The notes below the pieces were generated by a model that saw only the letters and a list, made by a program, of their open reading frames with translations, was not told where the DNA came from and ran no database searches. Shown one piece after another: positions 1 through 64,000 of a DNA stretch of 64,000 nucleotides. Where the stretch lies: NCBI GenBank assembly GCA_003221895.1, contig QHUJ01000119.1, positions 1 to 64,000 on the forward strand. Direction: 5' to 3'. This DNA comes from Gemmatimonadota bacterium. GTDB taxonomy: Bacteria > Gemmatimonadota > Gemmatimonadetes > Gemmatimonadales > GWC2-71-9. How positions within the stretch are numbered: position 1 is the stretch's first letter; every line of letters begins with the position of its first letter. The position numbers and the translations under genes were made by a program.

Positions 1-6065
<6,065 letters not shown>

Positions 6066-6209
6066 GTCACTCCCCAGGCAATGCAAAAGGACCAGCTTCC
6101 CCCGTTCCGTACGTCGGCACGGGGGCGAGCGTTGGCGCTCCGAAAGAGCAGGTTGTAGTCAGTCCGTGCATGTCGTAGAACCGAAGCGAGACTCGGGTTT
6201 GCCCACGAA

Positions 6210-6237
6210 CCCCTATGGCTCGGGGCCTCCGCGAGGC
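6210..6237 (-). terminator. Two adjacent hairpins between rplL and rpoB (possible attenuator)
   Basis: Directly after the rplL stop, the minus-strand transcript can form GCCTC-GCG-GAGGC and then CCCC-loop-GGGG. No U-run follows, so a full intrinsic terminator is unlikely. E. coli has a partial terminator and processing site at this position, so an attenuator or processing role is plausible. This is inference from position and pairing only. Confidence 0.4.
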
Positions 6238-6635
6238 TACTTCAGTTCGACGACCGCACCCTGCGCTTCGAGCTTCTTTTTGATTTCTTCAGCTTCCTGC
6301 TTGGTCACGCCTTCCTTTACCGTTCCGGGCGCGCCTTCGACCAGATCCTTCGCCTCTTTCAGACCGAGGCTCGTGATCGCCCGAACCTCCTTGATCACCT
6401 GAATCTTCTTCTCCCCGCCCGACTTGAGGACGACGGTGAACTCCGTCTTCTCCTCGACCGCCGGGGCCGCAGCCGCCGCTCCGGCAGCACCTGCACCCGC
6501 GGGTGCCGCGGCCGGAGCAGCAATCGTGACACCGAACTTGCCCTTGAACGCCTCGATCAGCTCAGCCAGCTCGAACACCGACATGTTGCCGATGGCCTCG
6601 AGGATATCGTCCTTACTCATCGTCTGCGTTGCCAT
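6237..6635 (-). CDS. rplL: 50S ribosomal protein L7/L12
   Basis: Acidic stalk protein of the large subunit that recruits translation factors. 132 residues: N-terminal dimerization helix ([20 protein letters not shown]), an Ala/Pro-rich hinge around residues 38-60, and the C-terminal factor-binding domain ending [11 protein letters not shown]. The start ATG at 6635 has GGGAG seven bases upstream. It lies ten bases after rplJ, the usual L10-L12 pairing. Confidence 0.98.
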
Positions 6636-6645
6636 TGTGTTCTCC

Positions 6646-7197
6646 CTAGCTCTGTGAAGAGGCTGCGCTCGCGGCGCGCTGATCCTTCAGCGCCTCGAGG
6701 GCGCCGACCATCGAGTACAGCAATCCGTTCAACACTCCCAGGAACCCGGCCATCGGCGCCTGCAGCGCCCCACCGAGCTGCGCCAGGAGCTGCGTCTTTG
6801 ACGGCAACGCGGCGAGATGCTTCACCTGCGCCTGCGTGACCGCCTTGCCTTCGACCAGTCCGACCTTGATCGCCGGCTTCTCGAATTCCTTGGCGAAATC
6901 CGTCAGCACCTTCGCGGCGCCGACCGGATCCGCCCCGGCCAGCACCAGCGCCGTCGGCCCGGCCAGGAACGACTCGAGCCCGCCGTCCTTCAGCTGCTTC
7001 TCGCTCAACGCGCGCCGCGCCAGGGTGTTCTTGACGACCACGTACTCCACGCCGACCGCCCGCAGGCGCCGGCGCAGATCCGTGATGTTGGCCACGTTGA
7101 GTCCGGTGAAGTCGGTGACGTAGATCGTCTGCGACTTGCCGACTTGCTCCGCCAGCGTCGTGACCATCTCCTGTTTCTGCGCTTTCGTGCGGTTCAT
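6646..7197 (-). CDS. rplJ: 50S ribosomal protein L10
   Basis: Stalk-base protein that anchors L7/L12 dimers. 183 residues; the N-terminal fold ([20 protein letters not shown]) and the variable C-terminal helix are present. Its ATG overlaps the rplA stop as ATGA, so there is no spacer for the L10-L12 autoregulatory mRNA leader found upstream of rplJ in E. coli. Confidence 0.97.
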
Positions 7198-7886
7198 ACG
7201 TGGTACCCTGCCGGATCAACCCGCACGCCCGGCCCCATGGTGCTCGAGACCGTGACCGAGCGGATGTAATGACCCTTGGCAGCGGAGGGCTTCGCCTTCA
7301 CGATCGCGTCCATGAAGGCCTGCAAATTGTCGGCGAGCTGCGTCGCCGCAAACGATTTCTTTCCGATCGGCGCATGCACGATGCCGCTCTTGTCGACGCG
7401 AAACTCGATCTTGCCGGCTTTCAGCTCCTTCACGGCCTTCGCCACGTCCATCGTCACGGTGCCCGCCTTCGGATTGGGCATTAGGCCGCGCGGCCCGAGG
7501 ACTTTGCCGAGCGCGCCGAGCTGTCCCATCACGTCCGGAGTCGCGACGATGACGTCGGTGTCGAGCCAGCCTTCCTTGATCTTCGCGACGTACTCGACGC
7601 CGACGAAGTCCGCTCCGGCCGCTTCCGCTTCTTTCACCTTCTCCCCCTGCGCGATCACGAGCACGCGGATCTTCTTCCCCGTGCCGTGCGGCAGGGACAC
7701 GGTGCCGCGCACGATCTGGTCGGCGTGCTTGGGATCGACGCCGAGGCGCACCGCCACATCGACCGACTCGTCGAACTTCGCGTAGGCCGTGCTCTTCACC
7801 TGCTCCACCGCCGCCGGCGCCGCGTAGAGCTTTCGCGGCTCGAGCGTGCCGACCGCAGCCCGGTATTTCTTGCCGTGGGTGCGCAT
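7194..7886 (-). CDS. rplA: 50S ribosomal protein L1
   Basis: L1-stalk protein that moves with E-site tRNA and in many bacteria represses its own operon. 230 residues, full length for the family, starting [11 protein letters not shown]. It contains the typical central [14 protein letters not shown] block. The ATG overlaps the rplK stop (TGATG) and the stop overlaps the rplJ start, so rplK-rplA-rplJ look translationally coupled. Confidence 0.98.
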
Positions 7887-8311
7887 CAGCCCTCCACCAC
7901 CAGGCCCATCGAGCGCGCCGTCCCCGCGATCATGTTGATCGCGCCTTCAAGGTCGGTCGCGTTCAGGTCTTGCATCTTGATTTCGGCGATCTTCTTCAGC
8001 TGGGCCCGCGTGACCTTGCCCACCTTCTCGCGGTTCGACGTCGGCGACCCTTTCTCGATCCCCGCTTCCTTCTTCAGCAGCACGGCAGCGGGCGGCGTCT
8101 TGGTGATGAACGTGAAGGTGCGATCCTTGTAGATCGTCACGACCACGGGTGTCACCATGCCCGCCTGACTCCCGGTCTTCGCGTTGAACTGCTTCACGAA
8201 TTCCATGATGTTGACGCCGTGTGGGCCGAGCGCGGTTCCCACCGGCGGCGCCGGCGTCGCCTGCCCGGCCGGCACCTGCAGCTTGACGATTGCGGTGACT
8301 GGTTTGGCCAT
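7886..8311 (-). CDS. rplK: 50S ribosomal protein L11
   Basis: GTPase-centre protein of the large subunit. 141 residues, the usual length, with the conserved N-terminal run [19 protein letters not shown]. The start is ATG 8311. It follows nusG after a 50-base spacer with two strong hairpins. Confidence 0.98.
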
Positions 8312-8327
8312 CGGTTCCTCTATTAGC

Positions 8328-8361
8328 GTCCGTCAGCGACGGACTCCCACGCATTCCGTGG
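8328..8361 (-). promoter_or_regulatory. Paired hairpins in the nusG-rplK spacer
   Basis: Two inverted repeats lie side by side: seven perfect pairs GTCCGTC/GACGGAC around a 3-base loop (8328-8344), and CCACG/CGTGG around a 5-base loop (8347-8361). In E. coli the mRNA target for L1 repression lies just ahead of rplK, so this is a candidate L1-binding leader or a processing site. Inference from position; no binding consensus was tested. Confidence 0.4.
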
Positions 8362-8907
8362 TTAGTGAGCCTTTAGCTGCAAATAGTCCAACTCGACAGA
8401 CGTCGGTCGTCCAAACAGCGCGACCGAGACTCGCACCTTCCCCTTGTCCGGTAGGACCTCTTGGACCGTGCCACTAAAGTCCGAGAATGGTCCCTCGGTG
8501 ATCTCTACGACTTGGCCCACCAAGAACGGGATAGCCTCGGTGGGCTCTTCTTCCTTGATCGCCTCTTCGACACCGAGCAACCGGTTCACCTCGTCGGGCC
8601 TGAGCGGCATCGGCAGCCGTCCCGTGCCCACGAACTTGATCACGCCCTGGATGCCGTTGATCGTGTGGATGGTTTCCTGGTTCAGATCCATCTCCACGAG
8701 CACGTACCCCGGGTAGATCTTCCGCTCGACGTTCACCTTCTTGCCGTTCTTGATCTCCACGACTTCCTGCGTGGGGACCAGGGCCTGCCGGATCGGCTTC
8801 TCCGTGTCGGGCCGGGCATCCTCGGCAATGCGCCGCGCGATCAGGTTGCGGACCTTGTTCTCATGGCCCGCCGTCGTCTGGATCGCGTACCAGCGGAGAT
8901 CGGCCAT
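8362..8907 (-). CDS. nusG: Transcription termination/antitermination factor NusG
   Basis: RNA polymerase processivity factor that links to Rho and to ribosomes. 181 residues: an NGN domain starting MADLRWYAIQTTAGHENKV and a C-terminal KOW domain (VGQVVEITEGPFSDFSGTV). The ATG at 8907 overlaps the secE stop as TAATG. Open frame continues upstream in secE, but it does not resemble NusG. Confidence 0.98.
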   Translation of the reverse strand: MADLRWYAIQTTAGHENKVRNLIARRIAEDARPDTEKPIRQALVPTQEVVEIKNGKKVNVERKIYPGYVLVEMDLNQETIHTINGIQGVIKFVGTGRLPMPLRPDEVNRLLGVEEAIKEEEPTEAIPFLVGQVVEITEGPFSDFSGTVQEVLPDKGKVRVSVALFGRPTSVELDYLQLKAH

Positions 8908-9155
8908 TAGAACAGCTTCGCCACCAGCTTGACGAAGACCCACTGGAAGAACGAATCCATGAGTCCGATCATGACGCCCAGCACCGCGACGAAGATGATG
9001 ATCACGGTGGTGGCCTTCTTCAGCTCGTCGAACGTCGGCCACGTCACTTTGCGCAGCTCGTTGCGCACGTCGCGCAAGAACTGAATGAACCGCGCGATCC
9101 GACCCGGAGGAGACCGCAGCTCACGGTCGCCGCCTGTCATGACTTCCGTTGCCAT
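8907..9155 (-). CDS. secE: Preprotein translocase subunit SecE
   Basis: Small essential subunit of the SecYEG channel. 82 residues with one transmembrane helix near the C-terminus (ATTVIIIFVAVLGVMIGL), preceded by the diagnostic RNELRKVTWPT motif. The ATG at 9155 overlaps the rpmG stop (TAATG). It sits between rpmG and nusG, the classic position. Confidence 0.97.
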   Translation of the reverse strand: MATEVMTGGDRELRSPPGRIARFIQFLRDVRNELRKVTWPTFDELKKATTVIIIFVAVLGVMIGLMDSFFQWVFVKLVAKLF

Positions 9156-9286
9156 TACTTCGATTCCTTGTGCGCCTGCTGCTTGTTGCAACGCGGGCAG
9201 AACTTCTTCCACTCCGCCCGTTCCGGGTGCTTGCGCCTGTTCTTCGTCGTGAAATAGTTACGACTTTTGCAGACGGTGCACTCCAT
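9155..9286 (-). CDS. rpmG: 50S ribosomal protein L33
   Basis: 43-residue zinc-ribbon ribosomal protein. Four cysteines form the CxxC pairs (C3/C6 and the CPRC pair near the end), with the family core [19 protein letters not shown] at 9286 with a GAGAGAA-type site upstream. The tuf-rpmG-secE order is common in bacteria. Confidence 0.96.
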
Positions 9287-9317
9287 GATGATGTTCTCTC
9301 TAGGCATTCACGTCTCG

Positions 9318-10517
<1,200 letters not shown>

Positions 10518-10532
10518 GATCTCCTCAAAAAC

Positions 10533-10605
10533 GTGCGTGGTGCGTGGCGTATCTCGGTCAGCGGCGCGCAGTCCCACGCACCACTCACCACGTACCACGC
10601 ACCGT
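10533..10605. repeat. GT-rich repeat with 11-bp inverted arms in the tuf leader
   Basis: Between tRNA-Thr(GGU) and tuf, GTGGTGCGTGG at 10537-10547 is matched by its reverse complement at 10574-10584. The right side also carries GGTGAGTGGTGCGTGG-like units on the minus strand. Similar units recur near 50520 and 51950. It could fold in the tuf 5' leader or be a decayed repeat. Confidence 0.5.
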
Positions 10606-10614
10606 TTCTCCCAG

Positions 10615-10687
<73 letters not shown>

Positions 10688-10703
10688 GGCGTTCGTGGCA
10701 CAG

Positions 10704-10776
10704 AGCGGGCGACGGGGCTCGAACCCGTGACCCTCAGCTTGGAAGGCTGATGCTCTACCAACTGAGCTACGCCCGC
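10704..10776 (-). tRNA. tRNA-Gly (UCC)
   Basis: 73-nt cloverleaf with acceptor GCGGGCG/CGCCCGC, anticodon stem TCAGC/GCTGA around CTTCCAA (anticodon TCC) and T-loop TTCGAGC. No encoded CCA. Equivalent in order to glyT in the E. coli tRNA-tufB operon. Confidence 0.97.
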
Positions 10777-10789
10777 GCGCGCCACAAAG

Positions 10790-10873
10790 TGGTGGGGGAA
10801 GGATTCGAACCTTCGTAGCGCTAAGCGCGGCAGATTTACAGTCTGCTCCCTTTGGCCGCTCGGGCACCCCACC
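10790..10873 (-). tRNA. tRNA-Tyr (GUA)
   Basis: 84-nt class II tRNA with a long variable arm. The acceptor GGTGGGG pairs with CCCCACC with A as discriminator base; the anticodon loop CTGTAAA gives anticodon GTA; the T-loop is TTCGAAT. Equivalent to tyrU. Confidence 0.97.
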
Positions 10874-10902
10874 GCGCCCTCGCCTCGCAACTTCCCCTGA
10901 CA

Positions 10903-10935
10903 ACAGACCCCGCGTCCGATGCGCGCGGGGTTTGT
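10903..10935. other. Strong hairpin in the tRNA-Thr/tRNA-Tyr spacer
   Basis: CCCCGCG (10908-10914) pairs with CGCGGGG (10924-10930), and the flanks AACAGA/TTTGTT extend the stem to about 13 pairs including one G-U. It has a U-rich tail on the plus strand and a shorter one on the minus strand. As it lies inside the tRNA-tuf transcript, it is more likely a processing or folding element than a full stop for minus-strand transcription. Confidence 0.45.
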
Positions 10936-10958
10936 TGGTTCCTCGTTCTTCGGCAGTG

Positions 10959-11030
10959 AGCTGACGAAGGGACTCGAACCCTTAACCTGCTGATTACAAA
11001 TCAGCTGCTCTACCATTGAGCTACGTCAGC
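10959..11030 (-). tRNA. tRNA-Thr (UGU)
   Basis: 72-nt cloverleaf with acceptor GCTGACG/CGTCAGC, anticodon stem GCTGA/TCAGC around TTTGTAA (anticodon TGT) and T-loop TTCGAGT. It is the first tRNA of the cluster, about 20 bases after the predicted transcription start, and equivalent to thrU in E. coli. Confidence 0.97.
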
Positions 11031-11057
11031 GGTCAAGGCTGAATCCGACAGACCCGT

Positions 11058-11086
11058 ATTTTAGATAGGGCGCGAGACTATGGCAA
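11058..11086 (-). promoter_or_regulatory. Sigma-70-type promoter of the tRNA-tuf-rpo unit
   Basis: On the minus strand TTGCCA (11081-11086), a 17-base spacer and TAAAAT (11058-11063). The expected start is near 11050, followed by a GC-rich discriminator (ACGGGTCTG), as in growth-rate or stringently controlled promoters. It is the only good promoter seen ahead of this gene set. Confidence 0.75.
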
Positions 11087-11115
11087 GGGACGGACTTCGA
11101 ACGACTTAGGCCGTG

Positions 11116-12558
11116 TCAGCGGGCTTTCCATTTGGTGCCGAGCGGGGTGTCTTCAATATCTATCCCCTGGGCCGCCAGCTCGGCGCGGATCGCGTCGGCG
11201 GCCTTGAAATCCTTGGACTTACGGGCCTGGGCCCGCGCCGCGATACGCTCGTCGATCCAGCTGGCTGTGGCGGGGTCGACGGCGCGCCGCGTCGGCAACA
11301 CGTCCAGCAATTCCTTGCCGGCCACCTGCTGGAACGCCTCGAGCGCCCGCGCCACGCTCCGCGGTGGCTCCGGTTTATCCAATTCCCGATTCGCGGCGCG
11401 CACGAACTCGAACAGCACCGCCACTGCACGCGGTGCGTTCAAGTCGTCATTCAGCGCGGTGGCCACGTCCTGCTCGAGTTTGACACTCAATCCCCCGAGC
11501 GGCCCGTCTCCCGTTTCGCGTTTTCCGCTTTCCGCAAGGCGCGCATGAAACTCGCCCAGCCTCCCCACGCCTTCGGTCGCGGCCTCGAGTGCTTCGTCGG
11601 TGAAATCGACGGACTGGCGATAGTGCGTTTGGAAGAACAAGAGTCGCAATGCGGCGGCGTCGATGCCTTGCTCCCGCAGGTCCCGCGCGGTGAGAAAATT
11701 TCCGTGACGCTTCGACATCTTCGTGCCGCGCACGTTGAGAAACTCGCCGTGCACCCAGTGCCGCGAGAATTGCTGGCCGGTCGCACCTTCTGACTGCGCG
11801 ATTTCATTCTCGTGATGCGGGAAGATCAGGTCGATGCCGCCCGCATGAATGTCGAGCGTCTGCACGCCGCAGCACTGGGCGATTTCCGACAGCGACATCG
11901 CCGAGCACTCGAGATGCCAGCCGGGACGCCCGCGCCCGAACGGCGCATCCCACGCCGCGCCGACGGCCTCATCCTCGGCATCCGCTTTCTTCCAGACGGC
12001 GAAATCGCTCGGATCGCCTTTGGCGTACTCGTCGCTCGCCACCCGCGCGCCGACTTTGATCTCGCGCCGGTCGAGCTGCGACAGCCGGCCATAGGTCGGA
12101 AACTTCGCGATCGCGAAGTAGACGGAGCCATCCTCTCCTTTATATGCGACGCCGCGCTCGAGCAGCTTCGAGACGAGCGCGATCATCTGCGGCATGTACT
12201 CGGTTGCCGGTGTGTATACGTGCGCCGGCTTGATGCGCAGGTAATCGCGGTCTTCGAAAAAGGCCTTCGTGAACGGCGCGGTGTGCGCGGTCAGCTTCTT
12301 CCCGGCCTGGCGCGCGGCCTTGATGGTGCGGTCGTCCACGTCGGTGAGATTCATGATGTGGAAGACATCGTAGCCCGAGCGCTCCAGCCAGCGGCGCAGC
12401 AGATCCTCGAACAGGAAGGTGCGGAAGTTGCCGATGTGCGCGTAGTTCCAGACGGTGGGGCCACAGGTATACAGCGTCACGCGTGGCGGCGCGAGCGGCT
12501 GGAGCGGCTCGACCCGGCGGGTCAGCGTGTTGAACAACGATGGCGGTGTGTTGGGCAC
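11116..12558 (-). CDS. cysS: Cysteinyl-tRNA synthetase
   Basis: Class I synthetase charging tRNA-Cys. 480 residues. Visible: N-terminal LYTCGPTVWNYAHIGNFRT with the zinc Cys and the HIGN signature, zinc ligands in GWHLECSAMS and IFPHHENE, and the KMSKRHGN loop. The start is GTG 12558 with no Shine-Dalgarno site, but a TAGGTT -10-like box lies nine bases upstream, so the mRNA may be nearly leaderless. It is downstream of the ABC pair on the same strand after 39 bases. Confidence 0.97.
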   Translation of the reverse strand: MPNTPPSLFNTLTRRVEPLQPLAPPRVTLYTCGPTVWNYAHIGNFRTFLFEDLLRRWLERSGYDVFHIMNLTDVDDRTIKAARQAGKKLTAHTAPFTKAFFEDRDYLRIKPAHVYTPATEYMPQMIALVSKLLERGVAYKGEDGSVYFAIAKFPTYGRLSQLDRREIKVGARVASDEYAKGDPSDFAVWKKADAEDEAVGAAWDAPFGRGRPGWHLECSAMSLSEIAQCCGVQTLDIHAGGIDLIFPHHENEIAQSEGATGQQFSRHWVHGEFLNVRGTKMSKRHGNFLTARDLREQGIDAAALRLLFFQTHYRQSVDFTDEALEAATEGVGRLGEFHARLAESGKRETGDGPLGGLSVKLEQDVATALNDDLNAPRAVAVLFEFVRAANRELDKPEPPRSVARALEAFQQVAGKELLDVLPTRRAVDPATASWIDERIAARAQARKSKDFKAADAIRAELAAQGIDIEDTPLGTKWKAR

Positions 12559-12567
12559 GGTCGGAAA

Positions 12568-12573
12568 AACCTA
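12568..12573 (-). promoter_or_regulatory. Candidate -10 box (TAGGTT) close to the cysS start
   Basis: TAGGTT lies nine bases upstream of the GTG. The -35 is poor: TTGCGC with a short 15-base spacer. Supported mainly by the same arrangement at other first-in-unit genes in this window. Confidence 0.35.
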
Positions 12574-12597
12574 GCACCCCGCCGCAACGCGCAATAG

Positions 12598-13503
12598 TCA
12601 GTGCATGTCCGCGTCGTGCGCGTCGAGGACGATGTCTTCCAACGACTTCACGCGTACCCGCGATGCCCGCACGGGCAGGCGGTGAGCCCGGCACAGGGCG
12701 AGCGCGGCCTCCACCGTTCTGCCGTTCAGCGATGCCTCGATTCCGGCTTCGGTGATGCGAAAACCGGGAGGCGCCTCACGGGGGGGGGCGTCGAGAATCA
12801 CTTCGAGCACGCGTTCCCCGACCAGTTCCGGCAATGGACCGGCGCGCACGATGCGCCCCTCGCGCAGGATCAACACCCGTGCGGCGAGCCGCTCCAGCGC
12901 CGCCGGATCGCGGGACGCGATCAGCACGGCGACACCGGCCGCCGCGAGTCCGGCAATCCGCCAACGCAAGTCTCGGCGTGCCGCGGCATCGAGCTCGGAC
13001 AGCGTCTCGTCGAGCACCAGCACTTGGCGATGCCCCAGGGTCGCTTGAGCCAGCGCCAATCGGTGGAGATCGGTCCGGCCCAGTGCACCGACGAAGAGGT
13101 CGGCCGCTGCACCCAATCCGGATGCGTCGAATGCCTCGCGCACCAAGCGCTGCGCCGCCGGCTCGCCGGTTCCGTCGACGTGCAGCCGCGCGTAGTACAT
13201 GAGCACTTCGCGCACGGTGAGCGACGGTGGAAACGCCGCCCCATCACGCGCATATCCCACGAGCCGCCGCGCCGCCGGATGCGTCGCTCGCATCCCACAG
13301 ACGCGCGCTTCTCCGCGAGGAGGCTGCAGACATCCGGCCGCGATCTGGAGCAAGGTGCTCTTTCCGGCACCGGCGGGGCCGGCAATGCCGGCGATTTCTC
13401 CCGGCAGAAGCGCGAGCGACACGCCGTGCAGGCCGCGGCCGCGCCGCGATGCGCCCGGAAACCCGCATGAGACGTCGCAAAGCGTGAGCGCGTAGTCTGT
13501 CAT
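12598..13503 (-). CDS. ABC transporter ATP-binding protein with degenerate signature
   Basis: 301-residue ATPase. Walker A is GPAGAGKST and Walker B VLVLDET with the catalytic Glu, followed by a D-loop (SELD). The LSGGQ signature is not recognisable: the region reads ALGRTDLHRLALAQ. A C-terminal extension of about 90 residues follows the ATPase core. The ATG at 13503 overlaps the stop of the permease gene (ATGA), so the two form a transporter pair. CcmA- or ABC-2-type is possible; the substrate is unknown. Confidence 0.85.
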   Translation of the reverse strand: MTDYALTLCDVSCGFPGASRRGRGLHGVSLALLPGEIAGIAGPAGAGKSTLLQIAAGCLQPPRGEARVCGMRATHPAARRLVGYARDGAAFPPSLTVREVLMYYARLHVDGTGEPAAQRLVREAFDASGLGAAADLFVGALGRTDLHRLALAQATLGHRQVLVLDETLSELDAAARRDLRWRIAGLAAAGVAVLIASRDPAALERLAARVLILREGRIVRAGPLPELVGERVLEVILDAPPREAPPGFRITEAGIEASLNGRTVEAALALCRAHRLPVRASRVRVKSLEDIVLDAHDADMH

Positions 13504-14222
13504 GCGTGTGCCTTCTGACGCGCCACGACGCCGCTCGCGAGCAGAACACCGAGGCCGGTCCACGCCAGCGCGTGCAGCACTGCGCCCCAGTCACCGGTCC
13601 CGGCATCGCGGTAATGCCAGAGCGCCGGTCCCAGCTCGAGGGCGCTCGCGGCAGCGAGCCGCACGACGCCAGGATGTGCGAGTCCGACGAGCCGCTCGGG
13701 CGCCACCGTCCCGGCGACGGCTATAAAGAGGAAGAGCATCACACCGGCACCGTTTCCCACTGCCAGCACGGTCGTCAGCGCGAACGCACCGACGGCGGCG
13801 GCGGCAGTAAGCCCGGCGGCCGCGGCGGAGGCGGGTTCCCCGCTCGCCATGGCGCACAGCATGGTGAGCAGCGCGGCCGGGAGCACGATAGCCAACCAGC
13901 GCCCAGTCGCGATGGCAAGCGGTGTCGTCGGATGCGTGAGCGCGGTGGCCAGCGCCGCCCGGTCGCGCGCGTTGCCCGCCACCCAGGCCGCGCCGATGAC
14001 GGCGCCGAGTGCGCCCGCCTGCAGCACCGCGGTGAGTGGCTCGAGTCCCCGTGAGCGCAACCAGATGAGCGTCACGCCGAGCACGAGCAGCGCGGCGCCG
14101 AATCGCGTGCGCACCAGGCGCGGCGATACGAGAGCAGTTTCGGCGAAGACGCGGCGCAGGAATCGCACGCCGCGAGGATAACTCAGGCAGGAGCGGCGGC
14201 CGGTACCGATCCGCCGCGGCAC
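13500..14222 (-). CDS. Membrane subunit of an ABC transporter (predicted)
   Basis: Up to 240 residues with about six hydrophobic segments (for example ALLVLGVTLIWL, ALTTVLAVGNGAGVMLFLFI and a C-terminal ALAWTGLGVLLASGVVA). No family is recognised with certainty; size and pairing with the ATPase resemble ABC-2 or CcmB permeases. Start uncertain: GTG 14222 lies four bases after the previous stop, and GTG 14168 (VRFLRRVF) is the alternative. An out-of-frame ATG at the same junction belongs to a non-coding frame. Confidence 0.75.
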   Translation of the reverse strand: MPRRIGTGRRSCLSYPRGVRFLRRVFAETALVSPRLVRTRFGAALLVLGVTLIWLRSRGLEPLTAVLQAGALGAVIGAAWVAGNARDRAALATALTHPTTPLAIATGRWLAIVLPAALLTMLCAMASGEPASAAAAGLTAAAAVGAFALTTVLAVGNGAGVMLFLFIAVAGTVAPERLVGLAHPGVVRLAAASALELGPALWHYRDAGTGDWGAVLHALAWTGLGVLLASGVVARQKAHA

Positions 14223-14225
14223 GCA

Positions 14226-15296
14226 TCAAATCGTCGCGCGTGCTCCGATGATCGCGTCGACCAGGGTATCGGCCTCGAACCGGACCGGGTCCGTGGCCGG
14301 CAGCCCCGTCTCGTCCGCGGCCCGCGCGACCGCCTCACGCGCAGCGGCTTCATCCATATCGTAGGTGTTGAGACAGATCCCGATCACCCTGGTCGGATGC
14401 ACGGGATGGGCGGCGCGTTCGTAGATGTCGATCATCTCGACGTACGACGGGATCTTCACCCATGGCTCGCGGCCGTGATAATCACCAATCCACTCCCGCG
14501 TCACTTGATGGCACAGGATCAGCGCGTCCGGGCAGGCGCCGTGGAGCAACCCGAGCGTGACGCCGGAGTAGCCGGGGTGAATCAAGCTTCCCTGCCCTTC
14601 GACGAGCACGATGTCGTTGTCCTTCGCTCCGTCCACCACGAGCTGCTCGGCCGCGCCGGCGATGAAGTCCGCCACGACCGCATCCACGGCGATACCCCAG
14701 CCTTCGATGAAGATGCCGGTCTGCCCCGTCGCCACGAAGCTCGTCTTGTGACCGCGCTTCACGAGCGCGTCGCGCAGCTGCAGTTGGGCGGTCATCTTGC
14801 CGACGTTGCAGTCGGTCCCGACGGCGAGCACGACGAGCGCGTCGACTTCGGCGGCGCGGCCGTCGGCGATCGGCAGATCGGGTGGCGGTTTGCGCGCATC
14901 GAGAATACGCACGCCGCGCGCGCGGGCGAGCGGTCCGAGGTCCGGGTCGTCACCGATGAACGTGTGCAGCCCGCTCCAGATCTCGAGCTTGCGCTCGATC
15001 GCGGTGCGCAGCCACGCCTTCCACTCCTCCGGCAACCGTCCCCCAGCCGGCGCGATCCCGATGAGGACCGCGGTCGCGCCTTTTCCCTGCGCGATGCCCC
15101 GCTCAAAATCGCCGACGACGGGGATGTTGCCGCCGAACCCCAGGATTTCCTGCGCCGTCTTCCCCGCCTGTTTGCGATCGAGCACGGCGACGATGCGTTC
15201 GGGGAAATAGCGAATGCACGAGTTGGCGGTCTTGGACGTGAGCGGTCCAAAATCGCCGTCGGCGATGATGAGGAAACGATGTTTCGGGGTGGTCAT
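14226..15296 (-). CDS. DUF1611 family P-loop protein (DgcN-like)
   Basis: 356 residues, two domains: an N-terminal Rossmann-like part (FLIIADGDFGPLTSKTANSC) and a C-terminal P-loop part with GTDCNVGKMTA and VLVEGQGSLIHPGYSG. Some DUF1611 members (DgcN) act with a racemase-like partner (DgcA) in D-glutamate use; no dgcA is next door here, so the substrate is open. The ATG at 15296 overlaps the previous stop (ATGA). Confidence 0.85.
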   Translation of the reverse strand: MTTPKHRFLIIADGDFGPLTSKTANSCIRYFPERIVAVLDRKQAGKTAQEILGFGGNIPVVGDFERGIAQGKGATAVLIGIAPAGGRLPEEWKAWLRTAIERKLEIWSGLHTFIGDDPDLGPLARARGVRILDARKPPPDLPIADGRAAEVDALVVLAVGTDCNVGKMTAQLQLRDALVKRGHKTSFVATGQTGIFIEGWGIAVDAVVADFIAGAAEQLVVDGAKDNDIVLVEGQGSLIHPGYSGVTLGLLHGACPDALILCHQVTREWIGDYHGREPWVKIPSYVEMIDIYERAAHPVHPTRVIGICLNTYDMDEAAAREAVARAADETGLPATDPVRFEADTLVDAIIGARATI

Positions 15297-16435
15297 GGTG
15301 CCGTCGTCACGACGCGGCGCCGCTCGACGCCGGTCCACGGCTCTGTTGGCTTCAGCACCGCGGGTTTCATCCGGCCGGGCTCACCATAGACCTCGCCGTG
15401 CAGGATGTGTCTGATCAAAACCATCGTGACGCACAGCACCGGTACGGCGACGATCAATCCGATGGGGCCGAGCAATGTTCCCATCACGAGGACGCTGGCG
15501 ATCGTCAGCACGGGCGGCAGCTCGACTTTGTGCTGCATGATGCGCGGCACCACGAGGTTCGCCTCGAAGACATGGACGAGAACGCCCAGGAGAATCACGA
15601 GCAGCACCTTCACCCAGTCTCCCGAGGCAACTACAAACAGCGCCGGCAACAGGGTCGATACCAGTGTCCCGAAGAAAGGCACGATCGCAACCAGCCCCGT
15701 GAAGATGCCGAACGCCAACCAGTAGGGCACGCCGAGAATCCACAGACCGACCGCGGTCAATGCGGCGAGGACCGCCATCGCGATGAGCTGTCCAACGACC
15801 CAGGCCCGCAATGTGGCCGCCGCGTCGTCGAACACACGCATCGCGATCGCGCGATGGCGCGGCGAGAACAGCGAGATCAGGCCGTCACGATATTGCGCGG
15901 GCTGGCGCGCGAGGTAGAGCGCCATCACCACGACGCTCGCGCCCTCGATGAACAGCATCCCCCCCCCGCGCACGTAGCCGAGAATCGAGCCGCTCAGAAA
16001 CCCGACGGAATCGGAGACGAGTCCCGACACCACGCCGGACGAGGGATTCGCGAGGTCGGTCTGATCGAGGACGGGGTACTGGCTGGCCCAGCGCGCCAGC
16101 ACGTTCTGAATGTTGCTGAGCGTCTGGGGCAATCCGCCAATGAGCGCGCGCGTCTGCTCGATAACCGGGGGAAGCAGCAGCACGCCGATTCCGGTGACCC
16201 CCGCAAGCGTCGCGATGACCGCCTCCGTGAGGCCAAGCCACCGCTTCGTCCCGAAACGCCGCTCCATCAGGTCCGTGACGGCGGAGAGGTACACCGCCAG
16301 CAGGGTGGCGAGGAAGACCAGCAACAGCACGTCGATGACCCGAAGAATGAACCAGACGACGAGGGCCGCAACGAAGAGCGCCACAACTGTGGCGCTCGAC
16401 ACCCTAGTGGAGGAGGGAGTCTCGGGCTTGTTCAG
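15293..16435 (-). CDS. AI-2E family (PerM-like) membrane protein, probable CTG start
   Basis: Polytopic inner-membrane permease of the AI-2E/PerM family, about eight helices. Visible family traits are an N-terminal helix pair, a long periplasmic stretch around residues 90-140, and the C-terminal FGIFTGLVAIVPFFGTLV and LLGPIGLIVAVPV blocks. The nearest standard start is GTG 16402, without a ribosome site. A CTG at 16435 overlaps the pspA stop as CTGA, has AGGAG eight bases upstream and gives the N-terminus MNKPETPSSTRVSSAT; it is preferred (380 residues). Being coupled to pspA suggests a membrane-stress context. Confidence 0.88.
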   Translation of the reverse strand: MNKPETPSSTRVSSATVVALFVAALVVWFILRVIDVLLLVFLATLLAVYLSAVTDLMERRFGTKRWLGLTEAVIATLAGVTGIGVLLLPPVIEQTRALIGGLPQTLSNIQNVLARWASQYPVLDQTDLANPSSGVVSGLVSDSVGFLSGSILGYVRGGGMLFIEGASVVVMALYLARQPAQYRDGLISLFSPRHRAIAMRVFDDAAATLRAWVVGQLIAMAVLAALTAVGLWILGVPYWLAFGIFTGLVAIVPFFGTLVSTLLPALFVVASGDWVKVLLVILLGVLVHVFEANLVVPRIMQHKVELPPVLTIASVLVMGTLLGPIGLIVAVPVLCVTMVLIRHILHGEVYGEPGRMKPAVLKPTEPWTGVERRRVVTTAP

Positions 16436-17196
16436 CTTTTCTGCTCCTGTTCCTCGTCGTCGAGCAGCTCGGCATCCTTCGCGCCTTTGCCGAGCGCCCG
16501 CGCTTCTGCCTGCGTGCCGCCCGGCAGCAGGCCCATCTTCTGCTTCAGCGCGAGCAGCTGTTGATCGGCGTCTGCCTTCACTTCGAGTCCCTGAAACTGC
16601 TTGATGAGGGAGTCGCCCGACAGATCCTCGTTGACTTCAGCCGCGGCGATGAGCTTGCGCTCTTCGTGCTCGATCTGCTCGGCCATGCGCTCGAACGTCT
16701 CGAACGCGCTCTTGTCGGAGATCGATCCCAGCGTCTCCTGAATGCGCTTGTGCGCCTCGGCCCGCTTCTGCCGCGCGATGAGGATGTTCTTCTTGCGCTT
16801 CGCTTCCTCGATCTTGTCGTTGAGCTGACGGAGCGACGCCTTGAGCTTCTCGGTTTCTTCGCGGTGCTTGATCCACGTTTCCTGCAGCTGCACCGCGCCC
16901 TGCACGTGCTCGTTGTAACGCAGCAACGCCTGCTTGGCGAGATCGTCGCGGCCTTCCTGCACCGCGAGCACGGCGCGCTTCTCCCAGTCCTCGGAGAGCT
17001 TCTTCTCCTGCTCGGCCTGCGCCGACAGGCGCTTTTCGTCGGCGATCGCGGACGCCACCTGCTGCTTGGCCCTCGCCAGCTGGGTCCGCATGTCGACGAT
17101 GAGTTGTTCGAGAACCTTTTGCGGATTCTCCGCGCGCGAGATCAGGTCGTTGATGTTCGACCGGATCAGCGTGGACAGACGATCAATGATCCCCAT
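16432..17196 (-). CDS. pspA: PspA/IM30 (ESCRT-III-like) membrane-stress protein
   Basis: 254-residue peripheral membrane protein that oligomerizes on stressed inner membrane. Almost wholly helical: amphipathic N-terminus MGIIDRLSTLIRSNINDLI, then long coiled-coil helices to about residue 220 and an acidic tail (DDEEQEQKS). The ATG at 17196 directly follows the TAG of the neighbouring small membrane gene. It is last after six PspB-like genes; no pspF or pspC was recognised here. Confidence 0.95.
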   Translation of the reverse strand: MGIIDRLSTLIRSNINDLISRAENPQKVLEQLIVDMRTQLARAKQQVASAIADEKRLSAQAEQEKKLSEDWEKRAVLAVQEGRDDLAKQALLRYNEHVQGAVQLQETWIKHREETEKLKASLRQLNDKIEEAKRKKNILIARQKRAEAHKRIQETLGSISDKSAFETFERMAEQIEHEERKLIAAAEVNEDLSGDSLIKQFQGLEVKADADQQLLALKQKMGLLPGGTQAEARALGKGAKDAELLDDEEQEQKS

Positions 17197-17547
17197 CTAG
17201 GCTCCTGGCAATGAGCGCTCGCGCTTTTGCGCGAGCAGCCGCTCCGCAAAATCTAGCCGCTCGGCCATCTCGGCAATCTGTCCCTGCATCTCCGTCACTC
17301 TGTGCTCCAGCTCGGCCACGTGCTCGGTGTCGACCGCGGCCCCCTCGATCGGCGTGTCGCTCCACTTCCTCCGCCGATGGATGCCGGCGCGAATCCGTTC
17401 GGCGATCGCCGATACGAGATCCGACTTGAAGAACGCGTACAACACGACGCCCGCCACAACCATCCCCCCGATCATCCCGATCAGCGGAATGAGTTGATTC
17501 GGGTCAAACGGAATCATCGGCGGCGGCGCTGGTCCTTGCAAAACCAC
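17197..17547 (-). CDS. PspB-like small membrane protein, copy 6 (next to pspA)
   Basis: 116 residues: one N-terminal helix (LIPLIGMIGGMVVAGVVLYAFF), a basic segment (ERIRAGIHRRRK), a coiled coil, then the shared motif ERLDFAERLLAQK. GTG start 17547 with GGAG six bases upstream. The longest of the six paralogues, with an extra N-terminal Pro-rich stretch. Topology matches PspB (one helix plus leucine-zipper-like tail). Function is inferred from pspA adjacency only. Confidence 0.82.
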   Translation of the reverse strand: MVLQGPAPPPMIPFDPNQLIPLIGMIGGMVVAGVVLYAFFKSDLVSAIAERIRAGIHRRRKWSDTPIEGAAVDTEHVAELEHRVTEMQGQIAEMAERLDFAERLLAQKRERSLPGA

Positions 17548-17580
17548 GTGCTCTCCTACGCCAAGGATGGATCGCCCGTT

Positions 17581-17853
17581 TCAGCGGGCAACGTCCCGGT
17601 CCTGGCTCGTCGACTTCGCGAGCAGGCGTTCGGTAAAATCTACACGCTCCGCCAGTTCCGCCACTTCCCGGCGTAATTGCTCCACGTTTTCCAGCAGCTC
17701 GGCATTCTCCTCGCCCGACCCCCCGCGCGGTGTCGGTCCATGGCGGAGGCGATCAGCGAGCGCCTGCCCTAGCGGCGAGCGAGCCAAGAGCAGGGAAAAG
17801 ACACCTAACATCGCTATCACAGGTATGAAGACCCCGACCATACCGGGATTCAT
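17581..17853 (-). CDS. PspB-like small membrane protein, copy 5
   Basis: 90 residues. Starts MNPGMVGVFIPVIAML, one transmembrane helix, then PLGQALADRLRHG, a coiled coil and the shared ERVDFTERLLAKS motif. ATG 17853 overlaps the preceding stop as ATGA. Same layout as its neighbours, but sequence identity is low outside the motif, so the duplications look old. Confidence 0.82.
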   Translation of the reverse strand: MNPGMVGVFIPVIAMLGVFSLLLARSPLGQALADRLRHGPTPRGGSGEENAELLENVEQLRREVAELAERVDFTERLLAKSTSQDRDVAR

Positions 17854-18104
17854 GGGGGCAGCCGTCCTCCCTCATTCTGCTTGGCGAGCAGCCGTTCCGC
17901 GAAATCCATGCGCTCCGCCAGCTCTGTCAGCTCCTCGCGCACCCGCTGCAGCTCGTCGAGAATCTCGTCGCGCTCGGCCGGCTCGATCCCCGGTCGCCGG
18001 TGCTCGCCGGCGATGCGCTTCGCGATCGCTGCAGCCACCGGCCGGATCACCCAGAACCCGCCGCCAAAGATGAGAAAGATCGCCGCGCCTTCTGAGGGGC
18101 TCAC
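17850..18104 (-). CDS. PspB-like small membrane protein, copy 4
   Basis: 84 residues. N-terminal helix (GAAIFLIFGGGFWVI), then AAAIAKRIAGEHRR, an acidic coiled coil and ERMDFAERLLAKQ. GTG 18104 overlaps the previous stop as GTGA. Part of the six-gene array ending in pspA. Confidence 0.82.
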   Translation of the reverse strand: MSPSEGAAIFLIFGGGFWVIRPVAAAIAKRIAGEHRRPGIEPAERDEILDELQRVREELTELAERMDFAERLLAKQNEGGRLPP

Positions 18105-18349
18105 CGCTGTTCCGTTTTTCTCGCGAGCAGGCGCTCGGTGAAGTCAATGCGCTCGTTCAGATCGCCGAGTTCGCGGCGGGTTTGCTGCAGCTCGGCGAGC
18201 AGGTCTTCACGCAGCGCTTGCAACTCCTCCCGCACACCGGCATCCGCGCGCGGGCGAATCCGCTCCGCCAGCGCACGGATGAGCGGGAACAAAATCACGA
18301 CGGCGCCGGCGACCACCGCCATCAGCGCGAATACCGAGCCGCGATCCAC
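18101..18349 (-). CDS. PspB-like small membrane protein, copy 3
   Basis: 82 residues, GTG start. Helix VFALMAVVAGAVVILFPLI, then RALAERIRPRADAG, a heptad-rich coiled coil and ERIDFTERLLARK. Closest in sequence to copy 2 (both have PLIRA-x-AERIR-x-RAD). Two bases separate it from the preceding stop. Confidence 0.82.
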   Translation of the reverse strand: MDRGSVFALMAVVAGAVVILFPLIRALAERIRPRADAGVREELQALREDLLAELQQTRRELGDLNERIDFTERLLARKTEQR

Positions 18350-18351
18350 GG

Positions 18352-18621
18352 CTATCGCGCCGGCGGAAGCCGCTCGGCTTCCCGCTGCTTCGCTACCAAG
18401 CGTTCCAGAAAATCAACGCGCTCGCTCAGCTCCGCGATCTCGTGATCCGTTTGCTGCGCCTTTTGCACCACATCCTCGCGAACGCCCTGCAACTCGTCGT
18501 GGACGCCGGAATCCGCGCGCCCACGGATTCGCTCGGCAAACGCCCGGATCAGCGGGTATAGCAGGATGCAGCCCCCGACGATCGACAAAGCCGTGAGAAA
18601 CACGACCGCTTCGGATGGCAT
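18352..18621 (-). CDS. PspB-like small membrane protein, copy 2
   Basis: 89 residues from ATG 18621, in a TGATG junction with the preceding stop (an in-frame TTG lies one codon earlier). Helix VVFLTALSIVGGCILLYPLI, RAFAERIRGRADSG, a coiled coil and ERVDFLERLVAKQ. Ends ERLPPAR, as copy 1 ends ERLAPPGAR. Confidence 0.82.
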   Translation of the reverse strand: MPSEAVVFLTALSIVGGCILLYPLIRAFAERIRGRADSGVHDELQGVREDVVQKAQQTDHEIAELSERVDFLERLVAKQREAERLPPAR

Positions 18622-18923
18622 CAACGAGCTCCCGGCGGCGCCAGCCGCTCGGATTGCCGCTGTTTCGCGACCAACCGCTCCAGGAAGTCCACGCGCTCAC
18701 CCAGCTCACTGACCTGCTGCTCGACGTGTCGTAGCTCGTCGACTTCACGGCGCAGGTCCCGCACGTCCTCCGCGGTTTCCTCATCGGCGCCCGTCGCGGA
18801 CTTCTTGCCGAGAATCCGCGCCGCGATCGCCTTACCGATCGGAGTGATCGAAAACAGAATGGCGCCGCCACCCCCAAAGATCAGGACTACAGCCGCGAAC
18901 GGGATGATGTCGTCGGGATTCAG
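18621..18923 (-). CDS. PspB-like small membrane protein, copy 1, probable CTG start
   Basis: 100 residues if started at CTG 18923, which has a perfect AAGGAG six bases upstream. The N-terminus (M)NPDDIIPFAAVVLIF then lines up with copy 5 (MNPGMVGVF). The alternative TTG 18947 has no spacing to a ribosome site. One helix, AAARILGKK, a longer coiled coil and the shared ERVDFLERLVAKQ. It follows uvrA by 32 bases. Confidence 0.8.
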   Translation of the reverse strand: MNPDDIIPFAAVVLIFGGGGAILFSITPIGKAIAARILGKKSATGADEETAEDVRDLRREVDELRHVEQQVSELGERVDFLERLVAKQRQSERLAPPGAR

Positions 18924-18955
18924 TGCTCGCTCCTTGCTGCTGTTCAACCTACCGT

Positions 18956-21805
18956 CTAGTCCCCTGCCTGCAACACCTTCCGCAGGAACGGGCCGGTGTG
19001 CGATGAGCCGGACCGCGCCACCTTCTCCGGCGGACCTTCCGCCACCACGCGTCCACCCAGCTCGCCCCCCTCGGGGCCGAGGTCGATCACCCAGTCGGCC
19101 GTCTTGATGACGTCCAGATTGTGCTCGATGACGACGACGGTGTTGCCCTTATCCACCAACCGGTGGAGCACCTCGAGCAGCAGGCGCACGTCCTCGAAAT
19201 GCAGACCGGTCGTCGGCTCATCGAGGATATACAACGTGCGACCCGTATCGCGTTTGGCGAGCTCGGTCGCGAGTTTGACGCGCTGCGCTTCGCCGCCCGA
19301 CAGGGTCGTCGCCGACTGGCCAAGGTGGATGTATCCCAGACCTACGTCGTTGAGCAACTCCAGTTTCGCCCTGATGCGCGGTTGATGCTCGAAGAAATCG
19401 AGCGCGTCGGCGACGGTCAGATCGAGCACATCGGCGATCGACTTTCCCTTATAGCGGACCTCGAGCGTCTCGCGGTTGTAGCGCCGGCCCTTGCAGACCT
19501 CGCACGGGACGTAGACGTCGGGCAGGAAGTGCATCTCCACCTTCACCAGGCCGTCGCCCTGACACGCCTCGCACCGGCCCCCTTTGACGTTGAAGGAAAA
19601 GCGCCCGGGCCCATAGCCACGCAGCTTCGATTCGGGGAGGTAGGTGAACAGCTCCCGGATGGGCGTGAACAGCCCCGTGTAGGTCGCGGGGTTGGAGCGC
19701 GGCGTCCGGCCGATGGGGCTCTGGTCGATGTCGATCACCTTGTCGATGTAATCGAGTCCCTCGATCCGGTCGTGCACTCCCGGGACGACTTTGGCGCGAT
19801 AGAAGTGCCGCGCCAGCGCCTGATACAGGATGTCGGTGACGAGCGTCGATTTGCCGGATCCCGACACGCCGGTCACCGCGGTAAAGAGCCCGAGAGGGAA
19901 TTCGACGGTCAGGTTCTTGAGATTATGGTGGCGCGCGCCGACGACGCGCAGCAGCCGATCGGCATGGGCGATGCGGCGACGCGGTGGAACAGGGATCCGG
20001 AGCTCGCCGCGCAGATAGCGCGCGGTGAGTGAGTCGCGGTGCCGCAGCACCTCGTCGAGCGGTCCGGCCGCCACGACCTCGCCCCCATGACGGCCCGCGC
20101 GCGGACCGAGATCCACGACGTAATCCGCGGAGCGAATCGTCTCTTCATCGTGCTCTACGACAAGCACCGTGTTGCCCAGATCGCGCAGCTCCTTCAACGT
20201 CGCCAGCAGGCGCGCATTGTCGCGCTGGTGCAGCCCGATCGAGGGCTCGTCGAGGATGTAGAGCACGCCGACCAGCCGGCTGCCGATCTGCGTCGCGAGC
20301 CGAATCCGTTGGGCCTCGCCGCCCGAGAGGGTCGCCGCGGAACGGTCCAGGGTGAGGTAATCGAGGCCGACGTCTACGAGAAAGCGCAGCCGGTCCACGA
20401 CTTCCTTGAGGATCGGTTGCGCGATCTCGGGATCGAGTCCCACGCGGCCATTGCTGCGCAGCGGGATCCGTGAGAAGAATTCGAGCGCCTCGCGCACCGG
20501 CAGCGCGACGACGTCGCCGATGCTCTTGCCGGCCACGAGGACGGACAGGCTCTCCGGCTTGAGGCGCCGGCCCCCGCAGGTCGGACAGGGCTGCTCCACC
20601 ATGTACTGCTCGAGCTGCTCGCGGATTGCGTCTGACGACGTTTCGCGATAGCGCTTTTCGACGTGATCGAGTACGCCTTTCCAACCCGACTCGTACGACC
20701 CATGCCAGCGTTCGCTGTCGTACTGATACGTGATCGTTTTGCCGGGTGCGCCCTTCAGCAGAATCTTCTGCACGGCCGGCGACAAGTCGCGCCACGCCGT
20801 ATTGAGATCGAACTTGTAGGCGCGCGCCAGCGCCGGGAGGACCACCTTCCGCAGATAGCCGCTCGGCTCACCCCAGGGCAGCACCACGCCCTCAAGAATT
20901 GAGAGGCTGTGATCGCCGAGCACGAGATCCTCGTTGACTTCGCGCCGCGTCCCCAATCCCGAGCAGTCCGGACACGCGCCGTACGGGGAGTTGAAGGAGA
21001 ACTGTCGCGGCTCGAGCTCCGGCAGTGACAGGCCGCACTTGGGACAGGCGTAGCGCTCGGAGAATAGTCGCGACCGCGGGCTCCCGGTCTGTCGTACGAC
21101 TTCCACAACGCCCTCGGCCGCCTTGAGCGCGGTCTCGATCGAATCCGCAAGCCGGCCGCGATCGGCGGGACGCACCACCAGCCGGTCGACCACCACCGCG
21201 ATGTCGTGATTCTGACGGCGGTTCAGCTTCGGAACGTCGGAGAGGTCGTACGTCTCGCCGTTGATGCGCGCGCGCACGAACCCCTGTTTGCGCATCGCCT
21301 CAAAGACGTCGCGGAACTCACCCTTTCGGCCACGAACCAGCGGGGCGAGGACCTCAATCTTGGTACCCTCCGGCCAGTCGAGCACCAGGTCTGTGATCTG
21401 CGACGCCGACTGCCGCTCCACCGGTGACCCATCGTTAGGGCAATGCGGGGTACCCGTGCGAGCCCACAGCAGGCGGAGATAGTCGTAGACCTCGGTGATC
21501 GTGCCGACGGTCGAGCGGGGATTCGCGCCGGCGGTCTTCTGCTCGATGGAAATCGCCGGAGAGAGGCCCTCGATGGCATCGACATCGGGCTTGTCCATGA
21601 GACCGAGGAACTGACGCGCATAAGCGGAGAGCGATTCGACGTAGCGACGCTGCCCCTCAGCGTAGATCGTGTCGAATGCCAGCGACGACTTGCCCGATCC
21701 GGACAGCCCCGTGATCACGACCAGGGCATTCCTGGGCAGCTCGACGTCGATGTTCTTGAGATTGTGTTCGCGTGCTCCGCGAACGATGAGGGCGTCACCC
21801 GGCAT
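18956..21805 (-). CDS. uvrA: Excinuclease ABC subunit A
   Basis: Damage-recognition ATPase of nucleotide excision repair, 949 residues. Two ABC modules: Walker [10 protein letters not shown] at 33-41 and a second GVSGSGKST, two LSGGEAQR signatures, and Walker [10 protein letters not shown] and LDEPTTGLH. Zinc modules CPKCG...CPDC and CEAC...CEVC are intact. The start ATG 21805 gives [18 protein letters not shown]; upstream open frame does not look coding. A TTGACC-N18-TAGGCT promoter ends eight bases before the ATG, suggesting a leaderless mRNA. Confidence 0.98.
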
Positions 21806-21813
21806 AGACCCGT

Positions 21814-21843
21814 AGCCTAGACCGGCCAATGGCTTGCGGTCAA
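21814..21843 (-). promoter_or_regulatory. uvrA promoter, leaderless arrangement
   Basis: Minus strand TTGACC (21838-21843), an 18-base spacer and TAGGCT (21814-21819), then eight bases to the ATG. The transcript would begin at or within about two bases of the start codon. No SOS (LexA) box was recognised. Confidence 0.55.
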
Positions 21844-21861
21844 CTCTCCACTTTCCTACGT

Positions 21862-21867
21862 TAGCAT
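21862..21867 (+). promoter_or_regulatory. Candidate -10 box (TAGCAT) seven bases before cutA
   Basis: TAGCAT lies seven bases before the cutA ATG, with no Shine-Dalgarno site between. The -35 region is weak. It overlaps the upstream side of the divergent uvrA promoter. Confidence 0.45.
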
Positions 21868-21874
21868 CCCTCAA

Positions 21875-22195
21875 ATGGCCACGGATGCGCTGGTCGTCCT
21901 GACGACGCTCGGATCCACCGGCGACGCGCGAACGCTGGTCCGCGGCCTGGTCGAAGAGCGCCTCGTCGCCTGCGGCACCGTGCTGCCGGCTGCGTCGATC
22001 TATCGGTGGGAGGGCGCCGTACATGAGGAAGAGGAGGTTGTGGTCTTGCTGAAAACCGATGCCTCCAAATGGGATGCGCTGGCCGCTGCCGTGCACGAGC
22101 GGCATCCCTATAAAGTTCCTGAGCTGCTCGCGTTCCCTGCCGAGGCAGGCTCCCCAGCGTACCTGTCATGGTTGAAGGGGTCGGTGGCGCCATGA
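21875..22195 (+). CDS. cutA: CutA1 divalent-ion tolerance protein
   Basis: 106-residue trimeric PII-like fold protein linked to copper/divalent cation tolerance, exact role unsettled. Visible: [23 protein letters not shown] (family core) and the [14 protein letters not shown] motif. First gene of a six-gene plus-strand operon; its stop overlaps the next start (ATGA). Confidence 0.95.
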
Positions 22196-23124
22196 ACAAC
22201 CAGTCGGATCGCGGGGGCAACCCCAAGCGTGAGCGGCGCTGGCAAACATCGCAGGAGCGTGCGCGCGTCGCTGCCGAGCTGATCGAGGAAGCGGAATCGC
22301 TCACGCAGACCGGAGCCATCGCGAGTCCGAATGACGTGGCACGCGATCGCCAACCGCCGCCCATTCGCGTCGCGCCACTGGCGACTCCGGCTCCCCGGGC
22401 AAAGCTCGACCAGGAAGCGACGCCTCCAGCGCCGAGTGAGGAGCCGACCGCTCCACCACCTCCTCCTCCTCCAGCCTCTACCAACGTCTCGGAGCCGCAG
22501 GCTCCGGTGTCCGACGATCCTTTGTATGTGGCGGCACGCGAGGCGAGCGAGCGCGGCGAGGTCGAGCGCGCGGCGGCGTCGTACCGCGACCTGCTCGCGC
22601 GCGATCCGAAGCACGTGAAGGCGCGCAACAACCTGGCGCTCATCCTCGACTCGCGCGGCGATCGCGACGGCGCGCTCGCCGAGCTCGATCGCGCGCTGGA
22701 GATCGAGCCGGATAATGCCGCGCTCTTGCTCAACCGCGCCGCGCTGCTCGGCGCGAGCGTACGCTACGCGGCCGCACAGCGCGATCTGCAGCGCCTGCTG
22801 CGGGCCGATCCGACCAACGTCGAAGCCCTGTTCAATCTGGGCATCGTGCTGACGCGGCGTGGCATGTGGCGCGAAGGGATCGACCAGCTGCGGCGCGCCG
22901 TCGAGCTGGAGCCGGGCCGGGCCGCGGCGTGGTACTATCTCGGCGAAGCGTTGAACCACATGGACGACCTCAACGGGGCGCTGGCCGCCTATGAGCGGGC
23001 GGTCGAGATCCAACCGGCGAATCCCAAGGCCCTGTACGGCATCGGCAAGATCCTCGACCGGTTGAACCGGCCCGATGAAGCCACGGCGATGTATCGCCGC
23101 TCCCGGGAAATGACCGGGAGGTGA
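22192..23124 (+). CDS. TPR-repeat protein with Pro-rich N-terminus
   Basis: 310 residues. The N-terminal third is charged then low-complexity (Pro/Ala, with a seven-Pro run near residue 95). From about residue 115 there are five or so tetratricopeptide repeats (for example AAWYYLGEALNHMDDLNGAL). No signal peptide, so a cytoplasmic scaffold is likely. ATG 22192 overlaps the cutA stop. Partner unknown; the downstream macro and transglutaminase-like genes are candidates. Confidence 0.85.
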   Translation: MNNQSDRGGNPKRERRWQTSQERARVAAELIEEAESLTQTGAIASPNDVARDRQPPPIRVAPLATPAPRAKLDQEATPPAPSEEPTAPPPPPPPASTNVSEPQAPVSDDPLYVAAREASERGEVERAAASYRDLLARDPKHVKARNNLALILDSRGDRDGALAELDRALEIEPDNAALLLNRAALLGASVRYAAAQRDLQRLLRADPTNVEALFNLGIVLTRRGMWREGIDQLRRAVELEPGRAAAWYYLGEALNHMDDLNGALAAYERAVEIQPANPKALYGIGKILDRLNRPDEATAMYRRSREMTGR

Positions 23125-23627
23125 TTCGCGTAGTCGTGGACGATCTGGCGACGTTTGCCGCCGATGCGATCGTCCGTCCCGCCACTACTCGACTCGACCC
23201 TACGGCTGCAGCGCTGCGTCGCCTGGAGATTCTCGGCGGCGAGGACTTCCAGAACAAGATTCGCTTGAGTCGTGAGCTGGCCGTCGGCGCGGCGGTGGTC
23301 ACGGCGGCCGGCGGCGATTTGCCCTCCGAATTCGTCATTCATGCCGTGATCCGCAGTGAAGTCGAGCCGGTCACGCGCGGCAACGTCGCGCGGGCCTGGC
23401 TGTCGGTGCTGCATCAGGCACAGGAGTGGCAGTTCAACCACCTCAGCGCGCCACCGCTCGGGACGGGCGCCGGGAATCTCGCCCTCGAGGATGCCGCCGA
23501 GATCATGGCGACGGTCCTGCACGCCCATCACGGGAGCGCGCAGTTTCCGGCTGATGTCTCGTTCGTGGTTGAGCGGCCCGAGGATCAGCAGGTGTTCGAG
23601 GCCGCGCTGCAGCGGGCCGTCTCGTGA
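23121..23627 (+). CDS. Macro-domain protein (atypical ADP-ribose pocket)
   Basis: 168 residues with macro-domain layout: ADAIVRPATTRL at the start, GAAVVTAAGGDLPSEFVIHAV in the middle and APPLGTGAGNLALEDAAEIM for the phosphate loop. The NAAN motif that typically contacts ADP-ribose is replaced by RPAT, so hydrolase activity is doubtful. GTG 23121 overlaps the previous stop (GTGA). Confidence 0.82.
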   Translation: MIRVVVDDLATFAADAIVRPATTRLDPTAAALRRLEILGGEDFQNKIRLSRELAVGAAVVTAAGGDLPSEFVIHAVIRSEVEPVTRGNVARAWLSVLHQAQEWQFNHLSAPPLGTGAGNLALEDAAEIMATVLHAHHGSAQFPADVSFVVERPEDQQVFEAALQRAVS

Positions 23628-25120
23628 CGCGCAAGCATTGGGTGATCGCGATTCTCATCGCGTGGGCGCTCTCACTCGGCTGGCTCGTGAAGCGCGAGGT
23701 GTTCCGCCCGACGGGCGCCCGGCTGGCTGAGGCCGCGCTCGCCGTTCCGCCGGGCGCACTGTTTTACCGGCTCGACGTCGGCGACCAACAAGTCGGCTAC
23801 TCCTCCACGACCATCGACACGCTGAGCAACGCGATCCGCGTCGAGAACGTCGTCGTGCTCGATGTCCCCGCGCTGGGTGCGCTGCATCGCACGACCGCGC
23901 GCAGCGTGACGATGCTGTCGCGCTCGCTGCGGGTGCAGAGCGTCGAAGCCACGTTCGATGGCGATCTCGGTCAATTCGCAGCCCACGGCCGCGTGTTCGG
24001 CGACACGGTACTGTCGGTCGCCATCGTCTCCGCGGGCGACTCGCAGATGACCACGATCCCGCTGCAGGGCCCGATCACGCTGCCCGCGCTGTTGCCGCTG
24101 CGGCTCGCGTTCGGCGGAGAGCTGAAATCGGGGCGCTCGTATACCGCGCGCCTGTTCGATCCGCTCCTGCTGACCGGCCGCGACGTCACCGCGCGGGTAG
24201 CCGCGGAGTCGACGCTGGTGGTATCCGACAGCGCGGATCTCGATTCGACGACGATGACCTGGGTGCCGGAGCACTACGACACGGTCCGCGCGTTTCGCAT
24301 CGACCACGACGCCACCGGCGTTCCGACCCGCAGCTGGATCGACGCTCAGGGCCGCATCGTGGCCGCCACCACCGAGCCGGGCTTCGACATGGAGCGCGGG
24401 GCGTTCGAGATCGTGTACGAGAACTACAGGCATCGCGACACCGCGCGGGTCGCGCGCGCGAGCAGCGCTCCCGCGTTGGGCGACATCGTGCCGCTGACGG
24501 CGCTGGCGGCAGGTGTGAAGAGCGATCCCGTTCCGCGCCCGCGTCTGCTCGTCAGAAGGAACGGCCGCGACACCCTCGACATCCGCCAGGCGGACGCGCC
24601 GCAGGCCAATGCGGCTCCGTATCGACTCCCTGCGCGCGACACGGCACTGGCGCGCTGGCTCACGCCCGAGCCGTTGATTCAGAGCCACGACCCGCGTATT
24701 GCCGCGGAGGCGCGCCAGATCATCCAGCGCGAGCGCAGCCCCACCCGCGTGGCGGCCCTGCTCACGCATTGGGTCCACGGCTCGGTGCGACGCGCGATTC
24801 CCCACCCCGGCAGCGCGCCGAGCGCGGTAAGAGTGCTCGAGAACCCAAGCGGCGACTGCAATGAATTCACGACGCTGTATGTGGCGCTCGCGCGGTCGGC
24901 GGGACTCCCCGCCCGCACCGTGTCTGGCCTGCTGTATGTGAACGGCCGCTTCTACTATCACGCCTGGCCGGAGATTTACCTCAACGATTGGATCGCGGTC
25001 GACCCGATGTTCGATCAATTCCCAGCCGATGCCGCGCATCTGCGTATCGCGGTCGGCGGGCTCGCTCGGCAGGTCGAGCTGATTCCGCTGATCGGCCGGC
25101 TCAAGCTCGAGGTCCTATGA
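23624..25120 (+). CDS. Transglutaminase-like domain protein, membrane-anchored
   Basis: 498 residues. N-terminal helix (HWVIAILIAWALSLGWLV) anchors a long extracytoplasmic beta-rich region; the C-terminal 120 residues are a transglutaminase-like core with the triad Cys in GDCNEFT, His in YYHAWPEIYL and Asp in AVDPMFDQ. Could be a protease or cross-linking enzyme. GTG 23624 overlaps the macro stop; its own stop overlaps the ABC ATPase start, so it may work with that transporter. Confidence 0.87.
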   Translation: MTRKHWVIAILIAWALSLGWLVKREVFRPTGARLAEAALAVPPGALFYRLDVGDQQVGYSSTTIDTLSNAIRVENVVVLDVPALGALHRTTARSVTMLSRSLRVQSVEATFDGDLGQFAAHGRVFGDTVLSVAIVSAGDSQMTTIPLQGPITLPALLPLRLAFGGELKSGRSYTARLFDPLLLTGRDVTARVAAESTLVVSDSADLDSTTMTWVPEHYDTVRAFRIDHDATGVPTRSWIDAQGRIVAATTEPGFDMERGAFEIVYENYRHRDTARVARASSAPALGDIVPLTALAAGVKSDPVPRPRLLVRRNGRDTLDIRQADAPQANAAPYRLPARDTALARWLTPEPLIQSHDPRIAAEARQIIQRERSPTRVAALLTHWVHGSVRRAIPHPGSAPSAVRVLENPSGDCNEFTTLYVALARSAGLPARTVSGLLYVNGRFYYHAWPEIYLNDWIAVDPMFDQFPADAAHLRIAVGGLARQVELIPLIGRLKLEVL

Positions 25121-25875
25121 TTCGCCTGGAGAACCTGACCAAGCTCTACGGCAGCTTCGTCGCGGTGGACGACATCAGTCTCCACGTTCCGCGTGGCATC
25201 CTGTTCGGCTGTCTCGGTCCCAACGGCGCCGGGAAGACGACGACGCTCCGCATGATCGCCGGCATTCTGCGGCCCTCGCAGGGACGCGTGCTGCTGGGCG
25301 GCGATGACGTGCACCAGAACCCGCTGTCGGCCAAGATGCGGCTGGGCTTCATCCCTGACCGGCCGTTCGTGTACGACAAGCTCACGGGTGCCGAGTTCCT
25401 GCGCTTCGTCGCCGGGCTGTACGGGCAGGAGGGCGACGCCGTCGAGCGGCGCATCGCAGAGCTACTCGAGGTGTTCGAGTTGACGAGCTGGAAGGACGAG
25501 CTCGTCGAAGCCTACAGTCACGGCATGCGCCAGAAGTTGATCATCTCCAGCGCGCTGATTCACCGACCCGAATGCATCGTGGTGGACGAGCCGATGGTCG
25601 GGCTCGACCCCAAGGCCGCGCGTCTGCTCAAAGACATTTTCCGGCAGTTCGTCGAACGCGGCGGCACTGTGCTGATGAGCACCCACACGCTCGAAGTAGC
25701 GGAAGCGATGTGCGATCAGATCGCGATCATCCAGCACGGCAAGATCGTGGCGGCCGGGACGGTCAGCGACGTCCGCCGCCAGCACAAGGCCGGCGACGCC
25801 AGCCTGGAAGAGCTGTTCCTGAAGCTCACGGGCGGCGCGCAGATCCGTGAGCTTGCGGAGGTGCTGGGACGGTGA
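25117..25875 (+). CDS. ABC transporter ATP-binding protein
   Basis: 252 residues. Walker A GPNGAGKTT, signature YSHGMRQK (LSGGQ variant typical of ABC-2 exporters) and Walker B CIVVDEPMVGLDP. ATG 25117 overlaps the upstream stop; the stop overlaps the permease GTG. It powers the next gene product. Confidence 0.95.
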   Translation: MIRLENLTKLYGSFVAVDDISLHVPRGILFGCLGPNGAGKTTTLRMIAGILRPSQGRVLLGGDDVHQNPLSAKMRLGFIPDRPFVYDKLTGAEFLRFVAGLYGQEGDAVERRIAELLEVFELTSWKDELVEAYSHGMRQKLIISSALIHRPECIVVDEPMVGLDPKAARLLKDIFRQFVERGGTVLMSTHTLEVAEAMCDQIAIIQHGKIVAAGTVSDVRRQHKAGDASLEELFLKLTGGAQIRELAEVLGR

Positions 25876-27563
25876 AGCAACCGTCGCTCGCCCACGTCTT
25901 ACAGCCCAAGTGGCGGACCGCCCTGCAGCGGCTGCGCGAAGAACGCGCCAGGGGCGGCAGCGGCAAGCTCATCATCCTGGCGCTGGTCGGCGGATTGTTC
26001 TGGGCGGGTGTGTTCGGCGTTCTCTACAAGATCCTGAAGACGCTGCGTGCGGTGGAGGAGCTGGGCCCGCTCATTCCCGGCAAGATGCTCGGCCTGATTC
26101 TGCTTTCCTTCATATCGATCCTGGTGCTGTCGAACGTCATCACCGCGCTGTCGAGCTTCTTCCTCGCCAAGGACCTCGACCTGCTCGTCTCGGCGCCGGT
26201 GGACTGGCTGCGCCTGTACCTCGCGAAGCTGAGCGAGACGCTGCTGCACTCCTCGTGGATGGTGGCGCTGATGATCGTGCCGATTCTCGCGGCCTACGGC
26301 GTCGTCTACAAAGGCGGCGTGCTGTTCGCCGTATACGCGATTCTCGCCATCATCCCGATGCTGATCCTCCCGGCAGTCGTCGGCTGTGCCGTAACGCTGG
26401 TGCTGGTGAACATCTTTCCCGCCCGGCGCACCCGGGACCTGCTCTCGATCATCGCGCTCGGCGCGGCCGGTGGCGTGATCCTGCTGTTCCGCATGATTCG
26501 CCCCGAGCAGCTCGCGCGGCCGGAAGGCTTCCGCAACCTGCTCGACTTCGTCATCCTGCTGCGTGGCCCGACGTCGCCCTTCTTGCCGAGTGAGTGGGCA
26601 TCGCAGGCAATCATGGGGTACCTGCGAAATCAGATCGATGCCCTGCCGCTGCTGCTGCTGTGGACCACCGCCGCCGCATTCATCACGCTCGGGGCTGCGC
26701 TCCACCGCTCGCTCTATGCGCAGGGGTTCACCAAGGCTCAGGAGGGGGCCGAGCGGTTCATCCGCGGCACCGTGTGGCGGTGGACGGTTGGGCCGCTGCT
26801 GGGGTGGCTACCCGTGGCGAAGCGCGAGTTCGTGGTGAAGGACATCAAGTTGTTCTTCCGCGATACGACGCAATGGAGCCAGCTGATCCTGCTCGCGGTA
26901 CTGGTCGTGGTCTATCTCTTCAACATCCAGGCGTTACCGCTGCATCGCGGCGAGCCGGTGGGATTCTTCTACGTCAATCTCGTCTCGTTCCTGAATCTCG
27001 GCCTCGCGGGATTCGTGTTGGCCTCGATCGCGGCGCGTTTCATCTTCCCAGCGGTGTCGCTGGAAGGACGCCAGATGTGGCTACTGCGTTCCTCGCCGCT
27101 CGATTTACGGGCACTGCTGTGGTCCAAGTATTGGGTCGGCACCCTGCCGCTCCTCGTCCTCGGACTGCTGCTGACCGGACTCACGAACGCGCTGCTCGAG
27201 GTCACGCCATTCATGATGATCATGGGCCTCGCGACGATGGCAGGACTGACGCTCGCCATCTCCGCCATGGCCCTCACGTTCGGCACGTTATATCCGCAAT
27301 TCGAGACTGAAAACGCCGCGCAGATTCCCACGTCGTTCGGAGGACTCGTCTTCATGATGGCGACGATCGCGCTCCTGGCGGGCGTGATCGTCTCGCTGTG
27401 GCAGGCGGTCTACCAGTACGTTCGAGCCGCCTATGAAGGCCAGCCCGTCGTCATCGACTCGTGGATGCTGCTCTGGTTCGCCGCGGCCGCCGTGCTCTGC
27501 ACGACGGCCACGGTCGTGTCTCTCCGGATAGCCCGAAAAAAGATGGAGACCTTCGAGTTCTAG
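25872..27563 (+). CDS. ABC exporter permease, large (ABC-2-like)
   Basis: 563 residues with about 12-14 hydrophobic segments in two similar halves. The large putative ABC exporter family is the best guess. The middle soluble stretch (AKREFVVKDIKLFFRDTTQWSQ) is typical of these permeases. GTG 25872 sits in a GTGA overlap. It ends one base before the convergent barrel gene stop, with no terminator seen. Confidence 0.88.
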   Translation: MKQPSLAHVLQPKWRTALQRLREERARGGSGKLIILALVGGLFWAGVFGVLYKILKTLRAVEELGPLIPGKMLGLILLSFISILVLSNVITALSSFFLAKDLDLLVSAPVDWLRLYLAKLSETLLHSSWMVALMIVPILAAYGVVYKGGVLFAVYAILAIIPMLILPAVVGCAVTLVLVNIFPARRTRDLLSIIALGAAGGVILLFRMIRPEQLARPEGFRNLLDFVILLRGPTSPFLPSEWASQAIMGYLRNQIDALPLLLLWTTAAAFITLGAALHRSLYAQGFTKAQEGAERFIRGTVWRWTVGPLLGWLPVAKREFVVKDIKLFFRDTTQWSQLILLAVLVVVYLFNIQALPLHRGEPVGFFYVNLVSFLNLGLAGFVLASIAARFIFPAVSLEGRQMWLLRSSPLDLRALLWSKYWVGTLPLLVLGLLLTGLTNALLEVTPFMMIMGLATMAGLTLAISAMALTFGTLYPQFETENAAQIPTSFGGLVFMMATIALLAGVIVSLWQAVYQYVRAAYEGQPVVIDSWMLLWFAAAAVLCTTATVVSLRIARKKMETFEF

Positions 27564-27564
27564 C

Positions 27565-28050
27565 TCAGCGCCAGCTGAGACCGAACACGACTTGAAATAC
27601 GCTGTTGTCAGAGAGGATGAACTTCCCCTCGACGTAGGGTCTGGTCCGTCCGGTCCGCGCTTCGAGTCCGGTCAGCAGGTTCAAGTTCGCGTCGGTGCTG
27701 CCGCTGGCATGAAGCACATTGAGCCCACCGCCGACATACCACACGCGATAGCGTGTCGCCGGCCGGAACTTGAGGTCGAAGTTCAGGGCCCAAGGCGTGG
27801 CGTTGTTGTCGAAGTAGACGTCGAAGCTCGGGTAGAAATCCAGCTGCGGCGAAATCGGCCAGGAGAGCTGCGCGCCGAGCACCGCGGCATCGGCATCGAA
27901 GTTGTAGCCGATGTGCGCGCCGTACCGTGGTCCGGGCGAGCTCGCGACAGCGTGCCGCCGAGAACGCCGTTGTGCATCCGCCGTCGACGCCATGAAGGCG
28001 ATCAACAACAACGCGACCAGCACGCGCCAGGCTTCACCCCACCGGTTCAC
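27565..28050 (-). CDS. Outer-membrane beta-barrel protein, small
   Basis: 161 residues. Signal peptide (RVLVALLLIAFMASTADAQ), a short basic linker, then alternating strands (YGAHIGYNFDADAAVLGAQL) ending FQVVFGLSWR, a typical C-terminal barrel strand with a terminal aromatic-basic pair. GTG 28050 has AGGAG six bases upstream and its own promoter. Ligand unknown. Confidence 0.83.
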   Translation of the reverse strand: MNRWGEAWRVLVALLLIAFMASTADAQRRSRRHAVASSPGPRYGAHIGYNFDADAAVLGAQLSWPISPQLDFYPSFDVYFDNNATPWALNFDLKFRPATRYRVWYVGGGLNVLHASGSTDANLNLLTGLEARTGRTRPYVEGKFILSDNSVFQVVFGLSWR

Positions 28051-28077
28051 GAATGGCTCCTGAATTTGGGACGGACA

Positions 28078-28106
28078 CTGATAGGAAACGGCGTGCGGAA
28101 ATGCAA
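28078..28106 (-). promoter_or_regulatory. Promoter of the barrel-protein gene
   Basis: Minus strand TTGCAT (28101-28106), 17 bases, TATCAG (28078-28083). It leaves a short leader containing AGGAG, so this gene is not leaderless, unlike many neighbours. Confidence 0.55.
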
Positions 28107-28110
28107 TAGC

Positions 28111-28641
28111 TCAGGCGGCGACGCGGGCTCCGCAGCGGTTGCAGTATCGCGCGTCGGTCTCGAGTGCTGTGCCGCAGCGCACACAGTATCCCGGCGCGGT
28201 GCCTAAGCGCCGGCCGCACTCGGAGCAGAAGGCGGCGTCGGGCTCAGGGCGGGCACCATGCTGGGGACAGTGTGCGCGGTGAGCCGTCAGCGGTGCACGG
28301 CGCGGGGGGGGGGCAGGCATTTCCCGTTTCGGAAAGTCCGGCTCGCCGCGCGCCCCATACCCCGCACCCTCTCCGCGCATTGCCGCCAATGCTTCAGCAG
28401 TGTACTTCGCTTTCAGTTGCTCGTAATCCGCGTCGGAGAGTTTTCCCGTCGCGCGATCGAACTCGATTTCCTTGAGCGCGCGCAGGGCGACAGTCTGCGG
28501 GCTCATGTCGTCTTCGGGATCGTCTCCTTCATCGGCAACGCCAGCCTGCTCGTCGCCCGCCAGGGGCGGCCGCAAGATGGGGAGCAAGACGAAATACGTC
28601 GCTCCCGCAGCGAGCAGGACACCGACCAACAGCTGAATCAG
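28111..28641 (-). CDS. CcmI-like protein with two C-terminal zinc ribbons
   Basis: About 176 residues. One N-terminal helix (LLVGVLLAAGATYFVLL), the CcmI-type motif LKEIEFDRATGKLSDADYEQ, a Pro-rich linker, then two zinc ribbons (CSECG, CVRCG and CNRCG pairs). The start is unclear: no ATG or GTG fits; CTG 28641 gives (M)IQLLVGVLL and TTG 28629 is the alternative. Located after ccmH. A run of ten C at 28304-28313 encodes Pro codons. Probably assists apocytochrome delivery. Confidence 0.78.
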   Translation of the reverse strand: MIQLLVGVLLAAGATYFVLLPILRPPLAGDEQAGVADEGDDPEDDMSPQTVALRALKEIEFDRATGKLSDADYEQLKAKYTAEALAAMRGEGAGYGARGEPDFPKREMPAPPPRRAPLTAHRAHCPQHGARPEPDAAFCSECGRRLGTAPGYCVRCGTALETDARYCNRCGARVAA

Positions 28642-28654
28642 TTCCGTAGGGCAG

Positions 28655-29218
28655 TCAGCCTGGAAGGCGATCGAGCTCGTCGCGCAGGCGCTCGAGCTCG
28701 GCGGGAGAGGCGTCGGGGGGGGGTGGGGCAGCCGGCATTGTCGGAGCGGCGGCTGGTGATTCACGCGTCCAGCGCCTCAGCATCCACACGAGACCGAGGG
28801 CGGCAATAACAAGCACCACTCCCGGCACGAAGTAGCCGAGGAGATTGAAGCCGCGCCGTGGCGGTGACATGAGAACGACCTGGCCGTACTGCGCAACGAA
28901 GGCGTCGATGACTTCCTGCTCGGTCTTACCGTCGCCCAGCATCCGGAGCACCTGCTGGTGGAGCGCGGGGCTGTAGGTGCAGGTGAAGTCGGTCGTGCGA
29001 CAGGTGTAGATGTCGAGCCCGCAGCCGCAACTGCAACGCAGCCGCTTTTCGAGCGCCTGCACGTTCTTGTCGTTATCGGCCGCGGTGACCGGCGCCTGCG
29101 CCCGACCGGCGCGGTCGGGATCGTAGACCCGGCCTACGCTCGTGGTGTCCTGCAGAACCGCGCCCGCGGCGCCGATCGCGAGCATGAAGAAGTCTCGGCG
29201 ACTCACTCCGTGCGTCAT
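28655..29218 (-). CDS. ccmH: CcmH-like apocytochrome thiol protein, CxCxC variant
   Basis: 187 residues. Twin-arginine signal SRRDFFMLAIGAAGAV at the N-terminus and one C-terminal helix (FVPGVVLVIAALGLVWML). The usual LRCxxC redox motif reads LRC-S-C-G-C (C62, C64, C66), with extra C73 and C80. The body MLGDGKTEQEVIDAFVAQYG is typical CcmH. ATG 29218 overlaps the ccmF stop. Ends with a nine-C Pro tract (28715-28723). Confidence 0.9.
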   Translation of the reverse strand: MTHGVSRRDFFMLAIGAAGAVLQDTTSVGRVYDPDRAGRAQAPVTAADNDKNVQALEKRLRCSCGCGLDIYTCRTTDFTCTYSPALHQQVLRMLGDGKTEQEVIDAFVAQYGQVVLMSPPRRGFNLLGYFVPGVVLVIAALGLVWMLRRWTRESPAAAPTMPAAPPPPDASPAELERLRDELDRLPG

Positions 29219-31251
29219 CGCTCCGCCTCGAGCTTTACGGCGTAACCGGCCTGGACGTGCGACGCTCTTGAGCCTTTTAGAGCGACCGGCGCACCGCCGG
29301 GCCACAAGACGATCAGGCCACCGATCACGAGCACGAAGCCCCCGAACCACACCCACCAGACGAGCGGGTTGATCGTGAACCGGAAGACCGCCTGTTCCGT
29401 TCCGTTGACCAGACCGGCGAGCACGACGTACAGATCGACGCGCAGCCCGCTCATGATGCCGACCTCGGTAGAGGGCTCGAACGTGCGATTGCCGAGGGCG
29501 TCCACGTGCTGGCGCTTTTCGGTGCGCAGCCGGCCGATCTCCTTGCCGTCGCGCCGCACATCGAGCAGCGCCGCGGTCACCTGCCGGTTGAGGGCGTTGT
29601 ACTGCGAGATGCCGAGGTGCGTGAACGTGTACATGTGCCCATCGCGGGCCCTCAGCTCGGCCGACTCGCCCGGCCGCAGCGTGGCTTCGGTCTCGGTCTT
29701 GAACGCCATGCCGGCGAAGCCGACGAAGAGCAGGACGATGCCGATGTGGACGATGTAGCCACCGTAGCGGCGGCGATTGCGCGACAACAGCTGCAAGACC
29801 GCGAGCGGTAGCGCCTCACCATACTGGCGGTTCCGCGCCCGCGCGCCGCGGGCGAATTCCTGCACGACCGTCCCGACAACGAACGCCCCGAGGCTGAAGG
29901 CGCCGAGCGCCCAGCCGTCCCGCATGCCGCCGACGAGCAGAATCAGCAACGCGAAAACGCCGACCGTCACGGGGACGGCGAACTGGCGCCGGAGATTCGC
30001 GGTCGAGGCACGACGCCACGCGATCAGCGGCCCGATGCCCGTCATGAGCAGCAGCGTCAGGCCGAGCGGAATATTGACGAAGTTGAACGTGGGCGGGCCG
30101 TACGTGATTTTGACGCCCACCACTGCCTCGGAGATGATGGGGAAGAGCGTGCCCCACAGCACCGAGAACGCGAGACCGATGAGCAGCAGGTTGTTGAACA
30201 GGAAGCTTGCCTCGCGGCTGACCATCGATTCCAGCGTTGCCTCCGCTTGCAGCAGCGGGAGTCGGGTCACGTACAGCACCGCGGTGGCCGCTGTCGCGGC
30301 GACGAGGAAGAAAAGGAAATAGTAGCCGACCGGCGATTCCGTGAACGAATGCACGCTCGCGATCACGCCGGAGCGCGTGAGGAACGTGCCGAAGATCGAC
30401 AGCACCCACGCGCCGAGGATCAGCGCCAGATTCCACTTCTTCAGCATGCCACGTTTTTCCTGAATCATCACAGAGTGCAGATACGCGGTCATCACCAGCC
30501 AGGGGAGCAGCGCGGCGTTCTCGACCGGATCCCAGGCCCAGTACCCGCCCCAACCCAGCTCTACATAGGCCCACCACATCCCGATCAGTAGCCCGATGCT
30601 GAGGAATAGCCACGACACAATCGTCCATTTGCGGACGGCCACCATCCACTCGGTATCGAGTTTCTTCGTCAGCAACGCGGCGATCGCGAACGCAAACGGA
30701 ATGGTGATCGAGATGTAGCCGAGGTACAGCATCGGAGGATGAAAGACCATCCCGGGATTCTGCAGCTGCGGATTCATTCCCTGCCCGTCCATCGGCGTGA
30801 ACGCCAACCGCTTGAACGGATTCGCCGCGAAGAGCATCACACTCACGAAGAACGACGCCACGAGCGACGTGACGGCGGCGACGTACGGCAGATAGACGCG
30901 ATAACGGCCACCGGTCAGCAGCTGCGTGAGGGCCGCGAACAGGCTGAGCACCGCGGCCCAAAAGAGGAGGCTGCCTTCCTGGCCCGAATACAACGCCGAC
31001 CAGAGATAGAACGTCGGCAGATTGCGGCTCGTGCGCGACGCGACGTACTGCACGCTGAAGTCGTGACGGAAGATGGCGACCTCGAGCGAGATCACCGCGA
31101 TGAGCAACGCGCCAAACAACGCAAACGTCGCGTGCCGCGCACTCTGCTGCAGATCGGCACGACCCTGGGCGCCGCCGACGAACCCGGTGATGGCTCCCCA
31201 CAGGCCGACCACGAGGGCGAGCCAGAGAGAAAAATATCCGAGCAGCGTCAT
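29215..31251 (-). CDS. ccmF: Heme lyase CcmF
   Basis: 678-residue polytopic heme lyase that attaches heme to cytochrome c. The WWD heme-handling domain is intact (WGGYWAWDPVENAALLPWL), with about 14 helices and a large periplasmic loop near the C-terminus. ATG 31251 lies directly after the ccmE stop; the stop overlaps ccmH. ccmA, ccmB, ccmC and ccmD are not adjacent. Confidence 0.96.
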   Translation of the reverse strand: MTLLGYFSLWLALVVGLWGAITGFVGGAQGRADLQQSARHATFALFGALLIAVISLEVAIFRHDFSVQYVASRTSRNLPTFYLWSALYSGQEGSLLFWAAVLSLFAALTQLLTGGRYRVYLPYVAAVTSLVASFFVSVMLFAANPFKRLAFTPMDGQGMNPQLQNPGMVFHPPMLYLGYISITIPFAFAIAALLTKKLDTEWMVAVRKWTIVSWLFLSIGLLIGMWWAYVELGWGGYWAWDPVENAALLPWLVMTAYLHSVMIQEKRGMLKKWNLALILGAWVLSIFGTFLTRSGVIASVHSFTESPVGYYFLFFLVAATAATAVLYVTRLPLLQAEATLESMVSREASFLFNNLLLIGLAFSVLWGTLFPIISEAVVGVKITYGPPTFNFVNIPLGLTLLLMTGIGPLIAWRRASTANLRRQFAVPVTVGVFALLILLVGGMRDGWALGAFSLGAFVVGTVVQEFARGARARNRQYGEALPLAVLQLLSRNRRRYGGYIVHIGIVLLFVGFAGMAFKTETEATLRPGESAELRARDGHMYTFTHLGISQYNALNRQVTAALLDVRRDGKEIGRLRTEKRQHVDALGNRTFEPSTEVGIMSGLRVDLYVVLAGLVNGTEQAVFRFTINPLVWWVWFGGFVLVIGGLIVLWPGGAPVALKGSRASHVQAGYAVKLEAER

Positions 31252-31656
31252 TTACGCCTTGGGAACTGCTTCGTAACGCGAGCCGCACTTGGCGAGAACG
31301 TCGGTCGCGTGAATCACGCCATCCTTTTCGAGCCGCCCTTCGACGACGACCTCGACGGAATCGGTGAACGTATCGGGAGGAAGGCCTTTGAAGATGACGG
31401 GATAGCTGACGGTGCCGTCGGTGATGTGGAAGCGGAGCGTCTGCGTCGCGATCTCCTTCTGCACGGTGCCGGGAACGACACGCGCCCCGACTTTCATGCC
31501 GAGATCGTAGAAGGTGGGATCGACGGAGACACGCTGAGCAAGCTCACTGGGCGTCAGGAAGTACTGGCCGGTCTGCTTGATGCCCGAGGCCATCAAGTAT
31601 CCGACCGAGCCGACGATCAGGACCGCGCCCAATGCGAACTTCGTGCCCGCCTTCAT
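31252..31656 (-). CDS. ccmE: Heme chaperone CcmE, Cys-type
   Basis: 134 residues: an N-terminal anchor (FALGAVLIVGSVGYLMASGI) and an OB-fold (PGTVQ...VSYPVIFKGLPPDTF). The heme-binding motif near the end is LAK-C-GSR-Y (C124, Y128), so Cys replaces the usual His of HxxxY. Such CxxxY CcmE proteins are known from a variant Ccm system, usually reported without CcmH; here a CcmH-like protein is present. Confidence 0.93.
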   Translation of the reverse strand: MKAGTKFALGAVLIVGSVGYLMASGIKQTGQYFLTPSELAQRVSVDPTFYDLGMKVGARVVPGTVQKEIATQTLRFHITDGTVSYPVIFKGLPPDTFTDSVEVVVEGRLEKDGVIHATDVLAKCGSRYEAVPKA

Positions 31657-31663
31657 GAGGTAA

Positions 31664-32131
31664 TTATACCACTCCGCTGCGCGCCCGCTCCAACGCCCAT
31701 TCTACGGCCTCGGCGGCACTGGTAGCGCGCGGCATCTCGATCGCGTTCCTGAAGGAATCGTGAAGCCCGATCACCGGCTTCTCGGTGCGCTGCGCCAGCG
31801 CGATCTCCGACAGCGTGCCGATCCCGCCACCGATCGCGATGAGCGCCTGCGCCACGCGCACGATCAGAAGGTTCCGCATCTCCCCGAGCCCAGTCGCCAG
31901 CGGAACATCGATGTAGGCGTTAGCCGCGGCCGGATCCGTGCCTGGTAAGATGCCGACGGTAATGCCGCCGTTTGATTTCGCCCCCTGTGCCGCCGCGTCC
32001 ATGACGCCGCCGAGGCCGCCGCAGACCACGATCGCCCCACGGTCCGCCAGCAATCGACCGGTTTCGTGAGCAAGTGCCCATTCGTTCTTCGTGCAACTGC
32101 TGCCGCCGATCACGGCGATGATTGGCTTCAC
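31664..32131 (-). CDS. TIGR00725/LOG-like nucleotide-binding protein
   Basis: 155 residues, Rossmann-like fold of the SLOG/lysine-decarboxylase-like group: AVIGGSS near the start, GGLGGVMDAAAQGA, and ALIAIGGGIGTLSEIALA in place of the PGGxGTxxE motif. GTG 32131 start. No known substrate for this subgroup. It lies between mtnA and ccmE on the same strand. Confidence 0.85.
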   Translation of the reverse strand: MKPIIAVIGGSSCTKNEWALAHETGRLLADRGAIVVCGGLGGVMDAAAQGAKSNGGITVGILPGTDPAAANAYIDVPLATGLGEMRNLLIVRVAQALIAIGGGIGTLSEIALAQRTEKPVIGLHDSFRNAIEMPRATSAAEAVEWALERARSGVV

Positions 32132-32153
32132 ACTGCGCCTCGGCGCAGGTTGT

Positions 32154-33173
32154 TCATTCGCTGGAGAACGGTGGTTGGAGGATCCCCCGGTCGGTGATGA
32201 ACCCGGTGACGTAGCGCGCCGGCGTCACGTCGAACGCGGGATTCAGCGCGGCCGCTCCATCCGGCGCTATCGGCCGGCCCGCGATCACCGTGACCTCACC
32301 CGGCGAGCGCTGCTCGATCGGGATGAGATCGCCTTCTGGCAGCGACGAATCCACCGTGGACCACGGCGCAGCGCAATAGAACGGCACCCCGTGGTGGCGC
32401 GCCAGCACCGCAAGTCCGTACGTACCGATCTTGTTGGCGAAATCGCCGTTGGCGCAGATCCGATCGGCCCCGACGAGTACGACGTCGACCTTGGCCTGCC
32501 GCATGAGCGTCGCCGCGGCAGCGTCGGTGATGAGCGTGCATGGAATGCCGGCGTGCATCAGCTCCCAAACCGTCAGGCGAGCGCCCTGCAGCAATGGACG
32601 CGTCTCATCCACAAAAACGTGCAGCCGGCGTCCCTGCTCGTGCGCGAGATAAAGGGGCGCCAAAGCGGTCCCGATCCCCCCGGTTGCCAGCGCCCCGGTG
32701 TTGCAGTGCGTCAGGACATTTGACCCATCGGCGAGAATCGTAAGACCGTGCTCGCCGATCCGCCGGCACATCACGCGATCCTCTTCCCAAATGGCCATCG
32801 CTTCCGCGTGCAGTCGCTCCCAGACTCCCGCACTATCGCCGGGCGTTGCTTGCGCCGCGCCCGCCATCCGATGGAGCGCCCAACGAAGATTCACCGCCGT
32901 CGGCCGAGCGTTCGCCAAGAGGTCCGACACCTGCGCGGCACGAGCCAGGAAGGCGGCGCGCGGCGCGGTGCGGTGCTCGCGCAGCGCGGCCACTAGGCCC
33001 ATAGCCGCAGCGATCCCGATCAGCGGCGCGCCGCGCACCTGGAGAGTCCGGATCGCTTCGGCGACCGCCTCGGCGCTTTCCAGATCGCGCGTGATTTCCG
33101 CCTCTGGCAGGGCACGCTGATCGATTATGCGAACCGCACCCGACGGTGCCCACGCAATCGCCTGTACACTCAT
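32154..33173 (-). CDS. mtnA: S-methyl-5-thioribose-1-phosphate isomerase
   Basis: Methionine salvage enzyme converting methylthioribose-1-P to methylthioribulose-1-P. 339 residues: VRGAPLIGIAAA, the catalytic-Cys loop THCNTGALATGGIGTA, ETRPLLQGARLT, VGADRICANGD and NKIGTYGLA are all present. ATG 33173, with a TAGGTT box seven bases upstream. No other salvage genes are nearby. Confidence 0.96.
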   Translation of the reverse strand: MSVQAIAWAPSGAVRIIDQRALPEAEITRDLESAEAVAEAIRTLQVRGAPLIGIAAAMGLVAALREHRTAPRAAFLARAAQVSDLLANARPTAVNLRWALHRMAGAAQATPGDSAGVWERLHAEAMAIWEEDRVMCRRIGEHGLTILADGSNVLTHCNTGALATGGIGTALAPLYLAHEQGRRLHVFVDETRPLLQGARLTVWELMHAGIPCTLITDAAAATLMRQAKVDVVLVGADRICANGDFANKIGTYGLAVLARHHGVPFYCAAPWSTVDSSLPEGDLIPIEQRSPGEVTVIAGRPIAPDGAAALNPAFDVTPARYVTGFITDRGILQPPFSSE

Positions 33174-33183
33174 CGCTTTGAAC

Positions 33184-33189
33184 CTATAG
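33184..33189. promoter_or_regulatory. Symmetric bidirectional -10 element (CTATAG)
   Basis: The 26-base gap between the mtnA and echA start codons is centred on the palindrome CTATAG. The first base of each start codon is exactly 13.5 bases from its centre. Both directions read TATAG followed by TTC, and TAG-x-TT boxes lie seven bases before each ATG. One site could serve both genes as leaderless promoters. -35 elements are weak on both sides. Confidence 0.55.
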
Positions 33190-33199
33190 CTTTCGAGCC

Positions 33200-33982
33200 A
33201 TGACCTACCAGACCCTGTTGTTTGAGATAAAGGACGGTATCGCGTTCGTCACCATCAATCGTCCCGACAAACTGAATGCTCTCAACGACCAGGTGATCCT
33301 GGAGCTGAGCTCGGCCGTCGATCGCCTGACGACCGAAGCCGAGATCAAGGGCGCGATTCTCACCGGCGCGGGGCCCAAATCGTTCGTTGCCGGCGCCGAC
33401 ATCGGCGATCTCTCGCGCCAGGGGCCGTTCGACGGCAAAGCACGCGCGCAGCGGGGTCAGGCTGTGCTGCGACGACTGGAGACGTGCGGCAAACCGGTCA
33501 TCGCCGCGATCAACGGCTTTGCGCTGGGCGGCGGCTGCGAGCTCGCGATGGCGTGCCACATTCGGATCGCGGGCGAGAACGCAAAGTTCGGCCAGCCAGA
33601 AGTGAAGCTGGGCATTGCGCCCGGGTACGGCGGGACGCAGCGGCTGCCCAGAATTGTCGGCAAGGGCGTCGCCCTCCAATTGATCCTCACCGGCGAAATG
33701 ATCGACGCGCAGGAAGCCTATCGCATCGGACTCGTGAACAAGATCGTTCCCTCAGGCGACTTGCTCGCCGAATCCGAGAAAATGATGCGGGGTATCCTCA
33801 CGATGGGACCCCTGGCGGTCCGGCTCGCCATGGAGGCGGTCGATCAGGGCCTGGAGATGACGCTGGATGAGGGGTTGTTGCTCGAGGCGAATCATTTTGG
33901 ACTCCTGGCCGCCACCTCAGACATGAAAGAAGGAACGACCGCATTTCTCGAAAAGCGCGCCGCCAACTTCCAGGGACGCTGA
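33200..33982 (+). CDS. Enoyl-CoA hydratase/isomerase family protein
   Basis: 260-residue crotonase fold. Oxyanion-hole segments FVAGADIGDL and GFALGGGCELAMACHI are present; both catalytic Glu positions are kept (CELAMA and PEVKLGIAPGYGGTQRLPR), so hydratase activity is expected. The C-terminal EGTTAFLEKR motif is typical. Likely acts in fatty acid or related acyl-CoA degradation; substrate not assignable. Confidence 0.93.
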   Translation: MTYQTLLFEIKDGIAFVTINRPDKLNALNDQVILELSSAVDRLTTEAEIKGAILTGAGPKSFVAGADIGDLSRQGPFDGKARAQRGQAVLRRLETCGKPVIAAINGFALGGGCELAMACHIRIAGENAKFGQPEVKLGIAPGYGGTQRLPRIVGKGVALQLILTGEMIDAQEAYRIGLVNKIVPSGDLLAESEKMMRGILTMGPLAVRLAMEAVDQGLEMTLDEGLLLEANHFGLLAATSDMKEGTTAFLEKRAANFQGR

Positions 33983-34326
33983 TCCTCCTGTTCGTCGCAG
34001 CCTGCCTGGCCGAGCGCGAGCGTCCCGGGCCGCCGCGACTGACCTTCACGATCGACGACATCTCCGCACTCAGCTCCACCCACACCGACACGCTCGCCGG
34101 GAGTGTGCGCGCGGAGGATCCCGATGGGATAGATTCGGTCTGGGTCGCACTGGACAGCGTGGAGAAGGGCGAAGATGGCGTGTTCGACCGGGTGTTCACC
34201 TCCCGCTGGCGGTTTGTGGTCGCAGCCGGCCACCCCCAGGGCGATCGCCTCCCGCTGACCTTCCGCGCCCGGGATGTAGCGGGGTTTGAGGCCCAGCGGG
34301 ACACGTACGTTGTGGTCGGACCGTGA
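33979..34326 (+). CDS. Small predicted lipoprotein with non-standard start
   Basis: Open frame encoding LILLFVAACLAERERPG followed by a beta-rich domain (LTFTIDDISALSSTHTDTL...DTYVVVGP). FVAAC is a lipobox, so the signal is real-looking, yet no ATG, GTG or TTG lies upstream before the preceding in-frame stop. Options: CTG 33979, overlapping the echA stop as CTGA but giving a very short signal, or ATT 33943, giving a full signal (ISRKARRQLPGTLILLFVAAC segment). The only standard start, GTG 34105, would lose half the domain. Confidence 0.6.
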   Translation: MILLFVAACLAERERPGPPRLTFTIDDISALSSTHTDTLAGSVRAEDPDGIDSVWVALDSVEKGEDGVFDRVFTSRWRFVVAAGHPQGDRLPLTFRARDVAGFEAQRDTYVVVGP

Positions 34327-34347
34327 CTTCCGTAGCTGGCTTAACTG

Positions 34348-34376
34348 TTGACAGGACAATGACTTCCGGGTAAATT
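34348..34376 (+). promoter_or_regulatory. Strong promoter of dciA-gyrB
   Basis: TTGACA (34348-34353, consensus), 17 bases, TAAATT (34371-34376). The dciA GTG begins eight bases later, so transcription would start at about the start codon. The GGAGG at 34377-34381 would then lie mostly outside the mRNA. Confidence 0.8.
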
Positions 34377-34384
34377 GGAGGCTT

Positions 34385-38005
<3,621 letters not shown>

Positions 38006-38011
38006 TCGATT

Positions 38012-38836
38012 ATGCGCCTCTCCATTTGCCTGCTCGCTTCGCTGTTCTGCGCCACGAATCTCGTGGCGCAGGGCGACTCCACCGCAACGCACACCGCTGC
38101 CCCCGGAGCCGCCCATCACATCGCGGCGGGCGACAGCGCCGGACCGATGCATCCCGATGTGGCGCTGCGCCACTATCAGGAGGCCCTCGCCGTCGATTCG
38201 ACGAATTACGAAGCGGACTGGAAGGCGGCCCGGGCGATCGCCGACGTAGCCAAACAAATACAGGGCAACGACGATTCCCTCAAGAACCGCCGGGACAGCC
38301 TGTATTCAGTGGGCCGAACCTATGCCGAGCGGGCCATTCGCGCCGATTCGACGCAGGCGGACGGGCATTACGCGCTGGCGATGGTGCTGGGCCGGTTATC
38401 GAGAACCAGAGGCGGCAAGGAGCGCGTGCGTTTCGCCAAGGTCATCTACGACGAAGCCGCGCGCGCCGTCGCGATCAATCCCAACCACGATAACGCCCAC
38501 CACGTCCTCGGCGCCTGGAATGCCGAAGTCAAGCGGTTGTCCGGATTCACCTACTTCTTTGCGAAGACGTTGTACGGCGGCGGGTTCATGTCAAAGGCGA
38601 ATTGGCCGGACGCGGTCAGCCATCTCCAGAAAGCCGTGGAGATCGACCCCCAACACATCTATCACCGGCTCGAGCTGGCGGAAGTCTACGTCGACCTCGA
38701 CCAGTACTCCAAGGCGCGCGAGCAGCTGCAGGTGATTGCGACGCTGCCGAACTACGACGTGCTGGACCATCAGTACAAAGACGACGCCGTGGCGCTCCTC
38801 GACGAGATCAAGAACAAAAAGGACAAAAGCAGCTAG
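38012..38836 (+). CDS. Secreted TPR-like protein
   Basis: 274 residues. Signal peptide MRLSICLLASLFCATNLVAQ, then helical repeats (ALAVDSTNYEADWKAARAIA, YAERAIRADSTQADGHYALAM, HLQKAVEIDPQHIYHRLELAEVY). Resembles the family of TPR proteins related to regulators of microtubule dynamics, role unknown in bacteria. No ribosome site before the ATG. Its TAG shares CTAG with the convergent peptidase stop. Confidence 0.85.
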   Translation: MRLSICLLASLFCATNLVAQGDSTATHTAAPGAAHHIAAGDSAGPMHPDVALRHYQEALAVDSTNYEADWKAARAIADVAKQIQGNDDSLKNRRDSLYSVGRTYAERAIRADSTQADGHYALAMVLGRLSRTRGGKERVRFAKVIYDEAARAVAINPNHDNAHHVLGAWNAEVKRLSGFTYFFAKTLYGGGFMSKANWPDAVSHLQKAVEIDPQHIYHRLELAEVYVDLDQYSKAREQLQVIATLPNYDVLDHQYKDDAVALLDEIKNKKDKSS

Positions 38837-40188
38837 CGCCCGCGCATCAGCTTTTCGATGGCGTCCGTGGTTCGCGGCGCGCCCGCGGACAGCCATTCAC
38901 CGCCCTTCGCGGTCACCAGCACGTCGTCCTCGATGCGGACCCCGAGTCGCTCGGCCTCCAGATAGATCCCGGGCTCCAGCGTCACCACCATTCCCGGCTC
39001 CAGCGGCCTGCCGATGCCGACATCGTGTACGTCCATGCCGATCGGGTGGCCGAGCCCGTGATTGAAGTATTCCCGGTCGTCGCACGTCTTGTCGCCGCAG
39101 AGCGTACCGGAGTGATCGCGCATGTAGTGGCGCGCGATGTCGTCGAGCTGCCGCATCGTCATCCCGGGCCGCATTGAATCGAAGGCCGCCTGCTGCGCCC
39201 CCAGCACCAGGTCGTAAATTGCCTTTTGCCGGGGCGTGAACTTGCCGTTCACGGGGAAGGTGCGGGTGACGTCAGCCGTGTATTGCCCCCACTCCGCCGC
39301 CGCATCGATGACGACGAGGTCGCCGTTCTCAGTGCGACGACGATTGACGTCGTAGTGAAGCGTCGTCGAATTCGGCCCGCTCCCGACGATCGACGGGTAA
39401 CCCAGCCGGTCGGCGCCATTGCCGCGGAATCCCTCTTCGAGCACCGCCTCCATTTCGTACTCGTACATCCCCGGCCGAGCGGCGCGCATGGCGGCGACAT
39501 GCCCGGCGACGCTGATCTCCACGGCCCGTCTGAGCCGCGCGATTTCGTCGGCGTCCTTCACGACGCGCATCGAATCGACGATCGGCAGGAGGTTCCGAAC
39601 GTCGGCACCCGAGAACGCGATGTCGGCGATCTGGCGCTCCTCGCGCGTGGTCGGGCCGAGCGGCACGTAAATCGGGGTGTTCGCGAACCGCAGCCGTCTG
39701 AGACGGATGTCGAGTGAATCCGTGGGCAACACCTTCGCAATGCCGGAGAGCCGCACCGCCACGCTGTCGGGGCCGAGTCGCAGCCCGGTCCAGCGTTCCT
39801 GAGAGGGCGTGCGGGGCGGCAGAAACAGCACCGTCTCGAGCGAATCCGGCCCGCGCGCCGTCATGACGAGCCACGCGTCCTGCGTCTCGAGCTCAGTGAA
39901 GTAGAAGAACGTGTTGTCCTGCCGGAAGTCGTTGTCCTGCACGTAATCCTTCTCGATGTTGCGCTCGTGGGCGGCGGGAATCAGCACCGTCGCGCGGCCG
40001 AGGCGGCGCAGCAGCGCGCGGCGGCGCGCGGCCGTCGCGGCGGTGTCCGCCGGACGCCCCATCCCCGGCAGCTCCGGACTGACGCTGTAGGCGCCGATGG
40101 GTGCCGGAGCCGCGGATCCCGGGGATTGTGACGCAGATTGCGCAACAAATGCGATGCAGATGACGGACGTGAGTGTGATGGTTCGCAT
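38833..40188 (-). CDS. Exported Xaa-Pro aminopeptidase (M24 family)
   Basis: 451 residues with a signal peptide (TLTSVICIAFVAQSAS). N-terminal creatinase-like domain, then the pita-bread catalytic domain with all five metal ligands visible: Asp in VIDAAAEW, Asp in TADVTRTF, His in HGLGHPIG, Glu in TLEPGIY and Glu in RIEDDVLV. Acts on peptides with Pro at position 2, probably in the periplasm. A TAGATT box lies eight bases before the ATG. Confidence 0.93.
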   Translation of the reverse strand: MRTITLTSVICIAFVAQSASQSPGSAAPAPIGAYSVSPELPGMGRPADTAATAARRRALLRRLGRATVLIPAAHERNIEKDYVQDNDFRQDNTFFYFTELETQDAWLVMTARGPDSLETVLFLPPRTPSQERWTGLRLGPDSVAVRLSGIAKVLPTDSLDIRLRRLRFANTPIYVPLGPTTREERQIADIAFSGADVRNLLPIVDSMRVVKDADEIARLRRAVEISVAGHVAAMRAARPGMYEYEMEAVLEEGFRGNGADRLGYPSIVGSGPNSTTLHYDVNRRRTENGDLVVIDAAAEWGQYTADVTRTFPVNGKFTPRQKAIYDLVLGAQQAAFDSMRPGMTMRQLDDIARHYMRDHSGTLCGDKTCDDREYFNHGLGHPIGMDVHDVGIGRPLEPGMVVTLEPGIYLEAERLGVRIEDDVLVTAKGGEWLSAGAPRTTDAIEKLMRGR

Positions 40189-40196
40189 GAAAGGGT

Positions 40197-40202
40197 AATC
40201 TA
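40197..40202 (-). promoter_or_regulatory. Candidate -10 box (TAGATT) eight bases before the M24 peptidase
   Basis: TAGATT eight bases before the ATG on the minus strand, with no ribosome site between. The -35 region is weak. Same spacing as other candidate leaderless genes in this window. Confidence 0.4.
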
Positions 40203-40239
40203 CATCCGCTTGACGGAGTTGGAGTCCCCGAGCGAAACT

Positions 40240-43037
<2,798 letters not shown>

Positions 43038-43050
43038 GTTGGCGTCCCAT

Positions 43051-43548
43051 ATGACCGCACCCGGAATCGTCAGGCAATTGCATGCGAGCCTAGCGGCGCA
43101 CGCGCCCGACCAGCTCGTCGCGATTCTCCAGGAAGCCGGCTACGCGGCCGGTGAAGGCCTGTATCGGAGCTTCGCGGCGACGAACAATCCCGCCGACCTC
43201 GATGCCGACATGCTGGCCGAGACGTTGTCGGAGTTTTTCACGAGCGGCGGATGGGGAAGCGTCACGATTACGCCGGTCGGCACCGGCGCGCTGGCGCTCG
43301 ACTCCGTCGACTGGGTCGAAGCGGAGCCCGGTGCGGCGCAATCCCCGATGTGCTTCTTCTCGGCGGGCATGCTGGCGGACTTCTTAGGACGGCTGTCCGA
43401 CGAGACCGTCGCGGTGCTCGAAGTCGAGTGTCGCAGCCGAGGGGACGCCCGCTGCCGCTTCTTATCGGCGACCCCCGATGTGCTGGAGCGCGTCTACAAC
43501 GACATGACGGCGGGGAGGAGCTACGCGGAGGCGTTGGGCGCCGCGTAG
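43051..43548 (+). CDS. V4R (4-vinyl reductase-like) domain protein
   Basis: 165 residues made essentially of one V4R domain. The C-terminal metal/ligand motif C-RSRGDAR-C-RF is present, with the preceding FFSAGMLADFLGRL helix. V4R domains bind small molecules, often hydrocarbons or tetrapyrrole intermediates; standalone copies have no fixed role. ATG 43051. Its TAG is supplied by a 28-bp palindrome. Confidence 0.85.
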   Translation: MTAPGIVRQLHASLAAHAPDQLVAILQEAGYAAGEGLYRSFAATNNPADLDADMLAETLSEFFTSGGWGSVTITPVGTGALALDSVDWVEAEPGAAQSPMCFFSAGMLADFLGRLSDETVAVLEVECRSRGDARCRFLSATPDVLERVYNDMTAGRSYAEALGAA

Positions 43549-43572
43549 GGGCGCAGCATGCTGCGCCCCTAC
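43545..43572. repeat. Perfect 28-bp palindrome carrying both stop codons
   Basis: Perfect inverted repeat with 14-base arms (GTAGGGGCGCAGCA and its complement), centred between 43558 and 43559. The left arm holds the TAG of the V4R gene and the right arm the TAG of the convergent tldE gene. Probably a bidirectional terminator and/or a dispersed REP-like palindrome. Confidence 0.85.
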
Positions 43573-44909
43573 CTACGGGCCACGCTGACTCCTTCGAGTA
43601 GTAGCGACGGGGACCACCGCGCCCCCAGCCACCGCCCGTCGGTTCCAAATCCCCCAATCTTCTTCAGGAGATCGTAGGCGTTGCCCGCGACGGCCGCGTC
43701 CTTCACGCGTCCGGTGATCTCGCCGCGCTGCACGCGATAGGCGAGGCCCACGGGGTGGCTGAAGACGCCGCTGATCACGTTGCCCTGCCCTACGCCGATC
43801 AAGTCGTCGACGACCAGGCCATCGTCGATGTCACCGATGAGACCGCCCCCGAGGACTGAAGTGGACGCGTTGCTTCCGCGCGGACCGTCGGCGGACATGC
43901 GGAAGAAGATGTTCGTATAGCCGATCCGCGGTTTGCCGAAGAAGCCGCGTTGTCCGTTTCCCGTACTTTGCGTCTTCGCGCGCGCGGCGGTTTCGAGATC
44001 GTAGACAAAGCGTCCCACGCTGCCGCGCTCCACCAGTCCCGTCGCGCGGGACGGCACACATTCATCATCGATGGGCCGCGACGCGGGGCGCCCTGGCGTC
44101 AGCGGATCGTCGACAATCGACAAGCGTTGGTCGAACATCAGCTCCCCAACCTTTCCCGCGAGCGGCGAGCTGCCCTGCAGCACGGTCTTGCCCGAGAGTG
44201 CCTGCTCGAGCGGCAGTACCACCGCGGCGAGCCCGGCGGGCGTGAAGACGACGGGAAGCGCGCCATCAGGCGGCGCAACCACGGTCAGTGCCGCAGTGAG
44301 TCGCGTCTCGATCGACCGGACCAGCGCCTCCAGATCGGCGTCGCCCGGCAGGTCCGCACCGACGTAGTGATCGTAGATCATCAGGACGTCGTCACCCGCA
44401 ATGCGGGTGACGTCTGCCGCCACCGCGATGGCGGTGCCGCGGTATTCGCCTCGGGCGCCGGCGCTGTTGCCCACGGCCGTGTCGGCGATTTCGCGCTCGA
44501 CCGACACATTCACCTGACAGCCGGGCCGCTCCAGCCGCTCGACGAGCCCCTTGCCCAGGCGGATCAAGTCGTCGAGTGACGCGTTGGCGGTGCGATCGAA
44601 GAAGGTGGGAATCGGCGGGAGCTGTGATGCGGCGACCGCGGGGAATGCGAGCTCGACCGACTCGCCAAGCTCGGCGGAGGCGCGGGCGCGCGTGACGAGC
44701 TCCTCCGGGTCCGGCGCCGCCGACGTGGTGCCCGCGACTCCCATGCGGCCTCCGGCGATGACCCGCAGGTTCACCCCGGCTTCTTCGGAAATGCCCGCCG
44801 CCTTGAGCCGGCCAGCCTCGAATGCGACCGCCGTTTGCTCCTCGCGCCGCCACAGCGCGTCGGCGTTATCGACGTTGCGCCGGGCGGTCTCGAGCAGGCG
44901 ATCGATCAC
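43569..44909 (-). CDS. pmbA: TldE/PmbA-family protease-like subunit
   Basis: 446 residues. PmbA/TldE fold: an N-terminal half (FEAGRLKAAGISEEAGVNLRVI), then GVFSHPVGLAYRVQRGEITG near the C-terminus. It lacks the HExxxH motif, as expected for the TldE partner. GTG 44909 overlaps the tldD stop (GTGA). Together with TldD it forms a heterodimeric metalloprotease acting on unfolded peptides or peptide antibiotics. Confidence 0.92.
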   Translation of the reverse strand: MIDRLLETARRNVDNADALWRREEQTAVAFEAGRLKAAGISEEAGVNLRVIAGGRMGVAGTTSAAPDPEELVTRARASAELGESVELAFPAVAASQLPPIPTFFDRTANASLDDLIRLGKGLVERLERPGCQVNVSVEREIADTAVGNSAGARGEYRGTAIAVAADVTRIAGDDVLMIYDHYVGADLPGDADLEALVRSIETRLTAALTVVAPPDGALPVVFTPAGLAAVVLPLEQALSGKTVLQGSSPLAGKVGELMFDQRLSIVDDPLTPGRPASRPIDDECVPSRATGLVERGSVGRFVYDLETAARAKTQSTGNGQRGFFGKPRIGYTNIFFRMSADGPRGSNASTSVLGGGLIGDIDDGLVVDDLIGVGQGNVISGVFSHPVGLAYRVQRGEITGRVKDAAVAGNAYDLLKKIGGFGTDGRWLGARWSPSLLLEGVSVARR

Positions 44910-46285
44910 ACGTCGCCCCCAATCAGCGCTTCTTCGATGCGGACGTGCGGCGCCCCTTCGGTGACGGGCAGGGGAAACTGGCCGCCTTTGCCGCAGCCGC
45001 CGCCCATCTGGTTCCACGTGAAGTCGCCCGCGATATGGTCGATGCGGTCGAGCGTCTGGAACAGATTGCCGGCGAGCACCACGTCCTTCACCAGCTCGGC
45101 GAGATGCCCGTCGCGGATCATGTAGCCCCATCCGGCCGTGAACGAGAAATTCTCGAGCATCGTCTGCCCGCCGAATGCGCCGCATGCGTAGACGCCGAGC
45201 TTCAAGTCGCTGATCAAATCCTGAAATCCGACGCCGGCCTTGCCCGGTGCGATGTAGGTGTTCGTCATCCGCACGATCGGCGGATGACGGAACGAAATCG
45301 CCCGGGCGTTGCCCGTCGGCCGCTCGCCAAGCTTCGCTGCGGTTTCCCGCGAATGGAGCCGGCCGACGAGAATGCCCTCGCGGATGAGCGGCGTGTCCTG
45401 GGTGGGTGTGCCTTCGTCATCATAGGGCAGCGTTCCGCGCAACCCGCTCTCCGCGCCGTTGTCGCCGGCGTTCAGCACCGGTTTGCCGAACCGCCGCCCG
45501 AGCGTCATCATCTCCCGCGCCTGCGGATTCTCGTAGACGAAGTCAGCTTCGGACAGATGCCCGAACGCTTCGTGGATGAAGACGCCGGCGAGCTCATTGT
45601 CGAGGATGACGGGGTAGCTGCCGCCCCGCACGCGTGGCGCGTCGAGCAGATCCACCGCCCGCTGCGCGGTGACGCGAAAGCGATCCTCGAACTCCTGCAC
45701 GCTCCGCCACCCTTTGCGCAGCCCGATCGACTCGAGCCCCTTCTCGATGGTGCCGTTGCGCCGGCCGATCGCGGTCCCCGAGACGACGACCTCGGGGCGC
45801 AGCTGGTAGAGGGCGGTGCCCTCGGAGTTGACGTACCAGACTTCCGAGACCTCGTCGCGATAGCTCGATTGTGTGTCGACGATCGCGTTCGACACCGCGA
45901 GCATCGCGCCATTGTAGGTCTCTAGAAGCGTCTTTTTCTCGGCGAGCGAGATTCCGCGCACGTCACCGTCGAGATCGAGCGCGGCATCGGCTACCTGCGG
46001 AGCGGTATCGGCCAGCCGGATCGGCTCGGTGAGCCGCACGGCGCGCGACAGCTCGTGCGCCCGGCGAACCATGACGGGCAGCTCGTCGAGCGACGTAAAC
46101 GACGCGATGCCCCACCCGTACCCTTTGTTGAGCGCGCGCACGAAGCCGCCCTGGTCTTCGCTGACGGTGGCGGTCTCAAGCCGCCGCCCGCGGAACGCGA
46201 CGGAGGAGCTCCAGGTGCGTTCGACGCGAATTTCAGTGTAATCAGCCCGGGACTGCGTGACCGCTGCGGCGAGACGATCCTTCAA
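44906..46285 (-). CDS. tldD: TldD-family metalloprotease
   Basis: 459 residues, the catalytic partner of TldE. Zinc motif HEAFGH with downstream Glu/Asp, and GGGCGKGGQFPLPVTEGAP near the end, typical of TldD. TTG start 46285 overlaps the preceding stop as TTGA. The operon is phosphoribosyltransferase-tldD-tldE. Confidence 0.94.
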   Translation of the reverse strand: MKDRLAAAVTQSRADYTEIRVERTWSSSVAFRGRRLETATVSEDQGGFVRALNKGYGWGIASFTSLDELPVMVRRAHELSRAVRLTEPIRLADTAPQVADAALDLDGDVRGISLAEKKTLLETYNGAMLAVSNAIVDTQSSYRDEVSEVWYVNSEGTALYQLRPEVVVSGTAIGRRNGTIEKGLESIGLRKGWRSVQEFEDRFRVTAQRAVDLLDAPRVRGGSYPVILDNELAGVFIHEAFGHLSEADFVYENPQAREMMTLGRRFGKPVLNAGDNGAESGLRGTLPYDDEGTPTQDTPLIREGILVGRLHSRETAAKLGERPTGNARAISFRHPPIVRMTNTYIAPGKAGVGFQDLISDLKLGVYACGAFGGQTMLENFSFTAGWGYMIRDGHLAELVKDVVLAGNLFQTLDRIDHIAGDFTWNQMGGGCGKGGQFPLPVTEGAPHVRIEEALIGGDV

Positions 46286-46830
46286 CGGGTTTCCTTCAGC
46301 TGGTCGCGATAGTCGGGGCGGACGACGATTTCCCCGTCGACGATGACTTCGAGATCCCAGGGGAGAATGATGAAGTTTTCATTTTCCAGCGCGTAATAGT
46401 CCGGCTTGTACGTGCCCGTCTTGAACGAGACGGCGGTTTTCACCGCGGCCGGTTTCAAATCGCGCACCGCGGCGAGGGCGAGCTTCATCGTGTTGCCCGA
46501 TTCGCAGGTCTCATCCACGAGCAGGACGCGCTTGCCGGTCACGAGGCGCGGCGGCCCCGCGATCACCGACCCTTCCGGGGTGATGGCGATCGATGCGAAA
46601 TCGCGCTGCAGAATGCTGGCGACCACGGCCCCGGGAATGACCCCCGCCCTGGCGATGCCGAGCACCACCTCGGGGTCGTATTCGCGGAACACTTTCAGCG
46701 CGAGCACGCGGCACAGCTCGCCGAACAGCGCCCAGTCCACCTGCAGCACGCCGCGCGGCGGCTGGCTCTTGGGTCGCATGCCCGTGGGTGAACGTGGATT
46801 GGGTCGCGGGGGCCGGGGAGGGAACGCCAT
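46282..46830 (-). CDS. Phosphoribosyltransferase-family protein
   Basis: 182 residues, type I PRTase fold with the PRPP loop RVLLVDETCESGNTMKLA and an early PEVVLGIARAGVIPG. Substrate loop similar to xanthine/hypoxanthine-type enzymes; not assignable further. ATG 46830 (or internal ATG 46779). A TTGCGG-N18-TAGAAT promoter ends five bases before the ATG: leaderless candidate. Confidence 0.88.
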   Translation of the reverse strand: MAFPPRPPRPNPRSPTGMRPKSQPPRGVLQVDWALFGELCRVLALKVFREYDPEVVLGIARAGVIPGAVVASILQRDFASIAITPEGSVIAGPPRLVTGKRVLLVDETCESGNTMKLALAAVRDLKPAAVKTAVSFKTGTYKPDYYALENENFIILPWDLEVIVDGEIVVRPDYRDQLKETR

Positions 46831-46835
46831 GCGGG

Positions 46836-46873
46836 ATTCTACATTGCCAATGTCCGCAGCCGCAAGCTATTTT
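46836..46873. promoter_or_regulatory. Overlapping divergent promoters, both leaderless-type
   Basis: Minus strand: TTGCGG (46860-46865), 18 bases, TAGAAT (46836-46841), five bases to ATG 46830. Plus strand: TTGCCA (46844-46849), 18 bases, TATTTT (46868-46873), six bases to ATG 46880. The two promoters interpenetrate, so firing should be mutually exclusive. Confidence 0.65.
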
Positions 46874-46879
46874 CGGCGC

Positions 46880-47356
46880 ATGGGTTTCTGGCGCCGCTTG
46901 TTCGGCGGGGACGGCTCGTCAGGCGACGATCTCAAACCACAACGTCTCGATTATCTCAACGAGGCGTTAGCCCTCGAGCGTCAGGGGGATTATGATGCGG
47001 CGCTCACATCCTATCGCCTGGCGCTCCGCGATCACCCCAACGACGCGCGCATTCTCCAGAACATGGCGATCGCGTTCACCAAGACGCGGCGCTTCGATGA
47101 AGCGATCCGCCATTACCGGCGCGCGCTGGAGTTGGACAACTCGCTCGCCGGCGCGCATTACGGCCTCGCGTTCCTCCTGCTGCAACGCGGGGACCCCGAC
47201 GGCGCCGCGCAGCACCTGAAGACCTTCCTCGCCCACCCGCCCAGAGGCCCGGACGCGCAGAAATGGATCGAGCATGCCACCCAGGCACTGCACGATCTGC
47301 GTTCTGGTGGGACCGCGCCGGCGAGCGCTCCCGAAGAGAGGACAGGCAGCCACTGA
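46880..47356 (+). CDS. TPR-repeat protein
   Basis: 158 residues: basic/aromatic N-terminus (MGFWRRLFGGDG), then three tetratricopeptide repeats (ALALERQGDYDAALTSYRLAL, DEAIRHYRRALELDNSLAGAH). ATG 46880 chosen because it lies six bases after a -10 box; ATG 46850 is in frame but would fall inside the promoter. The next gene overlaps its stop. Confidence 0.83.
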   Translation: MGFWRRLFGGDGSSGDDLKPQRLDYLNEALALERQGDYDAALTSYRLALRDHPNDARILQNMAIAFTKTRRFDEAIRHYRRALELDNSLAGAHYGLAFLLLQRGDPDGAAQHLKTFLAHPPRGPDAQKWIEHATQALHDLRSGGTAPASAPEERTGSH

Positions 47357-48054
47357 TTCGGACGTTCGCGCTGCTCGCCGTCCTGGCGGGAGGGGGGGGA
47401 GTGGTGTTCGCGTGTAAAGTGAGTACCAACCTCGACCAGGTGGTCGCGCTCGAGGTAGTCCTCCCCAACGGTGGCCAGGTGGAGGTCGGTGATACTCTGA
47501 TGCCGAGCGCGCGCGCGCTCAACGGCCACGGCGACACGATCACGACGGGCATCTTCTGGGCCACGCTCGATACGACCATCATCACCGTGCTGGACAGCAC
47601 CACCGGCGCCACACTCGGCGGTTCGATCGGACAAGGGCGACTGGAGGCGCGCGTGGGCCTGCTGACCTCGAACCCGCAGACCGTCACCGTGATCACCCAT
47701 CTCGATTCGGTGCAGCCGGCCGCGCCCGTGCTCACCCGGGATACCATCATTCTCTCGCAGGCGGACACCATCTCGGACTCGCTGCGGGTGCAGCTCTTCG
47801 CGACTCCGGCACTCGCGGTCGGCCGCCGGGTTGTTTTCAGCGCGACCACCTTTCCGGCCAGCGATCCATTGGTCACATTAGTGCCCAGGGACACGATCTT
47901 CAGCAGCGGCACCGGCCTTGCCGCGGCCCAGGTGCGGCGACCCGCGGGCGGCACGCTTCCGGACTCTGTGGTCGTCAGCGCGACCGTGCAGCGACCTGAC
48001 GGGACGCCAATACCGGGCAGCCCGGTGACTTTTGTCGTGGAGTTTCGGCCATGA
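47353..48054 (+). CDS. Predicted lipoprotein with Ig-like/beta-rich domain, CTG start
   Basis: 233 residues from CTG 47353, which overlaps the previous stop as CTGA. This start gives a good lipoprotein signal, (M)IRTFALLAVLAGGGGVVFAC, with lipobox VFAC. No ATG, GTG or TTG exists nearby in frame. The rest is Thr/Val-rich beta structure (VVLPNGGQVEVGDTLMPSA, FWATLDTTIITVLD), like bacterial Ig-like surface proteins. Its stop overlaps the acyl-CoA ligase ATG. Confidence 0.75.
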   Translation: MIRTFALLAVLAGGGGVVFACKVSTNLDQVVALEVVLPNGGQVEVGDTLMPSARALNGHGDTITTGIFWATLDTTIITVLDSTTGATLGGSIGQGRLEARVGLLTSNPQTVTVITHLDSVQPAAPVLTRDTIILSQADTISDSLRVQLFATPALAVGRRVVFSATTFPASDPLVTLVPRDTIFSSGTGLAAAQVRRPAGGTLPDSVVVSATVQRPDGTPIPGSPVTFVVEFRP

Positions 48055-49871
48055 CCAAGGGAACGCTGAACCAGCTTTTCTTCACGACGGTCGACCGGCA
48101 TGCGAGTCTGCCCGCCGCGTTTCGCTCGAAAGTGGGTGGTGCCTGGGTCTCCATCACCCATCGCGAGACGCTGGATCGCGTGCGGGCGATCTCACTTGGC
48201 CTGCGCGAGCTGGGCATCAATCCCGGGGACAAGGTAGCGATCGTCTCCGAAAACCGGCCTGAATGGACGCTCGCCGATTACGCCTGCCTGTGCTCCCGCG
48301 CCACCGATGTCCCGATCTACCCGACCCTGACCGTAAAACAGACGGAATACATCCTGCGGGACTCGGAGTCCGTCGCCGTCTTCTGCTCGACGACGCAACT
48401 CGATAAAGTGCTCGAGGTCAAAGGAGCTTTGCCCGGGCTGAAGGACGTCATCGTCTTCGATAGCGGGCCCGCCGCGCAGCGGCCGGGCGCGATGGCCCTG
48501 GCGCAGTTGGAGGCCAAAGGGCGGTCGGCCGCCGCGAAGTATCCCGACTGGAAGAGCGACGCCTTGAAGGTGAAGCCGGAGGATCTCGCGACGCTGATCT
48601 ATACGTCGGGCACGACCGGCGAACCCAAGGGCGTGATGCTGTCGCACTACAACATCTGGTCCAACGTGCAGGCGTGCCTGCAGATGATCCCCATCGGCGG
48701 CGGCGACGAGTGTCTCTCGATGCTGCCGCTGTCGCACAGCTACGAGCGGATGGTGGATTACACGCTGTTCCAAGCGGGGGTGATCATCAACTTCGCGGAG
48801 TCGTTCGACACGGTGGCGGCGAATCTGCAGGAAGTGAAGCCGACGGTCGTGCTGTCAGTGCCGCGCTTGTATGAGAAGGTCTACGCGCGTGTGCTCGAAA
48901 ACGCGTTGTCGGGCAGCGCGATCAAGCGCGGCATCTTTTTCTGGGCAAAGCGCGCCGGTGAGCAGTGGGCGACACTGGCGCTCGCTGGCCTTCCCGTGCC
49001 AGGCGGGCTCGCGCTCAAGAAGAAGATCGCAGACCGGCTCGTGTTCGCGAAGCTGCAGGCTCGCACGGGCGGCAGAATCCGCTTCTTTGTCTCCGGCTCC
49101 GCGCCGCTGTCGGCCGACATTGCGAAGTTTTTCTACAGCGCCGGCCTGCCGGTGATCGAGGGCTACGGATTGACCGAGTCCTCGCCCGTCCTCACCCTCA
49201 ACCCCCTGGACCGCATCAAGCTGGGCACCGTGGGACGCGCGATTCCGGGCGTGGAGCTCATGATCGCGTCGGACGGCGAGATTCTCGCGCGCGGCCCGAA
49301 CATCATGCAGGGGTATTACAAGCTGCCGGACGCGACGCGGGAAACCGTCGATACGGAGGGGTGGCTGCACACCGGCGACATCGGCGAGCTCGACTCCGAC
49401 GGATATCTGAAGATCACCGACCGAAAGAAGGAGCTGATCAAGACCGCCGGCGGGAAGTACATCGCGCCGCAACCGATCGAAGGGATGGTCAAGCGCAGCA
49501 AGTTCGTCACCAACGCGGTGCTGTACGGCGACCGCCGCAAATTCGCCCTCATTCTCGTGGTGCCGAACTTCGACAACCTGGAGCGGTGGGCGAGGGAGCG
49601 AAACCTGAGCTACGGGTCGCGCGCGGAGCTGATCGAGATGCCGGATGTGAAGGCGAAGGTCGAGCGCGAAGTGATGGACTCGCTGCACGATCTCGCCAAG
49701 TTCGAGACGCCGAAAAAAGTCGTCCTGCTCGAGAACGACTTTACGATCGAGTCCGGCGAGCTCACGCCCACGCTCAAAGTGAAGCGGCGTGTGATCGAGA
49801 AGAATTACAAGGACCAGATCGATGCCGCGTATGCCGCCGGGGACCCGATGGCCGCGGCGATCGAGGGCTAG
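48051..49871 (+). CDS. Long-chain acyl-CoA synthetase (AMP-forming)
   Basis: 606 residues, ANL superfamily, FadD15-like long form. P-loop LIYTSGTTGEPKGVMLSH, GYGLTESSP, LHTGDIGELDSDGYLKITDRKKELIKTAGGK-type hinge and catalytic Lys. Activates fatty acids for degradation or lipid synthesis. ATG 48051 (ATGA overlap). Its TAG shares CTAG with the convergent gene. Confidence 0.95.
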   Translation: MTKGTLNQLFFTTVDRHASLPAAFRSKVGGAWVSITHRETLDRVRAISLGLRELGINPGDKVAIVSENRPEWTLADYACLCSRATDVPIYPTLTVKQTEYILRDSESVAVFCSTTQLDKVLEVKGALPGLKDVIVFDSGPAAQRPGAMALAQLEAKGRSAAAKYPDWKSDALKVKPEDLATLIYTSGTTGEPKGVMLSHYNIWSNVQACLQMIPIGGGDECLSMLPLSHSYERMVDYTLFQAGVIINFAESFDTVAANLQEVKPTVVLSVPRLYEKVYARVLENALSGSAIKRGIFFWAKRAGEQWATLALAGLPVPGGLALKKKIADRLVFAKLQARTGGRIRFFVSGSAPLSADIAKFFYSAGLPVIEGYGLTESSPVLTLNPLDRIKLGTVGRAIPGVELMIASDGEILARGPNIMQGYYKLPDATRETVDTEGWLHTGDIGELDSDGYLKITDRKKELIKTAGGKYIAPQPIEGMVKRSKFVTNAVLYGDRRKFALILVVPNFDNLERWARERNLSYGSRAELIEMPDVKAKVEREVMDSLHDLAKFETPKKVVLLENDFTIESGELTPTLKVKRRVIEKNYKDQIDAAYAAGDPMAAAIEG

Positions 49872-50500
49872 CGCTTCTCCCCCACCCAGAGACCGTGTTC
49901 CGCCGCGAGTTGGACGAGCCCGATCGGTAGTTCGGGCTCTTCGTTTTCTACCACAAACCGGCGGCCGCGCAGCAGGACGCGGTGCGCTTCGACGAGCCAT
50001 GGGGACGTCGCGAGATCGGCGCCGACGACGACGCCGCGGGCGATGGCCGTCCGCAGCGGCACGCGCTCGTTCGCGTACAGCAGCGACAGCGTCTGCTGCT
50101 CTTCCATGTCCGGCGGCGCGTTGATCCCGACGAAATGAATGCCCTCCATCAGGCTGCTGAGACGCGGCGCCTGGCGGACCGCGGACCCGATCAGCACGAC
50201 GAAGCCGCCGGGCCCGGAAAGCTCGAGGAGCGCTTGCAGCTTTGCCGCGTCGGCGGACGGCAGCGGCGAGGGCGGCCGGTACACCGGGCGCGGGCCCGAG
50301 GTCATGTCGCTCGCCACGCGCTCCTTGCTGCGCCGGAAGTTCACGATGCCCAACGCGATGGGATACTCTTTGTGACATACCGGACAGCCGATGATACCCG
50401 AGCGCACCATGCGGTCGCGCACTTCGCCCGTCGAGAGCACCAGCATTTCCTCTCGATGGGCTTCCGGACACTTCAACATCTCGGTGAGCTCGATGTGCAT
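49868..50500 (-). CDS. Trm112-like zinc-ribbon protein with a C-terminal extra domain
   Basis: 210 residues. The first 50 form a Trm112/UPF0434-like zinc ribbon (C11, C39, C42 with CPVCHKEYPI). The remaining 150 residues (GGFVVLIGSAVRQAPRLSSL, VEAHRVLLRGRRFVVENEE) faintly resemble a degenerate methyltransferase core without a glycine-rich SAM loop. Not a known fusion to me. ATG 50500. Confidence 0.72.
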   Translation of the reverse strand: MHIELTEMLKCPEAHREEMLVLSTGEVRDRMVRSGIIGCPVCHKEYPIALGIVNFRRSKERVASDMTSGPRPVYRPPSPLPSADAAKLQALLELSGPGGFVVLIGSAVRQAPRLSSLMEGIHFVGINAPPDMEEQQTLSLLYANERVPLRTAIARGVVVGADLATSPWLVEAHRVLLRGRRFVVENEEPELPIGLVQLAAEHGLWVGEKR

Positions 50501-50537
50501 TACGAACCGTGCGGGGCGCGCGGTGAGTGGTACGTGA

Positions 50538-51224
50538 TCACGGTCTGAATTCGACCCATGTGAGTTTCCCCGCCTCGACTGTGACCTGACGATACACGCG
50601 CTTGCCACCGATTGCGACACCCAGCACGTAAACGCCCGGCGCGACATCCGAGATGCCGAAGTGCTCGTGATAGACGGGATCGCTGTGATTGCGCCGCCCG
50701 TACGTTTCGATGAATGAGAACGGTGTTTCCCTCGGCTCGAGCTTCACGAGTCCGTAGATGCGAGCCTGATACGCCGGCTGTCCCGCCGAATCCCAGACCT
50801 GTCCGGCGATCGTGCCCGTGCCTGGCAACGGTGCAATCCACAGCTCCGGGTTCGTGTTGTACGGCGGATAGCGGACGTCCGGGTCGACGATCAGGCGTGT
50901 CGAATCGAACGGCGCTGCGTGCACCTCGAGGTGCAGGTGGTCGTTCGTCGCCCGGCCCGTGTTTCCGACGAGCGCAATGACGTCACCGGCTTTAACGCGT
51001 TGGCCGACTTTCGCCAGCAACGTCGTGTTGTGGTAGTAAACGGAGAACACGAACAACGGCTTGCCGTCAGCGGTCAGCTTGCGGTCGTGCTTGATCGCGA
51101 CTGTCAGCGCGCCCTGCTCTGCCGGCCCAGCATGAACTACGACGCCGTCGCCGATCGCCTGGACCGGAGTCCCGTCGGGATTGTTGAACTCGACGCCTTG
51201 ATGCGGCTGGAAGTTGCCGCCCAT
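50538..51224 (-). CDS. M23 peptidase domain (C-terminal part of a frameshifted gene)
   Basis: Encodes an M23 (LytM-like) metallopeptidase core: PHQGVEF for HxGxD and NDHLHLEV for HxH, then a carboxypeptidase-regulatory-like beta domain (VAPGVYVLGVAIGGKRVYR). An ATG exists at 51224, but homologous-looking sequence (GLVGST) continues upstream of it to a stop. Most likely the second half of the gene starting at 51955, out of frame because of one missing base near 51243-51249. Confidence 0.8.
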   Translation of the reverse strand: MGGNFQPHQGVEFNNPDGTPVQAIGDGVVVHAGPAEQGALTVAIKHDRKLTADGKPLFVFSVYYHNTTLLAKVGQRVKAGDVIALVGNTGRATNDHLHLEVHAAPFDSTRLIVDPDVRYPPYNTNPELWIAPLPGTGTIAGQVWDSAGQPAYQARIYGLVKLEPRETPFSFIETYGRRNHSDPVYHEHFGISDVAPGVYVLGVAIGGKRVYRQVTVEAGKLTWVEFRP

Positions 51225-51955
51225 CGTCGAGCCGACAAGTCCCGCTCAAGAGACAGGCGTCCTACACCGCGGGGAGGAGGCGCACCTTCGCAAGCATCGT
51301 GGATTACCAGAGCGGTCCAGGTCCGTCCACGACTATCGGAGACGTCACAACCTCGAAGATGCGATACGAAGAGCTCACCGGGCGTGAAGCCCTCTCCAAA
51401 GGCTAACACGTATTGATTGCGAATCCTGCCCCAAACCGAGTCTTTGGCTGTCGTCGCCCCAATCGAATCCGTGATGACACGCCACGTCTGGCCATCGTCC
51501 CACGTCAGCTTGATCCCGTCCGCGGTCGCGATGTACGTGGTGTCGCCACGCGTCAGGATGCCATCGGGTGTCACGTACTGCCACTCGGGTCCGAGCTGCC
51601 CGAATTCCCAATTCCGCCACGTCTTGCCGCCATCAATCGAGAGCCCCCACCCGTTGCCGACCGTGCCGTACCAGATCTGCCCCCGCGGACCGAACCCAAA
51701 CGCGTGCACGAAATCCCACGAGATCGCATGAGCCCCGGTGTCACTGGAGGATCTGATCTGCTCCCAGCTCCCTGCTCCCTTTCGTAACACGAAGATGCCC
51801 TGCCCATACGTGCCCACCCAGATCGCGCTGTCGGGCGCCCGCGCGATCGCGAGCACATGCACGCCCCAACCGGACGAATCTGGCAATGGCGGAATGACTT
51901 GAGCACCAAGCGATGTCGCGAACAGCAGCCCCACGCACCACGCACCCCGCACCAC
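51137..51955 (-). CDS. Signal peptide plus BNR-like propeller (N-terminal part of a frameshifted gene)
   Basis: GTG 51955; signal peptide CVGLLFATSLGAQ; then Asp-box-like repeats (IWVGTYGQGIFVL, IDGGKTWRNWEFG, TWDDGQTWRVI, SDSRGRTWTAL). After about residue 235 the frame turns into Arg/Ser-rich nonsense (RRWAATSSRIKASSS) while the M23 domain continues in another frame. Adding one G to the GGG at 51246-51248 would join both. Sequencing error, pseudogene or programmed shift cannot be told apart here. Confidence 0.72.
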   Translation of the reverse strand: MVRGAWCVGLLFATSLGAQVIPPLPDSSGWGVHVLAIARAPDSAIWVGTYGQGIFVLRKGAGSWEQIRSSSDTGAHAISWDFVHAFGFGPRGQIWYGTVGNGWGLSIDGGKTWRNWEFGQLGPEWQYVTPDGILTRGDTTYIATADGIKLTWDDGQTWRVITDSIGATTAKDSVWGRIRNQYVLAFGEGFTPGELFVSHLRGCDVSDSRGRTWTALVIHDACEGAPPPRGVGRLSLERDLSARRWAATSSRIKASSSTIPTGLRSRRSATAS

Positions 51956-52654
51956 TCACCCCCTGGGCGTGTAAATGGTCGGAAGGAGCCGAATCTCCGT
52001 AATGTCAATCCGCTCCGGCTGCATGACCGCGTACACTACCGCGGCCGCGACGTCCTCGACGCGCATCATGTCCTTGCGCTTGGTGAATCCCGGCTTCGAA
52101 TCAGGATCCACGGCGTTCCAGATGTCGGTGTCCACCGGACCAGGGGAGATCAGCGTCGTCCGAACGCCGCTCTTCGCGGTCTCCTGGCGGATGACCTCAT
52201 GCATCCCACGCAGGCCAAACTTGCTGGCCGCGTAGGCGGTCGAGCCGGAAAACCCGATGTAGTCGGAGATCGATCCGATCGTGACGAGATGGCCGCTGCC
52301 GCGCTTCACCATCTTCGGCACCAGGGCGCGGGCGATGAGAAAGGCGGCCGTGAGGTTCGTCGCGAGGGTGCGCGTGAAGTCTTCGTACGTCGTGTCGGCG
52401 AGCGGCTTGATGAAGAAGACGCCGGCGTTGTTCACGATGATGTCGGGAAGGCCAGGCTCCTGTTCGACCCGACCCACGGCGCGCTCCACGCTGGCGGGAT
52501 CCGTGAGGTCACACGCGATATCGGTACGACGCTCGAATGTCCCCTCGCGCACGGTGCGGGCCAGGCGCACAACGTGCATCCCCGAGGCTCGCAGCGCATC
52601 CGCCACCGCCAGCCCGATGCCCCGCGACGCGCCCGTCACGAGCGCGACTTTCAC
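51956..52654 (-). CDS. Short-chain dehydrogenase/reductase
   Basis: 232 residues, classical SDR: cofactor loop [16 protein letters not shown] for NADP/NAD acidic site, NNAG and catalytic YAASK with upstream Ser (GSISDY). Substrate unknown. GTG 52654 overlaps the folE stop (GTGA). Confidence 0.93.
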
Positions 52655-53289
52655 AGCGCGAAGCTGCCGCCGTGCACGAGTCTCAGAAATTCATCGCGCG
52701 TCTTGGCGTCGTCCCGGAACGCCCCGCGCAGCGCGCTGGTCACCGTCTTGGAATTCTGCTTCTCGACGCCGCGCATCATCATGCAGAGGTGATAGGCCTC
52801 GATCACGACGCCCACGCCCATCGGCTTGAGCACCGCGCACAGCGCCTCGGCGACCTGGTCGGTCAGCCGCTCCTGCACCTGGAGCCGCCGCGCGAACACC
52901 TCGACCACGCGCGGAATCTTCGAGAGTCCCACGATCCTTCCATTGGGGAGATACGCGACGTGCGCCCGCCCAAAGAACGGCAGCATGTGATGCTCGCACA
53001 TCGAGTAGATCTCGATGTCGCGCACGCAGATCATGCTCTCGTGCGTCTCCTCGAACAGGGCATTGCCGATCACTTCATCGACGTTCATGCCGTAGCCGCG
53101 GGTCAACCACTTGAGCGACGCTTCCACGCGCGCCGGCGTCTGGCGCAGACCCTCGCGCGTGGGGTCTTCACCGATCTGCTCGAGCATCTCGTGCACGAGC
53201 GTTTGGAAGGGGATGCGCACCTCCGTCGGTTCGGTGTGCGTCTCGTGGAAGCTGTGCAGGCTCGCGGACTTCATTTTGTCTCGTGCCAT
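52651..53289 (-). CDS. folE: GTP cyclohydrolase I
   Basis: First enzyme of folate (tetrahydropterin) synthesis, 212 residues. Zinc ligands in [17 protein letters not shown] and [10 protein letters not shown], with [20 protein letters not shown] as family core. ATG 53289; ATG 53274 is possible. First gene of a minus-strand unit, 17 bases from the divergent exchanger start. Confidence 0.96.
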
Positions 53290-53306
53290 GGTAAGATTGG
53301 ACCCCC

Positions 53307-54512
53307 GTGCGATTCCTAAAGCTACTCCTCCTGGCCTTGCAGACGGGAGGCTCCGCGCTGGCGGCGCTGTGGACGTTTCCGAGCATGTTGTTGTCTGCAT
53401 TTCTCGTCGCCTGGGGGGCGGAAGCGGCGCAATTCCTCATCTCGCAGGGCCTGGCCCTCGCGATCCTTGCGTGGCTCCAGACAATTCCCGAATTCGCCGT
53501 CGAAGCCGTCATCGCCTGGGACGCGGGCCGCGATCCCACGCGCTCGCACCTCGCGATCGCGAACCTGACCGGCGCGATTCGCCTACTGCTGGGACTTGGC
53601 TGGCCGATGATCTACTTCGTGTTCGCCTTCTCGGGCCGGCGGAGAGGCAATCCGAAGGGTACGCCGTCCATCAAGCTGCAGCGGGAGCACGCCGTCGAGG
53701 TGATCGGGCTACTCCCCCCGCTGCTGTATTTCATCGTGATCATCTGGAAGCAGACGATGAGCTGGATCGATGCCGTGATACTGGTGGCGTTGTACGTCGG
53801 CTATCTCGTCGTCTTGCTGCGCGACCCGCCGCACAGCGCTGAAGAGATCAGCGACGCGCCCCGAGTGTCGCAATGGGCGTATCGCCTGGGCGGCCTGCGG
53901 CGGAAGCTCGCCATCGGCGGCCTGTTCGCCGCCGGCGGATTCCTGCTCTACGTCACCGCACGTCCCTTCCTCGAGTCGATGCTGGCGGTCGCCGGGTTGC
54001 TGGGCGTGAGCCAGTTCATTCTCGTGCAGTGGATCGCGCCGTTCCTCTCGGAATTCCCCGAGAAGGTCTCCGCGTTCCTGTGGGCCCGCCGTGTCACTCA
54101 CGCGCCCATGGCGCTCATGAACATGGTGTCGAGCAATATCAATCAGTGGACGGTGCTCGCAGCCATGATTCCGCTGGTGTACGGGTACTCGCACTTCACC
54201 CACACCGGCGTCTGGGCGCCGTTTCACTTCGACGCCGAGCAACGCCTGGAACTCATTCTCACGTTGCTCCAGACGGCGCTCGGCATCGTGGTGCTCGCAA
54301 ACATGGAGTTCGATTGGTTCGACGCGACAGCCCTGTTCGTCCTCTGGATCGTCCAGTTCCTCGCGCCGCACCTGCGGGAGGAAGTCTCGGTCGCCTATGC
54401 GCTATGGATCGTGATCCTGCTGGTGGGATTCCTGGTGCGGGGACGGGCACTGCTCGCGCCGCGCTACTTCTGGGAGACCCTCACACAAAAACGACCGGCC
54501 GGATCTGCTTAA
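53307..54512 (+). CDS. Sodium/calcium exchanger-family membrane protein
   Basis: 401 residues, about ten helices. Two inverted alpha-repeats are recognisable: [17 protein letters not shown]...[13 protein letters not shown] and [17 protein letters not shown]...[11 protein letters not shown], each with the PE / N motif of CaCA antiporters. The ion is not predictable. GTG 53307; a TAAGAT box ends nine bases upstream. The stop lies inside a GC-rich hairpin. Confidence 0.85.
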
Positions 54513-54524
54513 CGCAGCCGGCCG
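54496..54524 (+). terminator. Hairpin over the exchanger stop codon
   Basis: CGGCCGG (54496-54502) pairs with CCGGCCG (54518-54524), continued by CTGC/GCAG around TTAAC. No U-run follows, so it may be a weak or Rho-assisted terminator. The gene-free stretch to 54724 holds this hairpin and one promoter; nothing else was seen. Confidence 0.45.
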
Positions 54525-54669
54525 ATCGACTACAGAAGGAACGGAGAGGATTATTGAAGCCCGAAAGTAATGACTGGTCCCTCACCACGAATTCTGTCTT
54601 CCCCAATCGAGGGGGCGTGACATGGGCCGCGGTATCTGGGTCCACTACCGAGCTTGTTGGCTCAATAAT

Positions 54670-54697
54670 TTGACTCCCCGCTCCTGGGTACTAGAAT
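54670..54697 (+). promoter_or_regulatory. Near-consensus promoter ahead of a 53-residue membrane gene
   Basis: TTGACT (54670-54675), 16 bases, TAGAAT (54692-54697). Start expected near 54704. It is followed by AAAGGT eight bases before a CTG-initiated small gene. Confidence 0.7.
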
Positions 54698-54724
54698 ACG
54701 TCCCGTCCCTGAAAGGTCAATCGC

Positions 54725-54886
54725 CTGAACCTCACATTGCTCGCCGCTGTCGTGATGCTGTTGGCGTGGGCGTTGCTGCTATTTGCGGCACACGTTCCCA
54801 GCGGAACGATTCACCTGCTGTATGCGGGGGCGATGATTCTCTTCGCGCGGCGCGCATTGGTCGGCGCGGCGCGCTTCGTCTCCTAA
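54725..54886 (+). CDS. Small two-helix membrane protein, CTG start
   Basis: 53 residues if started at CTG 54725: (M)NLTLLAAVVMLLAWALLLF, a turn AAHVPSGT, then IHLLYAGAMILFARRAL. The layout resembles lmo0937/DUF5670-type small membrane proteins, though the family link is tentative. Supported by a strong upstream promoter and an AAAGG ribosome site at good spacing; TTG 54737 is the other possible start. Ends five bases before the convergent GNAT stop. Confidence 0.65.
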   Translation: MNLTLLAAVVMLLAWALLLFAAHVPSGTIHLLYAGAMILFARRALVGAARFVS

Positions 54887-54891
54887 GCCGC

Positions 54892-55860
54892 TCAGATTTC
54901 CCAGTTCGAGAACAACACGCCCCGGGACGCATGACGCTCGGGGTACCCGGCATACGTCATGCGTAAATCTGTCCAGCGCACGCGGTAGCCGCGCGCAATC
55001 AACCGGCGGAACGCCTCACTGTAGCGACTCTGGCACCGCATCGCGATGCGGCGAATGCCGACCTTGGCGGCCGCCGCCTCGACGGCCGCGATGGCGGCAT
55101 CGAATGCGGCATCCGTCCGCGCCGCGAGCTTGAGCACGCGCACTTCGTCGCGCGTGCGCGTATCGGCGAGCGGCGCCGAATGCCACACGGCCAGCGCGTC
55201 GAGGGTGCTGCCGGCCTCGACGAGTGACGTATCGCCGAGGCCCAGCTCGGCGGTCAGGAGGATCTCGCGCGAGAAGTCGATTCCCGGTACCAGGTCACCC
55301 ACCAGCCGCCGCGCCGCTTCCATCGTGGCCTCCTTCTCGCTCGGCGCGCACCGGGACAGCAACACGGGCGCGGGATGACCTCGCGTCGCGATCTCGTTCG
55401 TCAGGGTGACCGTGAGAAAACCGGGCGCGAAGCCCAGGCGCGCGTAGAAGCCGATGTTCTCGGGCGTGCGTGGCATGGTCTCGAGACCGAGTGTCGTGAC
55501 CCCGCGATCGATGAGCCAATCGGCCGCCGTGTGCACGATGGCCTTGCCGACCCCCGTGCCCTGCCGGTCCGGCCGCACCGCGAGCGGTCCCATCCATCCC
55601 TCGAGGCCCGCCTGGTGCGCGACGTTGAACGCCGCAATCTCGCCGTGCTCGTCGCGCCACACCATCGCGCCTTCGCCCGCGTCGAGCAGCGCGTACCGCC
55701 AGACGAGCGGATTGAGCTGCGGCACGCGAACACCGATGAGCCCGTCGCGGCGGTAGCGATCGGTGAACGACTCGGCGAAGACGCGATTCAGCGCGTCGAT
55801 GTCGCGCTCGGTGGCGCGCTCCGGCCCGATTACCCCGGTATCAGGCAGCCACGCTCGCAT
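54892..55860 (-). CDS. GNAT-family acetyltransferase (two-domain)
   Basis: 322 residues. The N-terminal GNAT domain has the acetyl-CoA loop VRPDRQGTGVGKAIV and GFYARLGFAPGFL. The C-terminal half (AVEAAAAKVGIRRIAMRCQSRY...LIARGYRVRWTDLRM) looks like a second, degenerate GNAT fold. ATG 55860 lies 20 bases inside the end of sbcC, so it is co-expressed with the repair operon. Substrate unknown. Confidence 0.86.
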   Translation of the reverse strand: MRAWLPDTGVIGPERATERDIDALNRVFAESFTDRYRRDGLIGVRVPQLNPLVWRYALLDAGEGAMVWRDEHGEIAAFNVAHQAGLEGWMGPLAVRPDRQGTGVGKAIVHTAADWLIDRGVTTLGLETMPRTPENIGFYARLGFAPGFLTVTLTNEIATRGHPAPVLLSRCAPSEKEATMEAARRLVGDLVPGIDFSREILLTAELGLGDTSLVEAGSTLDALAVWHSAPLADTRTRDEVRVLKLAARTDAAFDAAIAAVEAAAAKVGIRRIAMRCQSRYSEAFRRLIARGYRVRWTDLRMTYAGYPERHASRGVLFSNWEI

Positions 55861-58270
55861 CGGGCGGTCCCAGCGTAGCGGTGTCGTCGCGCACGACGCT
55901 CGACCCAGTGGTCGCGTCGTACGAGACTCGGATTACACGGTCCAGGCCATCGCGCACCTGTTCAATGTGCGTGATGACGATGACCTGTGGGAAGCGATCG
56001 CCCAGGCGACGCAGCAGGGCCAGGACATGCTGGCGGCGCGATTCGTCGAGCGAGCCGAAGATCTCGTCGAGCACGAGGAGCGAGAGGGGCTGTCCCGCCC
56101 GCTCGGCGATCATCTGCGAGATGGCGAGGCGCAGCACGAGGTTGGCGATGTCCTCTTCCCCGCCGGAGATCACCGGTTTCGGCACTCCCTCGTCGAGCAC
56201 GACGACACGATAGTCCGCATCGAGATCGACCTCGTCGTAGCGGGCATCCGTGAGATCCGCCAGGAAGCCGGATGCCAGCGCGCCGATCTCGGGCCGCATC
56301 GCCGCGTTCAGCTCGGCGCGCAGATCGGAGAACGCGCGATCCAGCTCATGATGCAGCCGCAGCTCGATCTTACGCTCGCCGATCGTCTTTTCGCGAGCGG
56401 CGCGCTCGGTGGCGCGGCGCTCGGTTTCCCGCACGGCGGTCTCGGCCGCGACCAGCTCGCCTCGCGTTTCCGCCACGGCAAGCTCGGCGGCCCGCAGCGC
56501 GTGCGCCGCGCGATCGTGCCGCTCGCGCGCCGCCTGAAACTTCGGCTCTGAAAACCCCTGTTCTGTGACGGCTGCGCCGAGCTGCTTCACCTGCTCCTCC
56601 CGCGCCGACAACGCCTTCTCCGCGAGCTCCGCCTCTCCGACCAAAGCTTCCGCCCGCTCGGCCCTCGCCGCCAGGGCGGCCGCCTGCAGGGCCACCGGGT
56701 CGAGCCGAGTGAGCTCCGCGCGTACGAGGTTGTGGCGCTCGGCGTCGTACCCCGCCGCCCGCGCCGCGACGCTCCGCTCGATTTCCTGCGTTCGCTTGGC
56801 CAGACCGGCGCGCTCTTTCTGTAGGCGCGCGCGCTCCCCCGCCTGCGCGCGGAGCGTTCCCTCGTGCTCGCTCGCCTGGCGGGTCTCTTCGCGCAGCGCA
56901 TCGCGCGCCGCCTCCGCTTGCGTCACCGCGGCGGGTGGCTGCGCCAGCTGCTCGATCCGCTGCCGGAAGTAGGTCCCGTCGTCAACGATCGCCTGCAGCT
57001 GGCGATCGAGCACGCCGACTACGGCGGCGTGCTCAGTGCCGAGCGGCCGGCGGCAGGTCGGGCACTCGCCGTCCGGTCCCAGCCGCGCGATTTTGTCGCG
57101 CTGATTCTTTACCTCGTCGTACAGCTTGAGCAGCTCTGCACGACGCGTGCCCGCATACTCCTTTTCCCGAACCCACGCCCCCAGCTGTTCGTTGGCAACC
57201 GTGTCGGCCGCCTCGAGCCGCTCGGCGAGTGCACGGACGGTCGCCGTCGCTTTTGCCAGTGACGCGTCGGCGTCCGCCAGCTCGGCTATGCGGCGATCGA
57301 GCACGTTGAGGTTGCGGGTGAGCTCGGTGACCTTCGCCTGATCCTCCCGGCGCGCCGCGTCTTCGCGATGCAACCGGTCGAGCTCCGCCAGCTCCGCCTT
57401 GAGCTTGGAGATCGGTGCGACCTCGGCGTCGAGCTTGCGGAGCTCCTCGCGCGCGCCCAACGCTTCGGCCAGCTCCTTGTCGAGCCGCTGGAACTCCTGG
57501 CGCGCAACGACGACGCCCTGCTCGGCAACCCGCAGATCGCCGTGCAGGGAGAGCGTGCGTTCGCGGCGCTCGACCCACTGCTGCCAGCGAGGCTCTTCTT
57601 CTGCCAGCGCTTGCTGTGCCTTGGTGCGCTCGCCGGCCGCCGCGGTAGCCGCCTTGCGCGTCCCGGTCAGGCGGCCGGTTGCCTCCTTGCGCTCCTTCTC
57701 GAGCTCCGCCTGCGGCGGCAACCCCGCCTCGAGCCCATCGACTTCATGCCCCAGGGCGTTGCGGCGCTCGCGAATGCGTTCCTGCGCAATGGTGAGCTGC
57801 TCGTGGCGCAGCACGCGCGAGAGAAACGCCGCCCGCTCAGGGCGCGTCGCGTCGGCCAGCACCGCGAGCTCCTTCTGCCCGGTGAAATACGTGTTGAAGA
57901 ACTCGTCGTGCGTCATCCCCAGCACGCGCTGCAATCGCGCGGTGACTTCCTTGAGGGAATTGGCGACGACGGCGCCGTCCTGGTACAGCTCGGCATTGTT
58001 CAGCCCGCGCTCGACGCGATACCCGTGACTACCGAGGCCGAATTCGAGCTCCACGCGGACCGGGGAGCGGGCTTTGGCGCGCATGTTGCGGATGGAGTCC
58101 TTGTCGCCGCGCGCCGCGGGATTGCCGTAGATCGCCCACGCGATCGCTTCGAGCAACGACGTTTTGCCCGAGCCGTTCGGCCCGATGATGCCGGTGATCC
58201 CGTCACCGAACACGATTTCGGTGTCGGCGTGCTGGCGGAAGTTGACGAGCCGCAGGCGGTGCAGCTTCAT
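55841..58270 (-). CDS. sbcC: Rad50/SbcC-type SMC ATPase
   Basis: 809 residues, closer in size to archaeal Rad50 (about 850-900) than to E. coli SbcC (1048). Walker A GPNGSGKTS at 30-38, two long coiled coils, a CPTCRR zinc hook near residue 402, then Walker B LLVLDEIFGSLD and the His switch THIEQ. Works with Mre11/SbcD in double-strand-break end processing. ATG 58270 overlaps the sbcD stop (ATGA). Confidence 0.94.
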   Translation of the reverse strand: MKLHRLRLVNFRQHADTEIVFGDGITGIIGPNGSGKTSLLEAIAWAIYGNPAARGDKDSIRNMRAKARSPVRVELEFGLGSHGYRVERGLNNAELYQDGAVVANSLKEVTARLQRVLGMTHDEFFNTYFTGQKELAVLADATRPERAAFLSRVLRHEQLTIAQERIRERRNALGHEVDGLEAGLPPQAELEKERKEATGRLTGTRKAATAAAGERTKAQQALAEEEPRWQQWVERRERTLSLHGDLRVAEQGVVVARQEFQRLDKELAEALGAREELRKLDAEVAPISKLKAELAELDRLHREDAARREDQAKVTELTRNLNVLDRRIAELADADASLAKATATVRALAERLEAADTVANEQLGAWVREKEYAGTRRAELLKLYDEVKNQRDKIARLGPDGECPTCRRPLGTEHAAVVGVLDRQLQAIVDDGTYFRQRIEQLAQPPAAVTQAEAARDALREETRQASEHEGTLRAQAGERARLQKERAGLAKRTQEIERSVAARAAGYDAERHNLVRAELTRLDPVALQAAALAARAERAEALVGEAELAEKALSAREEQVKQLGAAVTEQGFSEPKFQAARERHDRAAHALRAAELAVAETRGELVAAETAVRETERRATERAAREKTIGERKIELRLHHELDRAFSDLRAELNAAMRPEIGALASGFLADLTDARYDEVDLDADYRVVVLDEGVPKPVISGGEEDIANLVLRLAISQMIAERAGQPLSLLVLDEIFGSLDESRRQHVLALLRRLGDRFPQVIVITHIEQVRDGLDRVIRVSYDATTGSSVVRDDTATLGPPDASVAA

Positions 58271-59475
58271 GCCGGCGTCCCTCCGCCGGCGGCCTCTTCG
58301 CTCCGCGCCGCCGTCTCGAGATAGTCAACGCCCAGCTTCACGAACCTTTCGCGATTCAGCTCGGCATCGAGCGGCCGGCGGCCCAGGAAGTCGCGAACCG
58401 TCTCCGTCAGCGTCTGGTGCCGCACTCCGGGTCCACTCACGCCCTGCGCGCGCTGGGCCTCCGGCCGGCGCAGATCGAGCTGGAGATTGAGCGCGCGGGC
58501 TTTATAAGCGCGGATCGCGGCGTGATCGAGGTCGCGCGCGGTGGCGCGGTCCACGTCCCAAACGAGCAGCCGCACGATTTGATCGTCGATCTTTGCCGCA
58601 GCGATCCGCTGCGCGATTTGCTCGTCCAGCGCCTTGGCGTTGAGCCCGGCGCCCTGGATGAACGGCAGATCGATGTGGCGGCGGACCGGCGCGATGGGGC
58701 GAAACGTCACGCGCGCGCCAGGAAGCTCGATGAGCAAATAGCCCTTGCCCGCCCCTCCCCGCTTGGGCTTCTTGAGCTCCGCCTCGTCCTGCAGCTGGCC
58801 CCATGGGTTGGGGGGCAGATACTCGAGACTTCCCGAGTACCAGGCGTTGGCCGCGACGGGCTGAGCGGTGTGGTAGTGCCCCAACGCGATGTAGTCCCAT
58901 TTCTCCGGCGCGAGGATTTCACGCGAGAGCGCCGCGCCGCCGTACTCCATGGTGCCGCGCGCTTCGCCCAATCCGCCGTGTACGCCGTGCGTGAGCAGCA
59001 CATTGAGCGTGGGTCCGCCCGGCTCGGGACGCAGTGCCGGACGATCGGCTTTGACGAGCGCCTGGTGCGGGACCGCGAGCACGGCGCCGTCGAGTTTGGG
59101 AAACACGATGCGCCGCGCCTCTTCCACGGCGACTTCGACGCCGAGCGCTTCGTAGAGACGCAGGATCGCGCCCGTTTCGGTGGAGCGCGGCGTGTCGTGT
59201 TCGCCGGCGATCACGACGACCGGCGTCTCGGGCAACGCGGCACGCAGCCGGTGGAGCTGGCGAAAACAGAACATGATCGCCGCGTTCGTAGGCCGCACGG
59301 AGTGGAACAGATCCCCCGCGATGACGATCAGCTGCGGCTTCTGCTCGAGCAGGTCGTCCACGGCCCGCCGAAACACCTCGGCGATGTCCGCCTCGCGCTG
59401 ATTGATGCCCTTGGGCGTCTGCCGGTCGAACTGGCGAAAACCCAGGTGCAGGTCGGCGAGATGGGCGAGCTTCAT
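58267..59475 (-). CDS. sbcD: Mre11/SbcD-type nuclease with GEHD in place of GNHD
   Basis: 402 residues, calcineurin-like phosphoesterase. Metal motifs DLHLG at 8-12, GDLFH near 54, LLTHG and GHYH are intact. The third motif reads G-E-H-D (about residues 89-92) where Mre11/SbcD has GNHD, replacing a metal-binding Asn by Glu. The C-terminal capping and Rad50-binding regions are present. ATG 59475 overlaps the preceding lipoprotein stop. Confidence 0.93.
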   Translation of the reverse strand: MKLAHLADLHLGFRQFDRQTPKGINQREADIAEVFRRAVDDLLEQKPQLIVIAGDLFHSVRPTNAAIMFCFRQLHRLRAALPETPVVVIAGEHDTPRSTETGAILRLYEALGVEVAVEEARRIVFPKLDGAVLAVPHQALVKADRPALRPEPGGPTLNVLLTHGVHGGLGEARGTMEYGGAALSREILAPEKWDYIALGHYHTAQPVAANAWYSGSLEYLPPNPWGQLQDEAELKKPKRGGAGKGYLLIELPGARVTFRPIAPVRRHIDLPFIQGAGLNAKALDEQIAQRIAAAKIDDQIVRLLVWDVDRATARDLDHAAIRAYKARALNLQLDLRRPEAQRAQGVSGPGVRHQTLTETVRDFLGRRPLDAELNRERFVKLGVDYLETAARSEEAAGGGTPA

Positions 59476-60323
59476 TTTCCGCCGGCCAGGTGAATGCTGC
59501 TCTCGGTCTGCGTCGTGATTTTCATGTCGCGCACACCGAGCGATGCGATGGTGATGTTGAGGTTCGACGTGCCTTTGACGCTCGCGTCCACGACGGTGCC
59601 CCGCGCGATCGAGAACTGCTGAAAGCCGTTGAGCTCACCCGAGAGCCGCATCGTGCCGTTCTGGCCGGCCACAGCGAGCTGAATGGGTCCCGGTGGGAAC
59701 GTCGTTTTGATGTCGAAAATGACGGTGGTATCCGCGTTGTCCGTGCGAATCTCGCGGACGGTGAGTTTGGTCTGCGCGGAGCCTGCTCGCGCCGTGTTGG
59801 CACCGCCGAATTGCTCGAGCGGCAGCTTCATGGAGACCGTCCACGTGTCGCCGGGACCCACGGGCTGCTCCGGGAAGGCGTAGGCCATGCCCTGAAGCAC
59901 CGCGGCCATTTGGTTAGCCAACTCGGGGGGCGCGCCCTGCAGTCCGCTGAAATCGTTGCGCACGATCTGCGATCGCTCGTCGAACACGACGGTACTGCGC
60001 GTGCCCCGCAGCCGCGCCAGCTGACTGGACATGTCCGGCGACATCACGGGCATCTCCACACTCGCCGAATCGACGACGATCTCGATTTCTGTTCCGCCGG
60101 CGGCGGCTGGCCCCCTCACGGTTTGCGTGGAGAACAGCCGCAAGCGCCGGTCTTGGTTGCCGGCGCCGCCGAGCGGACCGGTCGAGGGCATCGTGACCTT
60201 CGTGTACTGCTCCAGTGTGTGGTGATACACCGCCCCGCTCGGTGGATGAAAGCGGAGCGGAATCTTCACGCCGCCGCTCTTTTCACAGCCCACGAGCAGG
60301 AGACACACCAGGACGCGGCGCAT
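59472..60323 (-). CDS. Predicted lipoprotein inside the repair operon
   Basis: 283 residues. Short signal with lipobox (VLVCLLLVGC), then a beta-rich domain (TWTVSMKLPLEQFGG, VIFDIKTTFPPGPIQ) like DUF6263-type secreted proteins. It is odd between herA and sbcD, as it should be exported while they act on DNA. ATG 60323 in a TGATG junction, so it is co-translated. Function unknown. Confidence 0.8.
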   Translation of the reverse strand: MRRVLVCLLLVGCEKSGGVKIPLRFHPPSGAVYHHTLEQYTKVTMPSTGPLGGAGNQDRRLRLFSTQTVRGPAAAGGTEIEIVVDSASVEMPVMSPDMSSQLARLRGTRSTVVFDERSQIVRNDFSGLQGAPPELANQMAAVLQGMAYAFPEQPVGPGDTWTVSMKLPLEQFGGANTARAGSAQTKLTVREIRTDNADTTVIFDIKTTFPPGPIQLAVAGQNGTMRLSGELNGFQQFSIARGTVVDASVKGTSNLNITIASLGVRDMKITTQTESSIHLAGGK

Positions 60324-62305
60324 CAGTAGGGCTCATCGGAAATGGTGTGCAATGGCGGCACGGCATGCTGCTCCTGCGGCAGCGCGGGAGCGGGTACCAC
60401 GCGGCTCCCCAGAACCTTTCGGAAGTACGCGAGCACGTCGTCCGGCCGCGTGTGCCGCACCGCGGCGAGCGCACGACGGACATCGTCCTGCTCACGTTCT
60501 GCAATAAGATCCTTCACCTGATTGGGCCGAACCCGGCGGTCGAGCCGCACGAGCTGGCGCACGACCGCGTCCTCGAACGGCACGTCGGCAGCGGGCGGAA
60601 AGCGCCCCACGCCGTCGCGACCGCGCAGCACCGGCGGCTTCGGAAAGCGCACGAAAATCGGCTGCGTGAAATGCGGATGGCGCACCATCAGCTCGCCGAT
60701 CGGCAGGGTGGCGAGCTTGCTCTTCGTGGCGGGACTGAGGACCTGATAACCGGGCGTCGCCAGCTCATCCATGTCCATGCGGCCGAACAGCTGCGTCCCC
60801 GCATTGCCGACCACGCGGCGATGTACCTGCGACCGAAATTGCTCGGCGCCGAACAGCGCCATGCCGAGGTAGCGGCCGCGCTCGGAGATGTCGAGCAGCA
60901 TCTTTTTCACGTACGTCTCGGAGCCATCGCCGGGGGCGTACTTGTTCAGCTCGTCCACGAACACGACCACCGCGTCGACGCCCAGCTCGCGGCGCTCGAG
61001 TTGCTCGCGCAGCTTGGAGACCACCCGCGCGAACACGAGGTCCTGCCCCAGCGGGTCGACGTTCGCGATATCGATCACGTAGACCGTGCGGTCCGTGAAT
61101 TCCTTCCACGGCAGATCGCTGGACGGCCCGTCGTCCGTGACGAGGCCCTTGCAGCGCGTCGAGATATTGAGGAGGCGGTTCCGCACCTTGCGGATCGTGG
61201 CGATGTGATGGGTGCGCCACGTGTCGCTGCCGCTGCGGCCGCCGGACGCGATCTCCAGGCCGTCGAAGATCGAGCGAAACAACCGGTCGAGATCGGCGAA
61301 GGTCTGCACCCGGTGCGTGCCACCGAAGCCGTCGTCGAACGTTCTTCCCAACACCCGGTCTCTCAGGAAATCGATGAAGGCGTCTGCTTTGGCGTCGATA
61401 TCGTCCTTGTTGAGCAGCACTTCCGCGAAGTCCACGACCTCCTGCAGGCCCCAGGTGAGCGGCTCGACGTCGGAGACCAGATCGGGGTGGGTGCGCAGCG
61501 TATTGAGATTCACCCCGTCCGCCTTGAGGGGCGCGTAGAAGCGCACCCGCTCGAACGGCGCCGGCGGCACGCCCAGCCGCTGATAGCGCTCCCGATCTTC
61601 GTCGCTCAGATCACCGGGCTGGTCGAGGAAGCAGAGATCGGGTCCCTTGACGTTGAAGCACAGCGCGGCGATGCGGCCCTTGTGGGCCGGGAAGTGCGCG
61701 AAGATCGAGCCCAGCAGGAATTCGACCGCGCTCGTCTTGGTCGCGAGGCCGGACACACCGGAGATGTTCAGGTGCGCGGCTTCGGGACCGAGCAGGAAAT
61801 CGGCGTCGAGGTAGACCGGCGCCTCATGACCCGCCGATGTATAGAGGCCGATCGGAATCGCTGTCGGCGTTGCTGAATAGAGGAAGGTGTCCATGCGCAG
61901 CGCCTGCGCGACGTCGGCGTCGGCGGCGAGGTACACCTGGCCGAGGGGCACGGGCTGCAGCGGCTCTTCCGGAGTCTGCCGCAGAACTGCAGCGGTCCAG
62001 TACCGGATCTCCTGGCGCGTCGTCGGTGCCGCCGCGCGAGTGGGATCGCCTTCCGCGCCGACGACGTCATGTAATGGCGTCGCGAGATCGGAGTAGGCGA
62101 ACCCATCCGTCACGACACCGTAGACCACCCGTCCCGCTTCCCCCGTTCCGTCTCCTCCGACCTTCACGATCGCCCCGATCCCGATACTCGTTTCGGTAGC
62201 CGTCCAGAAGTGGAATTGGTGAGGCGTTGCCGGTTTCAGCTCGGTCGCGACGACGCGACCAATCGGGGTGGGGGGGGGGGTGTCCTTGTCCGGGCGCGCG
62301 ATCAT
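60323..62305 (-). CDS. HerA-like hexameric DNA translocase/ATPase
   Basis: 660 residues. N-terminal HAS-barrel-like part (about 10-110), then a FtsK/HerA-type RecA core: modified P-loop SGVSGLATKTS near 187, Walker B VVVFVDELNKY near 450 and an arginine-rich C-terminus. The P-loop has Thr instead of the usual Gly before Lys and one extra residue. Paired with NurA as in archaeal end-resection machines. ATG 62305 overlaps the NurA stop. An 11-C tract follows the start. Confidence 0.88.
   Translation of the reverse strand: MIARPDKDTPPPTPIGRVVATELKPATPHQFHFWTATETSIGIGAIVKVGGDGTGEAGRVVYGVVTDGFAYSDLATPLHDVVGAEGDPTRAAAPTTRQEIRYWTAAVLRQTPEEPLQPVPLGQVYLAADADVAQALRMDTFLYSATPTAIPIGLYTSAGHEAPVYLDADFLLGPEAAHLNISGVSGLATKTSAVEFLLGSIFAHFPAHKGRIAALCFNVKGPDLCFLDQPGDLSDEDRERYQRLGVPPAPFERVRFYAPLKADGVNLNTLRTHPDLVSDVEPLTWGLQEVVDFAEVLLNKDDIDAKADAFIDFLRDRVLGRTFDDGFGGTHRVQTFADLDRLFRSIFDGLEIASGGRSGSDTWRTHHIATIRKVRNRLLNISTRCKGLVTDDGPSSDLPWKEFTDRTVYVIDIANVDPLGQDLVFARVVSKLREQLERRELGVDAVVVFVDELNKYAPGDGSETYVKKMLLDISERGRYLGMALFGAEQFRSQVHRRVVGNAGTQLFGRMDMDELATPGYQVLSPATKSKLATLPIGELMVRHPHFTQPIFVRFPKPPVLRGRDGVGRFPPAADVPFEDAVVRQLVRLDRRVRPNQVKDLIAEREQDDVRRALAAVRHTRPDDVLAYFRKVLGSRVVPAPALPQEQHAVPPLHTISDEPY
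62270..62280. repeat. 11-base homopolymer (C on the coding strand) in herA codons 9-12
   Basis: Eleven identical bases encode Thr-Pro-Pro-Pro just after the herA start. Slippage would put HerA out of frame, so it could act as a phase-variation switch or be an assembly risk point. Other tracts: 28304-28313 (10), 28715-28723 (9) and 12780-12788 (9). Confidence 0.8.
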
Positions 62306-63300
62306 GTCCCCGTCTTGGGCAGACGGGATACTCGGCGTAGCTGGGGCTGCCGCGGAGCGAGGGCGCTCAGGTATTCCTCCACGTTATGTAAAGGATACAA
62401 CAGCCGGTCCCAGCGTGTGGCAGGTGTCGCGAGGGGCGCCCGCTCCGCCCAGAGCCAGCCGGAGAGCTCGGTGGCTCGCGCCACGGTCTCGCGATCGGCC
62501 CGCGCCTCGACGCGCAGCAGGCCATACAGCAGATCGTTGCCTTCCCACGGCCACAGGCGCAGGTACCACGAGTACACCTCGGTGCGGGTGTGACCACCGC
62601 GCACCGCAAACACGCTGGTGCGATGTCCGGCGGGCAACGTCAACGCGCGTTCAAGTCCGCGGCCTTCCAGAAACTGCGCGCCGTGACTCTTGATCACCCC
62701 GAGCGCGCGAGGGTGTCGCGCCACCGCGGGGGATCGCGACAACAGGCCGTCGAGGACCAGCCATTCTTCCGGTGGGAGACCGGCGATGCACGCGTCGGCC
62801 AGCTCTCGCTCAATGCCGGCTCGCACGCGACGCACCGTACTTTCGACGCGCTCCAGATAGCGCGCCGGTTGCTCCACAAGATCACCGTCCATCGGCTCGA
62901 GGTCCGGCGCCATTTGCTCGAGCCGCTGTCTCAGAGCCGGTTTCATGCGTTGCAGGGGCGCAACCGCGAACGCGCGACTCCGCTCGCGCGTCGTGTGGAG
63001 CCGGCCTCGCTCATCGCGACGTCGAATGGCGGCAGCGACATACGCGCTTACGATCTGTACCACGCCGTCATACGCGACCACGCTCCAGCGCTCGATGCCG
63101 GCGAGAAATGAGACCGCGGCTGGGACGCGCGCCGCGCTGCGATCCGGAACCGGATGCGCCTGGAGCTCCCCGTCTTCAACGATATCGGCGCGTTCGGTCC
63201 CCGCATCGATGTCACTCCCCAGACCGGCGCGGGACGCGGGGGGAGGTACGAACGCGGCGGGGACCGCGCCGGCATCGATCAGCGCCTGCCACCAGGTCAT
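62302..63300 (-). CDS. nurA: NurA-domain nuclease
   Basis: 332 residues with the NurA motifs in order: Asp78 in VVAYDGVVQ, Asp184 in WLVLDGLLS, Lys204 in GVIKSHGAQFL, and a C-terminal RLWPWE block. NurA is a 5'-3' nuclease that binds HerA. ATG 63300 overlaps the methyltransferase stop (ATGA), and its own stop overlaps herA. Sequence is diverged, but the motif order is clear. Confidence 0.85.
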   Translation of the reverse strand: MTWWQALIDAGAVPAAFVPPPASRAGLGSDIDAGTERADIVEDGELQAHPVPDRSAARVPAAVSFLAGIERWSVVAYDGVVQIVSAYVAAAIRRRDERGRLHTTRERSRAFAVAPLQRMKPALRQRLEQMAPDLEPMDGDLVEQPARYLERVESTVRRVRAGIERELADACIAGLPPEEWLVLDGLLSRSPAVARHPRALGVIKSHGAQFLEGRGLERALTLPAGHRTSVFAVRGGHTRTEVYSWYLRLWPWEGNDLLYGLLRVEARADRETVARATELSGWLWAERAPLATPATRWDRLLYPLHNVEEYLSALAPRQPQLRRVSRLPKTGT

Positions 63301-63935
63301 GGCTTGTCCCGGGTTTTCACCCCGATGACGAGGCCGTCCCGCACGGGGATGATGGTGGCGACCAGCCGCGGGTCACGCGACGCGAGCTCGTTGAACTTCC
63401 GGACGCCCTCGGCGTTCGGCGAATCATCGTTGGGATCGACCGCCGCGCCGTGAAAGAATGCATTGTCACACAGCAACAAGCCGCCGCCCCTGAGCAGCTT
63501 CATGCCCCACGCGAAATAGTGGGGCAGTGGCTCCTTGTCGGCATCGATAAACACGGCATCGAAACCGGGCTTGAGCGTCGGCAAGACTTCGAGCGCCGGG
63601 CCCTCGATCAGCTCGATCCGATCCTGCAGGCCCGCGGCGGCGAACGCCTCGCGCGCAATTCTGGCGTGCTTGGGATCTCGTTCGATCGTGACCAGCCTGC
63701 CGTCCGCGGGCAGCGCCCTGGCTAGCCACACCCCGCTGTAGCCGCCCAGCGAGCCGATTTCCAGCACGTTCTTCGCCTGGATCAGCAGGAGCAGCAGGTG
63801 CAGCAGCTTGCCTTCTTCGGGCGAAACGTTGATCGCCGGAAGCTTCTCTGATTCGTGACGCGCGCGGATTTTCGAGAGAACCGGGTCTTCAGCGGCGAAC
63901 AGCTCGGTGATGTATCGCTCGAATCGCTCGTCCAC
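63297..63935 (-). CDS. SAM-dependent O-methyltransferase (family 3)
   Basis: 212 residues from GTG 63935 (MDERFERYITELF, typical family start); GTG 63983 is possible. SAM loop VLEIGSLGGYSGVWLA, acidic TIERDPKHA, metal site FIDADKEPLPHY and LLLCDNAFFHG as in caffeoyl-CoA/catechol-type enzymes. Substrate unknown. First visible gene of the NurA-HerA operon; 63936-64000 holds no recognisable gene. Confidence 0.9.
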   Translation of the reverse strand: MDERFERYITELFAAEDPVLSKIRARHESEKLPAINVSPEEGKLLHLLLLLIQAKNVLEIGSLGGYSGVWLARALPADGRLVTIERDPKHARIAREAFAAAGLQDRIELIEGPALEVLPTLKPGFDAVFIDADKEPLPHYFAWGMKLLRGGGLLLCDNAFFHGAAVDPNDDSPNAEGVRKFNELASRDPRLVATIIPVRDGLVIGVKTRDKP

Positions 63936-64000
63936 TACGCCGTAGCTTCGACGTTCGGGAAGGGGGGAACGTCCAACAACCACAGGCCCGCGATGCGGGA

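Follow-up and report, generated by a model that had tools for sequence, protein, structure and literature searches.

A tandem array of small PspB-like proteins with a predicted membrane helix upstream of pspA in Gemmatimonadota

Directly upstream of pspA in a Gemmatimonadota genome we found six consecutive minus-strand genes of 82-116 codons each, which form one paralogous family, here called the S family (PspB-like array family). The window analysed is the whole stretch of 64,000 nucleotides at positions 1 to 64,000 of contig QHUJ01000119.1 (assembly GCA_003221895.1). How PspA, a bacterial relative of ESCRT-III, is recruited to damaged membranes outside the Proteobacteria is poorly known. The locus described here is widespread and encodes one to eleven PspB-like subunits before pspA, usually with no PspC. 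It represents a natural copy-number series, which could test whether membrane-anchored coils steer PspA. The S family is a protein family not mentioned in the Psp surveys examined. Open-access literature on PspB with Gemmatimonadota and on PspB paralogues or duplicates yielded only a remark on PspB duplicates. No earlier description of such an array was found there, in agreement with the sequence-only reading of this DNA, although such an absence is no proof.

The six-gene array and its proteins

The array is followed on the same strand by pspA, an AI-2E permease gene and a DUF1611 gene (Table 1). The sequence-only reading had described six small tandem genes leading with overlaps or tiny gaps into pspA, and this was borne out by coordinates, junctions and profile searches alike. 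Of the span 16432-18923 given there for the array, the upper end falls on the probable start codon of the first gene, but 16432 is the end of pspA and not of the array. The true start of g1 is probably the CTG codon at 18921-18923 because relatives carry start codons at the same place (TTG, ATG, GTG and GTG in L028, L029, L041 and L071, respectively). In the window, sigma-54 promoter-like sites were no more frequent than expected by chance and none lay close to the array; a search for sigma-70 promoters gave no site on the coding strand.

Table 1. Features of the array locus in the window, in transcription order.
Feature	Coordinates	Strand	Length	Junction with next gene	Remarks
uvrA	18956..22105	-			conserved neighbour upstream of array
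g1	18621..18923	-	100 aa	TGATG overlap	probable CTG start at 18923 behind AAGGAG; first in transcription order
g2	18352..18621	-	89 aa	2-base gap	closest paralogue g3, 52% identity
g3	18101..18349	-	82 aa	GTGA overlap	
g4	17850..18104	-	84 aa	ATGA overlap	
g5	17581..17853	-	90 aa	33-base gap	
g6	17197..17547	-	116 aa	TAG/ATG, pspA start codon directly after g6 stop	GTG start behind AGGAG; alternative ATG at 17517; adjoins pspA
pspA	16432..17196	-	254 aa	29-base gap	PF04012, 150.1 bits, 9.1e-44, above cut-off
AI-2E family transporter	15293..16402	-			PF01594, 7.5e-53; conserved neighbour
DUF1611 protein	14226..15338	-			PF07755, 2.6e-75; conserved neighbour

A profile built from any five of the genes recovered the sixth at E values of 1e-13 to 1e-24 and no other among the 1068 ORFs of the window, and a profile of 114 relatives that included no window sequence recovered these six again, with E values of 1e-21 to 1e-26. 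Since both approaches recovered exactly these six, the family does not result from chance. In the alignment the C-terminal end ER-x-DF-x-ERL-x-A was invariant in all six proteins, as the sequence-only reading had noted for a near-identical end, and the basic stretch contained an invariant A-x-A-x-R.

The PspB-like topology proposed earlier was likewise supported by prediction. From sequence and AlphaFold, the proteins are predicted to consist of an N-terminal membrane helix, a basic stretch and a C-terminal coil; the g2 protein was modelled as one helix over residues 4-84 (pLDDT 93.6). Hydrophobic residues of the coil follow a/d spacing. The most conserved residues of the consensus (E62, E65, R66, D68, F69, E71 and R72) lie mainly opposite this hydrophobic face, at about 160 degrees. 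An exposed face conserved in this way points to a partner that the proteins share.

Within the genus each of the six genes has its own orthologue in L071 and L041 with 60-80% identity, versus about 40% to most of the others; between g2 and g3 the identity is higher. Gene order is the same in both congeners apart from an exchange of g2 and g3 in L041, and the congener loci L028 and L029 hold five genes each. The most conserved copy in the genus is g6 (77-89% identity over 105 residues), whose best match was the last array gene in 9 of 12 further loci examined. Labels of position (first, middle, last) were strongly conserved within the genus and mildly over the whole set. The dN/dS values against congeners were about 0.1-0.3 for all six genes, which are rough values because several of the genes approach saturation at synonymous sites, and about 0.05 for pspA. 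By this measure the six genes are under purifying selection within the genus.

Distribution and history of the locus

S-family matches were found in 130 of 150 genomes of the phylum, with 2-17 copies per genome in the window's own family f1 and none in the six genomes sampled from f9, the most distant group. The genome of the window encodes twelve copies, six in the array and six scattered. We fetched 79 named loci, 69 of them multi-copy and 10 single-copy. The pspA gene was present on the fetched stretch in 61 of the 69 multi-copy loci, and the other 8 arrays lie near the end of the retrieved stretch; none of the 10 single-copy loci had pspA in view. Including the window, 62 loci carried the array directly upstream of pspA, so that the gene-neighbourhood survey suggested earlier showed the array to be kept in relatives. 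Where uvrA was in view as well (56 loci), arrays comprised 2-8 copies with a median of 4; among the remaining loci they reached 11 (L064). Intergenic gaps within arrays had a median of 17 bases; the automatic gene call produced a few wrong starts, visible as impossible negative gaps, which left this picture unchanged. Three MAG records that consist of a single chromosome (L045, L050 and L063) contained arrays of 5, 5 and 6 genes, and an assembly error is therefore an unlikely cause. No relative of the S family was found in plasmid records.

In the sister family f2, ten genomes kept pspA. In most of them CesT/Tir, AI-2E or DUF1611 genes were its neighbours, uvrA stood there where it was in view, and no array was found in the loci inspected. 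PspA therefore works without the array in this group, which has the same locus. The distant genome G083 encodes uvrA, one S gene, CesT/Tir and pspA in this order, and the single copy at the same place suggests a tandem expansion. The simplest account of these sequences would be one ancestral S gene between uvrA and pspA, with a later loss in f2 and an expansion in f1 and f3. In five f2 loci (L171, L174, L177, L178 and L179) uvrA and the pspA cluster are separated by genes for serine dehydratase beta and alpha.

Some relatives carry the CesT/Tir-like (DUF2170) gene between array and pspA; the locus in the window is without it. A CesT/Tir (DUF2170, YjfI)-PspA dyad was described by Ravi et al. 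(PMC11237479). This dyad stands at the end of many array loci, whereas in its published form it comes without an array of coiled-coil membrane proteins (PMC11237479).

S-family genes also occur away from pspA. In the window's own genome these were L107 6467-7175, L108 5224-5487, L109 2388-2627, L110 about 1-300 and L111 5083-5319, and further such copies were seen in L093-L105. A subfamily beginning IPSWALGVGVII recurs across genomes as single genes away from pspA. In the sister family, S-like genes with a EVERISEGQRFTTKLLSE end form separate small arrays (L220 3299-7104 in G164; L197 in G149), and that of G164 is flanked by genes for a histidine kinase on one side and a sigma-54 response regulator on the other. 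In two different families, S-family genes have a histidine kinase gene and a divergent UPF0047 (YjbQ) gene as neighbours (L105 2852-5243; L220 5570-7664).

Resemblance to PspB

Like PspB of E. coli and Yersinia (TIGR02976, PF06667), S proteins are small and are predicted to have one N-terminal membrane helix, a basic stretch and a leucine-zipper-like coil. They are also encoded beside pspA and show a weak but specific profile match over most of their length. The relation to PspB put forward in the sequence-only reading was upheld in part. Two outcomes that it had named as refuting, a lack of profile similarity and an array that relatives do not keep beside pspA, did not occur. The PF06667 search proposed with it gave no match for any of the six proteins (cut-off 25.6 bits). 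TIGR02976 (cut-off 51.7 bits) scored 9-18.5 bits for five of the six, and all matches stayed below cut-off when the six alone were scanned against Pfam and NCBIfam. None of the 150 phylum genomes contained a protein above the TIGR02976 cut-off. Formally, the family lies outside PspB as curated.

Of 120 diverse members, 57 matched TIGR02976 with E<=1, the best of them at 4.1e-5, and 19 matched the next NCBIfam family. The top match of a PspB-profile search in the 150 genomes (E 8.3e-6) was an array member beside pspA in G022, aligned over positions 3-68 of 75. A comparison of the family with the single E. coli PspB sequence by hhalign was weak and shifted in register (probability 40%), and that with the single E. 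coli PspC sequence was not significant. PspB sequences obtained from plasmid records were nearly all close enterobacterial ones. A PDB profile search returned generic coiled-coil and membrane-helix matches alone.

The PspB likeness might be a convergence of short membrane-anchored coiled coils, in which case the family would be unrelated to Psp and would have a function of its own beside pspA. Low similarity (the highest PspB-profile score was 28.3 bits), the weak matches also obtained to GspM, CcmI and SlyX, and an ERxDFxER stripe that E. coli PspB does not have would all fit such an origin. We nevertheless consider it improbable. Permuting the columns of the coil within heptad phase and shuffling the membrane segment, which keeps composition, lowered the number of TIGR02976 matches among the same proteins from 23/40 to 1/40 (Fisher p=4e-8), and the placement beside pspA is conserved. 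We conclude that the resemblance to PspB is specific but distant, and that it probably reflects homology.

Unlike PspB, the family scores below curated cut-offs, lacks a DAEHPNW-type C-terminal end and has an invariant exposed ERxDFxER stripe. The E. coli end ESILDAEHPNWRDR is absent, and S proteins end in ERLDFAERLLAxxR. E. coli PspB has the ER and E of the stripe and is without DF and the second R; the exposed conserved stripe is new relative to PspB. PspB is reported to be rare outside Proteobacteria (PMC11237479). It is encoded once or rarely in duplicate, in contrast to the family's 2-11 tandem copies upstream of pspA with no pspC. Ravi et al. 2024 remarked on PspB duplicates in psp operons, for example AOL22920.1 (PMC11237479). 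These resemble the S arrays in having more than one copy beside pspA, but they are duplicates only and belong to operons of the pspABC type, whereas S arrays have up to eleven genes, occur in Gemmatimonadota and are usually without PspC. The C-terminal zipper of E. coli PspC, which is required for contact with PspA, shares with the S family an R-L-x-x-x-E-R at its end (PMC3068692). S proteins differ from PspC, and from PspC fused to a divergent PspB, in being separate, small and without a PspC domain (PMC3068692, PMC11237479).

Possible function beside PspA

We give an even chance to the reading that the six genes encode divergent, PspC-independent, PspB-like adaptors which assemble into mixed coiled-coil oligomers and in this form anchor PspA or tune it. 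One gene between uvrA and pspA would have been duplicated in tandem and its copies kept as distinct subunits. Each protein would be a single long helix, running from the N-terminal membrane part through the basic stretch to an end that makes up the coiled coil. Through their hydrophobic a/d face the coils would pair with each other, giving homo- or hetero-oligomers at the inner membrane. A cytoplasmic partner common to all of them, most probably PspA, might bind the invariant exposed stripe E..ER.DF.ER. Membrane helices could then sense changes, and PspA polymerisation might be recruited or metered at the membrane without PspC. Differing N-terminal halves combined with one shared binding stripe could bring several inputs onto one PspA. 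The S-like genes next to a histidine kinase and a sigma-54 response regulator, or to pspC, count in favour of this reading. The array-less f2 loci, the PspB scores below cut-off, the weak hhalign result and the missing PspB end count against it.

PspB of E. coli self-associates and binds PspC, and has no direct contact with PspA (PMC3068692). PspC (PF04024) had no match in the genome of the window, which has 97% completeness. A direct contact between S proteins and PspA, as proposed here, would depart from the behaviour of E. coli PspB. That mixed oligomers are tuned to different membrane stresses, as hypothesized in the sequence-only reading, is compatible with the retention of diverged orthologues, which is no proof of it. 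A stronger version is rather unlikely in its full form: PspC-free, distinct coiled-coil subunits of variable copy number, in which the composition of the mixed oligomer would set the kind of membrane disturbance by which the PspA polymer is recruited, nucleated or capped. If true, the locus would be a combinatorial sensor array for this ESCRT-III relative.

S proteins might also be PspB-type regulators that act through an unrecognised PspC-like partner, so that contact with PspA would be indirect as in E. coli. PspB being the best profile match agrees with this, as does an S-like gene shortly after pspC in G041; the S-like domain encoded there, just downstream of pspC, has an N-terminal extension (L219 3982-4964). 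Several findings make such a partner unlikely. PspC was found in 7 of 61 relatives and was absent from 54, most of them array-bearing, in addition to its absence from the window's genome. No conserved unassigned gene lies between array and pspA in the window. A PspF equivalogue was not found above its cut-off, and matches were obtained for 12 other sigma-54 activators.

Alternatively, the proteins could serve the membrane or the AI-2E permease, as scaffold, lipid-domain proteins or transporter subunits, and be merely co-transcribed with pspA. An AI-2E gene follows pspA in many array loci, and the additional S copies away from pspA would also be explained. We assign a low probability to this role, as L054, L056, L067, L087 and L096 hold the array, pspA and DUF1611 with no AI-2E match between the latter two, and loci without an array keep AI-2E too.

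The adaptor reading is also preferred over copy-number drift, i.e. redundant tandem duplicates retained by chance or dosage, which would fit the 2 to 11 copies among relatives but is highly unlikely given the one-to-one orthologues, nearly fixed order and purifying selection within the genus, and given a median identity within loci that equals that between loci (38%) and therefore argues against recent homogenisation.

Follow-up and report, generated by a model that had tools for sequence, protein, structure and literature searches.

A 28-bp palindrome that supplies the stop codons of two convergent genes in a Gemmatimonadota bacterium is most probably a double-foot GTAG REP

We analysed a 64,000-nt stretch of a Gemmatimonadota genome (contig QHUJ01000119.1, positions 1 to 64,000; hereafter the window), in which two convergent genes meet at the 28-base sequence GTAGGGGCGCAGCATGCTGCGCCCCTAC, identical to its own reverse complement. 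The features at this junction are as follows.

43051–43548, plus strand: V4R-domain gene (PF02830, E = 5.6e-13)
43545–43572, no strand: perfect 28-bp palindrome GTAGGGGCGCAGCATGCTGCGCCCCTAC, in all probability a double-foot GTAG REP (single-stranded DNA hairpin, z = −3.4)
43546–43548, plus strand: TAG within the palindrome, stop of the V4R-domain gene (the ORF 42940–43548 ends there)
43569–43571, minus strand: TAG within the palindrome on the opposite strand, stop of tldE (the ORF 43569–45185, minus strand, ends there)
43569–44909, minus strand: tldE/pmbA-like metalloprotease gene (PF19289, the PmbA/TldD C-terminal domain, E = 4e-52; PF01523, E = 3e-8)

The V4R-domain gene comes after ligA (ORF end at 43037), and the ATG at 43051 is its likely start, judged from the translated ORF; the tldE/pmbA-like gene likely starts at the GTG at 44909, overlapping an upstream tldD-like gene. 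Because the element starts with GTAG on both strands, it supplies TAG as a stop to both genes (43546–43548 on the plus strand, 43571–43569 on the minus strand); we thus confirmed both the perfect palindrome and the double stop use described by the initial annotation. From its base composition, 64 kb would be expected to contain about 0.001 perfect 28-bp palindromes, and, with up to 3 mismatches allowed, GTAGGGGCGCAGCATGCTGCGCCCCTAC was the sole match in the window, with 0 matches in 100 shuffles. The window copy folds into a hairpin as single-stranded DNA (z = −3.4), and it has the ends of a double-foot REP (5′ GT[AG]G, 3′ C[TC]AC) with a fully paired stem.

We then counted copies of the palindrome in related genomes. 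The window's own genome (G000; a 3.7-Mb assembly in 250 contigs, 97% complete), searched with the 26-base core of the palindrome, contained 14 sites with 3 or fewer mismatches, 8 of which were exact over the core. At 2 or fewer mismatches, eight of nine same-genus genomes contained between 7 (G006) and 83 (G008) sites, and the ninth (G004) contained zero; the distribution in the remaining family was patchy. These counts bear out the earlier suggestion of a dispersed palindrome, as 14 sites in one 3.7-Mb assembly are not a single copy, and the many dispersed copies are those of a GTAG REP.

The genomic context of the copies was determined from 1.03 Mb of G002 plus fetched loci, using a simple purpose-written gene caller trained on G002 in place of published annotation. 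The G002 sequence contained 29 copies (4 or fewer mismatches): 11 between convergent genes, 11 between tandem genes, 0 between divergent genes and 7 inside genes. Half of the intergenic copies (11/22) thus lay in convergent gaps, against a 15.5% share of intergenic bases (p = 1.7e-4), and divergent gaps, with a 27% share, had no copies (p = 0.001). Measured against the share of intergenic bases, this shift towards 3′ ends is significant, and the enrichment between convergent genes that had been proposed for checking was found. The 133 distinct exact copies with GC-rich flanks, collected from genus genomes and other loci with related genomes included, were distributed similarly: 46 convergent, 54 tandem, 4 divergent, 25 inside genes and 4 at contig edges. 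At 100 of 146 adjoining gene 3′ ends in this set, the copy lay within −4 to 30 bp, most copies falling a few to about 30 bp beyond an existing stop. By our gene caller, therefore, the element lies mainly outside genes near 3′ ends and is rare in divergent gaps, as GTAG REPs are. The bases adjoining the copies showed a weak preference for a purine at −2 and for G or T at −1.

The palindrome's TAG was the exact stop codon at 16 of the 146 adjoining 3′ ends, and only two of the 46 convergent exact copies were used as a stop by both genes; one G002 near-copy (C87:98439) also served as the stop for both of its neighbours. The statement that a single element ends two genes is accordingly true at the window site but describes a rare arrangement elsewhere. 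Ending two genes is not what the element is built for, and 25 of the 133 exact copies are inside genes in an open frame. Those in-gene copies strongly favour the cysteine-free one of the two stop-free frames, with 23 of 25 read as VGAQHAAPL and 2 as RGAACCAPT; with an element length of 28 bp, a bare insertion would shift the reading frame.

We also found the element associated with transposase genes. In three close relatives (G007, G002 and G008) a small ORF that matches the REP-associated tyrosine transposase (RAYT) is flanked on both sides by copies of the palindrome, which in G007 and G002 are 746–816 bp apart; a RAYT flanked by the same REP is the arrangement of a REPtron. The G007 protein matched the RAYT model NF047646 of NCBIfam with E = 2.7e-19 and 69.5 bits, below the curated cut-off of 80, and PF01797 with 27.7 bits, above the cut-off of 23. 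Direct reading of its ORF revealed HFH (HUH motif), YVRNNP (Y---NP motif) and WQRNYYDRIIR, containing the W/Q/R residues of GTAG recognition, and the transposase at a Desulfuromonas locus (L086) has WQRNYYEHVIR at the corresponding residues. The transposases of G007, G008 and G002 are 65–68% mutually identical, and their gene bodies have no internal palindrome. RAYT ORFs from Desulfuromonas (L086), two Gemmatimonadetes (L145, L176) and Wallbacteria (L135) contain the palindrome in frame, encoding VGAQHAAPL between the HUH and tyrosine motifs. Other PF01797 proteins in the family (for example, L033–L047) have no flanking element; only one RAYT subfamily is therefore linked to it. A phmmer search against solved structures gave no match at E ≤ 0.01. 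Searches of the window's own genome with PF01797, a protein query and NF047646 found no RAYT, and the element is an orphan in this 97% complete, 250-contig assembly unless a RAYT gene falls in an assembly gap.

The exact 28-mer was found in records whose labels span about 15 bacterial phyla, including Chloroflexi, Bacteroidetes, Planctomycetota, Acetothermia, Armatimonadetes, Acidobacteria and Calditrichaeota, as well as Desulfuromonas/Geobacter, Myxococcota, Nitrospirae, Rokubacteria, SAR324, Wallbacteria and Cyanobacteria. Among the copies listed from a Bacteroidetes MAG, nearly all share the inner sequence of GTAGGGGCGCAGCATGCTGCGCCCCTAC, and an Armatimonadetes MAG contains this inner sequence alongside other variants; the occurrence across phyla is therefore not merely stray contamination. 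A RAYT match was present in 13 of 15 tested genomes of other phyla with the element. The homologues from Desulfuromonas and other Gemmatimonadetes (L086, L145, L176) are 45–47% identical to that of L277, so that transposases of just this identity carry or flank an identical 28-bp REP in different phyla. One tentative reading, on which we would not bet, is that about 15 phyla share the exact 28-bp REP as a mobile hairpin with transposases only about 45% identical, which would mean either that recognition of the REP is conserved far more strongly than the transposase itself or that REPtrons cross phyla, and that the in-gene copies represent an accepted protein insert (23 of 25 in one frame). The exact 28-mer also occurs on six viral-contig stretches (L300–L305), where host contamination of the contigs is possible; phages or prophages may ferry the palindrome between hosts.

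The inner sequence of the element proved variable. A search of viral contigs in which only the outer GTAGGGGC and GCCCCTAC were fixed recovered 121 distinct GTAGGGGC-N12-GCCCCTAC copies with 71 different inner 12-mers; 70 of these copies were perfect palindromes, and the inner forms in other Gemmatimonadota genomes include ACGGCATGCCGT and ACGACATGTCGT. Pairing is retained while the stem sequence varies, as in GTAG REPs; the conserved property is therefore a hairpin with GTAG at its foot.

Comparison of the V4R/tldE junction among sister species (using hand-checked unoccupied sites alone, as automatic detection was noisy) revealed a palindrome in G000, G008, G005 and G009. The aligned G006 junction has neither palindrome nor hairpin; its two genes have overlapping stops (TTAA), and tldE still ends in SVARR, an identical C-terminus followed by a stop of its own. 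The G008 copy has a damaged right arm (CCCCTAC to GCTTAC) and retains the tldE stop, with TAG changed to TAA. The element has therefore been gained or lost at this site, and the G006 and G008 junctions indicate that it is the stop codon that persists, not the palindrome. In G007, G002 and G003 (L188, L187, L189) the junction is occupied by another inverted repeat, ggtgtcaggtgtctgg ... cctgacaccagacacctgacacc, so this convergent junction attracts or tolerates several repeat families.

Taken together, we assign a probability of about 0.93 to GTAGGGGCGCAGCATGCTGCGCCCCTAC being a double-foot GTAG REP, a non-autonomous mobile hairpin of the GTAG superfamily linked to a RAYT. The RAYT (TnpA-REP), an HUH tyrosine transposase, would recognise the GTAG foot of the hairpin in its single-stranded form, then cut and join it, spreading copies that would survive mainly where they do little harm, either just past gene ends or in frame in flexible loops. 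A copy sitting on the final codon in the correct frame supplies a TAG stop, as this one does for both genes here. Stop provision is a side effect of a mobile element with GTAG ends settling where genes end; we infer that a RAYT transposes the element and that it has no selected role at the V4R/tldE site.

The strong hairpin and the enrichment between convergent genes are also what a bidirectional transcription terminator or a 3′-end stabilising hairpin, selected at convergent gene ends, would give, and the other inverted repeat at the same junction in G007, G002 and G003 fits such a role. We consider this explanation unlikely, since 54 exact copies are tandem and 25 are inside genes, the aligned G006 junction lacks a hairpin, the G008 arm is damaged, and a location at 3′ ends is expected equally if insertions survive only where harmless. 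An intrinsic terminator, a GC-rich stem followed by a T-run, was likewise rejected: no T-tract follows the stem and no terminator-like site was found. The initial annotation's probable transcription end for both genes thus finds no backing, and termination at the palindrome is possible but unsupported.

A selected double stop-codon cassette, as that annotation's title might imply, would account for the two stops on the palindrome here, for the second dual case among the 46 convergent exact copies and for the G002 near-copy at C87:98439. The use of TAG at only 16 of 146 adjoining 3′ ends contradicts this as a general function, and tldE of the unoccupied relative G006 ends in the same residues, with a stop of its own; the idea could hold only site by site, and we give it hardly any credence. 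A site for a DNA-binding protein of nucleoid or gyrase type, organising the chromosome as proposed for E. coli BIMEs, may be suggested by analogy, as E. coli REPs bind gyrase, Pol I and IHF according to the summary in PMC6006769. Copy number among congeners is patchy (0 in G004, 7 in G006, 83 in G008), which indicates no essential genus-wide role and leaves this reading highly improbable.

The interpretation as a double-foot GTAG REP agrees with published systems. In the account of Di Nocera et al. 2013 (PMC3733652), GTAG REPs are located chiefly between convergent or unidirectional genes, about 20 bp or less from 3′ ends; their termini often give the TAG stop of flanking ORFs, and some are inside genes. 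Our element resembles them in its GTAG end, 20–40 bp stem-loop, dispersal, location at convergent and tandem 3′ ends, occasional in-gene copies and RAYT linkage, but both of its ends are paired, whereas GTAG is unpaired and at one end only in those REPs; the string GTAGGGG was absent from the searchable text of PMC3733652. TnpA-Y1 subclass 2.4 is described as having double-foot REPs and REPs placed in frame within its transposase genes (Quentin et al. 2018, PMC6006769); it corresponds to RAYT group 4 of Bertels et al. (PMC6006769). The 5′ GT[AG]G and 3′ C[TC]AC ends and the patchy occurrence over phyla match this subclass, as do the HUH, Y---NP and W/Q/R residues read in the G007 and L086 ORFs and the in-frame REP within the transposase genes of L086, L145, L176 and L135; the assignment is made by these traits and not by the subclass HMMs of PMC6006769, an article that does not mention Gemmatimonadota. 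As described in PMC3733652, Rickettsia palindromic elements (RPE) are likewise palindromic repeats in frame in coding genes. Since earlier work covers the provision of stops, the position at 3′ ends, insertion into genes, the double-foot form and the link to RAYT (PMC3733652, PMC6006769), the essentials of our finding are already known; what is new is this REP member and its host group.

For work on the spread of REPs and on their reshaping of gene ends, Gemmatimonadota thereby gain a clearly defined and useful REP/RAYT set, in which close relatives have between 0 and 83 copies and differ in the sites that are occupied. The identical REP across about 15 phyla is the part that specialists might pursue.

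Two further observations concern individual copies. In G008, G005, G006 and G007 (L183, L184, L186, L188), tldE itself contains a second, in-frame copy of the palindrome in a variable loop before LGGGLI, where it adds GAQHAAPL-like residues; the window's tldE has no such copy, and that of G003 contains a degenerate version (GAQQAAPL). At positions 1500–1570 of L008 (G000:C215), the right end of the palindrome and the next 16 bases (CCCCTACaatcccgtcatttcg) are tandemly duplicated beside a copy.
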